From contig NZ_FNFE01000002.1 of the NCBI RefSeq assembly GCF_900100335.1, positions 310,001 to 374,000 of the forward strand: DNA of 64,000 nt, written 5' to 3'. The DNA comes from Natronorubrum texcoconense. Its GTDB lineage: Archaea; Halobacteriota; Halobacteria; Halobacteriales; Natrialbaceae. Made by a program: the position numbers and the translations under genes. Each line of letters starts with the position of its first letter. Position 1 is the first letter of the stretch. This document shows positions 1 to 64,000 of this stretch, piece after piece. The notes under the pieces are model-generated. The model was not told where the DNA came from, ran no database searches, and was given only the letters and a program-made list of their open reading frames with translations.

Positions 1-170
1 TGGATCCAACCGGTGACGACGTCGCCGACTTCCGACAGCGAGGCCGTCTCGTGCTCGAGCAGGAAGTAACAGACGTAGCGACGCGTCCGGTTTCGAAGCG
101 CCAGAAACGCGTCGTCGAGCACGTCCGGGCTCGTTTCCGGCCCGGTCGACGGCAGCCGTGGTGGATCCAT
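1..170 (-). CDS. DUF7344-like HTH protein (partial)
   Basis: Only the first 56 codons are in the window; the gene runs off the left edge. Reading leftwards from an ATG at 170, the protein begins MDPPRLPSTGPETSPDVLDD and continues with a helix-rich stretch (ALRNRTRRYVCYFLLEHETA, then SLSEVGDVV). This looks like the N-terminal part of the haloarchaeal winged-helix domain called DUF7344, found in small DNA-binding regulators. The R-N-R-T-R-R-Y pattern before a hydrophobic helix is typical of that group from memory. The target is unknown. The frame is open to the edge with no frameshift. Confidence 0.6.
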   Translation of the reverse strand, partial: MDPPRLPSTGPETSPDVLDDAFLALRNRTRRYVCYFLLEHETASLSEVGDVVTGWI

Positions 171-266
171 CCTCGTCGCTAGTAGTACCGATAGCGACGG
201 GAATCTTTCGCCTTCAATCGCCGGTCACGATCGATCCCTGGGTTACGATAGCCGATCGCCGGCGTA

Positions 267-821
267 TCAGTCCTCGAGCGGCCGGTCGGAGGACCGACCG
301 TGCAAATCGACGGTCGCGGCGAAGACCGCGCCGAGGACGGTTCCGAACAGGAGGTGCCCGACGAGGCTCTCGATCGCGGCCGTCGGAAAGTCGCCGACTG
401 CGCCGCCACCGCCCGCGGCGTCGGCCCAGACGGGGAGGACGAGGAGCGGGAGTATCGCCCAGACTGCGAGTCCGAAGACGAACCCCGCGCCGACGATCCG
501 GGCCATCGCGCCGACCCCGGAGACGGCGTCCGTTTCGACGTCCGTCAACAGAATGCCGAGGATCGGATCACGAGTGACGAGGAGGCCGAACACCAGCCCG
601 AGACCGATCCCGTGAACGACGTGGACTCCCCAACCGACGAGTCCGACGGGCTCGAGCCCGTAAATCGAGGGGATCGCGACCTCGACGATCGCGGGGTCGA
701 GAACCCACATAAGGACCCCGAACGCGGCGGCACCGATCGCGCCGCCGAGTGCGCCACCGACTAACCAGCCGCTGGCCCCGCTAATACCAAACGCCGTCGC
801 GTTATCGGACTCGGTACTCAT
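267..821 (-). CDS. Glycine-rich multi-pass membrane protein
   Basis: 184 residues starting MSTESDNATAFGISG. An in-frame ATG further upstream (941) would add a positively charged, unconserved-looking tail, so the later ATG at 821 is preferred. Four hydrophobic segments can be seen: residues about 16-36 (glycine/alanine rich, GGALGGAIGAAAFG), 52-75, 96-120 and 148-165. The loops are short and the last residues are acidic. I see no catalytic motif. It stands alone between a divergent regulator fragment and a GNAT gene on the other strand. Probably a haloarchaeal conserved membrane protein of unknown function. Confidence 0.65.
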   Translation of the reverse strand: MSTESDNATAFGISGASGWLVGGALGGAIGAAAFGVLMWVLDPAIVEVAIPSIYGLEPVGLVGWGVHVVHGIGLGLVFGLLVTRDPILGILLTDVETDAVSGVGAMARIVGAGFVFGLAVWAILPLLVLPVWADAAGGGGAVGDFPTAAIESLVGHLLFGTVLGAVFAATVDLHGRSSDRPLED

Positions 822-1009
822 ACCCCCGGGTACCACGAGCGTCTGCAAAAGGGTTCGACTGGCAACTACAACCTCCGCGGCACCACCTCGATCACGGCCG
901 GGGAATTCGGGTGGGTCGAGCCGTCGGCCGCCGCGTTTCACTCGCGGTCGTCGCCTCGAGTACCGAGACGACGGTCGCTCGAGCGCGGGTCGATACCCTC
1001 GATCTTAGT

Positions 1010-1627
1010 GTGTTGCGCGCGAACGGTCACAGTGTGGAGTACGAACTACTCGGCTGGCCGCCCGACGGTCCCAAACTCCGACTCGACTACGAGCGCTTCA
1101 GCTACGCCGGGAAGTTCGTCATGACGAACACCGGGAAAGCCGTGGCTCGGGATTCGAGTGCCGCTCTCGACGAGACCGCCACGGCTGCCGAAATCGACGA
1201 CTCCGTCGTCGAGACGCCGATCGTCGCGGCCGTCGCGTTCAACGAGGATCGTACCGACGACGGGACTCTCTGGCTGCGCTACGTGACCGTCGAGCGCGAC
1301 CGGCGCGGCGAGGGAATCGGTCCGGAACTCCTCGCGCTCGTCCGCGACCGCGCCAGAGAGCGCGGCTACGAGCGACTCCGGATCGCGGTCAACAACCCAT
1401 TCGCCTACGAGGCGCTCTACCGAACCGGCTTCGCGTATACGGGCGAGACCACGGGCATCGCCGAACTGGTGCTCGAGTACCCAGTCGCGATCGACGGCTC
1501 GAGCGAGTTCGAACGGTATCAGGCCGGTCTCGAGGAGTTCCGAAACCGCGATCTCAGCGACGAAGAAGAGCAGTTTCTCGGCTCCCAGCGTGACAGTGAG
1601 CCACCCGGCCTCGAGTTCCGCGGCTAA
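1010..1627 (+). CDS. GNAT-family N-acetyltransferase
   Basis: About 205 residues. The core begins with HSVEYELLGWPPDGPKLRLD, the usual N-terminus of a haloarchaeal GNAT group, so the start is a GTG at 1010 or at 1034; the far upstream ATG (911) gives an arginine-rich leader that looks untranslated. The acetyl-CoA loop region reads VTVERDRRGEGIGPELLALV, the classic R-x-x-G-x-G/A pattern of GNAT motif A, followed by helix RDRARERGYERLRIAVNN and the C-terminal A-Y-E-A-L-Y-R-T-G-F motif. It transfers an acetyl group from acetyl-CoA to an unidentified amine. Single gene. Confidence 0.75.
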   Translation: MLRANGHSVEYELLGWPPDGPKLRLDYERFSYAGKFVMTNTGKAVARDSSAALDETATAAEIDDSVVETPIVAAVAFNEDRTDDGTLWLRYVTVERDRRGEGIGPELLALVRDRARERGYERLRIAVNNPFAYEALYRTGFAYTGETTGIAELVLEYPVAIDGSSEFERYQAGLEEFRNRDLSDEEEQFLGSQRDSEPPGLEFRG

Positions 1628-1708
1628 GCGCAGTTCGACCGACCGTTGGCGCGCATCGGCGCGGTGAGCGAGACGCGAGGCGCGCCGAAACTCGCGAGGG
1701 ACAAGCGA

Positions 1709-1935
1709 ACGGCCCGTGGCCGTGAGCGTTAGCGCGGAACCTTCGGTTCCGCGAACCATCCAAACGGGCAGTGCGCGGCGTCCTCAGAAGTGCGTAGCAC
1801 TTCTGGTGGGCTGCGAGAATCGCTTTGCGATTCTCGAACGCAACGCGCCGCGACTGTCGGGACGGACGCGGACCCACAGGGTCCGCGAGCAGTCGAACGG
1901 GTGCGACGCACCCGTGAGACGACGGCGGAGCCGTC
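1709..1935. repeat. Array of seven perfect hairpins with 3-nt loops
   Basis: Seven different inverted repeats follow each other, each with a perfect stem and exactly 3 nt between the arms: 1709-1723 (6-bp stem), 1733-1753 (9 bp, CGCGGAACC/GGTTCCGCG), 1785-1805 (9 bp), 1814-1836 (10 bp), 1867-1887 (9 bp), 1897-1915 (8 bp) and 1921-1935 (6 bp). Stems are unrelated in sequence, so this is a structural repeat. Loop centres are 22-52 nt apart. Function is unknown. Either strand, if transcribed, would fold into seven tight stem-loops. Confidence 0.85.
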
Positions 1936-1956
1936 CCGCAGCGCCCGTAAGGAGAA

Positions 1957-2000
1957 GTCGGTTGGGGAGGACGTGGCACCCACCGTTGCCACGATCGCTT
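1957..2000 (+). repeat. Dispersed repeat core, copy 1
   Basis: The segment reads tcggttggggaggacgtggc followed by a short variable triplet and then ca-c-cgttgcca-c-gatcg. A second copy lies in inverted orientation at about 52045-52080, with most positions identical over about 40 nt. It directly follows the hairpin array. In one frame both copies read S-(V/A)-G-E-D-V-A-x-x-V-A-x-I-A, but neither sits in a believable gene. Confidence 0.6.
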
Positions 2001-2091
2001 TCTCCGGGCGGCAACCTCCCGCCAGGTCGGTCTCGAGGAGCGACGACTGGAAGCCAATGATACAAATCCCAGTCCTCCCAAGACACCCCTA

Positions 2092-3069
2092 ATGGGTAAC
2101 GCTGCACTTCGTGATATCGCCGTCATCGAGGAGATTCCCTTCGACGATATCGAGGGTGTCGTCGCCGTCGACGCGCACAACTGGCTCTACCGGTACCTGA
2201 CGACGACGGTCAAGTGGACGAACAGCGGGAAGTACACCACGAGCGACGGGACGGAGGTCGCGAACCTCATCGGCATCGTCCAGGGCTTGCCCAAGTTCTT
2301 CGAGAACGATATCGTCCCGGTGATGGTGTTCGACGGCGGCCCCTCGGAGCTCAAAGACGACGAGATCGAGTCGCGTCGCGAACAGCGCCGAACGTACGAG
2401 GAGCAACTCGAGACCGCCCGCGAGGAGGGCGACCAGGTCGCGATCGCCCAACTCGAGTCCCGCACCCAGCGGCTGACGCCGACGATCCAGGAGACCAGTC
2501 GCGAACTCCTCCGACTGCTCGACGTGCCGATCGTCGAAGCCCCTGCGGAGGGCGAGGCCCAGGCGGCCCACATGGTCAAACGGGGCGACGCCGACTACGT
2601 CGGCTCGGAGGACTACGACGCCCTGCTCTTCGGCTCGCCGCTCACGCTGCGTCAACTCACGAGCAAGGGGGATCCGGAGCTGATGGATCTCGAGGCCACG
2701 CTCGCCCACCACGAGCTGACCCTCGAGCAGCTCATCGACGCGGCGATCCTCATCGGGACGGACTTCAACGAGGGCGTCTCGGGGATCGGTCCCAAGACGG
2801 CGATCAAGGCGATCACCGAGCACGGGGATCTCTGGAGCGTCCTCGAGGCCCGCGGGGCGCACGTCGAATATGGCGACCGCGTCCGACAGCTGTTTCGCGA
2901 CCCGAACGTGACCGACGACTACGAGTTCGACACGTCGCTCGATCCGGACCTCGAGGCCGCAAAGGAGTACGTCTGTGAGGAATGGGCGGTCGACGCCGAC
3001 GAAGTCGCCCGCGGCTTCGAGCGGATCGAGGAGGGTGTCACGCAGACCGGGCTCGATCGCTGGACCTAA
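2092..3069 (+). CDS. fen: Flap endonuclease 1
   Basis: 325 residues, normal for archaeal FEN1, a structure-specific 5' nuclease that removes flaps during Okazaki fragment processing and repair. Metal-binding acids are visible: D27 ([12 protein letters not shown]), D81 (VFDGG), E153 and E155 (PAEGEAQAA), D174 and D176 (EDYDALLFG) and D224 (IGTDF). The helix-3-turn-helix DNA-binding segment [10 protein letters not shown] is at 229-238. The C-terminus QTGLDRWT fits a PCNA-interacting PIP-box (Q-x-x-L-x-x-W). The start ATG gives [10 protein letters not shown], the usual N-terminus. Monocistronic, with a TATA-like sequence about 30 nt upstream. Confidence 0.95.
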
Positions 3070-3254
3070 TTCCGGATCGGCCGAGTTCCACCCCGAACCA
3101 CCGTTTTCCCTCCCCGATATTGTGATATGGATTGCGTAGTGGATCCAGTCGACCGATCGAAACGATCACCGGAGAAGATTGTAACGAGCGCAAATAGGGT
3201 AGGAAGCGGATAATAAATGCCGTCAACCGGATACGAGGCGACGGGTGAAGTTCC

Positions 3255-3551
3255 ATGTCACAGCAACCAGATGGCGGCCGATCCCGTGGCGCTGATCGAG
3301 CGGCACAACCGGACGGTCGGAACCCGGTCAACCCCGGGATGTGGGTCGTATCGACCGTGATGCAGACCCTCGTTGCGATCGTCGGGCTCGTCGTCGTCCT
3401 GTTCGCGCTGGGGCAGGCTATCGGTACCGACTTGCTCGGCATGACCGCCCAGGCGCTCTCGACGCAGACCGGACAGTGGCTCGTGATTGCCGTCGTTGCG
3501 TTCATCGGAATGGGTGCAGCGATGCGAGCGATGCGCTTCACGCGAGCGTAG
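3255..3551 (+). CDS. Small two-helix membrane protein
   Basis: 98 residues. The first 30 are polar and disordered (SQQPDGGRSRGADRAAQPDG). Two transmembrane segments follow at about 30-52 (MWVVSTVMQTLVAIVGLVVVLFAL) and 74-93 (WLVIAVVAFIGMGAAMRAMR), joined by a short loop. No motif points to a reaction. The layout is typical of small haloarchaeal conserved membrane proteins. It stands between fen and the convergent mvaD gene, with its own upstream region. Function unknown. Confidence 0.65.
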   Translation: MSQQPDGGRSRGADRAAQPDGRNPVNPGMWVVSTVMQTLVAIVGLVVVLFALGQAIGTDLLGMTAQALSTQTGQWLVIAVVAFIGMGAAMRAMRFTRA

Positions 3552-3680
3552 TGACTCGGTTCGGTCACTCGTGTGGACTCACCCATTTCTGACGCCACTA
3601 CTCGAGGTGTGAGTGACGACCGACCCAATAGCGGCGTTCGGTCGAACCGGCCGGAGCGAGCCGACGCGCTGACCGCGCCC

Positions 3681-4664
3681 CTAGAACAGGTGCTTCTCTT
3701 CGTCGAGCAGCTTCGCGGGGCCGCCGACGTTCCAGACGGTGGTCGAGACGCCGCAGTCAGCAATCTCCTCCTCGACGCGTTCGGCGTGCTCGTCGGTGGT
3801 GTTGACGTAGACGCTCGCGCCGGTGTCCGTCGAGAAGTAGACCGGGATGTCCTCCTCCTCGCGGAGTTGGCGGACGCGGTTGAAGATCTCGAGGGTCGCG
3901 GGCTGCCAGTACACCCAGCCCGAGGGGCCGGTCATCGTGGTCGCGGCGAGCGAGAGCGAGTCGTGTTCGGCCATCTCGAAGGCGTTCTCGAAGTCGTTGT
4001 TCCGGAGGTAATCGCGCATCCTGGCGATCTGGCCGTGAATGTGGGCGTTTCGAGCCTGGAACATGTGGCTGTCGGCGGCCTCGTTGTGGGCGTCTTCGGT
4101 CTCCTTGTGGTACGGAACGAGTCCGACGATGATCTTGAGATTCTCGTGGAGATCAGTCGGAATCCGTCGGGAGCGACAGTCCTCGTCGTTCATCCCCGTG
4201 TGAAGCTGGGAGAAGGCGCCGGTGACGGCGCGCGCGGCCGAGGCCGACCCGACGCGGGCGATGGTCGAAATCTCCTGGCGCGAGGCGTCGAGTTCGGCCG
4301 CTTCGGCGAGTGCCATCGCGGCGGCCGCGAAACCGGACGAAGAGGAGCCGAGACCGACGTTCGAGGGAAAACTGTTCTCGCTCTCGAGACGGACGGGATA
4401 GACGGTGTGGGCAGCGTCGGACTTCGAGCGGGCCTTCTCGACGACGGCCGCTACTCGTTCGGCGGCCCGGCCGTGGAGTTCCTCGCCGTCGACGACGAAC
4501 GTGTCCTCGTCGTAGTCCATCGAGAATTCGACCGTCGTGCGCGTGTGGCTCGGGGCCGTACAGAGGCTGATGCTGTCGTGGTACGGAAGCCGCTCGATAT
4601 CGTCGCGCATTCCGTGATACTTGACCAACCCCTGAATCGGGTGGGCCATGGCGGTGGCTTTCAT
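3681..4664 (-). CDS. mvaD: Phosphomevalonate decarboxylase
   Basis: 327 residues. This GHMP-superfamily enzyme of the haloarchaeal mevalonate pathway decarboxylates phosphomevalonate to isopentenyl phosphate with ATP; isopentenyl phosphate kinase then gives IPP for archaeal lipids. The start MKATAMAHPIQGLVKYHGMR at 4664 is chosen because YHGMRD is the conserved N-terminal motif; an upstream ATG gives an unrelated basic leader. The GHMP phosphate loop is at 100-116 (PSNVGLGSSSSGFAAAA), and TDTGASVYV and WNVGGPAKLL form the C-terminal signature. Haloarchaeal members lack classical MDD residues; the precise substrate assignment rests on family knowledge. Confidence 0.9.
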   Translation of the reverse strand: MKATAMAHPIQGLVKYHGMRDDIERLPYHDSISLCTAPSHTRTTVEFSMDYDEDTFVVDGEELHGRAAERVAAVVEKARSKSDAAHTVYPVRLESENSFPSNVGLGSSSSGFAAAAMALAEAAELDASRQEISTIARVGSASAARAVTGAFSQLHTGMNDEDCRSRRIPTDLHENLKIIVGLVPYHKETEDAHNEAADSHMFQARNAHIHGQIARMRDYLRNNDFENAFEMAEHDSLSLAATTMTGPSGWVYWQPATLEIFNRVRQLREEEDIPVYFSTDTGASVYVNTTDEHAERVEEEIADCGVSTTVWNVGGPAKLLDEEKHLF

Positions 4665-4738
4665 ACCCAGATACGCGGATGACGCCCGCTTAAAGTTCAC
4701 GGCATCCGATCGATCGTCGACAGATCGGGGCGGCTGCG

Positions 4739-5470
4739 TTATCGGGTGCGCTCCGCGACGGACCGACGCCACGCTTCGAGACGCTCGAGATCCGTTTCGA
4801 GCGCCTCGAGTCGGGCATCGACGTCGTCCGGCACCGATTCGTCGAGCGCCTCGAGATCCTCGCTCACGTCGCCGATCTGTGTCGACAGTTCGGACCGGAG
4901 CAACACCACTTCGCGCTCGAGTCGCGCTTTGAGGTCGTCGATTCGCTGCGATTGCTCGTCCGTTCGCGCGTCGAAAGCCGCTTCGTGGGCCTCGAGACGC
5001 GTCTCGAGTTCGTCTTTCGTCGCCTCCAGTTCTGTCCGGAGGCCGCTCACTTCGGAGCGACGATCGGTCTGCTGGGAATCGAGATCCGCGAGCCGACGGG
5101 AAACCTCGTCGAGCCGGGGCTCGAGCGTCGACTCGAGGCGACCGCGGAGGGCGTCGTCGGTCGCTCGCAGGTCCTCGATATCCGACCGTACCACGTCGAG
5201 GTCGTCCCGCGTGGCCTCGAGTTCGGCGTGCAGCTCCGCGAGTGTGGTGTCGGCGGCTTCGTCGTGTACGCTCCCGTCGGTACCGAGGTCGTCAGTCTCG
5301 GTCCCGTCGCCAGCGGGCGCGGAATCGTCGACCTCGAGCGCGCGACGCAGCGCCGATCGGTCGGCATCGGTTGCCTCGCTTCGGAGTTCGGACAGCAGCG
5401 ACTCGAGTACGTCACCACCGTTTGGATTCGGTGGTTCGTCCGGCGGCATGGGATCGTTCTCTGATGGCAT
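4739..5470 (-). CDS. Acidic coiled-coil protein
   Basis: 243 residues, very acidic. The first 75 residues are proline/acid rich and disordered, followed by an almost continuous heptad-repeat coiled coil from about 75 to 235 (for example LAELHAELEATRDDLDVVRS and LEATKDELETRLEAHEA). No signal peptide, membrane helix or enzyme motif is visible. Such proteins often act as scaffolds or partners of larger assemblies, but nothing here identifies one. It is the gene upstream of mvaD on the same strand with a 74-bp gap. An AT-rich stretch at about 5545-5595 lies before its start and may hold its promoter. Confidence 0.65.
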   Translation of the reverse strand: MPSENDPMPPDEPPNPNGGDVLESLLSELRSEATDADRSALRRALEVDDSAPAGDGTETDDLGTDGSVHDEAADTTLAELHAELEATRDDLDVVRSDIEDLRATDDALRGRLESTLEPRLDEVSRRLADLDSQQTDRRSEVSGLRTELEATKDELETRLEAHEAAFDARTDEQSQRIDDLKARLEREVVLLRSELSTQIGDVSEDLEALDESVPDDVDARLEALETDLERLEAWRRSVAERTR

Positions 5471-5695
5471 CGTCGTTGGGTCAGTCGCGCACGGATCGCT
5501 GCACGGCCCGGTGACGGACCGGTATCGAGTCGATCAGTGTCAATGCAATTGAACAGATTGTTATTTGAAATAATTTCTGTACAGTAATAATAGTGCCTGT
5601 CTCCCGGAGCACGCATCCATCGAGTCGAGTGGCGAGGAGGGCACCCCCTGGACCTCCGGGGAAGCCATCAAGAGAATTGGAACCGATGCGTTCGT

Positions 5696-6448
5696 ATGGA
5701 CGTTGGGCTCACCGTGGGAGACTCGCTCGAGCGACTGGAGACGACGATCGACGGATTCGATTTCGCCGAGCTATCGGTCGGCGAAGGAACCGATACCGAC
5801 GAGATCGAGACGGACCGACTCGAGGATGCACTGACAGTCGCCGACGCCGATCTCTGCGTCCACCTCCCCTACCAGCAAGTGGTCGTGACGCCGGTTCCCG
5901 AAATCAACGACGCAATAGTCGACTATCTGACCCGACTCCTCTTGTGGGCCGGGTCGGTCGGTGCCGAAAAGGCGGTCCTTCACGGAACCGCTCGAAACCC
6001 ACACGATACCGATCTTCGACCGGTTTTCGCCGAGCAGTTGCGCGCGATCGGGACGGCTGCAACCGACGCCGGCGTCGAACTCGTCCTCGAGAACGTCGGC
6101 CACCAGAAGCGCGGGTTACCGCTGACGGTCCTCGGCGATCTCGCGCGCGAGACGGCGACGGCCGTCTGTTTCGACGTCGGACACGCGTACATGGAAGACG
6201 GCGACGACGGCGTCGATCGATTCCTCTCGGGGTACGGTGATCTCGTCTCGCACCTGCACGTCCACGACGCACGCAGCCGCGGCGACACACACTTGCCGAT
6301 CGGCGCCGGTGAGATCGATTACGACATCGTCGAGACGCAACTCGAGGGGTTCAACGGAACCGTGGCGGTCGAGGTCTTCACCGACGACGTCCCGTTACTG
6401 TGCGACAGCGCACGGCGCGTAACGGACGTGTTGGAGACCGATTCGTGA
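5696..6448 (+). CDS. Sugar phosphate isomerase/epimerase-like TIM barrel
   Basis: 250 residues of the xylose isomerase-like (AP endonuclease 2) superfamily. Metal-ligand motifs of this fold are present: LVLENVG (Glu at the end of a strand), VCFDVGHAYM (Asp and His), SHLHVHDARS (two His) and VAVEVF (Glu near the end). The N-terminus MDVGLTVGDSLERL follows the start with almost no leader. It probably isomerises or epimerises a small sugar or keto compound using a divalent metal; the substrate cannot be read from sequence. It lies just upstream of the USP cluster on the same strand, 81 nt away. Confidence 0.75.
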   Translation: MDVGLTVGDSLERLETTIDGFDFAELSVGEGTDTDEIETDRLEDALTVADADLCVHLPYQQVVVTPVPEINDAIVDYLTRLLLWAGSVGAEKAVLHGTARNPHDTDLRPVFAEQLRAIGTAATDAGVELVLENVGHQKRGLPLTVLGDLARETATAVCFDVGHAYMEDGDDGVDRFLSGYGDLVSHLHVHDARSRGDTHLPIGAGEIDYDIVETQLEGFNGTVAVEVFTDDVPLLCDSARRVTDVLETDS

Positions 6449-6529
6449 CCGCGGCCGGTCGAGCCCGTCAGTCCTCATCTCGATGCAATACCGACGTGAA
6501 CTATTGGTTCTCCGATCGTCTGCTCCGAT

Positions 6530-6968
6530 ATGACGACACACGTTCTGGTCCCACTCGACGGGTCGGATCTCGCGTGGCAGGCGCTGGAATACACGCTCGA
6601 GTGGTACGATAGCGAGCACGTGTCCGTGCTGTACGTCGTCGATCCAGCCGACGGTATCTACACGGGGCCCGAAGGCTGCTCACTACGAGGGAGGGTCGTT
6701 CGATCGGGCGCTCGAGCGTGGTGAAACCGTCTGTGACCGGGCCCGGAACCGCTTCGAGGATCACGACGAGACCACTGAAACCGATCTCGAGACGGCAGTC
6801 GAGACCGGACGGCCGGCGCGAACGATCGTCCGGTACGCAGAGGAACACGACGCCGATCAGATCGTCATGGGAAGCCACGGCCGAGGCGGTATGTCGCGAC
6901 TCCTGCTCGGGAGCGTCGCGGAGACGGTCACTCGCCGAGCGTCGGTTCCGGTCACGATCGTCCGATAA
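6530..6968 (+). pseudogene. Universal stress protein, frameshifted
   Basis: The first frame gives a normal USP N-terminus (MTTHVLVPLDGSDLAWQALE ... DGIYTGPE) and then runs into a stop at about residue 64. Near 6671-6676 the coding sense moves to another frame (AAHYEGGSFDRALERGETVC) and continues to a taa at 6966-6968, ending MGSHGRGGMSRLLLGSVAE and VPVTIVR. The ATP-binding pattern G-2x-G-9x-G-S is intact in the second part. One extra base, probably a G in gaagg, explains the break. Repaired, the protein would be about 145 residues, normal for the family. Either a recent inactivation or a sequencing error. Confidence 0.8.
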
Positions 6969-7201
6969 CGGCGGTGGTTACCCGTGTCTGCAGGAACGCA
7001 CTGTTCGGTTCGCGATCGAACTCGTGACGAGTGCGTGGACGCCGCGTGGAGAACACACCGCTGGCCGAGACAACGGTAAGAGGGGTGAAGACCGATCGCC
7101 GAGAGCGAGAAGCGAGAGTCGTATTCGAACGGTGCGTTTCGCTGAACGGTCGCCGGCGTTGCCTGATAGTCTTTTGAGACGCCGCGGGGAAGGAACGATC
7201 G

Positions 7202-7663
7202 ATGTCTCGTCAACTACTCGTTCCAGTCGACGGATCACCGATGTCCAGACGCGCACTCGAATACGCGTTCGAGGAGTATCCCGACGCACCGATCGTCGCG
7301 ATTCACGTGCTCGATCCGATGGATCCGGGCTACAGTTCGGCAACCGAAGTCGACGTTCGGAACGAACCGCCACGCGGTTCCGAGGAGTGGTACGAGCGAG
7401 CGCGCGAGGAAGAGGAGCGAATCTTCGACGAGGTTCGCGAGGTAGCCGCCGAGTACGACGCGGCGGTGTCGACCGAGACCACGAACGGCGAACCCGCACG
7501 CGAGATCGTAGACTACGCCGACGAGAACGAGATCGGCGGCATCGTCATCGGTAGCCACGGCAGGACGGGCCCGACCCGGCTGTTGCTCGGGAGCGTCGCC
7601 GAAACGGTCGTCCGTCGATCACCGGTCACCGTCACCGTCGTGCGCGACGAGTCCGCTCGATAG
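7202..7663 (+). CDS. Universal stress protein (UspA family)
   Basis: 153 residues. The N-terminus MSRQLLVPVDGSPMSRRALE forms the first beta strand with the conserved Asp. The C-terminal nucleotide loop GSHGRTGPTRLLLGS matches G-2x-G-9x-G-S, so this copy should bind ATP. The fold is an alpha/beta Rossmann-like sandwich that usually dimerises through the last strand (VTVTVV). USPs help survival under starvation, low oxygen or other stress, usually as nucleotide-dependent regulators. An AT-richer tcttttgaga about 33 nt upstream could be the TATA element. Second of a tight series of USP genes. Confidence 0.88.
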   Translation: MSRQLLVPVDGSPMSRRALEYAFEEYPDAPIVAIHVLDPMDPGYSSATEVDVRNEPPRGSEEWYERAREEEERIFDEVREVAAEYDAAVSTETTNGEPAREIVDYADENEIGGIVIGSHGRTGPTRLLLGSVAETVVRRSPVTVTVVRDESAR

Positions 7664-7683
7664 TCGTCGAATCAGGGACAGGG

Positions 7684-8109
7684 TCACCGAACGACGGTGA
7701 CCGGAACGTCCGCGCGCCTGACGACGAGTTCCGCGGTACTTCCGAGCCGTATGGGGACGCCGCTCCGTCCGCGGTTCCCCATGACGATCCCGTCGAAATC
7801 CCCGTCCGCGGCGTAGGCGACGATCGTCTGCGCCGGCGAACCGAACGCGGTGTCGGTTTCGACCGCTGTACTCCCTTCGTCGATCCCGGCGCGTGCGTCG
7901 TCGAACAGTTCGGTCGCTTCGGACCGCTGTTCGTCGAGCCAGGCTTCGGACAACGGCGGCAGTTGGTCCTCCGCGTTGGGTTTCAGTTCGAACGGATCGA
8001 TCGCGTGAAAGAGGACGATCCGCGCGTCCGGGAAGGTCTCGAGTGCGTACTGGAACGCCGTCTGTGCGTGCGCCGAACCGTCGTGGGGGACGAGAATCGA
8101 TCGGGACAT
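7684..8109 (-). CDS. Universal stress protein
   Basis: 141 residues, starting MSRSILVPHDGSAHAQTAFQ. Upstream in-frame codons give a serine/arginine-rich extension that is not USP-like, so the ATG at 8109 is used. The nucleotide loop reads GNRGRSGVPIRLGS: it keeps the first two glycines and the final GS but the spacer is 8 rather than 9 residues, so ATP binding may be altered. Convergent with the USP at 7202-7663, with 20 bp between stops. First of three minus-strand USP genes in a row. Confidence 0.85.
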   Translation of the reverse strand: MSRSILVPHDGSAHAQTAFQYALETFPDARIVLFHAIDPFELKPNAEDQLPPLSEAWLDEQRSEATELFDDARAGIDEGSTAVETDTAFGSPAQTIVAYAADGDFDGIVMGNRGRSGVPIRLGSTAELVVRRADVPVTVVR

Positions 8110-8182
8110 CTTGGTCGCTCGTAGTTGGTCGAAGAGCGTTGTAAACCCACGCGACGGAATCACGGCTCCCGACCGTCTCGGC

Positions 8183-8659
8183 TCAGCGCTCGAGCGACTC
8201 GTCTCCGTCGTCGGTGTCGCCGGCCGGAACGACGACGACGGGAATCGACGCTTCTCGGAGCAGTCGATCGGTCGTACTCCCGAGGAGCATATCCGCGACT
8301 CGGCTCCGTCCCGTTCGGCCGACGACGAGCGTGTCAATCGCGTTCTCGTCGGCGTACGCGAGGATCGCGTTAGCGGGGCGGCCGCGACGGATCGCACCGT
8401 GAATCTCGACGTTGCGATCCCCGACGGTCGCGACGAGATCGTCGACGAGTCGCTTCTTCGTCCGCTGGAGTTCGTCGACGTCGTCGACACCGAAGTGCAT
8501 CGGATTCATCGTCGTATCGACGACAGCAAGCACGTGAACCGATGCACCGGTTTGTTCGGCGAGTCCCAATGCGCGCTCGAGCGCTTCGTCGGCGGCGGCG
8601 CTTCCGTCGGTCGCGACGAGGATCGATCGAATCGGCCCAGCCTGGTCGGCTCCGGACAT
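8183..8659 (-). CDS. Universal stress protein
   Basis: 158 residues. The N-terminus (PIRSILVATDGSAAADEALE) and the nucleotide loop GRTGRSRVADMLLGS fit G-2x-G-9x-G-S, so ATP binding is expected. A short acidic tail (AGDTDDGDESLER) follows the last strand IPVVVVP. The middle contains NPMHFGVDDVDELQ. It sits between two other minus-strand USP genes with gaps of 53-73 bp, so co-transcription is possible. Its sequence is clearly different from its neighbours, which suggests old diversification and not recent tandem copying. Confidence 0.87.
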   Translation of the reverse strand: MSGADQAGPIRSILVATDGSAAADEALERALGLAEQTGASVHVLAVVDTTMNPMHFGVDDVDELQRTKKRLVDDLVATVGDRNVEIHGAIRRGRPANAILAYADENAIDTLVVGRTGRSRVADMLLGSTTDRLLREASIPVVVVPAGDTDDGDESLER

Positions 8660-8712
8660 CAGTAGTCGTAGCTCAGACGTGAAGTCGATAGTACGTAACG
8701 GTTCGGGTCCGC

Positions 8713-9129
8713 TTATCGAACGACGACGACGGGAACCGTCGCCCGACGAACGACGTTTTCCGCGACGCTTCCGAGCAGGAGTCGCGAGACGCCCGCTCGA
8801 CCGTGACTCCCCATCACGATCGTATCGTACCCCTCGTCCGCTGCATGTTCGACGATGACGTGGTCCGGTTTTCCGGTGTCGAGTTCCGTCTGCAGTTCGT
8901 GGCCGCTCTCGGCCGCGAGTTCCGCTGCGTCCTCCAAAATCGTTTGCCCGCTCTCTTCGTCGACGGGAACCCTCTCTTCGGTCTCTACGAACATCTCCCG
9001 ATAGCCGTCCGGAACCGGGACGACGTAGAGGGCGGTGACGTCGGAGTCGGTGAATTTCTCGAACGCGTACTCGAGTGCCTTCTTCGCCGGGGGTGAGCCG
9101 TCGTACGGCACGAGGATTCGATCGCTCAT
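8713..9129 (-). CDS. Universal stress protein
   Basis: 138 residues, starting MSDRILVPYDGSPPAKKALE at 9129. A longer frame exists but the TATA box at 9154-9160 lies 25-31 nt before this ATG, which supports it. The loop GSHGRAGVSRLLLGS is a perfect ATP-binding pattern. The middle (PDGYREMFVETEERVPVDEE) is a variable insertion between strands. Closely resembles the USP at 16277-16702 (same GSHGR-x-GVSRLLLG core and a related central region), suggesting those two are paralogues from one duplication. Probably leads a minus-strand transcript reaching the two USP genes below it. Confidence 0.88.
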   Translation of the reverse strand: MSDRILVPYDGSPPAKKALEYAFEKFTDSDVTALYVVPVPDGYREMFVETEERVPVDEESGQTILEDAAELAAESGHELQTELDTGKPDHVIVEHAADEGYDTIVMGSHGRAGVSRLLLGSVAENVVRRATVPVVVVR

Positions 9130-9153
9130 AGCCGTTTCTACGCCTTCCTCGGG

Positions 9154-9160
9154 TATAATA
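9154..9160 (-). promoter_or_regulatory. TATA box of the USP gene at 8713-9129
   Basis: On the minus strand the sequence tattata lies 25-31 nt before the USP ATG. This is the spacing of a haloarchaeal TATA box for a transcript with a very short leader. It decides in favour of the ATG at 9129. Confidence 0.6.
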
Positions 9161-9327
9161 CTCTCATCTCGACGAATCACGTACCGTCACCAGGACTGAC
9201 GTGAACTCGAACTTTCGGACTGGAGAACGATACTGGCAGAGACGCGGATATACGGCGGGCGCCAGACGTCCCCCAAAAGCCGCACGCGCCGCGAACTCCC
9301 TTCCCGTCCTCGCGAACCGCGACCGTT

Positions 9328-9345
9328 CGTCGAACCGGTTCGACG
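9328..9345. repeat. Perfect 18-bp palindrome
   Basis: CGTCGAACCGGTTCGACG is its own reverse complement. It lies in the 270-bp gap between the SDR gene and the USP gene, followed on the plus strand by attttat. It could be a regulator operator or part of a 3' end structure for the SDR transcript; no T-run follows in that direction, so a simple terminator is unlikely. Confidence 0.5.
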
Positions 9346-9452
9346 GCATTTTATCACTCGGTCAGAGCGCGAGACGGTCTGCCAACTTTCTCGGCCCGCC
9401 GATCCGTCGCCGGATACGCTGTCAGCCGTACTCGAGACACGCGAGCGGATCG

Positions 9453-10181
9453 TCAGAACGCCGTCCAGCCGCCATCGACCGGGATGTTCGCTCCGGTGAT
9501 GTAGGACGCGCCGTCTGAAGCGAGGAACGCCGCCACGGGGGCGATCTCCTCCGGTTGGCCGTGTCGATCCATGGGGGTTTTCTGCTCGATGAAGCTGTAG
9601 AACCGCTCGGATTCGAGTAGCTCTTTCGTCATCGGCGTCTCGACGAACCCCGGACAGATGCTGTTGACGCGGACGCCCTGATCGGCGTAATCGATCGCGA
9701 CCTGCTGGGTGAAGTTCACGACGCCACCCTTGGCCGCGGAGTAGGAGGCCGCGCCTTTCCCACCGACGAGTCCGTAGATCGAACCCAGATTGATGATACA
9801 GCCGTCCGACTCCTTGAGGTGTGGCAACGCTGCCTTGGTGCCGTGCATGACGCCGTCGAGGTTGGTCTCGACCACCGCCTTCCACTCCTCGAGATCCATC
9901 TCCTCGACCGACGACACGCTCGCGATACCGGCGTTGTTGACGATAACGTCGAGACCGCCGAATTCGTCGGCGGTTCCCTCGACGAGCGCCTGGACCTGCT
10001 CGTAGTCGCGGACGTCACAACCGACGAACCGACAGCCGATGTCCTCGGCCACCGACGAACCCTCGTCTTCGTCGATATCGGCGATGACGACGGTTGCGCC
10101 GTCCTCGACGAACCGCTCGGCGATCGCCTTGCCGATACCGACCGCGCCGCCGGTCACGATGGCTATCTTGTTGTCGAGCAT
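9453..10181 (-). CDS. Short-chain dehydrogenase/reductase
   Basis: 242 residues of the classical SDR family, NAD(P)-dependent oxidoreductases of alcohols, sugars or 3-oxoacyl groups. The cofactor loop TGGAVGIGKA is at 10-19, NNAG at 82-85, and the catalytic tetrad is N107, S134, Y147 and K151 (YSAAK). An acidic residue after the second strand (ADIDED) suggests NAD preference. The C-terminus GANIPVDGGWTAF is the usual family ending. The substrate cannot be told; FabG-like or glucose dehydrogenase-like are options. It sits inside the USP region and may supply redox capacity. Confidence 0.85.
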   Translation of the reverse strand: MLDNKIAIVTGGAVGIGKAIAERFVEDGATVVIADIDEDEGSSVAEDIGCRFVGCDVRDYEQVQALVEGTADEFGGLDVIVNNAGIASVSSVEEMDLEEWKAVVETNLDGVMHGTKAALPHLKESDGCIINLGSIYGLVGGKGAASYSAAKGGVVNFTQQVAIDYADQGVRVNSICPGFVETPMTKELLESERFYSFIEQKTPMDRHGQPEEIAPVAAFLASDGASYITGANIPVDGGWTAF

Positions 10182-10315
10182 GCACCCCCCTACACCTAAC
10201 GTCTACAAACCCGTTTGTGTCATTCGGCGAACTGATACGTCAGGATCGGCCTCATTCGCGCCGAAATACCAGTTGATGGGGGGATTAAGAGACGAATCGT
10301 GGTAGGTGCCGGCGC

Positions 10316-10465
10316 ATGACCGCCTACGTCGCCGGCGTCGCCAGCACACCGTTCGGAAAACATCCCAACTCGTCGACCCGCGAACTGTTCACCGACGCCG
10401 CACTCGAGGCGCTCGAAGACGCTTCGTTGTCGGCGTCGAACAACGCGGCGACGACGGGTGGCTGA
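10316..10465 (+). pseudogene. Thiolase N-terminal remnant
   Basis: The reading frame MTAYVAGVASTPFGKHPNSS followed by TRELFTDAALEALEDASL is the start of an archaeal thiolase (acetyl-CoA acetyltransferase / lipid-transfer-like): the V-A-G-V-A-S-T-P-F-G-K motif is characteristic. After about 40 residues the similarity ends and a stop comes at residue 50, where the family needs about 380-390. Overlapping it in another frame and ending at 10488 is VGVEQRGDDGWLITFSPTG, which looks like the C-terminal end of a different protein. The locus therefore looks like a deletion junction between two genes. Non-functional. Confidence 0.6.
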
Positions 10466-10583
10466 TCACGTTCTCCCCGACCGGCTGACGACACTCGCAG
10501 TCGACAGTTCGGTCGGCTGAGCCCGACGGCATCGGCGAGCCACGAGGGACTACCACAATTCCCGCAGCTTGGGGATTGCACCG

Positions 10584-10588
10584 ATATA
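10584..10588 (+). promoter_or_regulatory. TATA box of the P-type ATPase gene
   Basis: The sequence gatata at 10583-10588 is centred about 31 nt before a GTG at 10617. Transcription would start at about 10612, just before that GTG. An ATG at 10569 lies upstream of the box and would then not be transcribed, so GTG is the likely start. Confidence 0.5.
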
Positions 10589-10616
10589 CGACGCTATTGG
10601 CAGCAACTACACACAC

Positions 10617-13430
10617 GTGTCACGGTCAGAACAACACGAGCGGATCGAACCCGCGGCGAGCACCGACGACGATTGGCATTCGCGACCACTCGAGGACGTC
10701 TTCGCAGAACTCGAGACGTCAGAACGGGGATTGAAGCCGGCTGACGCGCGCGCCCGCCTCGAGCGCGAGGGGGCGAACGAAATCGAGGCCACGGGTGGAA
10801 TCTCGCCGCTACAGATTTTCATCGACCAGTACAAGCCGGCACTGATCTGGGTGTTGATCGTCGCTGCAGCCGTGATGGCGTTCGTCGGGCACACGATCGA
10901 CGCCGCGGTCATCGCCGGGGTGATCGTCTTCATCACGGTCTTCGGCTTCTTCCAGGACTACCGCGCCGAACAGAGCATTCAGGCGTTACGGGAGATGTCG
11001 ACGACGTACGCGCTCGTCCGTCGTGACGGCGAGAAGACCGAGATCGACGCCACGAAACTCGTCCCCGGAGACGTGATCTTCGTCGAGTCGGGTGACATCG
11101 TCCCCGCGGACGCCCGGATCGTCGAAGAGTCCAACCTGAGCGTCGACGAGGCGGCTTTGACGGGGGAGAGCGTCGGCGTCTCCAAGGAGATCGGTGAGGT
11201 CGCCGAGGACACCTCGCTGGCCGAGCGCGAGAACATGCTGTACAAGGATACCGTCGTCGAGCGCGGGTCCGGGACGGCGGTCGTCGTCGAGACCGGTCCC
11301 GAGTCCGAAATCGGCCAGATCGCGACCGCGCTCGAGGAGGCCGAAGAGCGCGACACCCCGTTTCAGACGGAAATGAACCGTCTGGGGAAGCTCATCGCAC
11401 TCGGGGTCGTCGGGATCGTCTCGATCATCGCGATCACCGAACTGATAATTGGGGACACGCCGCCGCTGCAGGTCTTCCTGACGGCGGTCGGTATCGCGGT
11501 CTCCGCAGTTCCCGAGGGGCTTCCCGCGGTGGTCACCCTCTCGCTCGCGCTCGGGGCGCGACGGATGGCCGAACAGAACGCGCTCGTCCGCCGGTTACCG
11601 ATCGTCGAAGCGCTCGGTTCGGTCGACGTTATCTGTACGGACAAGACGGGGACGCTCACCGAGGAGGAGATGACGGTCCAGCGGATCGTCGCCAACCGGG
11701 AAACCTACGAGGTGACCGGCACCGGCTACGATACCGACGGCGAATTTCTCCGGGAGGGTGAGGCCGTCGACGACGAATGCGTGGCTGAGGTGCTCCGTTG
11801 TGGGATGCTGTGTAACAACGTCGATATCGGGACGCGCGAACGGGATACGGACGCCGAACCGACGGCTGCGTCGGAGACCGATGAAAACCGAACGTACCTC
11901 GGCGATCCGACCGAGGTCGCGCTGTTCGTCGCCGCACAGAAGGCCGGCTTCGATCACGACGAACTCGACGAGGTCCACCCCCGGATCGGCGAGGTCGACT
12001 TCACTTCGGCGCGAAAGCGGATGACGACCGTCCACCGAACACCCGACGGCGACACGGTTGCATACATGAAGGGGGCACCGGAAACCGTCGTCGAGCGCTG
12101 TGACCGCGAACTCGTCGACGGCGAACTCGTCGAACTCACCGACGAGCGCCGGCGAGAACTCGAGGGTCGATACGAGTCGTTCGCGGAAGACGCGTTGCGC
12201 GTGATGGGCTTCGCCTTCCGACCCGACGTCCCCGACTCCCAGACCGAGGACCCGGATGAAGATCTCGAGCAGGGGATGGTCTTTCTCGGCCTCCAAGGAA
12301 TGCTCGATCCGCCCCGTCCCGAGGTCCCTGGTGCGATCGCGGGCTGTCTCGAGGCCGGGATCGACGTCGTGATGATAACCGGCGACAACGCGGTCACGGC
12401 TCGTGCGGTCGGCGAGGAGGTCGGACTCCGCTCGACGCGCGTGATCTCGGGCCCGGAACTCGAGCGAACGAGCGACGAGGAACTACGCGAGATCGTCGAG
12501 GACGTCGACATCTTCGCGCGCACGTCGCCCGAGCACAAGACGCGCATCCTCCAAACGTTACAGGCGAACGGACATACGGTAGCGATGACCGGCGACGGAG
12601 TCAACGACGCGCCCGCCGTCAAAAACGCGGACGTCGGCATCGCGATGGGGGTCCGCGGGACGGACGTCACCGAACAGGCGTCGGACATCGTTCTGCTCGA
12701 CGACAATTTCGCCACGATCCGGGACGCGGTCCGGGGCGGGCGTCGCATCTTCGACAACGTCCGCAAGTTCGTCAACTACCTGCTATCGGGCAACGGAGGC
12801 GAGGTGACGATGATCTTCACGGGGACGCTGGCCGGCCTCGGACTCGTGATCACGCCGATTCAGGTCCTCTGGATCAACGTCGTCACCGACGGCGTTCCGG
12901 CCCTGACGATGGGGGTCGATCCCGCCGCCGAGGACATCATGGAACGCGAACCGCGACCGCCGGAGGAGGGTGTGATCACCAGACGGATCGTGACCTCGAT
13001 CGTCGGCATCGCGGCTTTCATGACGGTCTGTTTGCTTCCGCTGTTCACGCTCAACTTCTACGGGGAACTGATCCCCGGCTACGACGTGACCGGGGCACTG
13101 CTCGGCTGGACCCCCGGCTACGAACCGGGACGGGAACTCGCCCAGACGATGGTGTTCACCGGATTCGTCGTCTTCGAGATCGTCCGTATTCAGGCGATTC
13201 GGTTCCGGTACGGTCTCGGAATCTTCTCGAACCGGTGGCTCGTGTTCGCGGTCGGTGTCGCGATCGCGCTGCAGTTGCTCGTACTCTACACCCCGACCGG
13301 CCAGTTGCTGTTCGACGTCGAGCCGCTCGGTCTCGTCCACTGGGCCCAACTCGCGGTCGCCGCCGCCGTCTTCGCCGTACTGATGGCGGTCTTCGTCAAG
13401 GTTCAGGATCGGTACTTCGATCGATACTGA
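10617..13430 (+). CDS. Cation-transporting P-type ATPase (P2A, Ca2+-type)
   Basis: About 937 residues from the GTG at 10617 ([10 protein letters not shown]). The N-terminal cation-ATPase domain begins [20 protein letters not shown]. Membrane helix M4 carries PEGLP (about 299-303), the signature of Ca2+/Na+/H+ pumps of the P2 type. The phosphorylated aspartate is D342 in [10 protein letters not shown]; the actuator loop is LTGES; the hinge is [10 protein letters not shown] near 660. About ten transmembrane helices are expected, with the C-terminal group after residue 720. It moves a cation, most likely Ca2+, out of the cell at the cost of ATP. Flanked on both sides by USP genes. Confidence 0.9.
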
Positions 13431-13519
13431 TAGCAACCGCGAATGGCTCCTGGCACCCGTCGCGCACTCGGAGGCGCCTGAAACCTATTTGTTCCGGGTG
13501 GTGGTGAGACAGCACGTCC

Positions 13520-13924
13520 ATGTACGATACGATTCTCGTCGCGACGGACGGCAGTCAGTCAGCGAACCGGGCGGTCGACCACGCCCTCGATCTCGCGTCG
13601 ACGTTCGACGCCACTCTCCACGCGATCTACGTCGTCGATACCCGCCGCTACGGAGAATCGATGTTGAGCGGTTCGGACGGGGTCGTTACGGAAGTCGAAG
13701 ACCGCGGTCGAGAACTCCTCGAGGAGATCGAGATGCGGGCCGACGTCGACGTGACCCTCACGGACCGCGAGGGACGACCCTACGAGCAGATCGGCGAGTA
13801 CGCCGAGGAGATCGATGCGGACCTGCTCGTGCTGGGGAACCGCGGTCTCGGATCCAGCGGCGAGATCGGCAGCAACGCGGAGCGGGTCGTCAGATACGTC
13901 GACCGACCGGTGATTACGGCCTGA
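13520..13924 (+). CDS. Universal stress protein
   Basis: 134 residues, MYDTILVATDGSQSANRAVD. The nucleotide loop reads GNRGLGSSGEIGS: the glycines and final GS remain but the spacer is shortened to 7, so binding may be weak or changed. The frame starts 89 nt after the P-type ATPase stop. An upstream cctatttgtt fits a TATA element, and two of the following USP genes have similar tatttag/tatttgc blocks at about the same distance. First of a plus-strand run of four USP genes. Closely related to the next copy (both begin MYDTILV-x-TDGS). Confidence 0.85.
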   Translation: MYDTILVATDGSQSANRAVDHALDLASTFDATLHAIYVVDTRRYGESMLSGSDGVVTEVEDRGRELLEEIEMRADVDVTLTDREGRPYEQIGEYAEEIDADLLVLGNRGLGSSGEIGSNAERVVRYVDRPVITA

Positions 13925-14050
13925 GACGCGACTCGCCGACGGCGGCGGAGTATAGCCCGTCACACAGGTCGTCGACGACGATCGAACTGACATATCAACA
14001 AATTCGGTGTGAGCTATTTAGCCGATTTCGACGTTGATAACTCTTGTCCA

Positions 14051-14470
14051 ATGTACGACACGATTCTCGTCCCGACGGACGGAAGCGACCCCGCGAACCG
14101 AGCGGTAGAACACGCGCTGGAACTCGCGGACAGATACGATTCTCGAGTGCACGCGATGTACTGCGTCGAGACACACCGATACGGCGAACCCGCCCTCAGC
14201 AGCGCCGAAATCGTCCTCACGAACCTCGAAGAACAGGGGGAGTCGATGCTCGAAGACCTCGGTGATCGAGCGGACAACGCGAGCATCGAGTGCACCTGGA
14301 ACGTGTGTCACGGACGGCCCTGGGAGGAGGTACAGAAGAAAGCCGATGAGTTGGACGCCGACCTGATCGTGATCGGGTTTCAGGGACAGAATCACGTGCG
14401 AACGAACAGAATTGGAAGCGTGGCCGAGCGCGTGGTCCGGACCGCAAATCGGCCGGTGTTGACCGCCTGA
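14051..14470 (+). CDS. Universal stress protein
   Basis: 139 residues, starting MYDTILVPTDGSDPANRAVE at 14051; a longer frame upstream lacks USP character and spans the likely TATA sequence gctatttagc. The loop GFQGQNHVRTNRIGS keeps G-2x-G-9x-G-S with unusual polar residues. The middle segment VETHRYGEPALSSAEIVL parallels the preceding copy (VDTRRYGESMLSGSDGVV), so the two are tandem paralogues. The ending RTANRPVLTA matches the neighbour's RYVDRPVITA. Both may form heterodimers through the last strand; that is inference. Confidence 0.87.
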   Translation: MYDTILVPTDGSDPANRAVEHALELADRYDSRVHAMYCVETHRYGEPALSSAEIVLTNLEEQGESMLEDLGDRADNASIECTWNVCHGRPWEEVQKKADELDADLIVIGFQGQNHVRTNRIGSVAERVVRTANRPVLTA

Positions 14471-14565
14471 TCGTCACGTATCGCCCGTCTTCCGACTCGA
14501 GCGATCCGAACCGTCCCACGCCGAGTCCCCCTCGAAGTTATTTGCCGGGGGGTGGAGCGACACGT

Positions 14566-15063
14566 ATGACGTTCGTCGTTCCATTCGACGGGTCGGCACT
14601 CGCGGAAGCCGCGCTCGTCAGAGCATCGGAGTACGGAGCCGCGCTGGACGAAGACGTCACGGCCGTGACCGTCGTCCCCGAGCGAAAACGATACGCGCGG
14701 GAGAAGGGGTGGATCGACGCCGACGAATCGTTCGACGTCGATGCGACCGTCGACCGACTTCGGGAGCGAGTCGAGGAACTCGTGCCGGACGCGTCGTTCG
14801 AATACGAGCGAATTCGCGAGTTTCCGCCCGAACGACGGATCGCAGACCACATCGAACGGCTGGCGCTGGCACAGGATCCGAGCGTCGTCTTCCTCGGAAG
14901 CGACAACGTCGGCCGCGTCGTCACCCCGCTGACGAGCGTCGGCGTCCACATCGCCGCAGAGGAATCCTACGACGTGTTCGTCGTTCGCCACCGGACGCCC
15001 CCGAAACTCGAGACCGTCGATCCGCACGACGAGTTCTATCGGGAGGCCGGATCGGACGAGTGA
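14566..15063 (+). CDS. Divergent UspA-like protein
   Basis: 165 residues from MTFVVPFDGSALAEAALVRA. The USP fold is recognisable (first strand with the conserved Asp, later VVFLGSDN strand), but the nucleotide-binding loop is lost: the region reads LGSDNVGRVVTPLTSVGVHI with no G-x-x-G...GS pattern. The C-terminus adds about 25 residues (RHRTPPKLETVDPHDEFYRE). It therefore probably does not bind ATP and may act as a partner of neighbouring USPs. A gttatttgcc about 30 nt before the start resembles the promoters of the two preceding genes. Confidence 0.75.
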   Translation: MTFVVPFDGSALAEAALVRASEYGAALDEDVTAVTVVPERKRYAREKGWIDADESFDVDATVDRLRERVEELVPDASFEYERIREFPPERRIADHIERLALAQDPSVVFLGSDNVGRVVTPLTSVGVHIAAEESYDVFVVRHRTPPKLETVDPHDEFYREAGSDE

Positions 15064-15170
15064 CCGGTGCCGTGCCATCCTGCCGAAACCCGCTACTCGA
15101 TCGCCTCCGTCGATAGGTCCGGGTCCGACGCCCCCGTGATTTAACACGACATTCCGAAAAGTGACACCCG

Positions 15171-15623
15171 ATGTACGACCGAATCCTCCTCCCGACCGAC
15201 ATGAGCCCCGGCGTCGATCGGGCCATCGACCACGCCATCGATGCCGCGACTCGATACGATGCCGAACTGCACGTGCTGTACGTCGTCGACACCGACGCGT
15301 ACAGCTCCTATCCCGGTGACGAGTACGTCCACGAGTTCGAAGGACTCGAACGGGCACTCGAACAGGCCGGTCGCGACGCGGTCGACGAAATCGCCGATCG
15401 AACCGGCGAGGCGGCCGTTCCGACCGAGACCGAGATCCGCCACGGCGTCCCCCACGAAGAGATACTCGCGTACGCCGACGAGGCGGACGTCGGACTCACG
15501 GTTCTGGGATCGAAACACCGATCCGGCGAGTACCGTCGATTGCTCGGGAGCGTCGCCGAGCGCGTCGCTCACATGACCGAGCGTCCGGTAACGATCGTCA
15601 AAACGCCCGTCGCCGAGGAGTGA
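15171..15623 (+). CDS. Universal stress protein
   Basis: 150 residues, MYDRILLPTDMSPGVDRAID. The loop reads GSKHRSGEYRRLLGS, where His replaces the second glycine of G-2x-G; the final LLGS is normal. The central part VDTDAYSSYPGDEYVHEFEG and the ending ERPVTIVKTPVAEE are typical of the short haloarchaeal single-domain USPs. A gatttaaca about 30 nt before the ATG is a likely TATA box. Last of the plus-strand run of USP genes that follows the P-type ATPase. Confidence 0.87.
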   Translation: MYDRILLPTDMSPGVDRAIDHAIDAATRYDAELHVLYVVDTDAYSSYPGDEYVHEFEGLERALEQAGRDAVDEIADRTGEAAVPTETEIRHGVPHEEILAYADEADVGLTVLGSKHRSGEYRRLLGSVAERVAHMTERPVTIVKTPVAEE

Positions 15624-15696
15624 CCTTCGGTTCGGAAGGGGCGAACGGATCCACGAACCGCGGAGTCGACGGTCACACCAGCCGCGTTCGACAGCC

Positions 15697-16179
15697 TCAG
15701 TTGGACTCGCCTCCGGCTTCGAAACCGGGCGGCAGCCCCTGGTGTTTGACGCCCGTTTGCTCGCGAATCCGGAACTCGTAGAGTTTGACGTCCCCCGACA
15801 GCGACGCCGTTTCGAAGAGATTCGGCCGCCACACGTCGCTCATCGTCTCCTCGAGGTCGTCCCACTCCGTGTCGGGAACGTCGGTGATCGTTCCCGTCAG
15901 GAGGACGCTCTGCCAGTTGTACATCGTATCGACCTTATAGACGAGGAAGCTCGCGGTGTCCGTCTCCTCGCTCATCGTCCCTTTTCGGCTACTGGACCCG
16001 ATCAGGTACGTGAAATAGAGGCGTTCCTCACCATCGTACCCGAACGAGAGCGGGAGCAAGTACGGCTCGTTGGCGTCCGGAAGGCCGAGGACACCGACCT
16101 TCTGGCTCGAGAGAAACTGCCGGATTTCCCCATCGTCCATCTCGCTCAGCCCGTATTCCTGTAGTTCGTCGATCGACAT
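15697..16179 (-). CDS. Pyridoxamine 5'-phosphate oxidase-family (FMN split barrel) protein
   Basis: 160 residues. MSIDELQEYGLSEMDDGEIR leads into LSSQKVGVLGLPDANEPYLL, the opening of the PNPOx-like split barrel; LSFGYDGEERLYFTYLIGSS and SRKGTMSEETDTASFLVYKV form the flavin-binding strands. These proteins bind FMN or F420 (or heme) and reduce small compounds. The length is right for a single barrel, and it lacks the C-terminal domain of true PdxH, so it is not a vitamin B6 enzyme. It sits among USP genes; a similar pairing is known in the mycobacterial dormancy regulon (Rv0079/Rv0080). Confidence 0.8.
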   Translation of the reverse strand: MSIDELQEYGLSEMDDGEIRQFLSSQKVGVLGLPDANEPYLLPLSFGYDGEERLYFTYLIGSSSRKGTMSEETDTASFLVYKVDTMYNWQSVLLTGTITDVPDTEWDDLEETMSDVWRPNLFETASLSGDVKLYEFRIREQTGVKHQGLPPGFEAGGESN

Positions 16180-16276
16180 CTGCGGATACTGTCCCCGAGT
16201 ACACAGAAAAACCCCTCACCCCGCTCGGCCGGCGAGCGTGGCGCGACCGCGTACGTTCGCTGGCCGGGTCTCCATC

Positions 16277-16702
16277 CTACCGGACGACGACGACGGGCAT
16301 CGGTGCTCGGCGAACGACCGACTCGGCGACCGTACCGAGTAGCAGCCGCGAGACACCGTCCCGACCGTGGCTTCCGACGACGATCGTGTCGTAGCCCTCG
16401 TCGACCGCGTGCTCGACGAGCCGGTGGTCGGGTTTTCCCGTCGCGATTTCCGTCTCGAGATCGCGACCTCGTTCGGCCGCACGCTCTATCGCGCCCTCGA
16501 GGACGTCCGTCGCGTGTTCGCGCCCTCGCTCGCTCAGCGGGAGTCGAAGCTCGGGCCCCTCGAGCGCCGCGACGGTACCTGCCGGAATCTGTACGACGTA
16601 CAGCGCCGTTATCGTCGCTTCGGGAAAAGTTTCGAGGGCGTATTCGAGTGCCGCCGCCGACGGGTCGGAGCCGTCGTACCCGACGAGGATTCGGTCGGCC
16701 AT
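16277..16702 (-). CDS. Universal stress protein
   Basis: 141 residues, MADRILVGYDGSDPSAAALE. The loop GSHGRDGVSRLLLGT matches G-2x-G-9x-G-T, so ATP binding is expected. Its core is very like the USP at 8713-9129 (GSHGR-x-GVSRLLLG, TGKPDH, YDTIV), pointing to a duplicated pair about 7 kb apart. The stop lies 97 nt downstream of the PNPOx-like gene's start. A TATA box (ctatacc, at 16724-16730) precedes the ATG by about 22-28 nt. Confidence 0.88.
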   Translation of the reverse strand: MADRILVGYDGSDPSAAALEYALETFPEATITALYVVQIPAGTVAALEGPELRLPLSERGREHATDVLEGAIERAAERGRDLETEIATGKPDHRLVEHAVDEGYDTIVVGSHGRDGVSRLLLGTVAESVVRRAPMPVVVVR

Positions 16703-16723
16703 AGTCGTCCTACTCGGTCTCGA

Positions 16724-16730
16724 GGTATAG
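16724..16730 (-). promoter_or_regulatory. TATA box of the USP gene at 16277-16702
   Basis: On the minus strand ctatacc ends 22 nt before the USP start codon. The spacing fits a transcript with a near-zero leader, as in many haloarchaeal genes. Confidence 0.55.
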
Positions 16731-16790
16731 TTCTCCCTCCGAAAGTGGAACTCGTCCGTGGCTGTGACAACCCGTGAGGCGAGCCACCCG

Positions 16791-17663
16791 TTACGGGAGC
16801 AGCCGCCGCAGGCGAGAGGGGACGGGATCGTACCGCTTCACCAGGATAACCGTGCCGGCCGCGTGTCTGCCGACCGCTTCGGAGACGGTTCCCAAGAGCG
16901 CACGCTGGAGGAGGCCGCCCCTCGAGACGCCGAGAACGGTCACGTCGTGTCGGGTCGTCCAGTCGGTGATCGTCCCCGCGACGGTTTCGCTCTCGACGAG
17001 TGCGCGCTCGACCTCGAGGTCGTCGAATTCGGCCGCTGCTTCGGCGAGCAGCGCCTGCGCGTCCTCGCGCGACCGGTCGGGGTCGTCCGACTCGCGAAGG
17101 TGTAACAGCGTGACCGACGCGTCGTGTCGCCGGGCGATCGAGGCGGCGGTCTCCGCGGCGAAGCCGCTGTGCGGACCGCCGGCGACCGGGACGAGGACCG
17201 AGTCGACGTCGTCCGGTCGCGGCGTCTTGATCCGCTGGACGAGGACGTCACAGTCGGCGTTTCGCAACACTTTGTCGACGTGGCTTCCCAAAATGACGTC
17301 CCGTCGAGGCGGTCGGCCGCGCCACCCCATCAGCACCGCGTCGACGTCGTACTTCTCGACGGCGCCGACGATTCCCCTCGCGACGCCGCGTGCCAAGCGG
17401 ATCCGGCTCTCGGCCGGGACCCCGCGGGATTCGATGCGCGCGGTCGCCTCCGCGAGCAACTTCTCGACGTCGTCCTCGAGCAGATATCGGCGGCCGTCCT
17501 GCAGGGATAGCTGTGGCGGGACTTCGAGGACGTAGACGAGAAAAATGCGGTACGACCGATCCGTCGCGATGTCGATCGCCGTCTCCAGCTGGCGGTCGAC
17601 AGTTTCCGCGTTCGCGATCGGGACTAACAACGTGCCGTCGGTATCCGATGTCTCGTCGAGCAT
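16791..17663 (-). CDS. Tandem two-domain universal stress protein
   Basis: 290 residues made of two USP domains, about 10-145 and 152-280. The first holds GWRGRPPRRDVILGS, a full nucleotide loop; the second reads GVSRGGLLQRALLGT, lacking the normal G-2x-G spacing. The first domain starts with TLLVPIANAETVDRQLETAI, without the usual Asp after the strand. Similar tandem domains occur as C-terminal parts of haloarchaeal cation and amino acid transporters, so this may be a free-standing version of such a regulatory tail. No membrane segment is present. Its own promoter-like actataac lies upstream at about 17694-17701. Confidence 0.85.
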   Translation of the reverse strand: MLDETSDTDGTLLVPIANAETVDRQLETAIDIATDRSYRIFLVYVLEVPPQLSLQDGRRYLLEDDVEKLLAEATARIESRGVPAESRIRLARGVARGIVGAVEKYDVDAVLMGWRGRPPRRDVILGSHVDKVLRNADCDVLVQRIKTPRPDDVDSVLVPVAGGPHSGFAAETAASIARRHDASVTLLHLRESDDPDRSREDAQALLAEAAAEFDDLEVERALVESETVAGTITDWTTRHDVTVLGVSRGGLLQRALLGTVSEAVGRHAAGTVILVKRYDPVPSRLRRLLP

Positions 17664-17824
17664 ACGCTTTAGCGTGTCAATCGTATTCCATCGTTATAGT
17701 ATTCGGTCACGCACGGAAGTGGGAGATCGCGGTCGATACGGGCTCGACCGCGATCGAGGGTCACGAACCACCGACTTCAGGTGTCAGGTATCCGAGTCTG
17801 TCGCCAGTTCCTGGTGGCCCTCGA

Positions 17825-19036
17825 TTACTCGCTCAGCCACCAGCCGTACACGTTCGCCGCATCCTCGGGATCGGCCGGCTTCTTGCTTCGGCCGTGGGTC
17901 TTCCCCTCGAGTATCTGGCGTTCGATCGCGTTCAGCGCGAGCGAGAACGCGTGTTTGTCGCCGTAGCCTTCGTCCGAGGCGATGAACAGCCCCTTGTCCG
18001 TGTAGAGTCGGACTCGAGCCGACACGAGCGGAATGCCGCGAAGCCGCTCCTTGTGCGCTTTAAAGTGCACCTTCGCCTCGAGCACGCGCAGCTGTCGGTA
18101 CTTGCGGGTCACGGATTCGATCCGCTCGGCGAGTCCCTCCCGAGTCGTGTCCGTCATCAGCTCGCTGCCGAACACCTGGACCGAGAGCTGTCGGTCTTCG
18201 GTCCAGGTCAACGACTCGAGCAGATCCGTCTTCGTGACGATGCCCACCAGCGAGCCGCTGTCGTCGGTGACGATCGACGAGGAGGCGCCGAACTCGAGCA
18301 TCGTCTCGAGCACGTCGTCGAGCGTCTCGTCGAGCCTCGTCGTTCCGAGCGTGTCGACCATCACGTTCCGCACCGGTAGCTCGAGAAGGTCGGCGCTCTC
18401 GCCCTCGCGAGCGCCGAAACCGCCGTGGTGGCCGCCCGTGCTCGCGTCCATGTGTCCGTCGGGGTCGCCACCCTGCGAGCGCTGCAGTTCCCTCGTGACG
18501 AACTCGAGGACGTCGTAGAGACTCACGATTCCGACGACCTCGTCGGTGGTTCCTTCGGCGACGACGGGCAGGTGCTCGATACGTTCGGTTCTGAACGTCG
18601 CGAGCGCCTTGCCCAGCGAGGTCGTCGCCTCGACCGTCACGATCTCCGTCGTCGCGACGTCCGCCGTCTCGAGGACGGAGAGAAACGGCTGGACCGTCCG
18701 GAGGAGGTCGTCGGTCCGAACGACGCCAACGAGTGCTTCATCCTCGAAGACCGGCAACAGACTGGTGTCGCCCGCGATCATGAGCCGCGCGGCCTCACGG
18801 ACGTCGTCGTCGAGGGTAACCGAGGGGACGGCCCGGACGAGCGAACGAGCCTTCCGCGACGTCTTCTCGTGTGAAGAGAGGACATCCCGGCGCGTGACTA
18901 CGCCCTCGAACTCGCCGTCACGGGTGATGAGCAGCGCCTTCCGGTCTGCATCTTCGAACGAGCCGCGAAGCTTCGAGACCGGCGTCGTTTCGTCGTGCGT
19001 GTCGAACTTCCGGTCGACGATATCCGCTAAGTCCAT
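17825..19036 (-). CDS. Four-CBS protein with C-terminal HPF-like domain
   Basis: 403 residues. Four CBS motifs are visible: about 20-55 (LLITRDGEFEGVVTRRDVL), 65-112 (TSLLPVFEDEALVGVVRTDD), 130-185 (IEHLPVVAEGTTDEVVGIVS) and 225-275 (GSLVGIVTKTDLLESL). They usually pair and sense adenosine nucleotides. A glycine/histidine-rich linker lies near 193-207. The last ~110 residues (KVHFKAHKERLRGIPLVSAR ... LYTDKGLFIASDEGYGDKHA) look like the alpha/beta fold of ribosome hibernation promoting factors. It may sense energy charge and silence ribosomes; that role is inference. It closes the USP island. Confidence 0.75.
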   Translation of the reverse strand: MDLADIVDRKFDTHDETTPVSKLRGSFEDADRKALLITRDGEFEGVVTRRDVLSSHEKTSRKARSLVRAVPSVTLDDDVREAARLMIAGDTSLLPVFEDEALVGVVRTDDLLRTVQPFLSVLETADVATTEIVTVEATTSLGKALATFRTERIEHLPVVAEGTTDEVVGIVSLYDVLEFVTRELQRSQGGDPDGHMDASTGGHHGGFGAREGESADLLELPVRNVMVDTLGTTRLDETLDDVLETMLEFGASSSIVTDDSGSLVGIVTKTDLLESLTWTEDRQLSVQVFGSELMTDTTREGLAERIESVTRKYRQLRVLEAKVHFKAHKERLRGIPLVSARVRLYTDKGLFIASDEGYGDKHAFSLALNAIERQILEGKTHGRSKKPADPEDAANVYGWWLSE

Positions 19037-19187
19037 GCTCGAGAGACGGGGCGAAGGGAGATACCTGTTGTCGACAATTCCCGCGTCCGTGTTGTATACG
19101 TAACACTCAACAGTCGACGCTCACCGGCCCACACGCGACGACCGCTGACCGATACGCTCAAATGGTCGCTCTCGCAACGAACCGCTC

Positions 19188-19871
19188 ATGGGAACCCCGC
19201 TCGAGAGCCACACGGAGCAAGCCGAGGAAGTCGTCGACCGTCTCGAGGAGGCGTATCCGGATTCGACCATCTCGCTTCGGTACTCGAACCGACTGGAGCT
19301 GTTGATCGCCGTGATCCTCTCCGCGCAGTGTACCGACGAGCGCGTGAACAAGGAGACCAAGAAGCTCTTCGAAAAGTACGATGGTGCCGAAGACTACGCC
19401 AACGCGCCCCAGGACGAACTCGCCGAGGACCTGAACTCGATCACCTACTACAACAGCAAGGCCGAGTACATCCGGACCTCCTGTGAGATCATCCTCGAGG
19501 AACACGATGGAGAAGTTCCGGATACGATGGACGAGCTGACGGAGCTGTCGGGCGTCGGCCGGAAGACGGCCAACGTCGTCCTCCAGCACGGCCACGACGT
19601 CGTCGAAGGGATCGTCGTCGACACGCACGTCCAACGGCTCTCGCGTCGGCTCGGGCTGACCGAGGAGAAGCGCCCGGAGGCGATCGAGCAGGAACTGATG
19701 GAGATCGTCCCCGAGGGCTACTGGCAGCAGTTCACCCACCTCTGTATCGACCACGGGCGCGCGATCTGCGACGCACGAAACCCCGATTGTGCCGACTGCG
19801 TGCTGGCCGACATCTGTCCCTCCGAGAAGGGCGACGGCGAGATCGATCTCGCCTCGGGCGAGCCCTGGTAG
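19188..19871 (+). CDS. nth: Endonuclease III (DNA glycosylase/AP lyase)
   Basis: 227 residues. The base-excision repair enzyme removes oxidised pyrimidines and cuts the abasic site. The helix-hairpin-helix is LSGVGRKTANV with the catalytic lysine K126, and the catalytic aspartate is D145 in VVDTHVQR. The [4Fe-4S] cluster ligands are C194, C201, C204 and C210, giving the exact C-x6-C-x2-C-x5-C spacing. The N-terminal substrate loop LLIAVILSAQCTDERVN is also classic. Divergent from the CBS/HPF gene with a 151-bp shared control region that contains a TTGTCGACAA palindrome. Normal length and undamaged. Confidence 0.95.
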   Translation: MGTPLESHTEQAEEVVDRLEEAYPDSTISLRYSNRLELLIAVILSAQCTDERVNKETKKLFEKYDGAEDYANAPQDELAEDLNSITYYNSKAEYIRTSCEIILEEHDGEVPDTMDELTELSGVGRKTANVVLQHGHDVVEGIVVDTHVQRLSRRLGLTEEKRPEAIEQELMEIVPEGYWQQFTHLCIDHGRAICDARNPDCADCVLADICPSEKGDGEIDLASGEPW

Positions 19872-19979
19872 TCGGCCGAACGCGGCGTTGGGGGGCGTCT
19901 AACCGCCCATACCACGCCGCCGACCTGTGCAAGCCCAACGCCTTTTCACGGATCGACGGTAGTTTCGTCCGGGATCAGT

Positions 19980-20222
19980 ATGTCTGACAGCACCGACGAG
20001 ACCGGCAAAGAGGAGCACGGGCGGGACGTCGAACTGGCACACGAGGACACCGACGCCGAGGACGAAGAGGAGCTCACAGAAGAGGAGATGGAGGCCCGCG
20101 AGCGCCAAGACGAAGAACAGCGTCGCCAGGACATCGAGCACAAGTCCGACGATCGGGTCGACGACGCACTCGAGCAGGAGAATCCGGACAACCACCGCGA
20201 CGAAGAGCCGTTCAACGGCTAA
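19980..20222 (+). CDS. Small highly acidic protein
   Basis: 80 residues, almost half Asp or Glu (for example DTDAEDEEELTEEEMEARER). It has a probable helical, charged middle (EEEMEARERQDEEQRRQDIE) and no hydrophobic core, so it is likely disordered or a partner-binding helix. No cysteine motif and no signal sequence. It begins about 109 nt after nth and may share its transcript or have its own promoter. Haloarchaea encode many such acidic small proteins; the function is unknown. The clean start and stop and haloarchaeal codon use support it as a gene. Confidence 0.55.
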   Translation: MSDSTDETGKEEHGRDVELAHEDTDAEDEEELTEEEMEARERQDEEQRRQDIEHKSDDRVDDALEQENPDNHRDEEPFNG

Positions 20223-20391
20223 CCGCGGCTCGACGTCCGCCACCGCGACGCTCGCGAGCCGACGACCCGCCGATGCCGGCGCTCGGTTTTTTGCTGCCAG
20301 CGGCCTCGAGTGAGGTCCGTCCGCACACGCTGGAAGAATCCTGATAGCCGTGCGTTGGATCTCAGATCGCCAATTCCGAGAAGGCGAACGG

Positions 20392-20396
20392 TATAT
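20392..20396 (+). promoter_or_regulatory. TATA box setting the DUF2797 start
   Basis: The sequence ggtatatgcc at 20390-20399 is centred 28 nt before a GTG at 20422, the ideal place for a TATA box of a leaderless gene. The ATG at 20395 lies inside the box itself and so would not be transcribed. Confidence 0.55.
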
Positions 20397-20421
20397 GCCG
20401 AATCACCCCCTACCCCGACCC

Positions 20422-21186
20422 GTGCAACTGGTCGGCTACGAACCGAGTGGACGCGGCGCCGCGCTCTTGTGCAGTGACGGCGACACCCTCGAGCGGCGCC
20501 GCCTCGAGCCCGGCGGCACGCTCTCCTATTCGCTCGAGGGTCGCCACTGCGCCGGAACCATCGACTGGAGCGCGGACGAGCCCGAACACGTCGCCTGCGA
20601 CCGGCCGTCGACCCCCTACTGCGAGTACCACACCAGCACCTGGATCTGTGCGCGCTGTACGGGCACCTGTCTGAAAGACGAGATGGACTGTTACGAGGAA
20701 CACGCCGTCTACGTCGCCGCCTTCGCCCCCGACACGTTCAAAGTCGGCGTCACCAAATCTCGGCGGCTCGAAACCCGCCTCCGGGAGCAGGGGGCCGACC
20801 GCGGGGCCCACATCCACACCGTCTCGAACGGTCGGATCGCCCGCGAGATCGAAGCCGAGATCGCCGAGTGGCTGGTCGATCGCGTCCGGACGCCGACGAA
20901 ACTCGGCTCGCTCGCCTCGAGCGTGGATTGCGAGGCCTGGGAGGAGGTTCTCGCCGAGTTCGACGTTCAGCAGCGATTCGCGTTCGACTACGACCTCGGG
21001 CTCGAGAGCCAACCGGTTCCCGAGACGATCGCGTCGGGAACCGTCGTCGGCGTGAAAGGGCGACTGCTCGTTCTCGAGAACGGCGGGACGACCTACGCCG
21101 TCGATATGCGCGACCTCGTCGGCTACGACGTCACCGAGGGGACGACGAGCCGCGATCTCCAGTCGTCGCTCGGCTCGTTCGGTTGA
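20422..21186 (+). CDS. DUF2797 family protein
   Basis: 254 residues from the leaderless GTG (read as VQLVGYEPSGRGAALLCSDG); homologues commonly begin with this motif. An N-terminal cysteine-rich zinc region has C, C-x, YCEYH, ICARCTGTC and DCYEEH (about 50-90). It is followed by VYVAAFAPDTFKVGVTKSRR and ETRLREQGA, which resemble the GIY-YIG nuclease fold (strand, loop, K-V-G-x-(S/T), helix with R). Pfam groups it as DUF2797; a nucleic-acid role is plausible but unproven. The C-terminus has a small beta domain (TVVGVKGRLLVLENGGTTYA). Monocistronic. Confidence 0.75.
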   Translation: MQLVGYEPSGRGAALLCSDGDTLERRRLEPGGTLSYSLEGRHCAGTIDWSADEPEHVACDRPSTPYCEYHTSTWICARCTGTCLKDEMDCYEEHAVYVAAFAPDTFKVGVTKSRRLETRLREQGADRGAHIHTVSNGRIAREIEAEIAEWLVDRVRTPTKLGSLASSVDCEAWEEVLAEFDVQQRFAFDYDLGLESQPVPETIASGTVVGVKGRLLVLENGGTTYAVDMRDLVGYDVTEGTTSRDLQSSLGSFG

Positions 21187-21310
21187 GCGACGGCACCGAT
21201 AGACCGCTGTCGAAATCACAGCAGAGGACGAGATACCGCGACTGTACGTCTTTCTATCAGGTCACCGTAACACCGAGAACAGCTATACGGCTGGTGTGCA
21301 TACATGTAGC

Positions 21311-22135
21311 ATGGCTTTGAGTGACAAGAAAACCGGCACGATGGGGTCGCCGATCGACGACATCGCGTACCTCGCGCGGTCCGAACACCGCGTTCGGACG
21401 CTTGTCGCTCTGCGCGACCGGTCGCGAACTCGATCCGACCTCTGGGAGCTGACCGGCGTTTCGTCGTCGACGATGCGGCGGACGGTCCGGGCGTTCGAGG
21501 AGCGCAACTGGATCCGCAGGAATGGACACGTGTACGAGACGACGCAACTCGGCGCGTTCATCGCCTCCGCGATGGAGGAGCTGATCGGCCGGATCGAAAC
21601 CGAGCGATCTCTCCGCGACGTCTGGCACTGGCTGCCGGGCGACGAAAGTGGGTTCACACTCGAGGTCTGTGCCGACGCCGTCGTGACGGTCGCCGAACCC
21701 GACGCGCCCTACGGACCCGTCAATCGGTTCACGGCGCTGCTCGACGAGACGGAGACGTTTCGGTTCGTCGGGTCCGATATCGCCGTGCTCGAGCCGTGCA
21801 AAGACGTCCTCCGACGCCGGATCGTTGACGGCATGCAGACGGAGATCATCGACCCGCCGGCGGTCGCGCGCCGGATCCTCTCGACGTATCCGGACCACTG
21901 CTCGGAACCCCTCGAGAGCGGTAATTTCGCGGTTCTGTTGCACGACGAGCTACCGCCGTACGGCGTGGGGCTCTTCGACGATCGAATTGCCGTCAGCTGT
22001 TACGATCAGGCCACCGGATCGGTCCGGGTGTTGATCGACACCGACGTCCCGGCGGCCTGGGAGTGGGCCGAGTCAGTCTACGCTTCGTACCGATCTGAGG
22101 CCCGCCCGCTCGCGGCAGAATCGCTCCTCGAGTAA
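21311..22135 (+). CDS. HTH regulator, FilR1/DUF1724 type
   Basis: 274 residues from MALSDKKTGTMGSPIDDIAY. The N-terminal winged helix is at about 15-85 (LARSEHRVRTLVALRDRSRT, then LWELTGVSSSTMRRTVRAFE). The remaining ~170 residues match the 'methanogenesis regulatory protein FilR1' middle domain (PYGPVNRFTALLDETETFRF, a ligand- or partner-binding region). Such proteins are common haloarchaeal transcription factors with largely unknown targets. It has its own upstream region and no operon partner. The target could be the adjacent AhpD-like gene; that is only a guess from position. Confidence 0.75.
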   Translation: MALSDKKTGTMGSPIDDIAYLARSEHRVRTLVALRDRSRTRSDLWELTGVSSSTMRRTVRAFEERNWIRRNGHVYETTQLGAFIASAMEELIGRIETERSLRDVWHWLPGDESGFTLEVCADAVVTVAEPDAPYGPVNRFTALLDETETFRFVGSDIAVLEPCKDVLRRRIVDGMQTEIIDPPAVARRILSTYPDHCSEPLESGNFAVLLHDELPPYGVGLFDDRIAVSCYDQATGSVRVLIDTDVPAAWEWAESVYASYRSEARPLAAESLLE

Positions 22136-22392
22136 GCGCCTGCTGTTCGGGCGAGGAACTGGGTACGACGATCGGAGTCGGCAGGTAGCAAACGCCGTCA
22201 CGCCGTTGGTCGGTACCGTCGGCAGGAACACCGTTACAGCACCGGTCGACTCCGGGTCAACCGGAGCAAGAGCGTTACACCGGATCCCGATCCGCTACGG
22301 TCACCGACTGCACGCCAGGCAGTGACTGCCCACTGGGCAACAGATGCCTATCTACCCTCCATCGTTGTAGCCTGTTCCAGCGGAGAGACATC

Positions 22393-22800
22393 ATGGTATC
22401 AACACAAACTCAACAGGAGATCGAACAGACGCTCGGACAGGTACCGAGCTGGATGAATCAGCTTGCGGAGCCCGCGAGCGACCACAGCTGGGGGATCTTT
22501 CGGGACCTCACGCTCGGAGAGACCGAACTGACCCCGCGGGAGAAGGCCCTCATCGGCGTCGGCGTCGCGGCGGCGGTCGGCTGTCCCTACTGCTCTCACT
22601 TCCACCGGGAGGAGGCCCGTCTCGCAGAGGTTTCGGACGACGAACTCGAGGAGACGGTCACTATCGCGGGGACGACCCGGTACTTCTCGACGGTGCTTCA
22701 CGGCAGCGAAATCGACCTCGACGACTTCGTCGACGAGACGGACGAAATCGTCGACTATCTCAAAGAACAGGAGGCCGCAGCCGCCGGTGCCGACGACTGA
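22393..22800 (+). CDS. AhpD/carboxymuconolactone decarboxylase-family protein
   Basis: 135 residues. The active site CPYCSHFH is at 64-71 (C64, C67, H71), the redox motif C-x-x-C-x3-H of AhpD-like proteins, which carry reducing equivalents to peroxide or related detoxification. The helix GETELTPREKALIGVGVAAA before it is typical of the family. The fold is all-helical and usually forms a trimer or hexamer. A possible TATA element lies in the AT-richer ctatctaccc at about 22350. Ordinary length, no signal peptide. The real partner (peroxidase or peroxiredoxin) is not in the window. Confidence 0.8.
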   Translation: MVSTQTQQEIEQTLGQVPSWMNQLAEPASDHSWGIFRDLTLGETELTPREKALIGVGVAAAVGCPYCSHFHREEARLAEVSDDELEETVTIAGTTRYFSTVLHGSEIDLDDFVDETDEIVDYLKEQEAAAAGADD

Positions 22801-22868
22801 TCCGGCCACCCTCGGTCGGTCTCGAATCCGCGTTCGTCCGACGATCTTGCGAGGAGCGTCTGCCCCGT

Positions 22869-23504
22869 TCAGTACTCGAGTTTCGCGTCGCCCGTCTCGC
22901 CCCACGCCTCGCGTCGCCCGTCGCTAACTCCGTAGTCGATGCTGTAGGGCGTCCGCTGGTTCCATCCGTCCCCGCTCAGGTGGGCCGCGACCTCCTCGGC
23001 CGCGTCGTCGTAGTGATCGCCCCGGTGGAAGTGTTCGGAGGTGAGATCGATCACGTCCAAGTGGGCGTGGATCGCGGCCCGGTCCTCGTCGACCGCCCAG
23101 ACGTGGACGTGGTTCCACCCGTCGCCCAGTCGAGGTCGCCGAAAGGAGTGATCCGGCGGAACGAGTGTCTCTTCCTCGCCGTCCCACGCTTTGGCCGTCG
23201 CGTCCGGAAAGACGCGGGTCCACTCGAGGTTCGAGAGTCCGGAAAAGCCGTCTTCGATCGCGTCGACCGCCGATACGTCGCCCGTCGCCCGCGCGTTGAC
23301 GTTGATCGGCATCACGGGGTTCCACTCGCCGTCGTCGTCCGGCTTGTAGAGACAACGTGGGTAGTCGGCGTCGCCGTTCCGATCGATGTCGACGACCGCG
23401 TCTTCGGGCCGCTCGCTTGCGCCGACGACGCCTGCGCTCGCGCCGATCGCCAGCGTACTCCCGAATCCCGCGATCGCCTGCCGTCTAGTGAGTGTCCGAG
23501 CCAC
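22869..23504 (-). CDS. Tat-exported protein of unknown function
   Basis: 211 residues. The N-terminus MARTLTRRQAIAGFGSTLAI is a twin-arginine signal (TRRQAI at 6-11 followed by a hydrophobic stretch to about residue 29, GVVGAS), so the protein is exported folded. The mature part is rich in Asp, His and Trp (for example DGWNHVHVWAVDEDRAAIHA) and lacks membrane segments. A cluster of histidines (NHVHVW, HAHL, EHFHRGDHYDD) could bind a metal. I do not recognise the family. Monocistronic, convergent with the AhpD-like gene. Confidence 0.65.
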   Translation of the reverse strand: MARTLTRRQAIAGFGSTLAIGASAGVVGASERPEDAVVDIDRNGDADYPRCLYKPDDDGEWNPVMPINVNARATGDVSAVDAIEDGFSGLSNLEWTRVFPDATAKAWDGEEETLVPPDHSFRRPRLGDGWNHVHVWAVDEDRAAIHAHLDVIDLTSEHFHRGDHYDDAAEEVAAHLSGDGWNQRTPYSIDYGVSDGRREAWGETGDAKLEY

Positions 23505-23674
23505 GCGGGATCACTCGCGGCCCGAGTCGACAGTATCGACGCCGTCCATCACGCTGCTTGCCGTCGGTTTTGGTGTCATGGTCTCGGCTTAGTCGACGCT
23601 CGGTACAAGGGTTCGGCCTGAGTGCTCGTGGTCGCCTCGCGGCCGACGGGGACCCGGTGACCGCACGGCCGCCG

Positions 23675-24010
23675 TCAGGGACCGATCCCCTCTACGGGGA
23701 CTTCGGTCTCGCAGTTCGGACAGGCCGCGTGCTCCTCGGACCCCGTATAGGTCCACGTCTTCCCGCACTCGTGGCAGTTCAGTTCGACCGAATCGGGGGT
23801 CTCCGGTTCGGTGCCTCCGGAATCGTGACGTGCGTTTCGAAAGCGCGAGACGACGGTCTCGAGGTCGTCTAGCTCCCTCTCGGGGAGCGGGAGACCGCCC
23901 TCGTGGCCCTCGACGACGAGTCGGTACTCGGCGTCCGCGTCGTCGTCGGCGACGACCGCGTACCGTCCCTCGCTCACGATCGGCTCTCGATCGGGATGTT
24001 CGTTGACCAT
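23675..24010 (-). CDS. Zinc-ribbon protein
   Basis: 111 residues. The N-terminal half is a small beta domain with alternating acidic residues (RYAVVADDDADAEYRLVVEG). The C-terminal half carries one zinc ribbon, LNCHECGKTW followed by AACPNCETEV, giving two C-x-x-C pairs about 18 residues apart. Such haloarchaeal proteins are often cytosolic and may bind nucleic acid or protein. No enzymatic motif. It stands apart from its neighbours; function unknown. Confidence 0.7.
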   Translation of the reverse strand: MVNEHPDREPIVSEGRYAVVADDDADAEYRLVVEGHEGGLPLPERELDDLETVVSRFRNARHDSGGTEPETPDSVELNCHECGKTWTYTGSEEHAACPNCETEVPVEGIGP

Positions 24011-24161
24011 GCGAGTGAGTACCTCGCCGAGTCAATTCGTTCTTGTGCCGGCAACAGCCTCGTGCCGACGACGGCCCCCTCGGCAACTGGACGGCCCGCA
24101 GGACTGTCGCGCCGTCCGAGACATGGCAATCCTTTTCCGCGGCGGTACAGAACCCGAGGGT

Positions 24162-24551
24162 ATGTCCGACGAAAACGAAGCCGACAACGGTAGCGACGAC
24201 GGCGAGGAGAAGTCCTTCCGCGAGCGAGTCGAAGAGATTCGCGAAAAGCGCGCCGAAGAGGGTGAAGGCGAGGGTGAACCGCCGGAGAGTCCGTTCGGCG
24301 GCGGTGGCGGCGGACCCGGCGGCCCTGGCGGCATGGGCGGCGGCGGCAACCCGTTCGCGCAGATGATGGGCGGGATGATGGGCGGCGGTGGCGGCCCCGG
24401 CGGCATGGGTGGCGGCCCGGGCGGTCCCGGCGGCCGCGGCGAAGAGGTCGGTAACGAAGAACTCGTCCAGGAAGTTCGACAGCTCCGCGACGAGATGCGC
24501 GACCAGACGCGCGCGCTCAAGCGGATCGCCGACGCGCTCGAGGACAACTGA
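24162..24551 (+). CDS. Glycine-rich low-complexity protein with coiled-coil end
   Basis: 129 residues, MSDENEADNGSDDGEEKSFR. The first 45 residues are charged with a helix (RERVEEIREKRAEEGEGEGE). The centre, about 46-95, is almost pure Gly/Pro/Met (PFGGGGGGPGGPGGMGGGGN, then QMMGGMMGGGGGPGG). The last 35 residues form an amphipathic helix (NEELVQEVRQLRDEMRDQTR). The composition recalls glycine-rich RNA-binding or condensate-forming tails, but no RRM or RGG box is present. The ATG at 24162 is used because the frame before it shows no coding character. Function unknown. Confidence 0.6.
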   Translation: MSDENEADNGSDDGEEKSFRERVEEIREKRAEEGEGEGEPPESPFGGGGGGPGGPGGMGGGGNPFAQMMGGMMGGGGGPGGMGGGPGGPGGRGEEVGNEELVQEVRQLRDEMRDQTRALKRIADALEDN

Positions 24552-24654
24552 CGCCGCTACTCCTGCGATTTTCGTTTCGATGGGCCGAGAGCCGCTGCGC
24601 TCGCTTTATCGCACACTCACAGCGCTCGCCTGGTAGCACAGCCACAGCCACGAT

Positions 24655-25812
24655 TCACCGACCGCTCACCGACGCGTAGGCGTCCCGAAGCCGGTCGACC
24701 GATCGCTCGAGACCGATCGACTCCCGACGCTCGAGACACTGGGACGCGAGTTCGGAGCGCTCGTCCAGCGCTCGCTCGAGCACACGCCGAAAGCCGGTCA
24801 AGTCCCCGGCCCGATAGTGATAGCCGGTCTCGCCACCCGAAACCGTCTCGGCGAGCGCGCCCGCGTCGACGCCGACGACCGGCGTGCCACAGGCGATCGC
24901 CTCGAGCGCGACCAGCCCCTGCGTCTCGACGGGGCTGGGGAACGCGAAGACGTCGAGCATCGAGTAGAACGCCGGCAGTTCGCTCCGGTCGAGAAAGCCG
25001 AGGAATCGGACGTCGAAATCGAGCGCCGCGGCCCGCCGCTCGAGCGACGGTCGGGCGGGACCGTCGCCGGCCAGTACGAGGGTGGCGGACTCGAGGGGAG
25101 TGTCAGTGCGATCGGCTGCTCCAGCGACGGCGTCGAGCAGATCCTCGAGCCGTTTCTCGTGCCCGTGACGGCCCGTGTAGCCGATCAGCGGTGTGTCTCG
25201 ATCGAGTCCGTGACGGTCCCGAAACGCGGAGGTGTCGACCGGGCGGAATCGCTCGAGGTCGACGCCCATCGGGACGACTCGAACGGGCGTCGAGATGCCG
25301 ATCGACTCGCGGACGTAGCGACGGGTCGTCTCCGACGGCGCGAGAACCACATCCGCGCGGTCGTAGAATCGACGTTCGTATGCGAGCGCACCGCGTCGTG
25401 CAAGTCCTTCGACGCTCCGGAGGCGATCCGACGGCAGGAGATACCGCGCGTACTCGGCCGTCGGCGTGTGATAGGAGGCGACGAGCGGCACGTCGGCGCG
25501 GCGCGCGAGTCGCTGGGCTGCGAGCCCGAGACCGAATGGGGTGTGCGTGTGGACGACGTCCGCCCGCGAGAGGTCGTGGCTGGCAGGAACTCGCGGCCAG
25601 CCGAGCCGATAGCCGTCGTACCACGGAAACGGCACGCTCCGGACGGCGTGTTCTCCCACCCGAGGATCGTAGCCGGGCGCGTTCGGGAAGACGACGGCCA
25701 TCCGGCCGCCGCGCTCGAGCCAGCGGTCGCGCCAGTTGCGGACGGTGTACGTCACGCCGTTGATCGTCGGCAGGTAGCTATCCGTGAAGACGGTGATCTG
25801 TGGGTACGTCAC
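24655..25812 (-). CDS. Glycosyltransferase family 4
   Basis: 385 residues, GTG start (read as MTYPQITVFTDSYLPTINGV) overlapping the PAP2 stop by 4 nt (GTGA). GT4 features: N-terminal GVTYTVRNWRDRW; the PAPSETTRRYV/VVPMGVDLERFRP linker; the C-terminal donor loop (GYTGRHGHEKRLEDLLDAVA) and the E-x7-E motif in PVETQGLVALEAIACGTPVV. It closely resembles alpha-mannosyl/glucosyl transferases that act on lipids. The donor would be a nucleotide sugar. It is the 3'-most gene of the cluster and translationally coupled to the PAP2 gene before it. Confidence 0.85.
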   Translation of the reverse strand: MTYPQITVFTDSYLPTINGVTYTVRNWRDRWLERGGRMAVVFPNAPGYDPRVGEHAVRSVPFPWYDGYRLGWPRVPASHDLSRADVVHTHTPFGLGLAAQRLARRADVPLVASYHTPTAEYARYLLPSDRLRSVEGLARRGALAYERRFYDRADVVLAPSETTRRYVRESIGISTPVRVVPMGVDLERFRPVDTSAFRDRHGLDRDTPLIGYTGRHGHEKRLEDLLDAVAGAADRTDTPLESATLVLAGDGPARPSLERRAAALDFDVRFLGFLDRSELPAFYSMLDVFAFPSPVETQGLVALEAIACGTPVVGVDAGALAETVSGGETGYHYRAGDLTGFRRVLERALDERSELASQCLERRESIGLERSVDRLRDAYASVSGR

Positions 25813-26660
25813 GGGTCGCGGTTGCGGAGGCCACCGATCGTGGGAACGCGGCCGTCGACCCAGTCAGAAAGCGACCAGCGACCGACGAGGAGGTGTGCGA
25901 GTTCGACGCTGACGTACGCGAGCACGATCCCGGCGACGACGTCGATCGCCCAGTGGATGCCGAGGTACATCGTCGAAATCGCAACCGAGACCCCGAGGAG
26001 GATCGCGACGACGTTCCACTTCGGATAGACGTCTCGCGTGCGGTAGGCCAGGAAGGTGACGGTCGCCGCGAGCGAGGTGTGCAGCGACGGAAAGACGTTG
26101 GTGTTCCGATTCACCTGACGCGTGAGGTGTTGATACTGCGGGTACGTGTCGTACAGCAGCGCCTCGACGAGTTCGGGCATCATGTTCCGCGGCCCGTAGG
26201 CGATGACGAAGATGTAGAGCACCAGCCCGAGCGTGTAGTTCAGCGTGTACGCGGCCAACAGCTCCCGCAGCGGCCGCGTGTTCGACAGCGCGAAGTAGGC
26301 GACGACGGGAAAGACCAGCAAGAAGACGTAGCCGTAGATGTAGATAAACGAGAAGTACGCCGTCAGCCACGGCGTCGCCTGATCCTGCAGCCAGAGGATG
26401 AACTGCCCCTCGATGTCGTAGATCGCCCACGTCAGGTTCCAACCGATCATCCACGAGAGGTCGGGGACGATCTGTCTGGCGACGCTGTTGAACAGTAAAA
26501 CGACGGCGAGCACGACCGTGATCGGTGCGGCCGCCCGAATCCGCCCGCGCCACTCCGTTCGCGTCTCGCGGAGCCGGTAGCGGCCAACGAAGAGCCCGAT
26601 CGAGACGATCACCATGAGCGTCACGACCACGGCCAACTGCATCAGCACTTGTACCAACAT
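25809..26660 (-). CDS. PAP2/Aur1-type membrane protein, copy 1
   Basis: 283 residues, start MLVQVLMQLAVVVTLMVIVS at 26660. About six or seven transmembrane helices. The catalytic region reads NRNTNVFPSLHTSLAATVTF and STMYLGIHWAIDVVAGIVLA: PSLH-x-S and G-x-H-x-x-x-D are the second and third PAP2 motifs, and the arrangement (no classic first K-x6-RP motif) fits the Aur1/Ipt1 type that swaps lipid head groups. It acts at the outer membrane face. The start overlaps the substrate-binding protein's stop (TGATG), so the two are coupled. A close paralogue is at 28547-29404. Confidence 0.85.
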   Translation of the reverse strand: MLVQVLMQLAVVVTLMVIVSIGLFVGRYRLRETRTEWRGRIRAAAPITVVLAVVLLFNSVARQIVPDLSWMIGWNLTWAIYDIEGQFILWLQDQATPWLTAYFSFIYIYGYVFLLVFPVVAYFALSNTRPLRELLAAYTLNYTLGLVLYIFVIAYGPRNMMPELVEALLYDTYPQYQHLTRQVNRNTNVFPSLHTSLAATVTFLAYRTRDVYPKWNVVAILLGVSVAISTMYLGIHWAIDVVAGIVLAYVSVELAHLLVGRWSLSDWVDGRVPTIGGLRNRDP

Positions 26661-28468
26661 CAGTGTCTCACCCGGAGGGTGCCGTCGGAATCGTACCGAA
26701 ATCCGGCGTCTTCGAACGCCGCCCGCGCGGCCTCGACGTCGAGGTCGCCGTTCGAGCCGAGAAACGGCATCTCGGGGTCCTCGCCGTCCCACTCGAGCCC
26801 GTCGGGAACCCACTCCTCGGTGACCGGCGTCGCGATCGGTCTCGCGTGGCCGTCGAACACCTCCTCGACCAGCCAGGCCTTGTCGAGCAGCCGGGCGACG
26901 ACCTGGCGGAATCGCGGGTTGCTAAAGGGTGCCTTGCGCGCGTTGAACCCGAGGTGGTAGAACGTCCACGACGGCGACTCGACGAGTTCGACGTCCTCGC
27001 TTACGTCGATATCGTCGACGACGTAGGTCTCGAGGGCCGAACTCGTGACGTCGGCGGCGTCGTCCTCGAGCAGCTGGATCGCCGACGTGCTCCGCGGATC
27101 GATCTGGACGCGGAGTTCGTCGACGGTCGGCTCCGGGCGGTCGACGTCCTCGCGTAGCGTGAAGTGGTCGTCGAACCGCTCGAACGTGACGTGCTCCCGG
27201 TCGGTGTGATCGGCGTACTGGAACGGTCCGCTGCCCACCGGCGGGAAGTTGTTCGTCACCACTGCCTCGGTCGTCCCCTGTGCGACGCGAACGCCGCGAA
27301 CGGACGCCTCGTCCGCGCGGTCGCGCCAGATATGCTCGGGAAGGATCGGTACCGTCAACGCCTGTTCGCCGACCGCCTGACCCGCGTCGACCGCGAACTC
27401 GAGGGTGTGTTCGTCGCTCGCCTCGACCTCGTCGATCGCTGCAACGCGGCCCCGAAACCGCGGTGACGGCGCGGGCGAGCTGTCGCCTCCGAGCGCGGTG
27501 TCCGCGAGGAAGCGATAGCTGAACGCGACGTCGCTTGCGGTGAGCGACTCGCCGTCGTGGAACGTACAGTCGGGCTGAAGTTCGACGACGAGCGTCGACT
27601 CGTCGACCCACTCCACGTCCTCGGCGAGCCACGGCTCGAGCGAACTGTCGCCGTCGGCGGTGACGGTCTCGGTCGCGAGCGAGTCGTACAGCAGACCGGT
27701 GATCGTTCCCCGGTCGCGATACTCGGCGGTCAGGGGGTTGAGGTTCTGTGACGGACGAGCGTCCATGTGGACGGTCCGAAGCTGTTCGCTGCTCTCCTCT
27801 GTCAGCGGCTCGAGACCGAGATACCCGCCTCGCGTCGCGAGGTGGCCGTCCGCCCAGCCCTCGAACCGGTCGGCTCGCACGAGTCGGTGCTCGGTCGGCG
27901 TACAGACGGGGACGAACGGCTGTTCGACGGCAAGCGCCTCGAGTAACGTTTCGACGGCGTCGCGGCGCTCCTCGCCGTCGGCCTCTCGCTGTGTCTCGAG
28001 CAGGTCGTCGACCAGCAGGTTCGTAAAGCCGAAGGGGTTCTGCCAGCCGGATTCGTCGGCGTACAGCGAGTGCAGCGACTCGTAGAGAAAGTCCGGATCG
28101 ATGCCGCCCGGATGCTGGCCGACGTAGATATCGAAGTCGTGGTTGATCAGGATCGCTCGCAGGAACTCCTCGTTCGAGCGCATCTCGATGGCCGTATCGA
28201 CGCCGGCGGTCTCGAGCACGGCGGCGATCTCTCGAGCCAGCCGGATGCTCTCCCGGTCGCCGTCGGCGGGAAGCGTCGTGATGGTCAGCGAGAGCTGGTC
28301 GATATCGTCACGGTTGACGATGCTTCGGAACTGGCTGAGACAGCCGCTCGTCGCCATCGTGAGGCCGGCGGCGCCGGCCAGTGCGGCCCGACGGCTGATG
28401 GCGGGTGACCGACCGCCACGCCGTCTCTCGCCTTCGGTGTCGACCGACGCAGCTCCACGCTCACTCAT
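26660..28468 (-). CDS. SBP_bac_5-type substrate-binding lipoprotein, copy 1
   Basis: 602 residues. A Tat lipoprotein signal is visible (SRRAAL at 25-30, lipobox TSGC with C43). The mature part is an extracytoplasmic peptide/oligosaccharide/nickel-type binding protein (family 5): LADTALGG, CTFHDGESLTASDVAFSY, LTVPILPEHIW, FYHLGFNARKAPFSNPRFRQ. Normally such a protein works with two permeases and two ATPases, but none is in this window. Instead it is fused by translational coupling to a PAP2 gene. The paralogue at 29404-31212 has exactly the same length. The ligand is unknown. Confidence 0.85.
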   Translation of the reverse strand: MSERGAASVDTEGERRRGGRSPAISRRAALAGAAGLTMATSGCLSQFRSIVNRDDIDQLSLTITTLPADGDRESIRLAREIAAVLETAGVDTAIEMRSNEEFLRAILINHDFDIYVGQHPGGIDPDFLYESLHSLYADESGWQNPFGFTNLLVDDLLETQREADGEERRDAVETLLEALAVEQPFVPVCTPTEHRLVRADRFEGWADGHLATRGGYLGLEPLTEESSEQLRTVHMDARPSQNLNPLTAEYRDRGTITGLLYDSLATETVTADGDSSLEPWLAEDVEWVDESTLVVELQPDCTFHDGESLTASDVAFSYRFLADTALGGDSSPAPSPRFRGRVAAIDEVEASDEHTLEFAVDAGQAVGEQALTVPILPEHIWRDRADEASVRGVRVAQGTTEAVVTNNFPPVGSGPFQYADHTDREHVTFERFDDHFTLREDVDRPEPTVDELRVQIDPRSTSAIQLLEDDAADVTSSALETYVVDDIDVSEDVELVESPSWTFYHLGFNARKAPFSNPRFRQVVARLLDKAWLVEEVFDGHARPIATPVTEEWVPDGLEWDGEDPEMPFLGSNGDLDVEAARAAFEDAGFRYDSDGTLRVRH

Positions 28469-28500
28469 TCGGATCGTTTGTCACAGTTCGCCGGTGGCGG

Positions 28501-28515
28501 TATAACAGTATTGCG
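28501..28515 (-). promoter_or_regulatory. Shared promoter block, copy 1 (SBP 26660-28468)
   Basis: The plus-strand text tataacagtattgcg starts 33 nt before the first codon of copy 1. Fourteen of fifteen bases match the block at 31243-31257. It contains the TATA element (on the minus strand, ttata) and a preceding CGCAATAy that could be a BRE or an operator. Confidence 0.6.
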
Positions 28516-28546
28516 TTGGCGGGCGGCGAGACGCGCCGCGAACGAG

Positions 28547-29404
28547 TCAGTCCGAGTCGACCCCATCGGACTCGTCGGCCCCGTCAGACCCGTCGGAACC
28601 GGTCAACCGACCGATCGATGCCGACAGCGACCACCGACCGACGATGACGTCCGAGAGCCAGACGCAAAGCGCCGCGAGCGCGAGGCCGGCGACGACGTCG
28701 ATCGCCCAGTGGATGCCGAGGTACATCGTCGAGATGATGACGCTGACCGCGAGCACGACGGCGACGGGGAACCACTTCAGGTACTCGTCGCGGGAGAGGT
28801 AGGCGAAGATACCGACCGTGGCCGCGAGCGAGGTGTGCAGCGACGGGAAGACGTTGGTGTTCCGATTGACTTCCCGCGTGAGGTGCTGATACTCGGGGTT
28901 GTGATCGTAGAGGACCGTCTCGAGTTCGCCCGCCAAGATGTTCCGCGGCCCGTAGGCGATGACCAGGAGGTACAGGACGAGCCCGAGCCCGTAGTTGAGC
29001 GTGTACGCCGTCAACAGCCGCCGGAACATGCGGGTGTCCGAGAGCACGAAGTACGCCACGGCCGGAAAGATCAGCAGGTAGGTGTAGCCGTAGACGTAGA
29101 TCCACGCGAAGTACTCCGTCAGATAGGCGTTGGCGACCCGCTGAAAGATCAGGATGAACTCCCCCTCGATGTCCCGGATCGCCGAGGTCATGTGGAAGCC
29201 GATATCCGGATCGCTTCGTCGCATCATCCGGTTGAGAACCAACGCGATTCCCAGCACGACGAGCACCGGGCCGGAGATCCGTAGGCGAGCGCGCCACTCG
29301 GTGAACGTGGTCTCGAGTCGTTCGCGGCCGATGAACAGCGCGATCGAAATCGGGAGCATGATCCCGACGACGACCGCAACTCGCGTCAGTACCTCAGTGA
29401 GCAT
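28547..29404 (-). CDS. PAP2/Aur1-type membrane protein, copy 2
   Basis: 285 residues, start MLTEVLTRVAVVVGIMLPIS at 29404; a longer frame upstream is only the antisense-like shadow of the lipoprotein gene. It has the same topology and motifs as copy 1: YQHLTREVNRNTNVFPSLHT, STMYLGIHWAIDVVAGLALA. The tail is Asp/Ser rich (GSDGSDGADESDGVDSD). The catalytic histidines and aspartate are all kept, so both copies should be active. The start overlaps the stop of the lipoprotein gene at 29404, exactly as in copy 1. Likely handles an isoprenoid or phospholipid substrate. Confidence 0.85.
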   Translation of the reverse strand: MLTEVLTRVAVVVGIMLPISIALFIGRERLETTFTEWRARLRISGPVLVVLGIALVLNRMMRRSDPDIGFHMTSAIRDIEGEFILIFQRVANAYLTEYFAWIYVYGYTYLLIFPAVAYFVLSDTRMFRRLLTAYTLNYGLGLVLYLLVIAYGPRNILAGELETVLYDHNPEYQHLTREVNRNTNVFPSLHTSLAATVGIFAYLSRDEYLKWFPVAVVLAVSVIISTMYLGIHWAIDVVAGLALAALCVWLSDVIVGRWSLSASIGRLTGSDGSDGADESDGVDSD

Positions 29405-31212
29405 CAGTTGTGCCTCAGTCGCCCGGCGTCCTCGTCGTATCGGTAGCCGATCTCCTCGAACATATCGTGCGCGAGCGTGACGTTCGGTTCGCCGTCGCTG
29501 CCGAGGAATCGGGTGACGAAGTCGTCGTCCTCGCTGTCCCACTCGAGGTGATCCGGGGTCCACTCGTCGGTGACAGGCGTCGCCAGCGGCTCCGCGTGGG
29601 CCTCGTCGAAGAACACTTCGTCGATGACCCACTCCTTGTCGATCAGCTGTGCGACCGCCTGTCGGAAGCGGAAGTCGCCACACGGCATCCGCCGCGTGTT
29701 GAAGCCGAGGTGGTAGAACGTCCACGAGTCGTCGTCGTAGCGTTCGATCCCGTCGTCCTCGGGGATGTCGGCCAGCGAGAACGCCTCGAGCATCGACTCC
29801 GTCAAGTCGGCGCCGCCGCTCGCGACGCGCTCGATGGAGGAGACGCTTCCCGGGTCGACGGTGAAGCGAATCTCGTCGACGGTCGGCTCGAGGTGGACGT
29901 CCGCGTCGAGCGTGTCGTCCTCCTCGTCGAGCGTGAAGTGGTCGTCGAAGCGCTCGAGGGTCAGGTGGTCGCGCTCGGACTGACTCTCGAACTGGTAGGG
30001 TCCGCTGCCGATCGGATCGATCGCGTCGCTGGTGACGATTCCCCAGCGCCCCTGCGGCGCCGAGAAGTCGTCGAGGTCGCCGATGCGGTCGTTGAGTTCC
30101 GCTAGCCAGACGTGCTCCGGCAGGATCGGAACCGTCAGCGCTCGTTCGGCGACCTCCCGGCCGGCGTCGAACGAGATCCGGAGCGTGTACTCGTCCTCGT
30201 CGTCGGTCTCGATCTCGTCGATCGCGCTCACGTGCCCGCGATAGCGCGGCGCCGGCGAGGGGTGCGTGGCGCTCGTGTACGACGTGTCCTCGAGGAACGC
30301 GTAGGTGAACGCGACGTCCGCGGCGGTGACCGGCTCACCGTCGTGGAACGTACAGTCTTCCCGGAGCGTGACGGTTGCGGCCGTCCCGTCGTCCTCGGTC
30401 TCGTCGTCCCACTCCCAGCCCTCGGCGAGCCACGGTCGGATCTCGTCGTCGACGAGGGTTCCGAGCGAATCGTAGAGGAGGTCGACGACCGTCCCCCGCT
30501 CGCGAACCGTCGCCGAGAGCGGGTTGACGTTTCGGGAGGGTCGCGCGTCGGTCACGAGGGCGTTCAGTCGCTCGACGTCGTCGTCCGGCTCGAGCCCGAG
30601 GTAGCCGCGTCGGGTCGCGAGGTGGCTGTTGTCCCAGCCCTCGAACCGATCGCTGGCCACCCGGTACTCGGTGGGTCGACAGATCGGCTCGAACGGTTTT
30701 TCGACGGCGATCTCTTCTAAGAGCGGTTCGATCGTCGCTTTCCGGTCGTCGGGGTCCGCCAGCCGCTGTGCTTCGAGGAGGCGGTCGATCTCCCTGACGG
30801 TTAGCCCGAAGGGGTTCTGCCAGCCGGATTCGTCGGCGTACGTGGAGTGGAGGGCCTCGTACAGAAAGTCCGGGTCGAAATCCGCGGGGTGGCGACCGAC
30901 GTAGAGATCGAAGTCGTGATCGATCAGGGTCATTTCGAGAAACTCGGAGCGAGAGCGCACCGTGAGATCCGCGTCGATGCCGACTGCCTGGAGGTTCGAC
31001 TCGAGATGGCGGGCGATCTGGACGGTTTCTCGGTTGTCGTCGCGGGGGACCGTGACGATGGAGAGCGAGAGTTGGTCGTCTTCCTCACCGGTGACGACGC
31101 TTCGAACACTGTCGATACAGCCGCTCAGGGAGAGCGAGAGCCCCGCTGCACCTGCAGCGAGGACAGAGCGTCGATCGACGCCGTCGACCGGATCAGTTGT
31201 ATTACGGTTCAT
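29404..31212 (-). CDS. SBP_bac_5-type substrate-binding lipoprotein, copy 2
   Basis: 602 residues, the same length as copy 1. A Tat lipoprotein signal is present (DRRSVL at 13-18, lipobox SLSGC with C32). Shared blocks include YADESGWQNPFG, CTFHDGEPVTAADVAFTYAF, LTVPILPEHVW, SWTFYHLGFN and ATPVTDEWTPD. The sequences differ widely in the charged linkers, so the duplication is old. No permease or ATPase is nearby. Its stop is coupled to PAP2 copy 2. The promoter block at 31243-31257 lies about 31 nt upstream of its ATG, and a strong hairpin further upstream separates it from the GT4 gene. Confidence 0.85.
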   Translation of the reverse strand: MNRNTTDPVDGVDRRSVLAAGAAGLSLSLSGCIDSVRSVVTGEEDDQLSLSIVTVPRDDNRETVQIARHLESNLQAVGIDADLTVRSRSEFLEMTLIDHDFDLYVGRHPADFDPDFLYEALHSTYADESGWQNPFGLTVREIDRLLEAQRLADPDDRKATIEPLLEEIAVEKPFEPICRPTEYRVASDRFEGWDNSHLATRRGYLGLEPDDDVERLNALVTDARPSRNVNPLSATVRERGTVVDLLYDSLGTLVDDEIRPWLAEGWEWDDETEDDGTAATVTLREDCTFHDGEPVTAADVAFTYAFLEDTSYTSATHPSPAPRYRGHVSAIDEIETDDEDEYTLRISFDAGREVAERALTVPILPEHVWLAELNDRIGDLDDFSAPQGRWGIVTSDAIDPIGSGPYQFESQSERDHLTLERFDDHFTLDEEDDTLDADVHLEPTVDEIRFTVDPGSVSSIERVASGGADLTESMLEAFSLADIPEDDGIERYDDDSWTFYHLGFNTRRMPCGDFRFRQAVAQLIDKEWVIDEVFFDEAHAEPLATPVTDEWTPDHLEWDSEDDDFVTRFLGSDGEPNVTLAHDMFEEIGYRYDEDAGRLRHN

Positions 31213-31242
31213 TCAGTCTATTACACCCATTTGCTGTTGATA

Positions 31243-31257
31243 TATAACAATATTGCG
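31243..31257 (-). promoter_or_regulatory. Shared promoter block, copy 2 (SBP 29404-31212)
   Basis: The plus-strand text tataacaatattgcg starts 31 nt before the ATG of copy 2, with TATA at 31241-31247 on the correct spacing. It differs at one of fifteen positions from the block in front of copy 1, although the surrounding bases are unrelated. Confidence 0.6.
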
Positions 31258-31322
31258 CACTACGATCGACTATGGTGAGTCGTCAAAAACTTTTTCAATT
31301 GTCGTCCTTTTCGCAGAGATTC

Positions 31323-31348
31323 GCGCCACCTATGTTGTTTGGTGGCGC
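31323..31348 (-). terminator. Hairpin across the GT4 stop codon with downstream T-run
   Basis: GCGCCACC and GGTGGCGC (8-bp stem, 10-nt loop) bracket the stop of the glycosyltransferase gene; the left arm contains the last coding bases on the minus strand. About 35 nt later the minus strand reads gaaaaagtttttgac. This looks like a transcription end separating the GT4 gene from the lipoprotein gene. Confidence 0.5.
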
Positions 31349-32508
31349 ATAACTCGACAATAGATCGGAACCAAACGCTCACCAACGCGCTCGAGTGCGT
31401 GCCTGTGAGCGGTCTGCCGGGCGTTCGCTCCGAGACGAGTCCGGAGGTCGGGGTCGGCGACGAGTCGCTCGATCGCATCGCGAAACTCCCGCTCGGTCTG
31501 GCACTTGAGACAGTCGGTGCCGTGGGTGTAGAACTCCTCGAAGACCGGCAGATCCCGGAGAACGACGGGTTTGCCACAGGCCATCGCCTCGAGGACGGCG
31601 ATCCCCTGGTTTTCGGCGTGGGTCGGAAAACAGAACACGTCGCCGGCGCCGAACGCGCCGCGTTTGTCCTCGATCCAGCCGGTGAACGTGACGTTTTCCG
31701 GCGGGTTGGCCGTCCAGTACTCGACCGTCCGACTCGCACGGATGCCGTCGTCGTAGGGACCGAACCAGACGAACTCGTAGGGAGTCCGCCGTGCCAGTCG
31801 GCAGAACGTCGACAGCCCCTTGCGCTCGAAGACGTTGCCGAGCGCGAAGACGACCGGTCCCTCGAGATCGTAACGCTCGCGGGAGGGATCGCGAAATCGC
31901 TCGTGGCCCGTCAGCGAGTCGCGGTCGACGCCGTTCGTGATCGACTCGATCGGCGCGTCGACGGGATAGGCCTCGAGATGACGTTTCGTCTGCTCGCTCG
32001 GACACAGCACGAGATCGGCCTGCGAGTAGAACCACCGCAGATAGCGACCGAGCGGTCTCGAAAGCGCGTTCGACGCGCGAAAGCTCTCCCGAAAGTCCTC
32101 GCGGGTGACGTGGGCGTGGAGAATCAGCGGCCGGCCGGTGCGTTTGGCGTGTCTGGCGACCGCGACCGATCCCGGACCGATCGCGTGGCAGTGAGCGACG
32201 TCGTAGTCGACGACCGGCGACTCCCCGCGACGGAGCCGCGACGGCAGCGACCGCGGCGATCCGTCCCACGGATCGGTCACCAGTTCGATCGCCGGTCTCG
32301 AGTCGGACTCGGGACTCGAATCGCTATCCTCGCGGCCGCCGTCGGGTTCGAACCTCTGGTCGTCCCCGTTGCGGCCGCTATCGGACTCAGCGTCGGACCT
32401 GCCACCGATTCGCTCGATGGCTGCCCGCTGCTGCTCGGCTGCCGTACTGATTCCGCTGCGCTCGAGTAGCGAGGCACGCTCGAGGTAATGCAACACGCGC
32501 AGGCTCAC
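31330..32508 (-). CDS. Glycosyltransferase family 4
   Basis: About 392 residues from a GTG at 32508 (VSLRVLHYLERASLLERSGI). Upstream the frame stays open for 160 codons but reads like random haloarchaeal sequence, so it is not included. GT4 features: CHAIGPGSVAVARHAKRTGR, PLILHAHVTREDF, LVLCPSEQTKRHLEAYPVDA, ITNGVDRDS, the loop ALGNVFERKGLSTFCRLARR and the E-x7-E motif in FPTHAENQGIAVLEAMACGK. A disordered Asp/Ser-rich insert is at about 40-75. Transfers a sugar from a nucleotide donor; acceptor unknown. On the same strand as the PAP2/SBP genes. Confidence 0.8.
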   Translation of the reverse strand: MSLRVLHYLERASLLERSGISTAAEQQRAAIERIGGRSDAESDSGRNGDDQRFEPDGGREDSDSSPESDSRPAIELVTDPWDGSPRSLPSRLRRGESPVVDYDVAHCHAIGPGSVAVARHAKRTGRPLILHAHVTREDFRESFRASNALSRPLGRYLRWFYSQADLVLCPSEQTKRHLEAYPVDAPIESITNGVDRDSLTGHERFRDPSRERYDLEGPVVFALGNVFERKGLSTFCRLARRTPYEFVWFGPYDDGIRASRTVEYWTANPPENVTFTGWIEDKRGAFGAGDVFCFPTHAENQGIAVLEAMACGKPVVLRDLPVFEEFYTHGTDCLKCQTEREFRDAIERLVADPDLRTRLGANARQTAHRHALERVGERLVPIYCRVMRHQTT

Positions 32509-32652
32509 GGATCGGTATATTCGAGGTGCCGACGAAAACCCTCCCGATCTCTGCCGTGACGGTCGCCCGACGCTCGTCGCCGACACCGACGCGAGGTGAG
32601 CGCTCGGAGCGGAGAGCACAACACCGATATGTGAACCGGAGAAAGACGGGGT

Positions 32653-32931
32653 ATGGACATCGCCGCCGAACGGATCGAGCGCCTCCACGAGTTGGCTCGA
32701 GCGGCGGCGGCGAATCGAAACGACGACCGGGCGCGCTACTACGTCCGACTCGCCCGGCGCGTCGCGGAACGGAACCGGCTGACGCTCCCTCGAGAGTTTC
32801 GGCGGTTCACCTGTGATCGCTGCGACGCGTACCTGCGTCCGGGGGTGAACGCCCGCGTTCGACTGCAGAACGGCCACGTCGTAATCACCTGCGACTGCGG
32901 GGATCACGCTCGGTATCCGTACGAGGATTGA
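32653..32931 (+). CDS. rnp4: Ribonuclease P protein component 4 (Rpp21)
   Basis: 92 residues, MDIAAERIERLHELARAAAA. It is a protein subunit of archaeal RNase P that helps the RNA subunit cut the 5' leader from pre-tRNA. The N-terminal helices (RIERLHELARAA, ARYYVRLARRVAERNRLTLP) are followed by the zinc ribbon: FTCDRCDAYLRPG and VVITCDCGDHARYP (C-x2-C and C-x-C). The length is normal. It is followed on the same strand by a YhbY gene, the usual haloarchaeal order. Confidence 0.85.
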   Translation: MDIAAERIERLHELARAAAANRNDDRARYYVRLARRVAERNRLTLPREFRRFTCDRCDAYLRPGVNARVRLQNGHVVITCDCGDHARYPYED

Positions 32932-33158
32932 GTGCGGACGAGCGTGGATACGTCCGGAGCGAACCCTGCTCGAACGGCCGACGTGTGGTCCAATCAACCG
33001 GGGAAACCGGGTCGACCGACCGACGGAGACGGACCAACTGACCGACGCGATCGGATTGTTACGCGTCTTGGCGACGGTTGTTCTATGACCGTGTGTACAC
33101 GGAACGTCGACATTCCGATTCGAGAAGATTCAAACGGCTCGGTTCGGTAGGGTATTCC

Positions 33159-33407
33159 ATGGATAAACAGACGCTCAAGCAGGAAGCGCACGACCTCGAC
33201 GTCACCGTCTGGGTCGGCAAGAGCGGCCTCGAGTCGGTCGTCGACGAACTCGACGATCAGCTCTCGAACGAGAACCTGGTCAAAATCAAATTCCTCCGCG
33301 CGGCCCGTGCGGGCAGTTCGACCGAGGAGAAAGCAGCGGACCTCGCCGACCGCGTCAATGCCGAACTGATCGACACGCGCGGGCACACGGCGGTGGTCCA
33401 TCGATGA
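33159..33407 (+). CDS. YhbY/CRM-domain RNA-binding protein
   Basis: 82 residues, MDKQTLKQEAHDLDVTVWVG. This is the CRM fold found in YhbY, linked to ribosome large-subunit assembly. The signature helix-loop VWVGKSGLESVVDELDDQLS and the middle KIKFLRAARAG follow the family closely. A longer frame starts upstream, but the ATG at 33159 gives the standard N-terminus and has a TATA-like ttcaaac about 30 nt before it. Its stop overlaps the MscS start (ATGA), so the two are co-transcribed; they follow rnp4 on the same strand. Confidence 0.85.
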   Translation: MDKQTLKQEAHDLDVTVWVGKSGLESVVDELDDQLSNENLVKIKFLRAARAGSSTEEKAADLADRVNAELIDTRGHTAVVHR

Positions 33408-34333
33408 GTATGGGTGCCGGATCGCTCCTCCAAGCTGACGGACTCGGGCCGATCGGTCGCGGACTCGAACAGCTGGGCCTCCCGTACGTCGACGCGGCCG
33501 TCGCCGGGAGCGCGGCGAGTATCATCCGGTTCGTCCTCGCGCTCGCCGTCATCTGGCTCGCGGGTCGTCTCGTCGTTATCCCGCTCATCAGCCGAGCGCT
33601 CGACAGGCGGGAGCTAGACGAACACGCCCAGAATCCCCTGCTGATGCTTACCCGCTTCGGCGTCCTCTTCTTCGGGGTCGCCGTCGCGTTCGGCTTCGCC
33701 GGCTTCGGGAACTTCCTCGTCTCCATGGCCGGGATCGCCGCGGCCGGCGCGCTCGCTATCGGCCTCGCGATGCAGAACGTCATCGCGAACTTCGTCGCCG
33801 GCGTGTTCATCTACACCGACAAACCGTTCCGCATCGGCGACTGGATCGAGTGGGACGACGGCACCTACTCGGGCACCGTCGAGGACATCAGTCTGCGCGT
33901 GACTCGAGTTCGAACGTTCGACAACGAACTGCTGACGGTTCCGAACTCTGCACTCACCGACAGCGTGCTCAAAAACCCCGTCGACGGCGGGAAGCTCCGC
34001 CTGAAGTTCGTCTTCGGCATCGGCTACGGCGACGACATCGAGGAGGCGACCGAGATCATCGTCGACGAAGCCGAGCGCCACCCCGACATCATGGACGATC
34101 CCGCACCCTCCGTTCGGCTAACCGAACTCGGCGACTCCGACGTCGGCCTCCAGTCGCGGTTCTGGATCGAAAACCCCTCGCGAGCCGACTTCGTCCGCAC
34201 CCGCGGCGAGTACGTCACGGCCGTCAAGGAACGCTTCGACGAGGAAGGGATCGACATCCCCTACCCCGTCCGCACGCTCGAGGGCGGGCTGCAACTCGAG
34301 AACAGACAACAGATCGGCCAGACGGCCGAGTGA
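33404..34333 (+). CDS. Small-conductance mechanosensitive channel (MscS)
   Basis: 309 residues. It opens when membrane tension rises and releases solutes on osmotic down-shock. Three transmembrane helices are visible: about 36-59, 79-101 and 106-130. The third, AGALAIGLAMQNVIANFVAG, is the pore helix with the family's GLAMQNVIANFVAG motif. The beta domain begins FRIGDWIEWDDGTYSGTVED; VPNSALTDSVLKNP is also typical. The C-terminus is acidic and short. The ATG overlaps the YhbY stop by 4 nt, an unusual partner for a channel but common in haloarchaea. Confidence 0.9.
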   Translation: MSMGAGSLLQADGLGPIGRGLEQLGLPYVDAAVAGSAASIIRFVLALAVIWLAGRLVVIPLISRALDRRELDEHAQNPLLMLTRFGVLFFGVAVAFGFAGFGNFLVSMAGIAAAGALAIGLAMQNVIANFVAGVFIYTDKPFRIGDWIEWDDGTYSGTVEDISLRVTRVRTFDNELLTVPNSALTDSVLKNPVDGGKLRLKFVFGIGYGDDIEEATEIIVDEAERHPDIMDDPAPSVRLTELGDSDVGLQSRFWIENPSRADFVRTRGEYVTAVKERFDEEGIDIPYPVRTLEGGLQLENRQQIGQTAE

Positions 34334-34371
34334 GTCACCGGCCGTAGCGATACGTTTTTTGTCGTCTTCGA

Positions 34372-35169
34372 CTACCGCGATTCGACCGTGGCGTTTTCCG
34401 GCGGCTCGAACTCGAACGTCTCGTCGTCGAGTCCGTCGTTGAACGAGACCGTCTCGAACTCCTCGGTCATCTCGTACCGTTCGCCGCCGATCTCGAAGAC
34501 CATCCGCTCTTTTATCGGGTAGTCGTACTCGTCGTCGACCCAGACCGTCTGCTCGACGACGGTGAGCTCGTCGGGCGCCTCGACCGTCTCGAGCGCGTAG
34601 ACGTACTCGGTGCTCCCGATGAGGACCGAAATGCCGTCCGCGACCGCCTCCTCGTTCAGATCGACGTCGAGCACGTGCGTCTCTCGATCGGCGATCGTCT
34701 CGACGCCCAGATACTCGAGGTCGTACCACTCGAGGTGCATCTGGGCCATCTCGGCGCGATCCGACCGCACGGCCTCGCTCTCGAACGGTTCGTCGGCCTC
34801 GTGGTGCTGGGCGAGCGACGACTCGGGATAGTACCACCACGCTCCCGACGCGTTCGAGGCGAAGATGGCGCCGTCCTGATCGGCTTCCGTCGTCTCGAGT
34901 GTCTCCTCGTAGTAATCAACGTAGGGGCGCTCGTGGACGCGAACGGTTTCGGAAACCGTCTCGTTACCGCCGGTGATCTCGATCGTCATCTCGCCGGAGA
35001 CATCCTCGAGAGTATCGCCGTAGACGTACGTGCTCTCGAATAGCGTCTCCGGGTCGGGATCGTCCGGTTCGGGGTCGTCGGTTGCGGGCGGAGAGAACGC
35101 GATGCAGCCCCCGATGAGAACGAGAATCACGACCGCTCCGAGAACAGCGTTGAATCGACGAGACGCCAT
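34372..35169 (-). CDS. Lipoprotein of the LolA-like fold
   Basis: 265 residues. The signal (MASRRFNAVLGAVVILVLIG, then GC at 21-22) is a lipoprotein type with the lipobox IGGC and C22. The mature part is strongly acidic: LFESTYVYGDTLEDVSGEMT, GAWWYYPESSLAQHH and VVEQTVWVDDEYDYPIKERM. The repeated beta strands, the Y-D-Y-P-I-K-E-R pattern and the ending TFEFEPPENA fit the outer-membrane-lipoprotein-sorting (LolA/DUF2092-like) proteins common in haloarchaea, which may carry lipids or lipoproteins on the cell surface. Start and TATA-like aataacaaag on the minus strand agree. Located just downstream of the SRP RNA. Confidence 0.75.
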   Translation of the reverse strand: MASRRFNAVLGAVVILVLIGGCIAFSPPATDDPEPDDPDPETLFESTYVYGDTLEDVSGEMTIEITGGNETVSETVRVHERPYVDYYEETLETTEADQDGAIFASNASGAWWYYPESSLAQHHEADEPFESEAVRSDRAEMAQMHLEWYDLEYLGVETIADRETHVLDVDLNEEAVADGISVLIGSTEYVYALETVEAPDELTVVEQTVWVDDEYDYPIKERMVFEIGGERYEMTEEFETVSFNDGLDDETFEFEPPENATVESR

Positions 35170-35470
35170 AGAACGGGTAATACGAGAGAGGAGTCCTAAG
35201 CTTTGTTATTTCGTGGACGAACGAAAAGCGACTGCCCTGCGAATCGGGTCGAACGGGCTCCGGGTACGGACCGGAGACGAATGTCCGGGTAGGTCGGGTA
35301 ACGCAGGTCTGTGACTACCGTTCTCTGATCGAAAGTGCACGCCGAACGCTGTGAGTGATATACGACCCTCCGGAAGAGTGTGTCTCCGAGCAGTAACGTC
35401 TCTGCCTTCTCGATCGACACGACGCGCAGCGCGGTCGCTCACGGAGGTGAACTGCATGAAGTATGAGTGT
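35170..35470. other. Gene-free gap between lipoprotein and SRP RNA
   Basis: About 300 bases with no gene that I trust. It holds the promoter of the lipoprotein gene (35180-35215) and a small inverted repeat CTCCGG/CCGGAG (near 35256). The short open frames seen here, including one starting near 35457, run through the SRP RNA and are not believed. Confidence 0.6.
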
Positions 35471-35776
35471 GGAAGCCGCGATTGCCCGGCGTTCCGGTCG
35501 GGGGAATCCCGGTTGCCTTCTCCACCCCGCGACCCGTCGAGCGACAGGTGTCCGGCGGTCCACTGCTCGCTTCCGCGCCTGATGGGCTGTCGCCGGCTAA
35601 CCACGATGGGACGTCCCTGCGGACGGCCACCGTAGACCGCTGTCCCCGACGGACGAGGCTTCTCTGTTGGCTCCCGGGGCCCCGGCCGGTCTGACCGGAC
35701 GCCCGCGGTGTTTGGTCCCCGCTAATGACCATAGCGCGGGTAACGAGCAGGGCCAAACTGCCCGACCTATCCATCC
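35471..35776 (-). ncRNA. ffs: Signal recognition particle RNA (7S RNA)
   Basis: About 306 nt; ends estimated from structure. On the minus strand, near 35561-35593, the sequence acagcccatcaggcg, then cggaagcgagcagtggac, is the helix 8 / SRP54-binding loop of archaeal SRP RNA (GGAA and GAGCAG asymmetric loop). Near the 5' end ggtcgggcagtttggccctg followed by ggggaccaaacaccg makes the Alu-domain helices 3 and 4 of the archaeal molecule. A cttaag TATA-like element at 35795-35800 lies about 25 nt before the proposed +1. The RNA guides nascent membrane and secreted proteins to the translocon together with SRP19 and SRP54. Confidence 0.9.
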
Positions 35777-35794
35777 CTACGTAGGGGGGTGGAA

Positions 35795-35800
35795 CTTAAG
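35795..35800 (-). promoter_or_regulatory. TATA-like element of the SRP RNA gene
   Basis: cttaag lies 19-24 nt before the predicted 5' end of the SRP RNA. The bases before it are AT-poor apart from gaaagg, so this is the best available promoter element. Confidence 0.4.
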
Positions 35801-35930
35801 GACCTTTCGTCTCCCGAATCGCCGGCGCGCGCGGTGGTCAGTCCCGGAAACCGGCGTGAGATAAGGGAGGATTCGAGTCGTTCGTCGTCGAGAACGACAC
35901 GAGTTCACGCGGCTGCGCCTCGAGCGCGAC

Positions 35931-36629
35931 TTACTCGAGGTCGCCGTGCTCCGCCTCGCCCGATTCCCCGCGCTCTTTCGCCGACAGCGGGATCGCCAGC
36001 AGGAGCAAGGTGCCGTAGTAGATTCCGACCGCGGCGACGACGACGGTACCGTCGATTCCGGGGAGCGACGCGCTCTCGAGCAGCGTCTCGTCCGGGTTAA
36101 ACGCCCAGATGTGAAAGAGCCAACCGACCAGCATCGCGGTAATCAGCGGGAGGTACACCCGCCGAAGGCGATGGCTGAACGCGCCTCGGTAGCTGATGTT
36201 TCTCGAGGGGTCGCGGTAGTCCTCGCTCAGTTCCTCCCGCCACGCGTCGCGTTCGACCCCCGCGGAAGGGTCGAGCGCGTTCGCGAAGAGGTTCTCCTGA
36301 AGTACGCGGACTCGAGAACGCCAGACGTCGTAGTCGCGAAACCGGCGGGCCTCGATGAAGAGGAAGACGGTTCCCATGATGAGTCCAGCGAGGATAACCG
36401 CGTGAGAGACCTCCCCCGAAAAGGCGTAGGCGACGATCGCCGACATCACCGTCACCGCCCAGTTCGTGGTGGTGTCGAGTCGGTCCCGCCACTCGACCAT
36501 GCGTTCCATCTCGCCCCGGTAGAGGTGGGCCGCGACGGAGCCGAGACCGGTGCTCTCGTCGACCATCTCGCGGCCGATCTCCTTCTCCTCGGGAGCTTCG
36601 GGATCGAAGTCGGACTCGCCGTCGCTCAT
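35931..36629 (-). CDS. DUF2270 membrane protein
   Basis: 232 residues. The cytosolic N-terminus is acidic (DFDPEAPEEKEIGREMVDES). The family core starts LGSVAAHLYRGEMERMVEWR and RLDTTTNWAVTVMSAIVAYA. Four transmembrane helices are seen at about 58-78, 80-95, 157-175 and 190-212, with RFRDYDVWRSRVRVLQENLF as a conserved cytosolic loop. Pfam calls this DUF2270, a predicted integral membrane protein of unknown function. The gene is upstream of the SRP RNA on the same strand; there is no evidence of a shared job. Ordinary length. Confidence 0.8.
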   Translation of the reverse strand: MSDGESDFDPEAPEEKEIGREMVDESTGLGSVAAHLYRGEMERMVEWRDRLDTTTNWAVTVMSAIVAYAFSGEVSHAVILAGLIMGTVFLFIEARRFRDYDVWRSRVRVLQENLFANALDPSAGVERDAWREELSEDYRDPSRNISYRGAFSHRLRRVYLPLITAMLVGWLFHIWAFNPDETLLESASLPGIDGTVVVAAVGIYYGTLLLLAIPLSAKERGESGEAEHGDLE

Positions 36630-36679
36630 ACCGATCGTACGACGTCACGGTACAACATGTTTACACCACCCACACTACC

Positions 36680-38431
36680 CTAGCCGACTGACCTCTCGCC
36701 GTACGCCTCGCGGAACGCCTCGAGTTCCGACTCGGTCCCCGCGAGGACGAGTCGGTCGGTTGCAGCGGGCGTTTCACCCTCGAGAAGCGGGCCCACGTCG
36801 CCGTCTCGTTCGCGCGCGACGACCGCACAGCCGGTTCGATCCCGGATCGTTTCCCGGTCGAGGGGGTCGGTCGTCGAACCGGGCACGTCGACGCGACGGA
36901 GGCGGATCCGGTCGCTGAACGTCATGGTCTCGCGCTCGAAGATCCGAAGCGCGAGCATTCGGCCGGCAACGCTCGCCAACCCGAGCGCGTAGGTCGCGCC
37001 GGCGTCGCGGAGCCGACCGACGTTCTCCGATCGAGTGGCGGCCGCGAAAATCTCGAGATCGGGCTCGAGTTCGCGAGCGACCAGCGTCGCGAGGAGCGTC
37101 GTCACGTCGTCGTCGAGGGCGAGGATCAGCGTGCCGGCGTCGGAGAGGGCCGCCGCGGCGAGTCCCGCTTCGGTCGTAGCATCGCCGACAACGTCGACGA
37201 GGTCGCCGTCGTGTCGGTCGAGAACGACGGTCTCGACGTCGGATCGCTCGAGCGTCCCGATCACGGACGCGCCGACGGTCCCGGTCCCGGCGACGACGAC
37301 GGGTTCGGACTGCGGCCGATAGCACGAGCCGGACAGCCCGGTCGCCTCGGCGACCGACTCGATGGAATCCGCCGTGCCGGCGAGCAACAGCGTCGTGTTG
37401 ACGTCGACGTGGACGTCCGTCGAGAGCGAGCGCAGGAAGTCTCCCCGAACCCACGCGCCGAGGAGCGTCACGCCCTCCGTCTCGATCGATCGGCAGTCGG
37501 ACAGCGGTTCGCCGTAGAGATCGCTCCCCGGATGGATCGGATACTCGACCAGTTGCAGGCCGTCGTCGCGGGTATCCGCCGCCTCGGGTGGATTCGTGTC
37601 GCCGTGACCGTCGCGGTCGTTCGTACGCTGACGGTCCGTCGTGTCCGATCGGGCTGTATCGTCCGCGCTGGCTGGGGCGACTTCGAGGTCGAAATCGGCG
37701 TCGACGACCGGTCGCACCTTGTCACCGAGCGCCTTTCCCAGCCGGTGTTTCGGCGAGAGCACCTCGTCGGCACCGGCGTAGCGGAGGTACCTCGCGTGCG
37801 AGGGATCCACGACGAGGGCGAGCACTCGAGGGTCGTCGTCGCGTTGATCCAACTCGATGACGGCGGCGATCTGTTCGGTCTTCGAGGCGTCGACGACCAC
37901 GGCGAGGGCGTCGCCGACCTGTGCGTCTTCGAGCGTGTCCGCGGCGGCAGGGTCGCCGTGGAGGACGACGAGACCGGCCTCGTGCAGCGATCGGGCTCGC
38001 TCCTCGTCCGGCTCGAGAACGACGTACTCGGTCCCGTCGGACTCTAGTTCGTCGACGAGCGACTCGCAGAGCGCGGTGTAGCCGACGATGATCACGTGAT
38101 CTTCGAGTTCGCTGACGTCCGCCGGCGGCGTCGGTTCGACGATCGTCTGCAGCCACGGGACGACGAACAGCGGGATGGCCACGAAGATGTACGCGATCCC
38201 CGTCACCTGAATCGCGACCATCAGCGCCGTCATCGCGAGGGTCTCCCATGGAGCGTCCTGACCGTAGCCCGTCGTCGTCATCGACTGAATCACGACCTCG
38301 AGGGCGTGAAACCACGATCGCGACTCGCCCTCGAGCGTCGCCATTCCCCACTGATAGACCGCGACGTAGATCGCCGTCAAGAGTAGGAAGGAGCCGACGT
38401 AGGCGACGAGCCGGAAGCCGAGTCGAGCCAC
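36680..38431 (-). CDS. TrkA-type (RCK) potassium channel
   Basis: 583 residues. An N-terminal pore module has a helix at 8-30, the selectivity filter TTTGYGQD (about 52-59) and a second helix at 66-92. T-x-GYG selects K+. Two RCK gating units follow: one near 105-235 (HVIIVGYTALCESLVDELES, Rossmann) with its TrkA-C domain around 290-370, and a second near 380-500 (VVVAGTGTVGASVIGTLERS) with TrkA-C at the end. A disordered insert (about 250-290) contains DRQRTNDRDGHGD. It lets K+ cross the membrane under nucleotide or Ca2+ control; K+ is the main haloarchaeal osmolyte. Confidence 0.88.
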   Translation of the reverse strand: MARLGFRLVAYVGSFLLLTAIYVAVYQWGMATLEGESRSWFHALEVVIQSMTTTGYGQDAPWETLAMTALMVAIQVTGIAYIFVAIPLFVVPWLQTIVEPTPPADVSELEDHVIIVGYTALCESLVDELESDGTEYVVLEPDEERARSLHEAGLVVLHGDPAAADTLEDAQVGDALAVVVDASKTEQIAAVIELDQRDDDPRVLALVVDPSHARYLRYAGADEVLSPKHRLGKALGDKVRPVVDADFDLEVAPASADDTARSDTTDRQRTNDRDGHGDTNPPEAADTRDDGLQLVEYPIHPGSDLYGEPLSDCRSIETEGVTLLGAWVRGDFLRSLSTDVHVDVNTTLLLAGTADSIESVAEATGLSGSCYRPQSEPVVVAGTGTVGASVIGTLERSDVETVVLDRHDGDLVDVVGDATTEAGLAAAALSDAGTLILALDDDVTTLLATLVARELEPDLEIFAAATRSENVGRLRDAGATYALGLASVAGRMLALRIFERETMTFSDRIRLRRVDVPGSTTDPLDRETIRDRTGCAVVARERDGDVGPLLEGETPAATDRLVLAGTESELEAFREAYGERSVG

Positions 38432-38749
38432 GGCTATCGTCGCTGTTCGCGTCGTTCACGGCCGTTCGTCCGATCTCGACTCGACTCGGCGCCTCCGGTG
38501 CCGTCGATCATGCGAGCTGCAACGCACAACGCCCTCCCGAACTATCGTTCTTTGTGGGGCCAGTGCAAGTCGGCGAGCGGACGCTGGACCGAATGGAACT
38601 AACGTCTTCGCTGTCCGTCGATCGTGCGGCGAGTCACGTTGTGACACCCAACGTGCTTTGGCAACGGTTGAAAGACGATAGCGAACGAACACCTCTCGTG
38701 ATCCGTCCCGACGTTCCGAACGGCTCACGTCCGCTACACTCGAGCACTC
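38432..38749. other. Gene-free gap
   Basis: About 318 bases between the channel gene and the MaoC-like gene, both divergent from it. I see no gene and only a short palindrome GTCACGTTGTGAC (about 38631-38643). It presumably holds the promoters of both genes. Confidence 0.55.
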
Positions 38750-39415
38750 ATGAGTAGTAATTGTCCGGAGTCCGATGCGACCGATGCCGGGGTACCGCCG
38801 AACGAACACTGGTCGAGCGTGTCGAAACACGTCGTCAACAGCTACGTCGAGGCCAACAACGCCCTCCTCGCCGCGATGGGCTTTTCCTCGTCGTCCGGCG
38901 AACCGACCGGGACGCTCACCGCACGGCACCAACCCGAGACGGTCGACGCTCCGGTCACCGAAGTCGCCTTCGGCGACGAGTCCTGGCTGATGGAGCGCTC
39001 GACCGACGAGTACGAGGACCTCGCGGTCGGCGACTACGTCCGCTTTACGAAATCGATCGAGGAGACCGACGTCTCCGCGTTCGCACAGGTTTCCGGCGAC
39101 ACCAACCGACTCCACCTCGCGGAGTCGTTCGCCGAGGAGACCCAGTTCGGCGGCCGTATCGCCCACGGCACGCTCGTCGCCGGGACGATCAGCGCCGCAC
39201 TCGCCCGGTTCCCCGGCCTCACGATCTATCTCTCACAGGACCTCGAGTTCCACGCGCCCGTCGAAATCGGCGAGACCGTCACCGCCGACTGCGAGATCGT
39301 CGAGGTGCTCGGCGACACCCGCTACCGACTCCACACGACGGTCGAGACGGCGGACGAGGAGACGGTGATCGACGGTGAAGCGATCGTCGTCATCCAAGAA
39401 TCGCCCGACGCGTGA
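38750..39415 (+). CDS. MaoC-family (R)-specific hydratase-like protein
   Basis: 221 residues. The hot-dog domain occupies about 90-215. The hydratase motif is FAQVSGDTNRLHLAESFAEE, with the catalytic Asp and His, followed by GGRIAHGTLVAGTISAALAR. Such enzymes hydrate enoyl-CoA to (R)-3-hydroxyacyl-CoA and supply monomers for polyhydroxyalkanoate or handle other acyl-CoAs. The first 85 residues (VSKHVVNSYVEANNALLAAM and more) are a helical extension seen in haloarchaeal phaJ-like proteins. No PHA synthase lies in the window. Own upstream region; ordinary length. Confidence 0.85.
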   Translation: MSSNCPESDATDAGVPPNEHWSSVSKHVVNSYVEANNALLAAMGFSSSSGEPTGTLTARHQPETVDAPVTEVAFGDESWLMERSTDEYEDLAVGDYVRFTKSIEETDVSAFAQVSGDTNRLHLAESFAEETQFGGRIAHGTLVAGTISAALARFPGLTIYLSQDLEFHAPVEIGETVTADCEIVEVLGDTRYRLHTTVETADEETVIDGEAIVVIQESPDA

Positions 39416-39614
39416 TCTGAAGTCGGGAGTATCGACTCCGGTTTCTTCGCTTTTCAGTCGATTCGATAGCTGCAGGTCGGGACGTTCCGTCTCGGTCGGT
39501 TCGTCGTCCGTGGGGTTGTGAGCCGTGAAACGACCGTTTTCCCTCGTGTCGCTTTCACACAGCCAAAATACCTTGGAGCAATGGTGATACCCCTCCGCGT
39601 CCTTTTCACACGTA

Positions 39615-39830
39615 ATGAGTAGGTCAGAATCGGTGTCGCGGATCGTCGCCGTGTGTCGCTCCTGTGAGTCGGTGTTCGTCTCCGAGCAGAAGCCGGACGG
39701 GACGATCAGGCCCATCGGCGTCTCCCAGGAGTGTACCTGTGGCGACGGCGATTTCGAGCGGATCACGCCCTCGGGTGGCAGCGAGCCGACGAACGACGGT
39801 GGCCCGGCGGTGCCACGGCCGTCGGACTAA
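39615..39830 (+). CDS. Small zinc-ribbon-like protein
   Basis: 71 residues. It contains VCRSCESVFVSEQKPDGTIR and SQECTCGDGDF, giving a C-x-x-C and a second C-x-C pair that can bind zinc. The tail is Pro/Gly/Asp rich and probably disordered. Similar small 'CPxCG-like' proteins are frequent in haloarchaea; a few affect motility, lipids or biofilm. Flanked by the convergent-free aminotransferase gene downstream. No function can be assigned from the sequence. Confidence 0.65.
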   Translation: MSRSESVSRIVAVCRSCESVFVSEQKPDGTIRPIGVSQECTCGDGDFERITPSGGSEPTNDGGPAVPRPSD

Positions 39831-39957
39831 GGCCTGAAGCGAGTATCAGACGAGAGCGGTGAATTTGCTACCCGCGGGCCAGAACGTTTTCGCGCGAGCG
39901 ACCCGCACCGATTTCCGGCACCCGACCGTTTTTGGAACGCATCGGTCTGCGTAGCGT

Positions 39958-41112
39958 ATGCCCAGACCGACGAAACGGGTCCGCCGAGCCGAGCGCTCGA
40001 GCATCCGCGTCATGTTCGATCTCGCGGAGCGCCACGACGGCGACCTCGTTCGGCTCGAGGTCGGCGAACCCGACTTCGACACGCCCGAACACGTTATCGA
40101 CGCCGCCGCGCGCGCCGCTCGAGTAGGAGAAACACATTACACGTCGAACGCGGGACTGCCGGCGTGTCGGCGGGCGATCGGTGATATGCTCGCCCACGAT
40201 CACGGCGTCGAGCACGATCCCGACGAGATCGTCGTCACGGTCGGCGGGATGGAGGCGCTGCATCTGGCGATCATGGCGACGGTCGGTCCCGGCGAGGAGC
40301 TCCTCGCTCCCGGGCCGACGTGGCCGAACTACGAGATCCAGGCACACCTCGCGGACGGCTCGTTCCGCGAGGTCCCGATGCCGGCCGAATCGGGGTTCGA
40401 TCTCGAGGCCGACCGCGTCGTCGAGGCGATGAGCGACGACACCGCCGCGGTCGTGCTCACGACCCCCTCGAATCCGACCGGGCGCGTCTACGATCCGGTC
40501 GAGTGTCGAGCGGTCGTCGAAGCGGCCGCCGACCACGACGCCTACGTCATCGCCGACGAGGTGTACCTCGGGCTGACCTACGACGGCGAACCGGAGGGAA
40601 TCGCCGCTCACACCGGCCATCCAAACCACGTTATAACCATCGGCTCCTGCTCGAAGACGTACGCGATGACCGGCTGGCGGCTGGGCTGGCTCGCCGGCGA
40701 CGGCCACCTCGTCGACCGCGTGGTTACGGTCCGCGAGGCGACGACCGCCTGCGCCTCGAGCGTCTCCCAACACGCCGCAATTGCGGCGCTGACGGGACCC
40801 CAGGAGCCGTTCCGGCAGATGTATCGCGCGTTTCGGGAACGGCGTGATCTGGTCGTCGACCGTATCGCGGGGATCGAGGGTGCCTCCTGCCCCCGACCGG
40901 AGGGGGCGTTCTACGCGTACCTCGACCCGGGTATCGACGACGACAGCCTCTCGATCGCGAAACACTTGCTCGAGGAACACGGGGTCGTCCTCGCTCCGGG
41001 AGACGGGTTCGGCGAGTCGGAGCCGGGGCGACTGCGGCTCTCGTTCGCGAACTCGATGGAGCGGTTGGACGAGGGGTTCGATCGACTCGAGGCCGGGTTG
41101 AAGACGTACTGA
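39958..41112 (+). CDS. PLP aminotransferase, class I
   Basis: 384 residues. Fold type I PLP enzyme: GEPDFDTP (36-43), the substrate-binding N in SNPTG (171-175), D200 in VIADEVYLG, the Schiff-base lysine K233 in SCSKTYAMTGWRLGW, and R in RLRLSF near the C-terminus that grips the carboxylate. It moves an amino group from an amino acid to a 2-oxo acid; aspartate, aromatic or alanine aminotransferases are all possible. The N-terminus MPRPTKRVRRAERSSIRVMF is normal for archaeal AspAT-like proteins. Monocistronic, convergent with nothing. Confidence 0.88.
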   Translation: MPRPTKRVRRAERSSIRVMFDLAERHDGDLVRLEVGEPDFDTPEHVIDAAARAARVGETHYTSNAGLPACRRAIGDMLAHDHGVEHDPDEIVVTVGGMEALHLAIMATVGPGEELLAPGPTWPNYEIQAHLADGSFREVPMPAESGFDLEADRVVEAMSDDTAAVVLTTPSNPTGRVYDPVECRAVVEAAADHDAYVIADEVYLGLTYDGEPEGIAAHTGHPNHVITIGSCSKTYAMTGWRLGWLAGDGHLVDRVVTVREATTACASSVSQHAAIAALTGPQEPFRQMYRAFRERRDLVVDRIAGIEGASCPRPEGAFYAYLDPGIDDDSLSIAKHLLEEHGVVLAPGDGFGESEPGRLRLSFANSMERLDEGFDRLEAGLKTY

Positions 41113-41559
41113 GCGACGGGCTGGGGAATCGGTCGATAACGGTCGGAGACGTGACGACCCGGGAGACATCCCCGTCACCGAGACAGTAGAAGCCACCCGT
41201 CTCCGAGACGATTCGTCAACGGCGTGTTATCGTCGCCGGTCCGCGATGAACTCGAGGTTATTCGGTTCCGGTGTGTGAGATCACAACTCCATCGATCCCG
41301 ACCGAACGGCAAAGTCATACGGGTGAAACAGCGTCTAACGGCCGTTTCGTCGCCGCCCCAGCGAACGCCCCGTCGACCGACGAGTCACCGCTCGAGGCGG
41401 AAACGTTCGCGTACTGTGACGACTTCGATCGAACACGGCTCCGCGTTCGCCGACTAACATCTCGGCGCAACGGGTTACTACAACGCAACCGTCCGTCGAA
41501 TGAAGGCGCGGATTACAAAGCGGGGCGCAGCCGTTCCCGACATCGAGACTCTCACCCCG
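41113..41559. other. Gene-free gap of about 450 bp
   Basis: Nothing convincing lies between the aminotransferase and the chorismate-lyase-like gene. Open frames here are low in acidic residues and rich in arginine and serine, as in shadow frames. An alternative ATG for the next gene at 41500 would shorten the gap by 60 bases. Confidence 0.5.
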
Positions 41560-42108
41560 ATGAGCGACGAACTACGCGTGCCCCAACCGACCGACGAATC
41601 GATCCGTTCGATGCTGGTAACGCTCGAACGGGACGCCGATCTCACCCTCTCCCCGATCGAACGGCTGTTTCTCGCGACCGACGGGACCGTCACCCACATG
41701 CTCGAGGCGCTGACGAGGGGCGACGTCTCGGTTAGCATTCTCGACCGCGCGGTGGCCGACAACCGGCTGTTCCGAACGGTCGCGCTCGTGCCGGACGCCG
41801 AGCGAAACCCGTTGGTCTGGGCTCGGTCGACCGTTCGGCTCTCGCCGCTTGCGGACACCGTCGCCGACGAACTCGTCGACGGCGAGATCGGTATCGGAGA
41901 CGTGCTTCGCGAAGAGTGTACGGAGACGAGACGCGAAATCGTCGAGATGAATGTCCATTCGACCGCCGATCGCTTCCCGTCGTTCGTCGAGAGCGACGCG
42001 GCGTGTCTCCTCGAGCGGACGTATCAGATCTACGCCGCAGACACCCGTATCATGACCATTACCGAGTACTTCCCGAAGGATCGCCTCAGCACGTATCGAA
42101 CGCCGTAG
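41560..42108 (+). CDS. Chorismate pyruvate-lyase-like protein (DUF98)
   Basis: 182 residues from MSDELRVPQPTDESIRSMLV; 20 more if the ATG at 41500 is used. The core matches the archaeal DUF98 family, linked to UbiC-type chorismate lyase: LTLSPIERLFLATDGTVTHM, LEALTRGDVSVSIL, then ARSTVRLSPLADTVADELVD and LLERTYQIYAADTRIMTITE. The UbiC reaction turns chorismate into 4-hydroxybenzoate and pyruvate; that this protein does the same is inference. The CoA ligase follows 102 nt downstream on the same strand, which would fit activation of such an acid. Confidence 0.7.
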   Translation: MSDELRVPQPTDESIRSMLVTLERDADLTLSPIERLFLATDGTVTHMLEALTRGDVSVSILDRAVADNRLFRTVALVPDAERNPLVWARSTVRLSPLADTVADELVDGEIGIGDVLREECTETRREIVEMNVHSTADRFPSFVESDAACLLERTYQIYAADTRIMTITEYFPKDRLSTYRTP

Positions 42109-42209
42109 CCTGTGGCCACATGCCGGTCGCCGAAACGAGAACCGGCGCGTCGATCGTTCAAAACCGAACCATAACAAAGCCCGGATAGTCGCTACCCTCG
42201 AGCGAGACC

Positions 42210-43583
42210 ATGGCCGACATGTGGAACCCGTTACTCGAGAGGATGCCGCGCGATCGACTCGAGCGCCGGCAGATCCGGAAGTTCAGGGCGCAAGCCGTCT
42301 ACGTCTACGAGAACGTCCCCGTGTTTCGCCGAAAGCTGGATCGAGCCGGCATCGCGCCGGAGGAGATCGACTCCTTCGAGGATATTCGCGCCGTCCCGAC
42401 GACGACGAAAGACGAACTGCGGCGGGCACAGGAGACGAGCGAGGACGGCTCGGAGGGATCGGCGGAACGGACCGATCGACCGACGGAGGCGGAACCGACG
42501 CCGTACGGAGAGCTTCTCGCCGTGGAGCCGACAGCGGTCCGCGAGTACCACCAGACCTCCGGGACCAGCGGCACGCCGCTCCGACAGGCGGATTCGGGCC
42601 GGGACTGGGAGTGGTGGAGCGACTGCTGGGCGACGGTCCTCTGGTCGCAGGGGATCCGACCGGACGACCGCGTCTTCTTCCCGTTCTCCTACAACGTGTT
42701 CGTGGCGTTCTGGGCCGCACACTACGCCTGCGAGCGGATCGGTGCCGAGGTAGTCCCCGGCGGCAACCTCTCGTCCGTCGAACGCGTCGAACTGATGGAC
42801 GACCTCGAGGCCACGGTCTTCATGACCACGCCGACGTACGCGCTTCGACTCGGCGAGGTCGCCGAACAGGAGGGGATCGATCCCGCGGCGACCAGCATCG
42901 AACGGATCGTCTGTGCGGGCGAACCCGGCGCGAGCGTTCCGGGGACGAAAGCGAAACTCGAGGACCGCTGGGGAGCGACGGTCCACGACCACGCCGGCGC
43001 GACCGAGACCGGCGCGTGGGGGTACAGCTGCGAGGGCGACTCGCTCGGCCTCCACTTCAACGAGGCCCAGTTCCTGATCGAGGTGGTCGACGACGACGGC
43101 GTCCCGGTCGAACCGGGCGAAACGGGAACGCTGATCGCGACGCCGCTCGATCGACACGCCCAGCCGTATCTCCGATTCGAACAGCGCGATCGAGTGCGAC
43201 TCGAGGAACCGAGCGCCTGCGACTGCGGCCGGACGTTTCGCCTCGCCGACGGCGGCGTTCTCGGCAGAGACGACGACTTCACGACGGTCAACGGGGTGTT
43301 GCTCTCCCCGACGGCCGTCGAAGACGTCGTCCGCCAGCACGACGGCGTGGCCGACGAGTACAAGATCGTCATCGACCACCACGACGAGAAGGAGTCGGAC
43401 GTCGTCACCCTGATCACCGAGGCGAACACGCAGGACGTAGAGACGGTCAGAACCGAACTTCGCCACCGGCTCAAACAGGCCTGTGGCCTCTCGTTTCGAA
43501 TTACACTGCGCGAGCGGGGTGCCCTCGAGCGACCCGAACTCAAAGCCGATCGCGTCGTCGACCAGCGGGTGAACCATGTCTGA
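42210..43583 (+). CDS. Phenylacetate-CoA ligase-like (PaaK family) AMP-forming enzyme
   Basis: 457 residues. It belongs to the adenylate-forming superfamily; the phosphate loop is TSGTSGTPL (116-124). LFFPFSYNVFVAFW and HDHAGATETGAWGYSCEG surround the active site; the C-terminal lid holds GRDDDFTTVNGVLLSPTAVE, the PaaK signature. It activates an aromatic acid (phenylacetate or a hydroxybenzoate) with ATP and CoA; the exact substrate is not readable. A disordered insert is at about 74-97. Its stop overlaps the next small gene by 8 nt. Confidence 0.8.
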   Translation: MADMWNPLLERMPRDRLERRQIRKFRAQAVYVYENVPVFRRKLDRAGIAPEEIDSFEDIRAVPTTTKDELRRAQETSEDGSEGSAERTDRPTEAEPTPYGELLAVEPTAVREYHQTSGTSGTPLRQADSGRDWEWWSDCWATVLWSQGIRPDDRVFFPFSYNVFVAFWAAHYACERIGAEVVPGGNLSSVERVELMDDLEATVFMTTPTYALRLGEVAEQEGIDPAATSIERIVCAGEPGASVPGTKAKLEDRWGATVHDHAGATETGAWGYSCEGDSLGLHFNEAQFLIEVVDDDGVPVEPGETGTLIATPLDRHAQPYLRFEQRDRVRLEEPSACDCGRTFRLADGGVLGRDDDFTTVNGVLLSPTAVEDVVRQHDGVADEYKIVIDHHDEKESDVVTLITEANTQDVETVRTELRHRLKQACGLSFRITLRERGALERPELKADRVVDQRVNHV

Positions 43584-43863
43584 GGACGACGACACTGGGC
43601 ACCACGACGGCGACTCGCAGCCGCACCGATCGCAGCCGGCCGGCGACCAAGCCAATCGTGGCGCCGGCCGCGGTGACGAACGAACTGCGGTGGACCTCGA
43701 CGAACTCGCTGCGCTCGTCGACGACCTCGAGGAGGCGTCGACGACCCTGATCGAACGGGGACGGGAACACGACGTTCCCGCGATCGAACACAACGCCCAA
43801 CGGATCCGCGACGTTGTCCATATTCTCGAGCAACACGTCCCGGAGCAGAGTGGCGACGACTGA
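43576..43863 (+). CDS. Small acidic protein coupled to the CoA ligase
   Basis: 95 residues. The first 35 are disordered (His, Gln, Asp, Ala rich), followed by a helical part DELAALVDDLEEASTTLIER and AQRIRDVVHILEQHVPEQSG with coiled-coil character. The ATG lies inside the last codons of the PaaK gene, an 8-nt overlap, so translation should be coupled. No enzyme or metal motif. It may be a partner of the ligase. Not recognised. Confidence 0.6.
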   Translation: MSEDDDTGHHDGDSQPHRSQPAGDQANRGAGRGDERTAVDLDELAALVDDLEEASTTLIERGREHDVPAIEHNAQRIRDVVHILEQHVPEQSGDD

Positions 43864-44010
43864 GACGGTTTGCTGTCCCGATGTATCGGTGGGACCGCAG
43901 GACAAATCGCGATCGCCGGAACTGACTTACAGCAGAGAGTATGGAGAGAAGGCACCGAGTGACAACCGAACGAACGGTCAGATCACGCTCGAAACCGATC
44001 CGAACGTGGG

Positions 44011-45183
44011 TTAGCCCGTATCGTACTCGCTGAACGTCGTCCGCCAGGCGTCGGGATCCGTTACTCGTTTGCCGTCGACGACCCAGCGGTCGCCGTCCGC
44101 TTCGTCGTCGTCCGTCAGCGCGTAGACGCCGTGAATCGTCGGCGTCGAGACCAGCGAGAGCGGGACGGTCTGATCGCTTCGAAAGCCGTACGCGGAGAGT
44201 ACGGGGTCCGGAATCACGCCGGACGGCGCGACCACGAGCGCCGCGTCCTCGTTCGCCTCGAGGATCGCCTCGAGAACGGAGACCAGGACGGCCGTTCGCG
44301 GTCGACTCGAGACGAGCGGAACGATATCGGTGAGATGGACGATAGTCGTCCCGTCGTCGACTTTCGTTCCGGTGGTGACCGCAGCCACCGGCGAGCCGTC
44401 GTAGCGCCCGACGTAGGTCGTGTACTCCCAGTGGGGGTTGCCGAACCGCCACTCGTAGAACGTCTCGTCGCGGACGAGGTGGAGTTTGTCGGGGATGTCG
44501 TGTCGGTAGAGCGCCGCGAGCGTTTGCGCAGGAATCTCCGCAGTCCGTTCGACGTCGATCTTCGGGTGGTCGGCGACCGACGGACGCTGCCGGGATTTCG
44601 CCGCGAGATACCCTCGAGAAAGTACTCGAGCGCCGCCTCGAGCCAGCGCGGAGAGCGGACCGACCGACTCGCCGTCGACCATCGCGTCGGGCTGTTGGAC
44701 CCGGAAGTACGTCTCCTGGCGTTCGACGAGCTGCCAGCCGTACTTCTCGAACGTCGCTTTGCTCAACTGATTCGGGAAATCGAACACGATCTCGAACCCG
44801 TCGTCAGCGGCGAACCGATCGAGCCCAATCCTGAACAGTTCGGTAAAGAGCCCTTCCCGCCGGTGTTCGGGTCGAACCGCGCCGTCACAGGACTGAACGG
44901 CGGGAATCTGCCGCGAGCCGGTGTGCAACTCGAGGACCCAGAAGCCGACCGCGCCGACGATGTCGTCGTCGAACTCGGCGACGTAAACCGGGATCTCCTC
45001 GGTGTACGGGTTGGTTTCGTACTTCCACGCGAACCAGTCACTGGAGAGCGCCGGATCCAGCACCTCCTGGTACACCGCAAGCAGGTCGTCGCGATCTCCC
45101 TCGCGGTACTGCCGGATGGTGTACTCGCGGTCGCCGCTGGCGTACTGTCGCTCCAACGAATCCATCCGATCCCGTCCGAACAT
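44011..45183 (-). CDS. GNAT-family acetyltransferase (two-domain type)
   Basis: 390 residues. The N-terminal half is GNAT-like: YTIRQYREGDRDDLLAVYQE, WFAWKYETNPYTEEIPVYVA, then ALRPEHRREGLFTELFRIGL, the R-R-x-G-L/I-x-x acetyl-CoA loop. FEKYGWQLVERQETYFRVQQ is the usual last strand. The C-terminal half (TTYVGRYDGSPVAAVTTGTK, VIPDPVLSAYGFRSDQTVPL) looks like a second, degenerate GNAT unit. Similar two-domain proteins sit in haloarchaeal surface-glycan clusters; no such cluster is here. Substrate unknown. Promoter-like aaaatacc is seen upstream on the minus strand. Confidence 0.75.
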   Translation of the reverse strand: MFGRDRMDSLERQYASGDREYTIRQYREGDRDDLLAVYQEVLDPALSSDWFAWKYETNPYTEEIPVYVAEFDDDIVGAVGFWVLELHTGSRQIPAVQSCDGAVRPEHRREGLFTELFRIGLDRFAADDGFEIVFDFPNQLSKATFEKYGWQLVERQETYFRVQQPDAMVDGESVGPLSALARGGARVLSRGYLAAKSRQRPSVADHPKIDVERTAEIPAQTLAALYRHDIPDKLHLVRDETFYEWRFGNPHWEYTTYVGRYDGSPVAAVTTGTKVDDGTTIVHLTDIVPLVSSRPRTAVLVSVLEAILEANEDAALVVAPSGVIPDPVLSAYGFRSDQTVPLSLVSTPTIHGVYALTDDDEADGDRWVVDGKRVTDPDAWRTTFSEYDTG

Positions 45184-45532
45184 ACCCTGTCCAACGACCG
45201 ATCAGCCATAGTAATAGATCCGGTATTTTGGATCTCGAGCGGGCTAGTATCGTGCTGACAGCAGTATCGACGTACTAGTGATCACTGCGGTGATAGCTAG
45301 TTGCTCGACCGAGTGACGGTCTCGAGAGCACGCCGTCCGTACAATTACGGTCGCACTACCGGACTCTTGAACCGGCGTCGCGCTGTCCGGAATGGGCTCG
45401 ATCGGGACTAGGTGTGAGTTCGTTTACGGACTCGAGGGCGGCTCGATAGTCCATGCGCGACTACCGAATGATTGCTGTTCCACGGATAAACGGATCGACG
45501 AAGCAGAGTTGTTGGAAACGAGGCCGTGGGTA
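45184..45532. other. Gene-free gap before the tRNA scar
   Basis: About 350 bases without a believable gene. It includes the palindrome AGTGATCACT (45277-45286). It may hold the promoter of the GNAT gene. Confidence 0.5.
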
Positions 45533-45552
45533 GGCGCTACAGGATTTGAACC
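45533..45552. repeat. tRNA-Arg 3' direct repeat (attachment-site scar)
   Basis: The 20 bases ggcgctacaggatttgaacc are identical to the last part of the tRNA-Arg gene at 45646-45665, which covers the acceptor stem and T-arm. The copies lie 113 bases apart in the same orientation. This is the footprint of integration and excision at a tRNA gene. Confidence 0.75.
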
Positions 45553-45610
45553 ACGCCGTCGGCTCGCTTCGCTCGCCGCCGTCTCATTCAAATCCTTCGC
45601 GGTCCAGTAT

Positions 45611-45638
45611 CTGTCGCTCACGAATTTGTTCGCGACAG
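45611..45638. repeat. Inverted repeat beside the tRNA 3' end
   Basis: CTGTCGC (45611-45617) and GCGACAG (45632-45638) form a stem with an inner CGAA/TTCG pair. It sits 7-34 bases downstream of the tRNA-Arg 3' end, inside the 113-base att interval, and may act as a 3' processing or termination structure. Confidence 0.5.
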
Positions 45639-45644
45639 AAACAT

Positions 45645-45718
45645 GGGCGCTACAGGATTTGAACCCGTGGCAACTTGGTCCGAAGCCAAGCACTCTGTCC
45701 AGACTGAGCTAAGCGCCC
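45645..45718 (-). tRNA. tRNA-Arg (anticodon UCG)
   Basis: 74 nt on the minus strand. The acceptor stem is GGGCGCT/AGCGCCC, the D-arm GCTC/GAGT, the anticodon stem CTTGG/CCAAG with loop CTTCGGA giving anticodon TCG, and the T-arm ACGGG/CCTGT with loop TTCAAAT. All four arms pair well, with one G-T in the T stem. The CCA tail is not encoded, as expected for archaea. It reads CGA codons. A ttata element lies about 30 nt upstream. Its 3' end is duplicated at 45533-45552. Confidence 0.95.
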
Positions 45719-45866
45719 TCACTTCAGCATTTTCCGGCGACCCCGTATAAGTCGCTCGGTTTGGAGGCATTTCGACAGCCACCACCACGCACACTATCGG
45801 AACTTCTCAGCCGGTGAAAAGTGCCGCCCAGGGTCTTTGTCCTGCACCCGGAACACCTAGCTATTC

Positions 45867-46049
45867 ATGACGGTGAACGAGGCCCCAGTTCCCGACGATG
45901 GTCGGTCCAGCGACGCACCGCTCGAGTTACTCACCGACGACGAGGACGTCTGGACCGCCGTCCCCGCCGATGCGACGGGTGACGACCGTGTCTGCAAGTG
46001 GCTCTCGATCGACGCCGACGCGCTCTGCGACCTCGAGGAGTGGCGGTGA
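45867..46049 (+). CDS. Small acidic protein, DUF7511-like
   Basis: 60 residues: MTVNEAPVPDDGRSSDAPLE, then DDEDVWTAVPADATGDDRVC and KWLSIDADALCDLEEWR. The ending L-S-I-D-x-D-x-L-x-x-L-x-E-W-R is a recurring haloarchaeal small-protein ending (the DUF7511 group, from memory). No membrane helix or zinc site. The ATG lies downstream of an AT-rich gctattc. It precedes the UbiA gene with 118 bp between. Function unknown. Confidence 0.6.
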   Translation: MTVNEAPVPDDGRSSDAPLELLTDDEDVWTAVPADATGDDRVCKWLSIDADALCDLEEWR

Positions 46050-46167
46050 CCGTCGCGCTCGAGTGAAATCGGCCTCCGACTGACCCCGATTGCGACGCCG
46101 TCTGTGCCCTGTTCTCGACCGAGTGTGGACCGTACCGTTTAACCACCAGCGCTGAGCAGTTCCGGCA

Positions 46168-47022
46168 ATGACAGCGGGGGAGACGATCCGCGGGTTGCTC
46201 GAGTTGACGCGGCCGGTGAACGTGATTGCGGCGAGCGCGTTGCCGTTCATCGGGGCGTTCGTCGCCGGTGGCGTCGGCGACCATTCGCTCGCGGTGGCGG
46301 CTGCGGTGGCCGCGACCGGACTGGCGGTCGGGGCCGGAAACGCGATCAACGACTACTTCGACCGGGAGATCGACCGGATCAACCAGCCCGACAGGGCGAT
46401 TCCTCGCGGGGCGGTGAGTCCGCGGGGGGCGCTCGCGTTCAGTCTCGTCCTCTTTGCAGGTGCAGTTGCGCTCGCGCTCACGCTCCCGACAGCAGCGCTC
46501 GCGATCGCAGGAATCAACCTCGTCGCGCTGGTGGCTTACACCGAACTTTTCAAGGGATTGCCGGGGCTCGGAAACGCGCTGGTCGCCTATCTGGTCGGGA
46601 GTACGTTCCTCTTCGGTGCCGCAGCGGTCGGCGATATGGGGCCAGCCGTGGTGCTGTTCGTCCTTGCGGCGATTGCGACGCTAACTCGAGAGATCGTCAA
46701 GGACGTCGAGGACATCGACGGCGATCGCGAGGAGGGGTTGAACACGCTCCCGATCGCGGTCGGCGAAACGCGCGCGCTGCAGATCGCCGCCGCCCTGATC
46801 GTCGTCGGCGTCGTCGCGAGCCCGGTGCCCTACTTACTGGGCTACTTCGGCGTCGCGTACCTACTCGTGGTGATCCCGGCGGACGCGATCATGTGCTACG
46901 CAGCCTACGAGAGTTTCGAGGATCCGACAGCCGGGCAGTCACACCTCAAATACGGAATGTTTCTCGCCGCGCTGGCGTTCGTCGTCGGCCGAGCGGCGGT
47001 GGCGATGCCGGCCGGACTCTGA
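46168..47022 (+). CDS. Digeranylgeranylglyceryl phosphate synthase (UbiA family)
   Basis: 284 residues, about nine transmembrane helices. This prenyltransferase adds the second geranylgeranyl chain to 3-O-geranylgeranylglyceryl phosphate, the second ether bond of archaeal lipids. Two Asp-rich motifs bind the diphosphate through Mg2+: NAINDYFDREIDRINQPDR (55-74) and REIVKDVEDIDGDREEGL (about 177-194). The start MTAGETIRGLLELTRPVNVI is the family N-terminus. Other UbiA members prenylate quinones or hemes, but the sequence pattern and length fit the lipid enzyme. Confidence 0.85.
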   Translation: MTAGETIRGLLELTRPVNVIAASALPFIGAFVAGGVGDHSLAVAAAVAATGLAVGAGNAINDYFDREIDRINQPDRAIPRGAVSPRGALAFSLVLFAGAVALALTLPTAALAIAGINLVALVAYTELFKGLPGLGNALVAYLVGSTFLFGAAAVGDMGPAVVLFVLAAIATLTREIVKDVEDIDGDREEGLNTLPIAVGETRALQIAAALIVVGVVASPVPYLLGYFGVAYLLVVIPADAIMCYAAYESFEDPTAGQSHLKYGMFLAALAFVVGRAAVAMPAGL

Positions 47023-47200
47023 GCTGAATCGCGAGACGGTTCGTCGACGAAAGCGGACATAGCCAGAATGAATTAGCAATGGTTGTGCTCCTACAATCAA
47101 AAGTAATATAAGCTGGATCACGCATTCTCATAGCAACGCCGGAGTAGTCAGCGGACCCAGCAATGGACGTCACTACGGCTGATGGATGTGAGTATCTGGT

Positions 47201-47833
47201 ATGTATGACCTCGCCGATGTCATTCCGGACGCCGAAATCGAACCGGGGACGAACCTGCTCGTCGCGGGCCCGCCTCTGACGGGAAAGCGACAGATCGCGT
47301 TCGATATCCTCGCGAGCGGTGCTGATCGGGGCGACGGATCGATCGTCGTTACGACCAAGGATAGCGCCGACAAAGTGCTCGAGACGTTCACCGCCTCCGT
47401 CGACGCCAGTACCGACGCCAACGTCGGTGTCGTCGACTGCGTCACGAAACAGCGCGGGATCGGCACGGTCGACGACGACCCGCGGATCAAGTACGCCTCC
47501 TCGCCCGTCGATATGACCGGCATCGGGATCAAGCTCTCCGAGTTCCTCCAGGAGTTCTACGAGGACCGCGGGCTGACCGAGAACCGCGTGCTACTCCATT
47601 CGGTCTCGACGCTGCTTATGTACTCGAACCTCCAGACGGTGTTTCGCTTCCTCCACGTCTTCACCGGTCGCATCCAGAGCGCCGACGCCATGGGCGTCTA
47701 CGTGATCGATTCGACGGCCCACGACGACCAGACGATGAACACGCTCAAGCAGCTGTTCGACGCCGTTATCGAACTCGAGGAGCCGGCCGACGGTGAGGAG
47801 CCGGAGATCCGGACGGCCGGCCTCTCGACCTGA
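47201..47833 (+). CDS. RAD55/KaiC-like RecA-fold ATPase
   Basis: 210 residues. The N-terminal beta strand leads to the P-loop GPPLTGKR (23-30), where the usual Ser/Thr after Lys is Arg, so nucleotide binding could be changed. Later strands show VVDCVTKQRGIGTVDDDPRI and VLLHSVSTLLMYSNLQTVFR, the pattern of haloarchaeal RecA-superfamily, KaiC-like signalling proteins (HTR-like). The last strand is GVYVIDSTAHDDQTMNTLKQ. It has no DNA-binding domain and may act with phosphorelay or taxis regulators; no partner is visible. TATA-like taatataag lies about 90 nt upstream. Confidence 0.75.
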   Translation: MYDLADVIPDAEIEPGTNLLVAGPPLTGKRQIAFDILASGADRGDGSIVVTTKDSADKVLETFTASVDASTDANVGVVDCVTKQRGIGTVDDDPRIKYASSPVDMTGIGIKLSEFLQEFYEDRGLTENRVLLHSVSTLLMYSNLQTVFRFLHVFTGRIQSADAMGVYVIDSTAHDDQTMNTLKQLFDAVIELEEPADGEEPEIRTAGLST

Positions 47834-47916
47834 GACGTCCACACCGTCGCGCCGAGACGTCCGTTACTTCTTCCGTAACCCCGAAACGTTTCACTCGCGA
47901 GCCCCTCCACTCGCGT

Positions 47917-48327
47917 ATGCCCGTCGACGCCACCGACGACCTCGCGGACGTGTTCGAGTACGAGACCATCGCCGTCGTCGGCTGCTCGAGTACTCCAGGA
48001 AAAGCGGCCCACGACGTTCCGAACTACCTGCGCGAGCAGGGCTACGACGTGATCCCGGTCAACCCGTTCGCGGACGAGATTTTCGGCCGGCCGGTGTACG
48101 ACTCGCTCGCAGACGTCGAGGAGGCGATCGACGTCGTCTGTATCTTCCGCCCGAGCGAGGAAGTGAGCGAGATCGTCGACGCGGCGCTCGAGCGCGACGA
48201 CGTCGAGGTCGTCTGGACCCAGCAGGGAATCCGCGACGACGAGGCGGCGGCCCGCGTCGAAGACGACGGCCGGGTGGCCGTCCAGAGTCGGTGCATGATG
48301 GTCGAGCATCGCCGGCTCTCGGCCTGA
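47917..48327 (+). CDS. CoA-binding (Rossmann) protein
   Basis: 136 residues. CoA_binding-2 fold: YETIAVVGCSSTPGKAAHDV and PNYLREQGYDVIPVNPFADE (glycine-rich loop and P-V-N-P motif), then VDVVCIFRPSEEVSEIVDAA, VEVVWTQQGI and SRCMMVEH near the end. Members bind CoA or acyl-CoA and are sometimes redox-linked. Length is normal for the family (YccU-like). It follows the RAD55-like gene on the same strand, 83 nt away. Function unresolved. Confidence 0.85.
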   Translation: MPVDATDDLADVFEYETIAVVGCSSTPGKAAHDVPNYLREQGYDVIPVNPFADEIFGRPVYDSLADVEEAIDVVCIFRPSEEVSEIVDAALERDDVEVVWTQQGIRDDEAAARVEDDGRVAVQSRCMMVEHRRLSA

Positions 48328-48359
48328 CTGGTTGCAAACTACCACGGAAGGACGATGTA

Positions 48360-49526
48360 TTAGATCGTCGACGCCGCACGTCGCTCGAGCGTCGCGAGCG
48401 CCTCCTCGAGCGAGGTGCTCATGACGCCGTCGGCGACCGTCGCGACGTGCGTGAGCGCGACGAGCACGTCCGCGAGCGGGTCGGCCGGAAGATCGGCGAC
48501 TGCCTCGGCCAGCGTCTCAGGGTCGACGGCGGCCACGGTCTCGGAATCGTCGGCTGCACTGAACGGAAGGTCGGCGACGACCCTCTCGGCGACACGGTGC
48601 CTCGCCGTCTCGTCACCGGCCACCTGCGTGTGGATCTCACGTTGTCGGGCCGGCGGTACGGATTGTGCAACCGGAATCGAGCACGCCGACTCGCAGTACC
48701 ACGCCAGCGCGCGATGCACCGCGTCGAGAATCGCCGCGTTCGGTCGATCCATGGTTTCGCCGAGGTCGTGAACGCCGGCCTCGAGGACGGCCCGTCGGTC
48801 GTCGAACAGCGTCTCGAGCCGTCGGGGCGCGTCGGACGCGAGAAACGAGTCGGCGATCGCGGCCGGCGAGTCGCACGCCGAGAGATCGCCGTCGTAGAGT
48901 GCGGTCGGAACGCTCGCCACGCCGTTGGCCACGTCTTCCGGAAGATCCTCGACGTCGTCGACGACCGTGAGAACGAACATCGCGTTTCTCGTGGCCGTTC
49001 GAAGTCGCTCGAGCTGCTCGTTCGAGTAGCCGTCGACCGCGCCGATCAACGAGACGGCGAGGTCGGCCCAGACGGCGCCGCGCTCGTCGACGCGAGCGAT
49101 GGCGTCCTCGAGCGTCGCCGTGGACGGTTCGAGCGCCTCTTCTCCGAGTTGCCCCCGTCCGATCTGCCGGACCGTCTCCAGGACGGGCGACAGATCGATT
49201 TCGTGGGGGAGCGAGTTTGCGGCCTCGAGAACGTTCGTAAACGCGAGATCGCCGAGCGTGACGTGTTCGTTCAGCCGCCGCTTTCGATTTCCGATCCAGT
49301 CGTCGGCCTCATCGATCGCGTCGTCGTGGAGGCTGCTCGTGACGAAAAGCGCGGTGGGGATCGAAGCCAGCGTCGCCGCGAGGCCGTCGTCGTCGGTCTC
49401 GAGGACGACGGCGGCGTACGTAAACGCACCGAGCAGGCCACCCTGAGCGGCGTACGCCTCGTACTTCGTCCGCACGGCGGGGGAGAGCTCCCGTTCGGTG
49501 GGGAGGGCGAAAAGCGACTGGTCCAT
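48360..49526 (-). CDS. Isoprenoid synthase-fold protein (class I)
   Basis: 388 residues, start MDQSLFALPTERELSPAVRT at 49526. Two metal-binding Asp motifs of the polyprenyl synthase fold are seen: HDDAID (67-72, DDxxD) with the following GNRKRRLNEHVTLGDLAF, and VLTVVDDVEDLPEDVANGVA later (DDxxD). However, the typical GGxxxR/FQ elements are hard to see and it is longer than GGPP synthase, so it may be a divergent or regulatory homologue. A frame open further upstream is not used. Convergent with the CoA-binding gene. Substrate unknown. Confidence 0.75.
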   Translation of the reverse strand: MDQSLFALPTERELSPAVRTKYEAYAAQGGLLGAFTYAAVVLETDDDGLAATLASIPTALFVTSSLHDDAIDEADDWIGNRKRRLNEHVTLGDLAFTNVLEAANSLPHEIDLSPVLETVRQIGRGQLGEEALEPSTATLEDAIARVDERGAVWADLAVSLIGAVDGYSNEQLERLRTATRNAMFVLTVVDDVEDLPEDVANGVASVPTALYDGDLSACDSPAAIADSFLASDAPRRLETLFDDRRAVLEAGVHDLGETMDRPNAAILDAVHRALAWYCESACSIPVAQSVPPARQREIHTQVAGDETARHRVAERVVADLPFSAADDSETVAAVDPETLAEAVADLPADPLADVLVALTHVATVADGVMSTSLEEALATLERRAASTI

Positions 49527-49617
49527 ACGCTCACCTGTCAGCAGTGCGCAATCAATGTATTGGTCACCGAGGCCGCGCCGTTTCGAGTCGGCACGGACTG
49601 CTGCCACACGACTCGAG

Positions 49618-50598
49618 TCAGTCTTCCCACTCCTCGAACGACCGGTAGATCCCCTTCGAGAGGTAGCGCTCGCTCGAGTCCGGGAACACCGTCACCACCG
49701 TCTCGTGTGGCGCGTCGATCGCCCCCTCCGAAATACCGCGAGCGACCCGCTTCGTCGCGACGCTGGCGGCCCCGGCGCTCGAGGCGACGAGGTGGCCCTC
49801 CTCGCGGGCCAGCCGTTCGAGTTCGTCGTGGGCCTCGCGGTCGGGGACGGCGTGGACGGTGTCGACGAGATCGGGTTCGAACAGTTCGTTGGTCTCGGTG
49901 TTGTGCGTGCCGATCCCCTCGGTCTTGTACTCTCCCTCCTCGCGCTTTTCGTCGAGCAACTCGCCGTACAGTGAACCCTCGGGTTCGACGGCCGCGACGT
50001 AGGTGTTCGGGTCCTGCTCGCGTGCGTACCGCGCGATCCCCATGAGCGTCCCCGCGGTGCCACAGCCGGCGACGACGGCGCCGACCTCGCCGGAGAGCGC
50101 CGCGTAGATCTCGGGGGCGGTCGTCGCGTAGTGGGCCTCCGTGTTGAGCGGGTTCGAGAACTGCTGGGGGACGACGGCGTCGTCGAGTTCGGCGGCCAGT
50201 TCGTGGGCTCGCTCGATCGCGCCGCCCATGCCCGCGTCCGTAGGCGTGTTGATAACCTCGGCGCCCAGCGCGGCCATCAACTGCTGTTTCTCCAGACTGA
50301 AGCGCTCGGGGACGACGAAGATCGCCTCGAGTCCCAGCTGTTTGGCGGCGATGGCGAGCCCGATCCCGGTGTTCCCCGCGGTCGGTTCGACGATCGTCCC
50401 GCCCTCGCTCACGTCGCCACGCTCGAGCATCTTCCGCAGCATGTAGCGGCCGATCCGGTCTTTCACGCTCGCTCCGGGGTTGAACGACTCGAGTTTCGCG
50501 TAACACTGGACGTCCTCGGGACCGTCCTGAAGGGCGACGAGTGGCGTCCGACCGATCGTCTCGAGGACCGAGTCCACCGGCTGCTCGTGGGTCGTCAT
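49618..50598 (-). CDS. Cysteine synthase (O-acetylserine sulfhydrylase-type)
   Basis: 326 residues, fold type II PLP enzyme. K46 in FNPGASVKDRIG is the PLP lysine; TAGNTG (73-78) holds the substrate carboxylate; VAGCGTAGTLMGIAR binds the phosphate. It makes cysteine from O-acetyl- or O-phosphoserine and sulfide, or acts as cystathionine beta-synthase. Thr/Ser choice cannot be read. The C-terminus DSSERYLSKGIYRSFEEWED is the normal end. Between two minus-strand genes, not obviously in an operon. Confidence 0.9.
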   Translation of the reverse strand: MTTHEQPVDSVLETIGRTPLVALQDGPEDVQCYAKLESFNPGASVKDRIGRYMLRKMLERGDVSEGGTIVEPTAGNTGIGLAIAAKQLGLEAIFVVPERFSLEKQQLMAALGAEVINTPTDAGMGGAIERAHELAAELDDAVVPQQFSNPLNTEAHYATTAPEIYAALSGEVGAVVAGCGTAGTLMGIARYAREQDPNTYVAAVEPEGSLYGELLDEKREEGEYKTEGIGTHNTETNELFEPDLVDTVHAVPDREAHDELERLAREEGHLVASSAGAASVATKRVARGISEGAIDAPHETVVTVFPDSSERYLSKGIYRSFEEWED

Positions 50599-50671
50599 CG
50601 TGCTGGCAAAAGTTGCCCCTGCTGTTAGGTTTTACTCATCGAGCGGGACGCGTGACTCGGTACCGAGCGAC

Positions 50672-51022
50672 CTACTCGGCGGTCGCGTCGGTTGCTTCGG
50701 CGTCGCTGGCGTCTGCGTCACCGTCGGCAGTCCCTGGTTTGCTGCCGTCCTCGTCGTCACCGTCGTCCGCGGCTTCGGCCTCGTCGATGGCTGCCTCGGC
50801 GAGGATCTGTTCGCCGTCGATTCCCTGCTCTTCGGCCAGCGCGAGCAACAGCGCGCGTTGTTCGGTGAGCTGGTGGTCGATGCTCTTGACCGTGTCGTGG
50901 GTGTCGTCGACCTCTTCCTCGAGACCGATGATGCGCTGTTGAAGCTCCTGTACCTGCTTGTACATCGCTTCGGCGCGGTCCGACAAACTCTGAATCTTCT
51001 TTGCAGTGCTGCCAAGTCCCAT
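50672..51022 (-). CDS. DUF5798 acidic coiled-coil protein
   Basis: 116 residues, MGLGSTAKKIQSLSDRAEAM. The N-terminal ~70 residues form a helical coiled coil (QELQQRIIGLEEEVDDTHDT, KSIDHQLTEQRALLLALAEE). The remaining 45 are disordered, Ala/Asp/Glu rich (DDGDDEDGSKPGTADGDADA). The family DUF5798 is widespread in haloarchaea and of unknown function. A longer upstream frame exists, but the ATG at 51022 gives the conserved N-terminus. It lies between cysteine synthase and the hydrolase gene. Confidence 0.75.
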   Translation of the reverse strand: MGLGSTAKKIQSLSDRAEAMYKQVQELQQRIIGLEEEVDDTHDTVKSIDHQLTEQRALLLALAEEQGIDGEQILAEAAIDEAEAADDGDDEDGSKPGTADGDADASDAEATDATAE

Positions 51023-51084
51023 GCCTGAACGATGTGTCGGGTAACTAATGGGCCTTTTCCTCCGTCGGTCGCGGTCGCTGCTGG

Positions 51085-51912
51085 TTACGCCGCGCTCCCG
51101 TTCTCGAGAAACGCCGCGCTCGCGGAATTGAACGCATCCGGCCGATCCTGATTGACGAGGTGGCCCGACTCCGAGAGTTCCAACTGCTCGCCGGTCGCGA
51201 CCTCCGAGACGAGTTTCGCGCCCTGCTGTTTGACCAGCGGGGCCTCCTGTTCGCCGTGGACGACGAGCGTCGGCGTCTCGACGTGCGAGAGGTCCGTAGG
51301 CTCGTAGCGGTAGAGCGCGCCGAACACCTTCCGGAACTCGCTGCGGGAGATGTCGCCGACGGCGTCCATCGCCTCCGAGCGGACGTCGGGGTTCACCGAC
51401 AGCCAGCGCTCGCCGGTCGTCGCCTGAATGGAGTACAGCATCGATCGGAACGTCGTCTGCGGACCGGTCATCGACAGCGAGGTCGACAGCGCCGGCAGCG
51501 GCGACATGAGGGGTTTCATCATCGGCGGCAGATCCATCGGCGGCATCGACCGCACCGCGCCGCCGAGGATCGCGCCCGCCGCGCGGTCGGGGTGGCGGTC
51601 CATGTACTCCTGGACGACCATCGAGCCGAGCGAGAGCCCACAGAGGATGGGATCCTCGAGTTCGAGTTCCGAGAGAAGGGCCTCGAGGTCGTCGGCGAAG
51701 AGTTCGATCGAGTAACTGCTCGGCTCGGTCGTGCCCGTCTGCCCGTGGCCGCGAACGTCCATCGTGATCGCCTGATAGTCGTCCGCGAAACGGTCGACCT
51801 GCGGTTTCCAGGCCTGTCCGTTCATCCAGCCGCCGTGGATGAAGACCAGCGGTTGCCCGTCGCCGCGCGTTTCGTACCAGAGCGTGCCGTCCTCGAGAGC
51901 GAGTTCTGCCAT
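51085..51912 (-). CDS. Alpha/beta hydrolase
   Basis: 275 residues, start MAELALEDGTLWYETRGDGQ at 51912. The fold is standard: oxyanion motif HGGWMNG (26-32), the nucleophile elbow GLSLGS with S94, the acid in TPTLVVHGEQE and the catalytic His in ESGHLVNQDRPDAFN. It hydrolyses an ester or similar bond; epoxide hydrolase, esterase and 3-oxoadipate enol-lactonase relatives share this pattern. Upstream frame lacks the motif. It is the last gene of a minus-strand series. Substrate unknown. Confidence 0.88.
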   Translation of the reverse strand: MAELALEDGTLWYETRGDGQPLVFIHGGWMNGQAWKPQVDRFADDYQAITMDVRGHGQTGTTEPSSYSIELFADDLEALLSELELEDPILCGLSLGSMVVQEYMDRHPDRAAGAILGGAVRSMPPMDLPPMMKPLMSPLPALSTSLSMTGPQTTFRSMLYSIQATTGERWLSVNPDVRSEAMDAVGDISRSEFRKVFGALYRYEPTDLSHVETPTLVVHGEQEAPLVKQQGAKLVSEVATGEQLELSESGHLVNQDRPDAFNSASAAFLENGSAA

Positions 51913-52291
51913 TAATACGTGATGGGTGGGAACAGGTAAAGAAGAACGGGTTGCAGGACGTGCGAACAGCGATCGGTTGTCGAGCTTCGAATCGGTGGAT
52001 CGTTCTGTTCGGATCGACTTCCGTACAGCCGAGCGTCCTGCGATCCTGGCAACGATGATCGCCACATCCTCCCCAGCCGATTCGCTCGCAAGCTCGCTTC
52101 ATCCCTCGCACGACTTCGGTTCGTGGCTCACTCGGCTCACGGGTCGCGTTGCTCCCCGTTCGCTGGCCGAGACGCTCGCTTTGCTCGCGTCTCGCTTTCG
52201 TTCGCCACGGCCCAGCGCGCGCCACCGCACGTGGATCAGCCGGCCCGAAGCGACGCGTCGGACTGAAGCCAGCGTTACTCGAGGAAGTCCG
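51913..52291. other. Gene-free gap with repeat copy 2
   Basis: About 380 bases between hydrolase and permease. At about 52045-52080 it holds the second copy of the dispersed repeat seen at 1957-2000, inverted. Flanking it to 52210 is a run of degenerate inverted repeats such as cgagacgctcgc-ttt-gctcgcgtctcg (10 of 12 arm positions pair). No gene is believed here. Confidence 0.6.
52045..52080 (-). repeat. Dispersed repeat core, copy 2
   Basis: On the minus strand the bases tcggctggggaggatgtggc, then a variable triplet and ca-t-cgttgcca-g-gatcg, match copy 1 at 1957-2000. Like copy 1, it lies next to a run of short inverted repeats. The two copies are inverted relative to each other, 50 kb apart. 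Confidence 0.6.
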
Positions 52292-53878
52292 TTACTGCCC
52301 CCGATCGGAGCCGACCCAGCGGTCCCAGAAGCTCTCGAAGTCGGACTCGTCCTCGGTGAGTCGATCCCACTCGGCGAGGCCGCGCTCCTCGCGGGTGCCC
52401 GGAATCGTGTTGTCGAGGACGAGCGCCGCGAGGCCGCCGACGGCCATCCCCGTCGAGCCGATGATGAAGACGGTGTCGACGACGGCCTCGGCCGCGGTCT
52501 CGAGCGGGGCCGGATAGCCGGCGAGTGCGGCCTCGAGGCCGATAGCGTCGCGGAACGCGAGCGTGCTCTCCCAGTTCCCCATGTAGGCCGGCATCGCCAG
52601 CCCGACGAACAGCGCGAAGCCGACGATGAAGACGTTTCTCGAGGAGTCCAGATCGACGTGTTTCAGGTTGCCGATACCGACGGCGACGATCTGGGCGAAC
52701 ATGGCGATGAACAGCCCGCCGACGATGGGATCCGGAATCGTCGCGATGAGTTGGCCGAAGTAGCCGATGAAGCCGAAGAACAGCATGACGACGGCGCCGA
52801 TCTGGACGACGTAACGGGAGGCGACGCCGGTCAGGCCGATCGCGCCGATGTTCTCGGAGTAGGAGGTTGAACCGCCGGTTCCCATGACGCCGGAGAAGAC
52901 GTTCATTACCCCCTCCATTCCGATCCCGTGGTTGATCCGTTTCTCGCTGGGCGCCGCGGCGCCGGTGAGATTCGCGACGGCGTAGTAGTCGCCGATGCTC
53001 TCGACGATCGAGGCGAGCACGCCCGCGAACATGCCAATGACGAACGCGGTCGTAAACTCCGGAATCCCCCACTGGAAGGGATAGATCGGGAGGAACAACG
53101 TCGTGTCAGTGACCTCACCGAGCGGGACGTGTCCCGGGTGGTCGGCGTCGAACACGTCCGCGAACGAAAGCCCCGCAGCGACAAACCACGCGATACCGAT
53201 CGCTAGAATCACGGGATACAGACGAAACGCCTTGTGTTTGAGATCGAGATACTGTGAGAATAGCAGGATGAGTCCGAGCGTCAGCCCGAGCAGCAGCCAG
53301 TTCTGATCCGGCGTCGTGATCTGGGGCGCGTCGAACAGCGCCAGCCCGATCAGCGCGATCGTCGGCGCGATGACGACGGGCGAGAGGAACCGTCGAAGCT
53401 TCCCGACGAGGCCGAAGTACCCCATCGCGACCTGCACGGTCGCGGCGACGATGATCGCTCCCTGTAGCTGCAGGAGGGCGGCCTGCCAGTCGTCCCCGGT
53501 TCCGACGCCGCCCGCCGTGACGACGGCCACGATGGCGAGTGCGGGTGCGAGCATCGAGAACGGCGCGCCCTGGACGATCGGGTACCGGTTCCCGAACGTC
53601 GTCTGGGCCAACGTCGCGATTCCCGAGACGACGAAGAAGGTGCCGACGAACTGCGCCGTCACGTCGCCGGGCATCCCCATCGCCTCGGCCAGAATCAGCG
53701 GCACCGCGATGTTCGCCCCGACCATCGTCAGGTAGTGCTGGATTCCCAGCACCGCCGATTCGCCGACTGGCGGCCGGTCGTCAATGCCGTACTCGATATC
53801 GTCGCTGACGTCGCGATCGCCTGGATCACCGCCGGCGTCAGCGCTTCCGCCTGCTGATTCGTCCCCCGCGTCAGTCAT
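52292..53878 (-). CDS. Uracil-xanthine permease (NCS2 family)
   Basis: 528 residues. The N-terminal 35 are disordered and acidic. The transport core starts PPVGESAVLGIQHYLTMVGA (the Q-H motif of NCS2), then IVQGAPFSMLAPALAIVAVV. Helix 8-9 signature NVFSGVMGTGGSTSYSENIG and helix 10 IGYFGQLIATIPDPIVGGLF are clear. It has about 14 helices and moves uracil, xanthine or related bases together with H+ or Na+. The C-terminus is charged. Ordinary length. No nucleobase enzyme gene is near. Confidence 0.88.
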   Translation of the reverse strand: MTDAGDESAGGSADAGGDPGDRDVSDDIEYGIDDRPPVGESAVLGIQHYLTMVGANIAVPLILAEAMGMPGDVTAQFVGTFFVVSGIATLAQTTFGNRYPIVQGAPFSMLAPALAIVAVVTAGGVGTGDDWQAALLQLQGAIIVAATVQVAMGYFGLVGKLRRFLSPVVIAPTIALIGLALFDAPQITTPDQNWLLLGLTLGLILLFSQYLDLKHKAFRLYPVILAIGIAWFVAAGLSFADVFDADHPGHVPLGEVTDTTLFLPIYPFQWGIPEFTTAFVIGMFAGVLASIVESIGDYYAVANLTGAAAPSEKRINHGIGMEGVMNVFSGVMGTGGSTSYSENIGAIGLTGVASRYVVQIGAVVMLFFGFIGYFGQLIATIPDPIVGGLFIAMFAQIVAVGIGNLKHVDLDSSRNVFIVGFALFVGLAMPAYMGNWESTLAFRDAIGLEAALAGYPAPLETAAEAVVDTVFIIGSTGMAVGGLAALVLDNTIPGTREERGLAEWDRLTEDESDFESFWDRWVGSDRGQ

Positions 53879-53964
53879 GTCTCGTCGGATAACGATCGAC
53901 CGGGGTCAAATGGATGTTGATCCGTCGGGCGCGACGCTCCGACAGAACCGGATTCGGTGGACGC

Positions 53965-54105
53965 TCACCGAACGCGGCGCCAGACGTGTCCGCAGTCGTC
54001 GCACTCGAGGCGCCGTTCAACCCGATCGTCGAGGACGCGTCGCTCGAGTTCGGTTCCGGCGTCGGCCAGACACGACGGACAGTCGTGTCGCTCGCTGACT
54101 CTCAC
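53965..54105 (-). CDS. 46-residue zinc ribbon protein
   Basis: GTG start at 54105: VRVSERHDCPSCLADAGTEL then ERRVLDDRVERRLECDDCGHVWRRV (in two parts), stop at 53965. Two C-x-x-C pairs (CPSC and CDDC) 25 residues apart form a complete small zinc ribbon. The reading frame is intact, with haloarchaeal codon use. It lies 38 nt beyond the stop of the ChlI/ChlD-type gene on the same strand, so it probably shares that transcript. It could be a metal-related partner of the chelatase; that is a guess. The gene is easily missed because of its size. Confidence 0.65.
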   Translation of the reverse strand: MRVSERHDCPSCLADAGTELERRVLDDRVERRLECDDCGHVWRRVR

Positions 54106-54143
54106 GAAACACGATTATCGGGCCGCGATCCTGTGCGATGTGC

Positions 54144-56402
54144 CTACCTAGTTGGGGAGTCGTCCGCCGCAGCCCGATTGGCTGCGGCGCGAACCGTTTC
54201 GGCGGACAGCGACGAGAGGTCGACCAGTTCGCCGTCGGCTTCGGCTGCGACAAGTTCCGAAAGCCCGGCTCGAGAGTCGTCGCCGGCGTCCACGACGATC
54301 ACGGTCGCGTCGTCGGCCGCGAGCCCGCGTGCAGCCCGACGCGTCGCCTCAGTCGGACTGCCGTCGGCCACGTTCGCCCGGCCGTCTGTCACCAGAACGA
54401 CGACCGAGGCGTCCGTCTCGGCGCGCTCGAGGACCCGTCTCGAGGTCTCGAGCCCCGCCGGAAGCGGCGTCCGATCGCCCGACGGCAACTCCTTCAGGTG
54501 CCGCGCGGCCAGCGAGACGCTGTCGGTCGGGGGGAGCAGGACATCCGCATCGTCGCCCGCGAAGGCGACGAAGGCGACCTGATCGCGGTGTTCGTAGCTG
54601 TCCCGCAGGAGTTCGAGGACAACCCCCTTGGCAGTGCGCATCGCGGGTCGCATCGAGGCGCTGGCGTCGACCGCGAAGACGATCGTCACCGATGTCTCGC
54701 CGGCGCGGACCGACTGGCGGAGGTCCCGTTTTTCGATCTTCGAGTCCCCTCGAGCCGCGGCGGATCGAACCGATGCAGCCGCATCGATGGGGCCGTCTCC
54801 CGACGCGGGTTCCGTCCGAACGCGCGCGCCGCGGTTGTCGACGCTGGGGGTCGTGCTGGCTCGAGCGCCACCGTTCCCCGTCGCCCGTCGGCTCTCGACA
54901 TCGGGCGAGTCGAGGTCGGGCGCCCGCGCCTCGCCGACGTCGGCAACCTCGCCGCGGCGCTGGCCGGGAACGAGCGGCTGGGCGTGATCTTCCTCGCTGT
55001 CGTCACCGTTTTCGCCGTGGTCGTCGGAACCGGATTCGCTCGAGTCGTCGCCCTCGCTCTCCCCGCCGTCGTCAGCTCGGGCAGGTGCGGGATTGCCACC
55101 CGACGGGTCGGTGCCGTCGTCGGGTTGACGTTCGGTTCCGGAGTCGTCCGTCTCCGGGTCGTCATTCCCGTCCGAGTCGTCGGTCCCGTCGTCGCCATCT
55201 TCCGAATCGGATTCGCTACGGTCCTCACTGCCCTCGCCGCCGGACTCGTTTCCCGTCTCACCGGCGTCCTCTCCGTCGTCACTCTCGCGCTCGTTCTCGT
55301 TCTTGCCCGACTCGTCCGCTTCGCCGTCCTCGACATCTTCGGGTGCGTCCTCCTCGAATCGATCCTCGAGTATATCCTCCAGATCCGGTTCGTCCTCGAA
55401 CGGCGTGCTCCGGAGTCGGTGCGGGAGGGCGTAGCGCGCGGCCTCGTGGACGTCTGACTCGATAACCGTCGTCCGGCCCTCGAGTGCGGCAATAGTCATC
55501 GCGGTCCGGGCCGTTGCCACGTCGCCGCGGTGGCCGTCGACGCCGGCCTCGAGACAGAGGTGGGCGATCTCCTCCTTGAAATCGGTGGGGAGGGCGACGC
55601 TCGAGAGCCGTTCTCGGGCCGATACGACCACCTCCCGCAACGCTGCCGTCTCGTCGGCGTGCTCGACCCACGGATCCGACTCGTCGGTTCCGTTGTCGAT
55701 GCCTGAGCCGTCGGACTCGAGCGCCCGATCGATAATTTCGACCCGATCGTCGACCTCGCGACACCCTTCGACGGTGGCCTGGAGGGCGAACCGGTCCCGT
55801 AACTGTGGCCTGAGGTCGCCCTCCTCGGGGTTCATGGTCCCGATTAGGGTGAACTCGGCGGGGTGTGAGACGCTGATCCCGTCGCGCTCGACGGTGTTGA
55901 CGCCGCTTGCGGCCGAGTCGAGAATGACGTCGACGAGGTGGTCGTCGAGCAGGTTGACCTCGTCGACGTAGAGAATGCCGCGGTGGGCGCGAGCGAGCAG
56001 GCCGGGGTCGAAGTCGGCCGCACCGGCGAGGGCGTCCTCGACCGAGAGGGTGCCGACGACGCGGTCTCGAGTCGCGCCCAGTGGGAGGTTGACGAGTGGA
56101 ACGGGCCGGGTTTCGACTGGTAGTTCGTTTGGGTCGCGCTCGCGGCAGTCGGCACACTGCTGTGTCGAGTCGTCGGGCGCACAGCCGTACGGGCAATCGG
56201 CGACGGCTCGCTGGTCCGGGAGGAGATCGACGAGTCCCCGGACGGCGGTCGACTTCGCGGTGCCTTTCTCGCCGACGATCAGGGCCCCGTCGAGGCCGTC
56301 GTTGGCCGCGACGGCGAGCAGCACGCGCTTTAACTCGTCCTGCCCGACGATCGCCGGAAAGGGGAGTGACGACAGCTTTTTGCCCCCAGCGTCTGCAACC
56401 AT
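54144..56402 (-). CDS. Fused ChlI/ChlD-type AAA+ chelatase subunit
   Basis: 752 residues. Residues 1-330 are a BchI/ChlI AAA+ module: Walker A GEKGTAKS (44-51), an inserted CPYGC...CADC zinc-like patch (70-86), Walker B ILYVDEVNLL (143-152) and the sensor region LIGTMNPEEGDLRPQLRDRF. A very acidic, low-complexity linker covers about 345-470. The C-terminal VWA domain has the MIDAS motif DASAS (in VTIVFAVDASASMRPAM) and LVTDGRANVADG, as in ChlD/BchD. It drives metal insertion with CobN; divergent from cobN with a 34-bp gap, so the metal is probably cobalt. Confidence 0.88.
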   Translation of the reverse strand: MVADAGGKKLSSLPFPAIVGQDELKRVLLAVAANDGLDGALIVGEKGTAKSTAVRGLVDLLPDQRAVADCPYGCAPDDSTQQCADCRERDPNELPVETRPVPLVNLPLGATRDRVVGTLSVEDALAGAADFDPGLLARAHRGILYVDEVNLLDDHLVDVILDSAASGVNTVERDGISVSHPAEFTLIGTMNPEEGDLRPQLRDRFALQATVEGCREVDDRVEIIDRALESDGSGIDNGTDESDPWVEHADETAALREVVVSARERLSSVALPTDFKEEIAHLCLEAGVDGHRGDVATARTAMTIAALEGRTTVIESDVHEAARYALPHRLRSTPFEDEPDLEDILEDRFEEDAPEDVEDGEADESGKNENERESDDGEDAGETGNESGGEGSEDRSESDSEDGDDGTDDSDGNDDPETDDSGTERQPDDGTDPSGGNPAPARADDGGESEGDDSSESGSDDHGENGDDSEEDHAQPLVPGQRRGEVADVGEARAPDLDSPDVESRRATGNGGARASTTPSVDNRGARVRTEPASGDGPIDAAASVRSAAARGDSKIEKRDLRQSVRAGETSVTIVFAVDASASMRPAMRTAKGVVLELLRDSYEHRDQVAFVAFAGDDADVLLPPTDSVSLAARHLKELPSGDRTPLPAGLETSRRVLERAETDASVVVLVTDGRANVADGSPTEATRRAARGLAADDATVIVVDAGDDSRAGLSELVAAEADGELVDLSSLSAETVRAAANRAAADDSPTR

Positions 56403-56436
56403 AGTTGAGCTAATACAATAGAGGTTTAAAAGTACG

Positions 56437-59400
56437 ATGACACGGATCGGGATCTACACCGCGACGGAGAACGAACTCGGCTCGATCGGCCAGGCCGCCG
56501 AGCGCCTCGAGGGTATCGAGCTGGTCGTTCGCTCGGAGAGCGACCTCGAGGACGAAGCCGACATCGAGGAGTTCGTCGAGGAATTGACCGACGCCGCCGC
56601 GGCCATCTTCTGGCTGCACGGCGCCGAAGACAGCATGCCGGGCTACGACTACGCGACGGGCGCGCTCGAGGAGGCGGGCGTCCCGCTGATCGTCAAGGCG
56701 ACCGGCGACGCGTTCGCGTTCGAGGATACGACGGTCTCGGAGGGACATCGCGACCTCGTCTACGACTATCTGGAGAAGGGCGGCACGATCAACGTCGAGA
56801 ACTGCTGTCGGTTCCTCGCCGCCGAGTACGAGGGTCTAGACATGGAGTACGACGACCCCGCCGAACTCCCTACGGAGGGCGTCTACCACCCCGACTATCC
56901 CGGCGTCGAGTACGAGGAACTGCTCGAAACTCACGACGCCGAGAAGCCGACGGTCGCAGTCTGGTTCTACGAATCTCACTGGACCCACGAGAACACTCGC
57001 TACGTCGACGCACAGGTTCGGGCGCTCGAGGAACAGGGCGCGAACGCCCTGCCGATCTTCTGTAATCCGGCAACGGACACCGACGAGCAGGAGGATGCGG
57101 AGTGGGTGACCGACAACTGGCTCATCGACGCCGACGGACGGCCAGTCGTCGACGCCGTGCTGTCGTCCTTTATGTTCTCCCTCTCCATGGACGAGCGCGG
57201 CCGCAGCGCCAGCGACGAGGGATCGAGCGCCGAGGACGTCTTCCTCGACCGACTCGGCGTCCCCGTCCTCCAGACGATCACCACGATGCGCTCGCGGTCG
57301 CGCTACGAATCCAGTGACACGGGCGTGATGGGCTTCGAACTCGCGCTCTCGGTCGCCCTGCCCGAGTTCGACGGCAACGTCATCACCCATCCGATCTCGG
57401 GGAAGGAACGCACCGACGACGAGGCCGGCATCGGCAGCGCGCCGAAACACCACTACCCGATCGAAGATCGCGTCGATCACGCGACGCGGCTCGCGGTCAA
57501 CTGGGCCGAGCTTCGACACACCCCGAACGAGGAGAAGCGGGTCGCCGTCGTCCTGCACAACTACCCGCCGAGCGACGACGGGATCGGGACCGCGTTCGGG
57601 CTCGATTCGCCGGAGTCGACCGTGAATCTGCTCGAGGAACTCGACGCTCGAGGATACGATTTAGGCGGAGAACTGCCCGAGAACGGGCAGACACTCGTCG
57701 AGAAACTTACGTCGCAACTCACGCTCGAGGACCGCTGGGTCGCCCCCGAGGACGTTCGCGACCTCTCGGTCGACGTCGTCGCCTCTGACACCTACGCGGA
57801 CTGGTTCGCCGACGCCGACGAGCGATTTCAGGAGAACATCGTCGAGGAATGGGGCGAGGTTCCCGACCGGCCGTTCGCCATCCCGGGCGTCGAGTTCGGT
57901 AACGTGCTCGTCACCGTCCAACCCCCGCGCGGGTTCGGGATGGATCCCTCGAAGGTCTACCACGATTCGGACCTGCAGCCGCCACACGACTACTACGCGT
58001 TCTACGGCTGGCTGCGCAACGAGTTCGAGGTCGACGGGGTCGTCCACCTGGGCACCCACGGCAGCCTCGAGTGGCTTCCCGGAAAGACCGTCGGGCTGAA
58101 CGGCGAGAGCGCGCCGGACCAGTTGATCGACGACATTCCGAACGTCTACCCCTACATCGTCAACAATCCGGGCGAGGGGACGCAGGCCAAACGGCGGTCC
58201 TACGCCGCCATCGTCGACTACCTAACGCCCGTGATGCGGAACGCGGGCACCTATGACGAGTTGTCCGAACTCGAGGAACTCGCCAATCAGTACCGCGAGG
58301 CCGGGATGGAAGACGCCCGCGCGGACGATGGTCAGCACCTCGAGGATCTCATGCGCGAGAAAGTCGAGGAACTTGATCTCGCCGTAGAGTTGGGTATCAC
58401 AGGCACGATCGACGAGAAGGCCGACGTCCGCGGTCCGGACGAGGCGGGTTCGACCTTGGCTGAGGGCGACGTCGAAGGCGACGACCTCGCGATCGACGAC
58501 CTCGTCGAGCGCATTCACGAGTACCTCACGGACGTCAAAACGACCCAGATTCGGCTGGGGCTGCACACGATGTCCGAGCCGCCGGCCGACGAGCGCCTCG
58601 TGAAGTACCTCGTCGCGCTGATGCGCCTCGAGAACCCCGGCGCGCCGAGCCTGCGCGAGAGCGTGGCCGGCGCGCTGGGCGTGGACTACGAGAAGATGCT
58701 CAACTCGCCCGGCGAGTACGACGAGGATCTGGGGATGACCTACGCTGAGGCCGCGGACGTAGTCTACGAGACCAGCGTCGACCTGATCGAGACGCTCGCC
58801 GAGCACGAGTTCGACGTGCCCGTGTCGGAACTCGAGGGCGGCCCCGACGACGAAGTGAACATGAACCTGCTCGTGGTCGACCTCGAGACGATCGGCGACG
58901 GGCGCGCGAAGTCACGCGCTCACGACAACTTGCGAAAGGCCCTCGCGTACATCTGCGAGGAGGCCCAGCCCCGCGTTCAGGGGGCCGAAGACGAGATTCC
59001 CCGGACAGCAGACGCGCTCTCGGGCGAGTACGTGCCCCCTGGCGGCTCGGGCGCACCGACCCGCGGCGGCGTCGACTTGCTGCCCACGGCTCGTAACTTC
59101 TACACGCTCGATCCGCGCAAGGTGCCCGCGAAGGCTGCCTGGCAGGTCGGAAGCGAGGTCGCGGAGGGAGTCCTCGAGCGCCATCACTCTGAAGAAGGGG
59201 CCTACCCCGAGGAGATCGGCGTCGTCGCGTGGGGGACCCCTACCGTCCGTACCCGCGGCGAAACGATTGCACAGGTGCTCGCGATGATGGGCGTCGAGCC
59301 ACAGTGGACCGACGCCGGGCGGATCGACGACGTCGAGCCGATCCCGCTCGAGGACCTCGACCGTCCTCGAGTCGACGTGACCACCCGCGTCTCCGGGCTC

Positions 59401-60333
59401 TTCCGGGACGCCTTCCCCGCTGCGGCGGGCGTCATCCACGATGCCGTCGACGCTGTCGTCGACCTCGACGAACCGCTCGAGATGAACTACGTGAAGAAAC
59501 ACGTCGAGGAGGAGGCCGAAGAGTTGCAGGAAGAAGAGGGGCTCGACGAATCCGACGCCCGAAAAGCGGCCCTGCACCGCGTCTTCACCACCAAACCCGG
59601 CGGCTACGGCGCGGGGACGAACAAGGCCGTCGACGAGGGTAACTGGGAGGACCGTTCCGACCTCGCCAACGTCTACGTCCAGTGGGGTGGCTACGCCATG
59701 GGCTCTCGCGGGCGGGTTTCGGACGCCCACGACGCGTTCGAACGGCGGCTCTCGAGCGTCGACGCGACGGTCAAGATCGAGGACACGATGGAACAGGACG
59801 AGTTCGACTCCTCGGACTGGTACGCTTTCCACGGCGGCTTCATCTCCGCGGTGTCCGAAATCTCGGGCGAGGAGCCCGCCTCCTACGTCGGCGACTCCTC
59901 CGATCCCGACAACGTGGACGTCTACACGAACGAGGAGAAGGTCCGCAAGGCGATGCGCGCTCGCGTACTGAACCCCGACTGGCTCGAGTCGATGGAGGAC
60001 CACGGCTACAAAGGGGCAGGCGACCTCTCGACGACCGTCGACGTGACCCTCGGCTGGGACGCGACGACGGGCGTCATCTCGGATACGCTTTGGGAAGACG
60101 TCGCCGCAAAGTTCGCCTTCGACGAGGATCGACGGGAGTGGATGCGCGACGTGAACCCGTGGGCCCTCGAGTCCATCACGGACACGCTGCTCGAGGCCGT
60201 CGAGCGCGACCTCTGGGACGCCGACGACGAGACGGTCGATCGACTGCGCGACCTGAACCTCGAGGTCGAGGGCGACCTCGAGGCGCGAACGACCAACGAG
60301 GCCGTCGGCGCGGGGGTGACCAACGATGACTGA
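56437..60333 (+). CDS. cobN: Cobaltochelatase subunit CobN
   Basis: 1298 residues, the usual size of the large catalytic subunit that inserts Co2+ into the corrin precursor (with AAA+ helper subunits). Typical blocks include LHGAEDSMPGYDYATGALEE, FNEVDGVVHLGTHGSLEWLP (CobN/BchH H-T-H-G-S-L-E-W-L-P), NNPGEGTQAKRRSYAAIVDY, GGVDLLPTARNFYTLDPRKV and WGGYAMGSRGRVSDAHDAFE. The start follows a taaaagt AT-rich block shared with the divergent chelatase gene. It overlaps the cbiC-like gene by 8 nt, so both are made from one transcript. Confidence 0.92.
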   Translation: MTRIGIYTATENELGSIGQAAERLEGIELVVRSESDLEDEADIEEFVEELTDAAAAIFWLHGAEDSMPGYDYATGALEEAGVPLIVKATGDAFAFEDTTVSEGHRDLVYDYLEKGGTINVENCCRFLAAEYEGLDMEYDDPAELPTEGVYHPDYPGVEYEELLETHDAEKPTVAVWFYESHWTHENTRYVDAQVRALEEQGANALPIFCNPATDTDEQEDAEWVTDNWLIDADGRPVVDAVLSSFMFSLSMDERGRSASDEGSSAEDVFLDRLGVPVLQTITTMRSRSRYESSDTGVMGFELALSVALPEFDGNVITHPISGKERTDDEAGIGSAPKHHYPIEDRVDHATRLAVNWAELRHTPNEEKRVAVVLHNYPPSDDGIGTAFGLDSPESTVNLLEELDARGYDLGGELPENGQTLVEKLTSQLTLEDRWVAPEDVRDLSVDVVASDTYADWFADADERFQENIVEEWGEVPDRPFAIPGVEFGNVLVTVQPPRGFGMDPSKVYHDSDLQPPHDYYAFYGWLRNEFEVDGVVHLGTHGSLEWLPGKTVGLNGESAPDQLIDDIPNVYPYIVNNPGEGTQAKRRSYAAIVDYLTPVMRNAGTYDELSELEELANQYREAGMEDARADDGQHLEDLMREKVEELDLAVELGITGTIDEKADVRGPDEAGSTLAEGDVEGDDLAIDDLVERIHEYLTDVKTTQIRLGLHTMSEPPADERLVKYLVALMRLENPGAPSLRESVAGALGVDYEKMLNSPGEYDEDLGMTYAEAADVVYETSVDLIETLAEHEFDVPVSELEGGPDDEVNMNLLVVDLETIGDGRAKSRAHDNLRKALAYICEEAQPRVQGAEDEIPRTADALSGEYVPPGGSGAPTRGGVDLLPTARNFYTLDPRKVPAKAAWQVGSEVAEGVLERHHSEEGAYPEEIGVVAWGTPTVRTRGETIAQVLAMMGVEPQWTDAGRIDDVEPIPLEDLDRPRVDVTTRVSGLFRDAFPAAAGVIHDAVDAVVDLDEPLEMNYVKKHVEEEAEELQEEEGLDESDARKAALHRVFTTKPGGYGAGTNKAVDEGNWEDRSDLANVYVQWGGYAMGSRGRVSDAHDAFERRLSSVDATVKIEDTMEQDEFDSSDWYAFHGGFISAVSEISGEEPASYVGDSSDPDNVDVYTNEEKVRKAMRARVLNPDWLESMEDHGYKGAGDLSTTVDVTLGWDATTGVISDTLWEDVAAKFAFDEDRREWMRDVNPWALESITDTLLEAVERDLWDADDETVDRLRDLNLEVEGDLEARTTNEAVGAGVTNDD

Positions 60334-61093
60334 GGGAGATCAACAGTTCGAGAGGGAGTACGCCGACCTCGGCGCGACCACCCAGAACGCGATGGATATC
60401 GCGGAGACGAGCATGGACATCGTCCGACAGTTCGTCCCCGACGAGACGCTGGCCGACCGAATTCGGCAGAAATCGGTTCACTCGATGGGCGACATCGAGT
60501 TCCAGCACCTGATCGAATTTTCGGGAAGCGACGAGCTCGGCGACGACGAGGACGCCCCAGTTCGCGCCGGTGCGCGGGCCGTCCTCAAGGAGGCAATCAT
60601 CGTCACCGACATCACGATGTCCAAGGCCGGCATCACCGGCCGCGGCCACAACTGCGAGAAGCGCAAGGCGATCGGCAACGGGGCCGAACTGGCGAAGGAG
60701 ACGGGGATGACCCGAACCGCGGCTTCGGTGCTCGAGTTGGACAAACAGGGCGTCTACGACGGTGCTATTGCGACGATCGGAAACGCCCCCACGGCCGCGT
60801 TCGCGCTCGCGGACTGCATCGAGAACGGTACCAGGCCCGCGGTCATCGTCGCGACGCCGGTCGGCTTCGTCAAGGCCGAGGAGAGCCGCCAACGCATCCG
60901 CGAGGTCAGCGAGGAGTACGATATCCCGGCGATTACGAACGTCGGCCGCCGCGGCGGGAGCGGGCTGGCGGCCGCGCTGACGAACGAACTGATCCACGTG
61001 GCGAAGGACGTGCGAACGGACGGGCTCGAGTTGGATATCACGGCCGACGAGCGGGCCGCACAGGCCACCAGAGATTCCGAGGAGGGCGAATGA
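60326..61093 (+). CDS. cbiC: Precorrin-8X methylmutase
   Basis: 255 residues. The enzyme shifts a methyl group from C-11 to C-12 to give hydrogenobyrinic or cobyrinic acid. The active-site region includes RQKSVHSMGDIEFQHLIEFS with the catalytic His; VTDITMSKAGITG and GNAPTAAFALADCIENGTRP follow, and ATPVGFVKAEESRQRI and PAITNVGRRGGSGLAAALTN close it. These are all well conserved in CobH/CbiC. It begins inside the end of cobN (8-nt overlap) and ends in a 4-nt overlap with the next gene. Normal length plus an acidic tail. Confidence 0.92.
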   Translation: MTEGDQQFEREYADLGATTQNAMDIAETSMDIVRQFVPDETLADRIRQKSVHSMGDIEFQHLIEFSGSDELGDDEDAPVRAGARAVLKEAIIVTDITMSKAGITGRGHNCEKRKAIGNGAELAKETGMTRTAASVLELDKQGVYDGAIATIGNAPTAAFALADCIENGTRPAVIVATPVGFVKAEESRQRIREVSEEYDIPAITNVGRRGGSGLAAALTNELIHVAKDVRTDGLELDITADERAAQATRDSEEGE

Positions 61094-61884
61094 GCGGCGA
61101 GTACGACCTCGACGCCGGCCCGGATCCCGCGACGTTCGCCGCGGCAGCGGCGGAGCCGGATATCGACGAAGAAGCGGACGACCCCGTTTACGCCGTCGGC
61201 GTCGGCCCGGGCAATCAGGAGTACCTCACGCCCCGTGGCCGGCGGGCGATCGAGGAAGCGGACGTCGTCGTCGGCTTCACGACCGTCGTGGAGTTCGTCG
61301 AGGATCTCACCGACGCCGACCTGCTGACCTGTGGCTACGAGGACGAAGCCGAGGCGCTCGAGGAATTCGGCGAACGCGTCGCGGCCGGCGAGCCAGGCAC
61401 TGCCGTCGCGATGGGCGACCCGAATCACTCGGGCTACCAGTTCGTCGGGAAGGTACAAGATACTATTCAGCGACAGGATTCCGAAATACCCGTTCGCGTC
61501 ATTCCTGGCATCTCATCGCTCCAGATGGCTGCGAGTCGTGCCCGGACACCGATGGAAGACACCGAGTTCGTCACGCTGCACAAAAGTGGCGACCTCGAGG
61601 CCGACATGGATCGTCTCGCCACCGCGGTCGCAGTCGAAGAGCGACACGCGCTCGTACTCCCGCGGCCGTACGATCGAATGCCCGGCGATCTCGCCCAGTT
61701 TCTGCTCGAGGAAGGGGCTGCGCCGGATATCGAGGCGCTGGTGCTCGAAAAACTAACGCACGACGACGAGCAGATTCACCGCTTCACGCTGTCCGAGTTG
61801 GCCGAACACGCCGGCGGAAGCGGGACGGAGGACACGCCGTTCTCGGATCTGGTCGTGCTTGCGGTCAGACAGCCCGTGTCGTAA
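61090..61884 (+). CDS. cbiE: Precorrin-6Y / cobalt-precorrin-7 (C5)-methyltransferase
   Basis: 264 residues. It is an SAM-dependent tetrapyrrole methylase acting at C-5 of the corrin ring. The N-terminus PVYAVGVGPGNQEYLTPRGR has the VGxGPG motif, EEADVVVGFTTVVEF follows; AMGDPNHSGYQFV is the second SAM-binding block and VIPGISSLQMAASRARTPME the third. Its first 30 residues are a disordered extension. ATGA overlap with cbiC indicates a cobN-cbiC-cbiE operon. The length is slightly over that of CbiE alone and lacks the CbiT domain. Confidence 0.88.
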   Translation: MSGEYDLDAGPDPATFAAAAAEPDIDEEADDPVYAVGVGPGNQEYLTPRGRRAIEEADVVVGFTTVVEFVEDLTDADLLTCGYEDEAEALEEFGERVAAGEPGTAVAMGDPNHSGYQFVGKVQDTIQRQDSEIPVRVIPGISSLQMAASRARTPMEDTEFVTLHKSGDLEADMDRLATAVAVEERHALVLPRPYDRMPGDLAQFLLEEGAAPDIEALVLEKLTHDDEQIHRFTLSELAEHAGGSGTEDTPFSDLVVLAVRQPVS

Positions 61885-61988
61885 ACGGACTCGAGTCGCG
61901 TTTGGACGGCCGCCTCGTCGTCCCGTAACTTTTCGAGAACGCGTATCGTGGTGCTCGAAGAAATCGTGTGGGCGCGTGACAGAACGAA

Positions 61989-62669
61989 CTACTCGGGCAC
62001 GTCGCCGACCATGATGTACTTCTCGTAATTCGGCTCCTGTCCCCAGAGCGCAGACTCCGCCAGGGGGTCGTACTCGACGTTCTCGAGTCCCTGCTCTCTG
62101 AGGAACGCCGCCAGCTCTTCGGGCGGCCGACCGTCGTACAGCGGCAGGTCGTCGTGGATCTCCTCGTAGCCCTCGAACGTCTCGTCGAAGTCCCAGTGCC
62201 CCTCGATTAGGACGAGACGACCGCCGGGATGGACGACGCGCTGCCACTCGTCGATCGCGTTCTCCGGGGTCGGCAGCGTCCAGATGAGGTGGCGCGCAGT
62301 CACCAGGTCATAGGTGTCCTCGCGCTGTGCCAAGTTCTCCGCGTCGCCGCGCTGAAACTCGGCGGACAGTTCCGACCGCTCGACCTTCGTTCGCGCCTGC
62401 TCAAGCATTTCCGGCGCGAAGTCGACGCCCGTGACGTCGTGGCCGAGCTCCGCTAACAGCAGCGAGATCACGCCGGTGCCACAGCCGACGTCGAGGATCT
62501 GCTGTGGGGGATCGCCCGTCCACGGACGCAGCACCGACAGCCACGCCTCGCGTTGTTCCTCGCTGTGAATGCCGTGTTGGCTGTCGTCGTCGAACGACTC
62601 GGCGCGGCCGTCCCAGTACTGCTTGACGGTCGCCTTGACCTCCTCGTCGGACTGGGTCGGCTGAGTCAT
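61989..62669 (-). CDS. Class I SAM-dependent methyltransferase
   Basis: 226 residues, MTQPTQSDEEVKATVKQYWD. The SAM site ILDVGCGTGVISLLLAELGH has the glycine-rich motif I, and DVTGVDFAPEMLEQARTKVE the acidic loop after strand 2. Motif III/IV is AENLAQREDTYDLVTARHLI and LVLIEGHWDFD. The C-terminal part ESALWGQEPNYEKYIMVGDV is variable. The methyl acceptor cannot be told; methyltransferase type 11-like small-molecule enzymes fit best. It lies on the other strand beyond cbiE and is not part of that operon. No cobalamin-specific motif. Confidence 0.82.
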   Translation of the reverse strand: MTQPTQSDEEVKATVKQYWDGRAESFDDDSQHGIHSEEQREAWLSVLRPWTGDPPQQILDVGCGTGVISLLLAELGHDVTGVDFAPEMLEQARTKVERSELSAEFQRGDAENLAQREDTYDLVTARHLIWTLPTPENAIDEWQRVVHPGGRLVLIEGHWDFDETFEGYEEIHDDLPLYDGRPPEELAAFLREQGLENVEYDPLAESALWGQEPNYEKYIMVGDVPE

Positions 62670-62972
62670 CGTTCACCCTCGCTACTTCGGTTGGTGTACT
62701 GTGCCGACAGACCGTGTTCGAACGGCTCGTGTGGGACAGTTCGAATTCGCGTCTCCGTTCCGGATACTCGCCGACTCGAGTCGTGTGGTGATTGCATGGG
62801 TGTAGTCGACTGGTCGTTCCCGTTCGCGGTGGGGCGATACCCAGTCACGAATCAGTAATATATCCAACTATGAGAGTATTACAAATAAATCTGCCTCTAT
62901 GTATCCGTGCTAAGTGAGGTTAGGGAACGATACGTGCGGAAAAATACAGCGACGGACGTCGGCCGAAATCCG
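62670..62972. other. Gene-free gap with an AT-rich patch
   Basis: About 300 bases. The part at about 62855-62910 is unusually AT-rich (aatatatccaactatgag, then tattacaaataaatc) and includes a 15-codon micro-frame that I do not believe. It could hold the promoter of the methyltransferase gene or of an unseen RNA. Nothing else is recognised. Confidence 0.5.
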
Positions 62973-63137
62973 TCACTCGTCCTGCTCGTGCTCTCGCAGT
63001 ACCGACGACAGGGTGTTCGAAACCTCCTCGAGCGCGACGGCGTTCGTCTTGCGGAGGTCTCCCTGCTGTGCGTCGCCGAGGTGTCGCAGTGCTTCTCGGA
63101 GGTGATGTTCGGTCTCGTGTTCGGTTTCGTCGGGCAT
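62973..63137 (-). CDS. 54-residue acidic helical protein
   Basis: Start ATG at 63137: MPDETEHETEHHLREALRHL then GDAQQGDLRKTNAVALEEVS and NTLSSVLREHEQDE, stop at 62973. The composition (Glu, His, Asp; leucine spacing) suggests one or two amphipathic helices. No metal or catalytic motif. It is too short for most automatic calls, but the frame has clean ends and haloarchaeal codon use. It lies between the methyltransferase and the DUF1802 gene. Function unknown. Confidence 0.5.
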   Translation of the reverse strand: MPDETEHETEHHLREALRHLGDAQQGDLRKTNAVALEEVSNTLSSVLREHEQDE

Positions 63138-63275
63138 GGGAGGGAGACGGTCGTAACCGACTCGAGTACTTACGTTCGTCGGCGGACCCCACTCTCATAC
63201 GGATTGCTGTGAGTCATTTCGGTGCAACCGCAGGATGGTCGCGGTTACACCGGTAAATCGTTACAGCAGACCGTA

Positions 63276-63830
63276 TCACTCGAGGGCGTCCCGAACCGCC
63301 GCCCGACGCTCGGCGAACGTCGGATCGTCGAGGACCGGCGTCGTCGACTCGAGACCGATCTCGACGTCGTCTGCGAGGTCGATCCACGCGCGACAGCCCC
63401 GATAGCTTCCCCGTTCTTCGATAATCCGGGGCGAGTCGAGTTCGCTCACTCGAAGTAACAGCACGCGCAGGTCGCCGTCCGGATCGTACTTGTCGCGCAG
63501 TCCCTCGGGGGTGTAGACATAGTGTCGGGCGAGGGACGCGAGGTCGTCGCTCGAGACGGTGTACTCCCCGCGGACGTCAGCGACAGCACGGATCGGCACC
63601 CCCTCTTCCGGCTTGGCACTGGCTCGGTAGTAGTAGTCCTCGTACCGGGGTTGATAGCGATCCGGTTCCTGATGGGTGTACGCGGGATAGAGCACGAACG
63701 GACCGTCGATCGTGCCCGGATCGAGCGTGGGGTGTCGAACGAGGACCGTCTGAGTGCCCTCGAGTACGGCGTTGACCACCCCGGCACGCTCTTTTAGTGC
63801 GGGTATCGCCGCCGTCTTGGCTTCGCTCAT
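63276..63830 (-). CDS. DUF1802 family protein
   Basis: 184 residues. The N-terminus ALKERAGVVNAVLEGTQTVL, VRHPTLDPGTIDGPFVLYPA, then YTHQEPDRYQPRYEDYYYRA, is the DUF1802 signature, a small beta-rich domain of unknown function widespread in archaea and bacteria. The remaining part (DLASLARHYVYTPEGLRDKY, GDLRVLLLRVSELDSP) completes it. It stands just before the divergent cobyrinate synthase gene. No link to cobalamin is evident. Ordinary length. Confidence 0.8.
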   Translation of the reverse strand: MSEAKTAAIPALKERAGVVNAVLEGTQTVLVRHPTLDPGTIDGPFVLYPAYTHQEPDRYQPRYEDYYYRASAKPEEGVPIRAVADVRGEYTVSSDDLASLARHYVYTPEGLRDKYDPDGDLRVLLLRVSELDSPRIIEERGSYRGCRAWIDLADDVEIGLESTTPVLDDPTFAERRAAVRDALE

Positions 63831-63935
63831 TGGTCTCGCTCGACCGAACGCAGACGAGTCCCAATTCGGTTTCGGTTACTCGAGATCACCGTCCCTACCG
63901 ACGCATTCAAGTTCAGTTGTGCGAACGCAACCACA

Positions 63936-64000
63936 ATGATAAACGGATTCGTCCTCGGCGGCGTCAGCTCCGGCGTCGGGAAGACGGTCGCGACGCTGTC
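63936..64000 (+). CDS. cbiA: Cobyrinate a,c-diamide synthase (partial)
   Basis: Only the first 21 codons are in the window: MINGFVLGGVSSGVGKTVATL. The P-loop G-G-V-S-S-G-V-G-K-T is the N-terminal signature of CobB/CbiA, which amidates the a and c side chains of the corrin using glutamine and ATP. The gene runs off the right edge. It continues the cobalamin theme of the region, on the same strand as cobN-cbiC-cbiE but separated from it by 2 kb of minus-strand genes. The Mg-binding and glutaminase parts are outside the window. Confidence 0.8.
   Translation, partial: MINGFVLGGVSSGVGKTVATL

Follow-up and report, generated by a model that had tools for sequence, protein, structure and literature searches.

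A lineage of substrate-binding lipoproteins (SBPs) in haloarchaea is tied genetically to a single clade of Aur1/IPC-synthase-like PAP2 membrane enzymes, as genome sequences show: the two have a common distribution, their genes are adjacent and overlap, they were duplicated together, and their trees match. The same sequences show that the ABC importer, which a circularly permuted sister clade still keeps, is gone from this SBP clade. Our best reading is that the SBP, tethered to the membrane, assists an Aur1-like lipid-phosphate enzyme that faces outward, either as an accessory subunit or as one that presents the substrate, a function that is predicted here. An earlier note had drawn attention to the locus; the circular permutation of the SBPs, their ABC-linked permuted sister clade and a promoter-like element private to the pair go beyond it.

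The gene pair and its distribution

The locus lies in the window, by which we mean the whole 64,000-nucleotide stretch of Natronorubrum texcoconense DNA that was analysed. On its minus strand the gene order is GT4b, SBP2, PAP2b, SBP1, PAP2a, GT4a, that is, two pairs of an SBP_bac_5 lipoprotein and an Aur1-type PAP2 protein in tandem, with a GT4 glycosyltransferase on either side. The features are as follows.

31330..32997, minus strand: GT4b open reading frame, accessory, upstream of SBP2 (PF00534/PF13692 on 31330-32286)
31243..31257, minus strand: promoter-like element CGCAATATTGTTATA, whose TATA end lies 30 nt upstream of the SBP2 start codon
29404..31212, minus strand: SBP2 (P0002), 602 aa, Tat-type lipoprotein (RR...SLSGC, Cys32), circularly permuted SBP_bac_5
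30664..31092, minus strand: N-terminal segment of SBP2, equal to the C-terminal third of a canonical SBP_bac_5 (alignment to P0010; profile order)
28547..29404, minus strand: PAP2b (P0004), Aur1-type PAP2 membrane enzyme (PF14378 1.4e-19, PF01569 2.8e-12; motifs)
28501..28515, minus strand: promoter-like element CGCAATACTGTTATA, whose TATA end lies 32 nt upstream of the SBP1 start codon
26660..28468, minus strand: SBP1 (P0001), 602 aa, Tat-type lipoprotein, circularly permuted SBP_bac_5 (PF00496 2e-47)
25809..26660, minus strand: PAP2a (P0003), Aur1-type PAP2 (PF14378 6.3e-18)
24655..25812, minus strand: GT4a (P0005), GT4 glycosyltransferase, accessory (PF13439/PF00534)

The real start of GT4b probably lies well within its open reading frame. 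The earlier note had described two 602-residue SBPs side by side, each coupled to a PAP2 gene by TGATG and with no permease or ATPase nearby, and the reading frames and junctions agree with this description. At both the SBP2/PAP2b and the SBP1/PAP2a junction the SBP stop overlaps the PAP2 ATG by 1 nt, the stop of PAP2a is overlapped by the GTG start of GT4a (GTGA), and the 16 kb surrounding the pairs (L019) yielded no ABC (opp) permease and no ATPase. Because the SBP copies are only 50% and the PAP2 copies 59% identical, the duplication of the tandem pair is old by the measure of sequence divergence.

Co-occurrence was determined in 391 genomes of the class, with strong matches defined as E <= 1e-59 for the SBP and E <= 1e-60 for PAP2. 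Strong SBP matches occur in 264 of these genomes and strong PAP2 matches in 263, and the two lists, compared by hand, differ at one genome (G130) only. This genome was rejected as a counter-example, since its SBP sits in an OppBCDF operon and is one of the ABC-linked permuted SBPs described below, so that 263 of the 391 genomes have both the SBP clade and the PAP2 clade and 128 have neither. A Fisher test on this co-occurrence gives p about 1e-106, a figure that is too strong because the genomes share kinship. The pair is thus found in about two thirds of the sampled haloarchaeal genomes, where its members have probably been labelled an importer binding protein and a generic PAP2 phosphatase. 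Among 42 diverse genomes the two genes are mostly adjacent, and in the three in which they are separated (G135, G140, G178) both are retained.

Gene neighbourhoods were compared at 77 loci, 75 named haloarchaeal ones and two of the home genome, which together carry 123 clade SBPs. A PAP2 gene lies downstream on the same strand of 107 of them, at a distance of <=30 nt for 102 and with overlapping start and stop for 71. The other 16 are 14 Natrinema-type second copies, one Halovivax second copy and one SBP of Halorussus amylolyticus. Natrinema-type loci are arranged SBP-PAP2-SBP, and because the second SBP in these 14 cases has no PAP2 of its own, SBP and PAP2 do not always match one for one. 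The single SBP gene of H. amylolyticus, which has no adjoining PAP2, overlaps an upstream gene for a YdjM-family (PF04307) membrane hydrolase. None of the 123 clade SBPs at the 77 loci shares an operon with OppBCDF, as an ABC importer SBP would. Together with the co-occurrence and the downstream PAP2 genes, this strongly supports the proposal of the earlier note that PAP2, and not oppBCDF, is the companion of the SBP clade. A WQNP motif seemed to mark the clade (117/122 versus 0/22), but these counts are biased by the retrieval of the named loci by WQNP.

Some lipoprotein binding proteins serve taxis receptors, not transporters, and a chemosensory or signalling function would suit a lipid-tethered SBP that has no transporter. 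The circularly permuted Tp0684 of Treponema pallidum was proposed as a chemoreceptor (PMC4990184). A signalling function is nevertheless highly improbable for the haloarchaeal SBP, as its PAP2 partner is constant and no transducer or kinase was recognised among the gene clusters common to the neighbourhoods, in an untargeted comparison.

Circular permutation and the ABC-linked sister clade

PF00496 matches SBP1 at 2e-47 and SBP2 at 9e-48, with 162.5 and 163.7 bits against a curated cut-off of 32.4, which bears out their placement by the earlier note in the SBP_bac_5 family (Cluster C). They are not, however, of the ordinary type that the note had assumed: each is matched in two stretches, and in the genome profile search the profile positions 288-360 or 288-366 stand upstream of 1-286, which is not the canonical domain order. 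When SBP2 is aligned to P0010, an SBP of canonical order from the home genome, canonical residues 349-482 fall on residues 41-183 and canonical residues 176-337 on residues 397-571; in SBP1, canonical residues 417-495 correspond to residues 122-205 and canonical residues 66-331 to residues 267-567. Other permuted proteins show a like order against P0010. SBP1 and SBP2 are circular permutants of the OppA/DppA fold, in which the canonical C-terminal third has moved to the N-terminal end, after the lipobox.

In a fold model of mature SBP2 (pLDDT 88.7), residues 177-571 superpose on the first 360 or so residues of canonical structures with Z 20-22, and residues 18-156 follow the order strand-helix-strand-helix-strand-helix-helix-helix-strand, which in the model would be the order expected of the canonical C-terminal part. 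When solved structures were searched by sequence for a relative with the permutation, only canonical SBPs were returned, over residues 239-591. The cut lies near OppA residue 361, which by the general domain limits of OppA falls within domain III, and the lipid anchor would therefore exit from a different lobe than in a canonical SBP. With the importer lipoproteins of the OppA/DppA/NikA type the clade SBPs have Pfam family, fold and lipobox in common, but they are permuted, stand outside ABC operons and have a PAP2 partner.

The home genome encodes a further permuted SBP, P0006 (contig C4), which is followed by a third PAP2, and two others, P0008 and P0009, which precede complete oppB, C, D, F sets. 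Permuted SBPs therefore exist in two forms, one linked to ABC genes and one to PAP2. The ABC-linked ones (L014, L125-L127, L137, L138 and others; L153, L154) resemble the PAP2-linked ones in domain order and junction region but stand beside OppBCDF, lack a PAP2 and form a separate clade. In a quick SBP tree with support given as SH-aLRT, all PAP2-clade SBPs fall into one group (100, branch 1.17), and their sister is the ABC-linked permuted haloarchaeal SBPs that sit with OppBCDF (97 for the union). Since the sister clade has both the permutation and OppBCDF, the PAP2 clade looks, from the tree, like a former importer SBP that switched to a new partner. Permuted SBPs beside opp genes also occur in a second family of the phylum (L153, L154), from which it follows that the permutation predates the PAP2 partnership; the order of events would be permutation first and change of partner later. 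At the base of the tree canonical rows mix with some ABC-linked permuted ones without a firm order, so that the permutation may have arisen once or several times. This would be a natural, family-wide case of a transporter binding protein that changed its partner after circular permutation, with the ABC-linked sister clade extant for comparison.

Both window copies have orthologues in many Natrialbaceae, and the SBPs fall into two paralogue groups of this family, so that the duplication should be older than the genera. The PAP2 tree has the same paralogue split, and the identities agree copy to copy. A mirror-tree comparison of SBP and PAP2 yields r=0.86 versus a permutation maximum of 0.22 (n=45), a value that, like those for co-occurrence, is raised by shared ancestry.

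These data bear on the view that the SBP is an orphan importer component, which passes an oligopeptide or oligosaccharide to an OppBCDF encoded elsewhere and has its PAP2 neighbour incidentally or for phosphate scavenging. The SBP_bac_5 fold is retained, and Opp systems are encoded elsewhere in the home genome, two of which include permuted SBPs, so that the SBP may still bind a ligand for uptake. We nevertheless think this view unlikely, given the co-occurrence with one PAP2 clade in 263/263 genomes, the overlap of the SBP and PAP2 genes, their mirrored trees, the lack of any ABC association within the clade and the separate position of the ABC-linked permuted SBPs.

A promoter-like element before the SBP genes

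Both SBP genes are preceded by a 15-bp promoter-like element, CGCAATAYTGTTATA, which has exactly two exact sites in the 4.64-Mb genome, both at this locus. Across 65 sequences these 15 positions hardly vary, and the neighbouring bases are not conserved. All 30 element sites retrieved from Natrialbaceae genomes have a clade SBP <=300 nt downstream, as have both window sites; the reversed pattern gave 2 matches in 61 genomes. With exact matches only at the two SBP sites and with every retrieved Natrialbaceae site before a clade SBP, the element is ruled out as the mark of a general regulon. The spacing would fit a core promoter for a leaderless transcript, with an unusual palindrome, CARTAYTG, on the BRE side.

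The PAP2 partner and the predicted role of the pair

The PAP2 proteins match PF14378 (PAP2_3) with 65.7 and 71.1 bits against a cut-off of 27 and belong to the Aur1-type family. PAP2b carries the motifs YGPRN, FPSLHTS and TMYLGIHWxxD; YGPRN, FPSLHTS and HxxxD are kept across 30 PAP2 sequences, in all of which the catalytic residues (FPSLHTS, HxxxD) are invariant. The closest solved folds to the PAP2a model (pLDDT 88.2) are IPC synthase 9vj4 and Aur1 9ivc, followed by LpxE and PgpB, and the TM-score to the former two is only about 0.5. Aur1 also has an accessory subunit, Kei1, which is not an SBP. Positive charge is found in PAP2 loops 26-46 and 207-214, the catalytic loops are neutral or negative, and loop 123-130 and the C-terminal tail are neutral, a distribution that mostly agrees with an outward-facing active site.

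The intact catalytic residues, the PAP2 fold and the probable outward orientation would also suit the scavenging of phosphoesters, in which PAP2 removes phosphate from phospholipids or phospho-oligosaccharides outside the cell and either the substrate or the product is captured by the SBP. The SBP fold binds hydrophilic ligands, and the sugar-phosphate-binding AccA is among the close structural matches of the SBP2 model. Yet the operon provides no transporter for the product, the PAP2 is of the Aur1 type and not of the secreted acid-phosphatase type, and the promoter-like element is private to the pair, unlike the shared element of a phosphate regulon, which makes scavenging distinctly unlikely.

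We rather think that SBP and PAP2 probably form a dedicated two-part extracytoplasmic system, and the evidence suggests an undescribed one that modifies surface lipids or glycans in most haloarchaea. The PAP2 active site would face outward, to the side on which the lipid-anchored SBP lies, and the SBP would there bind a lipid-phosphate or glycan-lipid substrate, or an acceptor, by the hydrophilic part. It would then hand the substrate to the PAP2 enzyme, or switch this enzyme, which would hydrolyse or transfer a phospho-head group; the SBP might accordingly act in substrate presentation, which the earlier note had suggested and which is plausible, as an acceptor-binding subunit or in regulation. 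Owing to the permutation, the SBP carries its lipid anchor on domain III, which may favour docking at the membrane surface. Put more specifically, and only tentatively, the permuted lipoprotein could be the presenting or gating subunit of an outward Aur1-like lipid phospho-transferase, within an envelope-lipid system that derives from an ABC importer and has its own single-target promoter element. Such a system would imply that the chemistry of surface lipids or glycans in archaea includes a step yet to be described. No description of a haloarchaeal PAP2 with SBP or of a permuted OppA was found in the open-access literature, a scope that excludes most subscription papers.

By analogy, the nearest functional precedent for an SBP scaffold diverted to envelope lipid or glycan synthesis would be LpqW of Mycobacterium (PDB 2grv), a regulator of PIM/LM/LAM synthesis (PMC3229680, PMC12421883). 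Like the clade SBPs, LpqW is a lipoprotein with the SBP family 5 fold and without an ABC partner (VIA-align to the SBP2 model: Z 19.8, rmsd 3.8, 329 residues). Because residues 25-385 of 2grv match residues 181-571 of the SBP2 model, with 15% identity, the order of LpqW is canonical, whereas that of SBP2 is permuted; moreover, LpqW is bacterial and not archaeal, and its assigned context is the GT-C enzyme PimE and the synthesis of lipomannan, with no PAP2. The nearest topological precedent is Tp0684 (MglB-2), a glucose receptor and lipid-tethered sugar-binding lipoprotein with a natural circular permutation, which differs in its Type I/Cluster B fold and in the permutation itself, and for which the excerpts of its description report no link to PAP2 (PMC4990184). 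Type Ic, the type of Tp0684, has a Cluster B fold whose first strands stand at the C-terminal end, whereas the structural matches listed for the haloarchaeal SBP are all SBP_5. The haloarchaeal SBP belongs to neither the LpqW nor the Tp0684 group.

The glycosyltransferases that the earlier note had placed at each end of the pairs are real at the window locus, but they are conserved with the pair in part of the Natrialbaceae only. Homologues of GT4a and GT4b accompany it at few of the 75 named loci, all of this family, and the glycosyltransferases are ruled out as part of the core module. The best NCBIfam matches of GT4a are lipid-sugar synthases, below the cut-off. In some other genera, PMT-like membrane proteins are found near the pair.

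The element preceding the SBP genes

Each of the two SBP genes of the window is preceded by the same 15-bp element, CGCAATAYTGTTATA, at the following positions:

28501-28515, minus strand, 15-bp element preceding one SBP gene
31243-31257, minus strand, 15-bp element preceding the other SBP gene

Natrialbaceae share the element as a conserved feature, as do two Haloferacaceae-type loci. The genome itself has no site other than the two listed above, and the element may represent a single-target operator or promoter.

Departures from the SBP-PAP2 pair

In the Natrinema-type loci (12816-14594 of L060, and 13 similar loci), the gene order is SBP-PAP2-SBP, and the PAP2 gene of the second SBP has been lost. 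Halorussus amylolyticus possesses a second SBP of the PAP2-linked clade:

L098, 9965-11761, second clade SBP
L128, 7139-8935, second clade SBP

This SBP lacks a PAP2 partner, and its gene overlaps with that of an upstream YdjM-family (PF04307) membrane hydrolase, possibly reflecting a partner swap in which PAP2 was replaced by another membrane hydrolase.

Other neighbours and more distant permuted SBPs

A secreted-looking protein of about 420 residues, for which no Pfam match was found, is encoded near the SBP in 11 loci (8618-9889 of L123, and ten more), in most of them directly upstream on the same strand. The protein encoded at 24003-24551 of the window, beyond the GT4 glycosyltransferase gene, is rich in Gly and Met and begins with a charged helical segment; it recurs close to the pair in seven loci of Natrialbaceae. 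Circularly permuted SBP_bac_5 proteins are not confined to the haloarchaea: in loci L153 and L154, from another family in the phylum, they adjoin opp genes.
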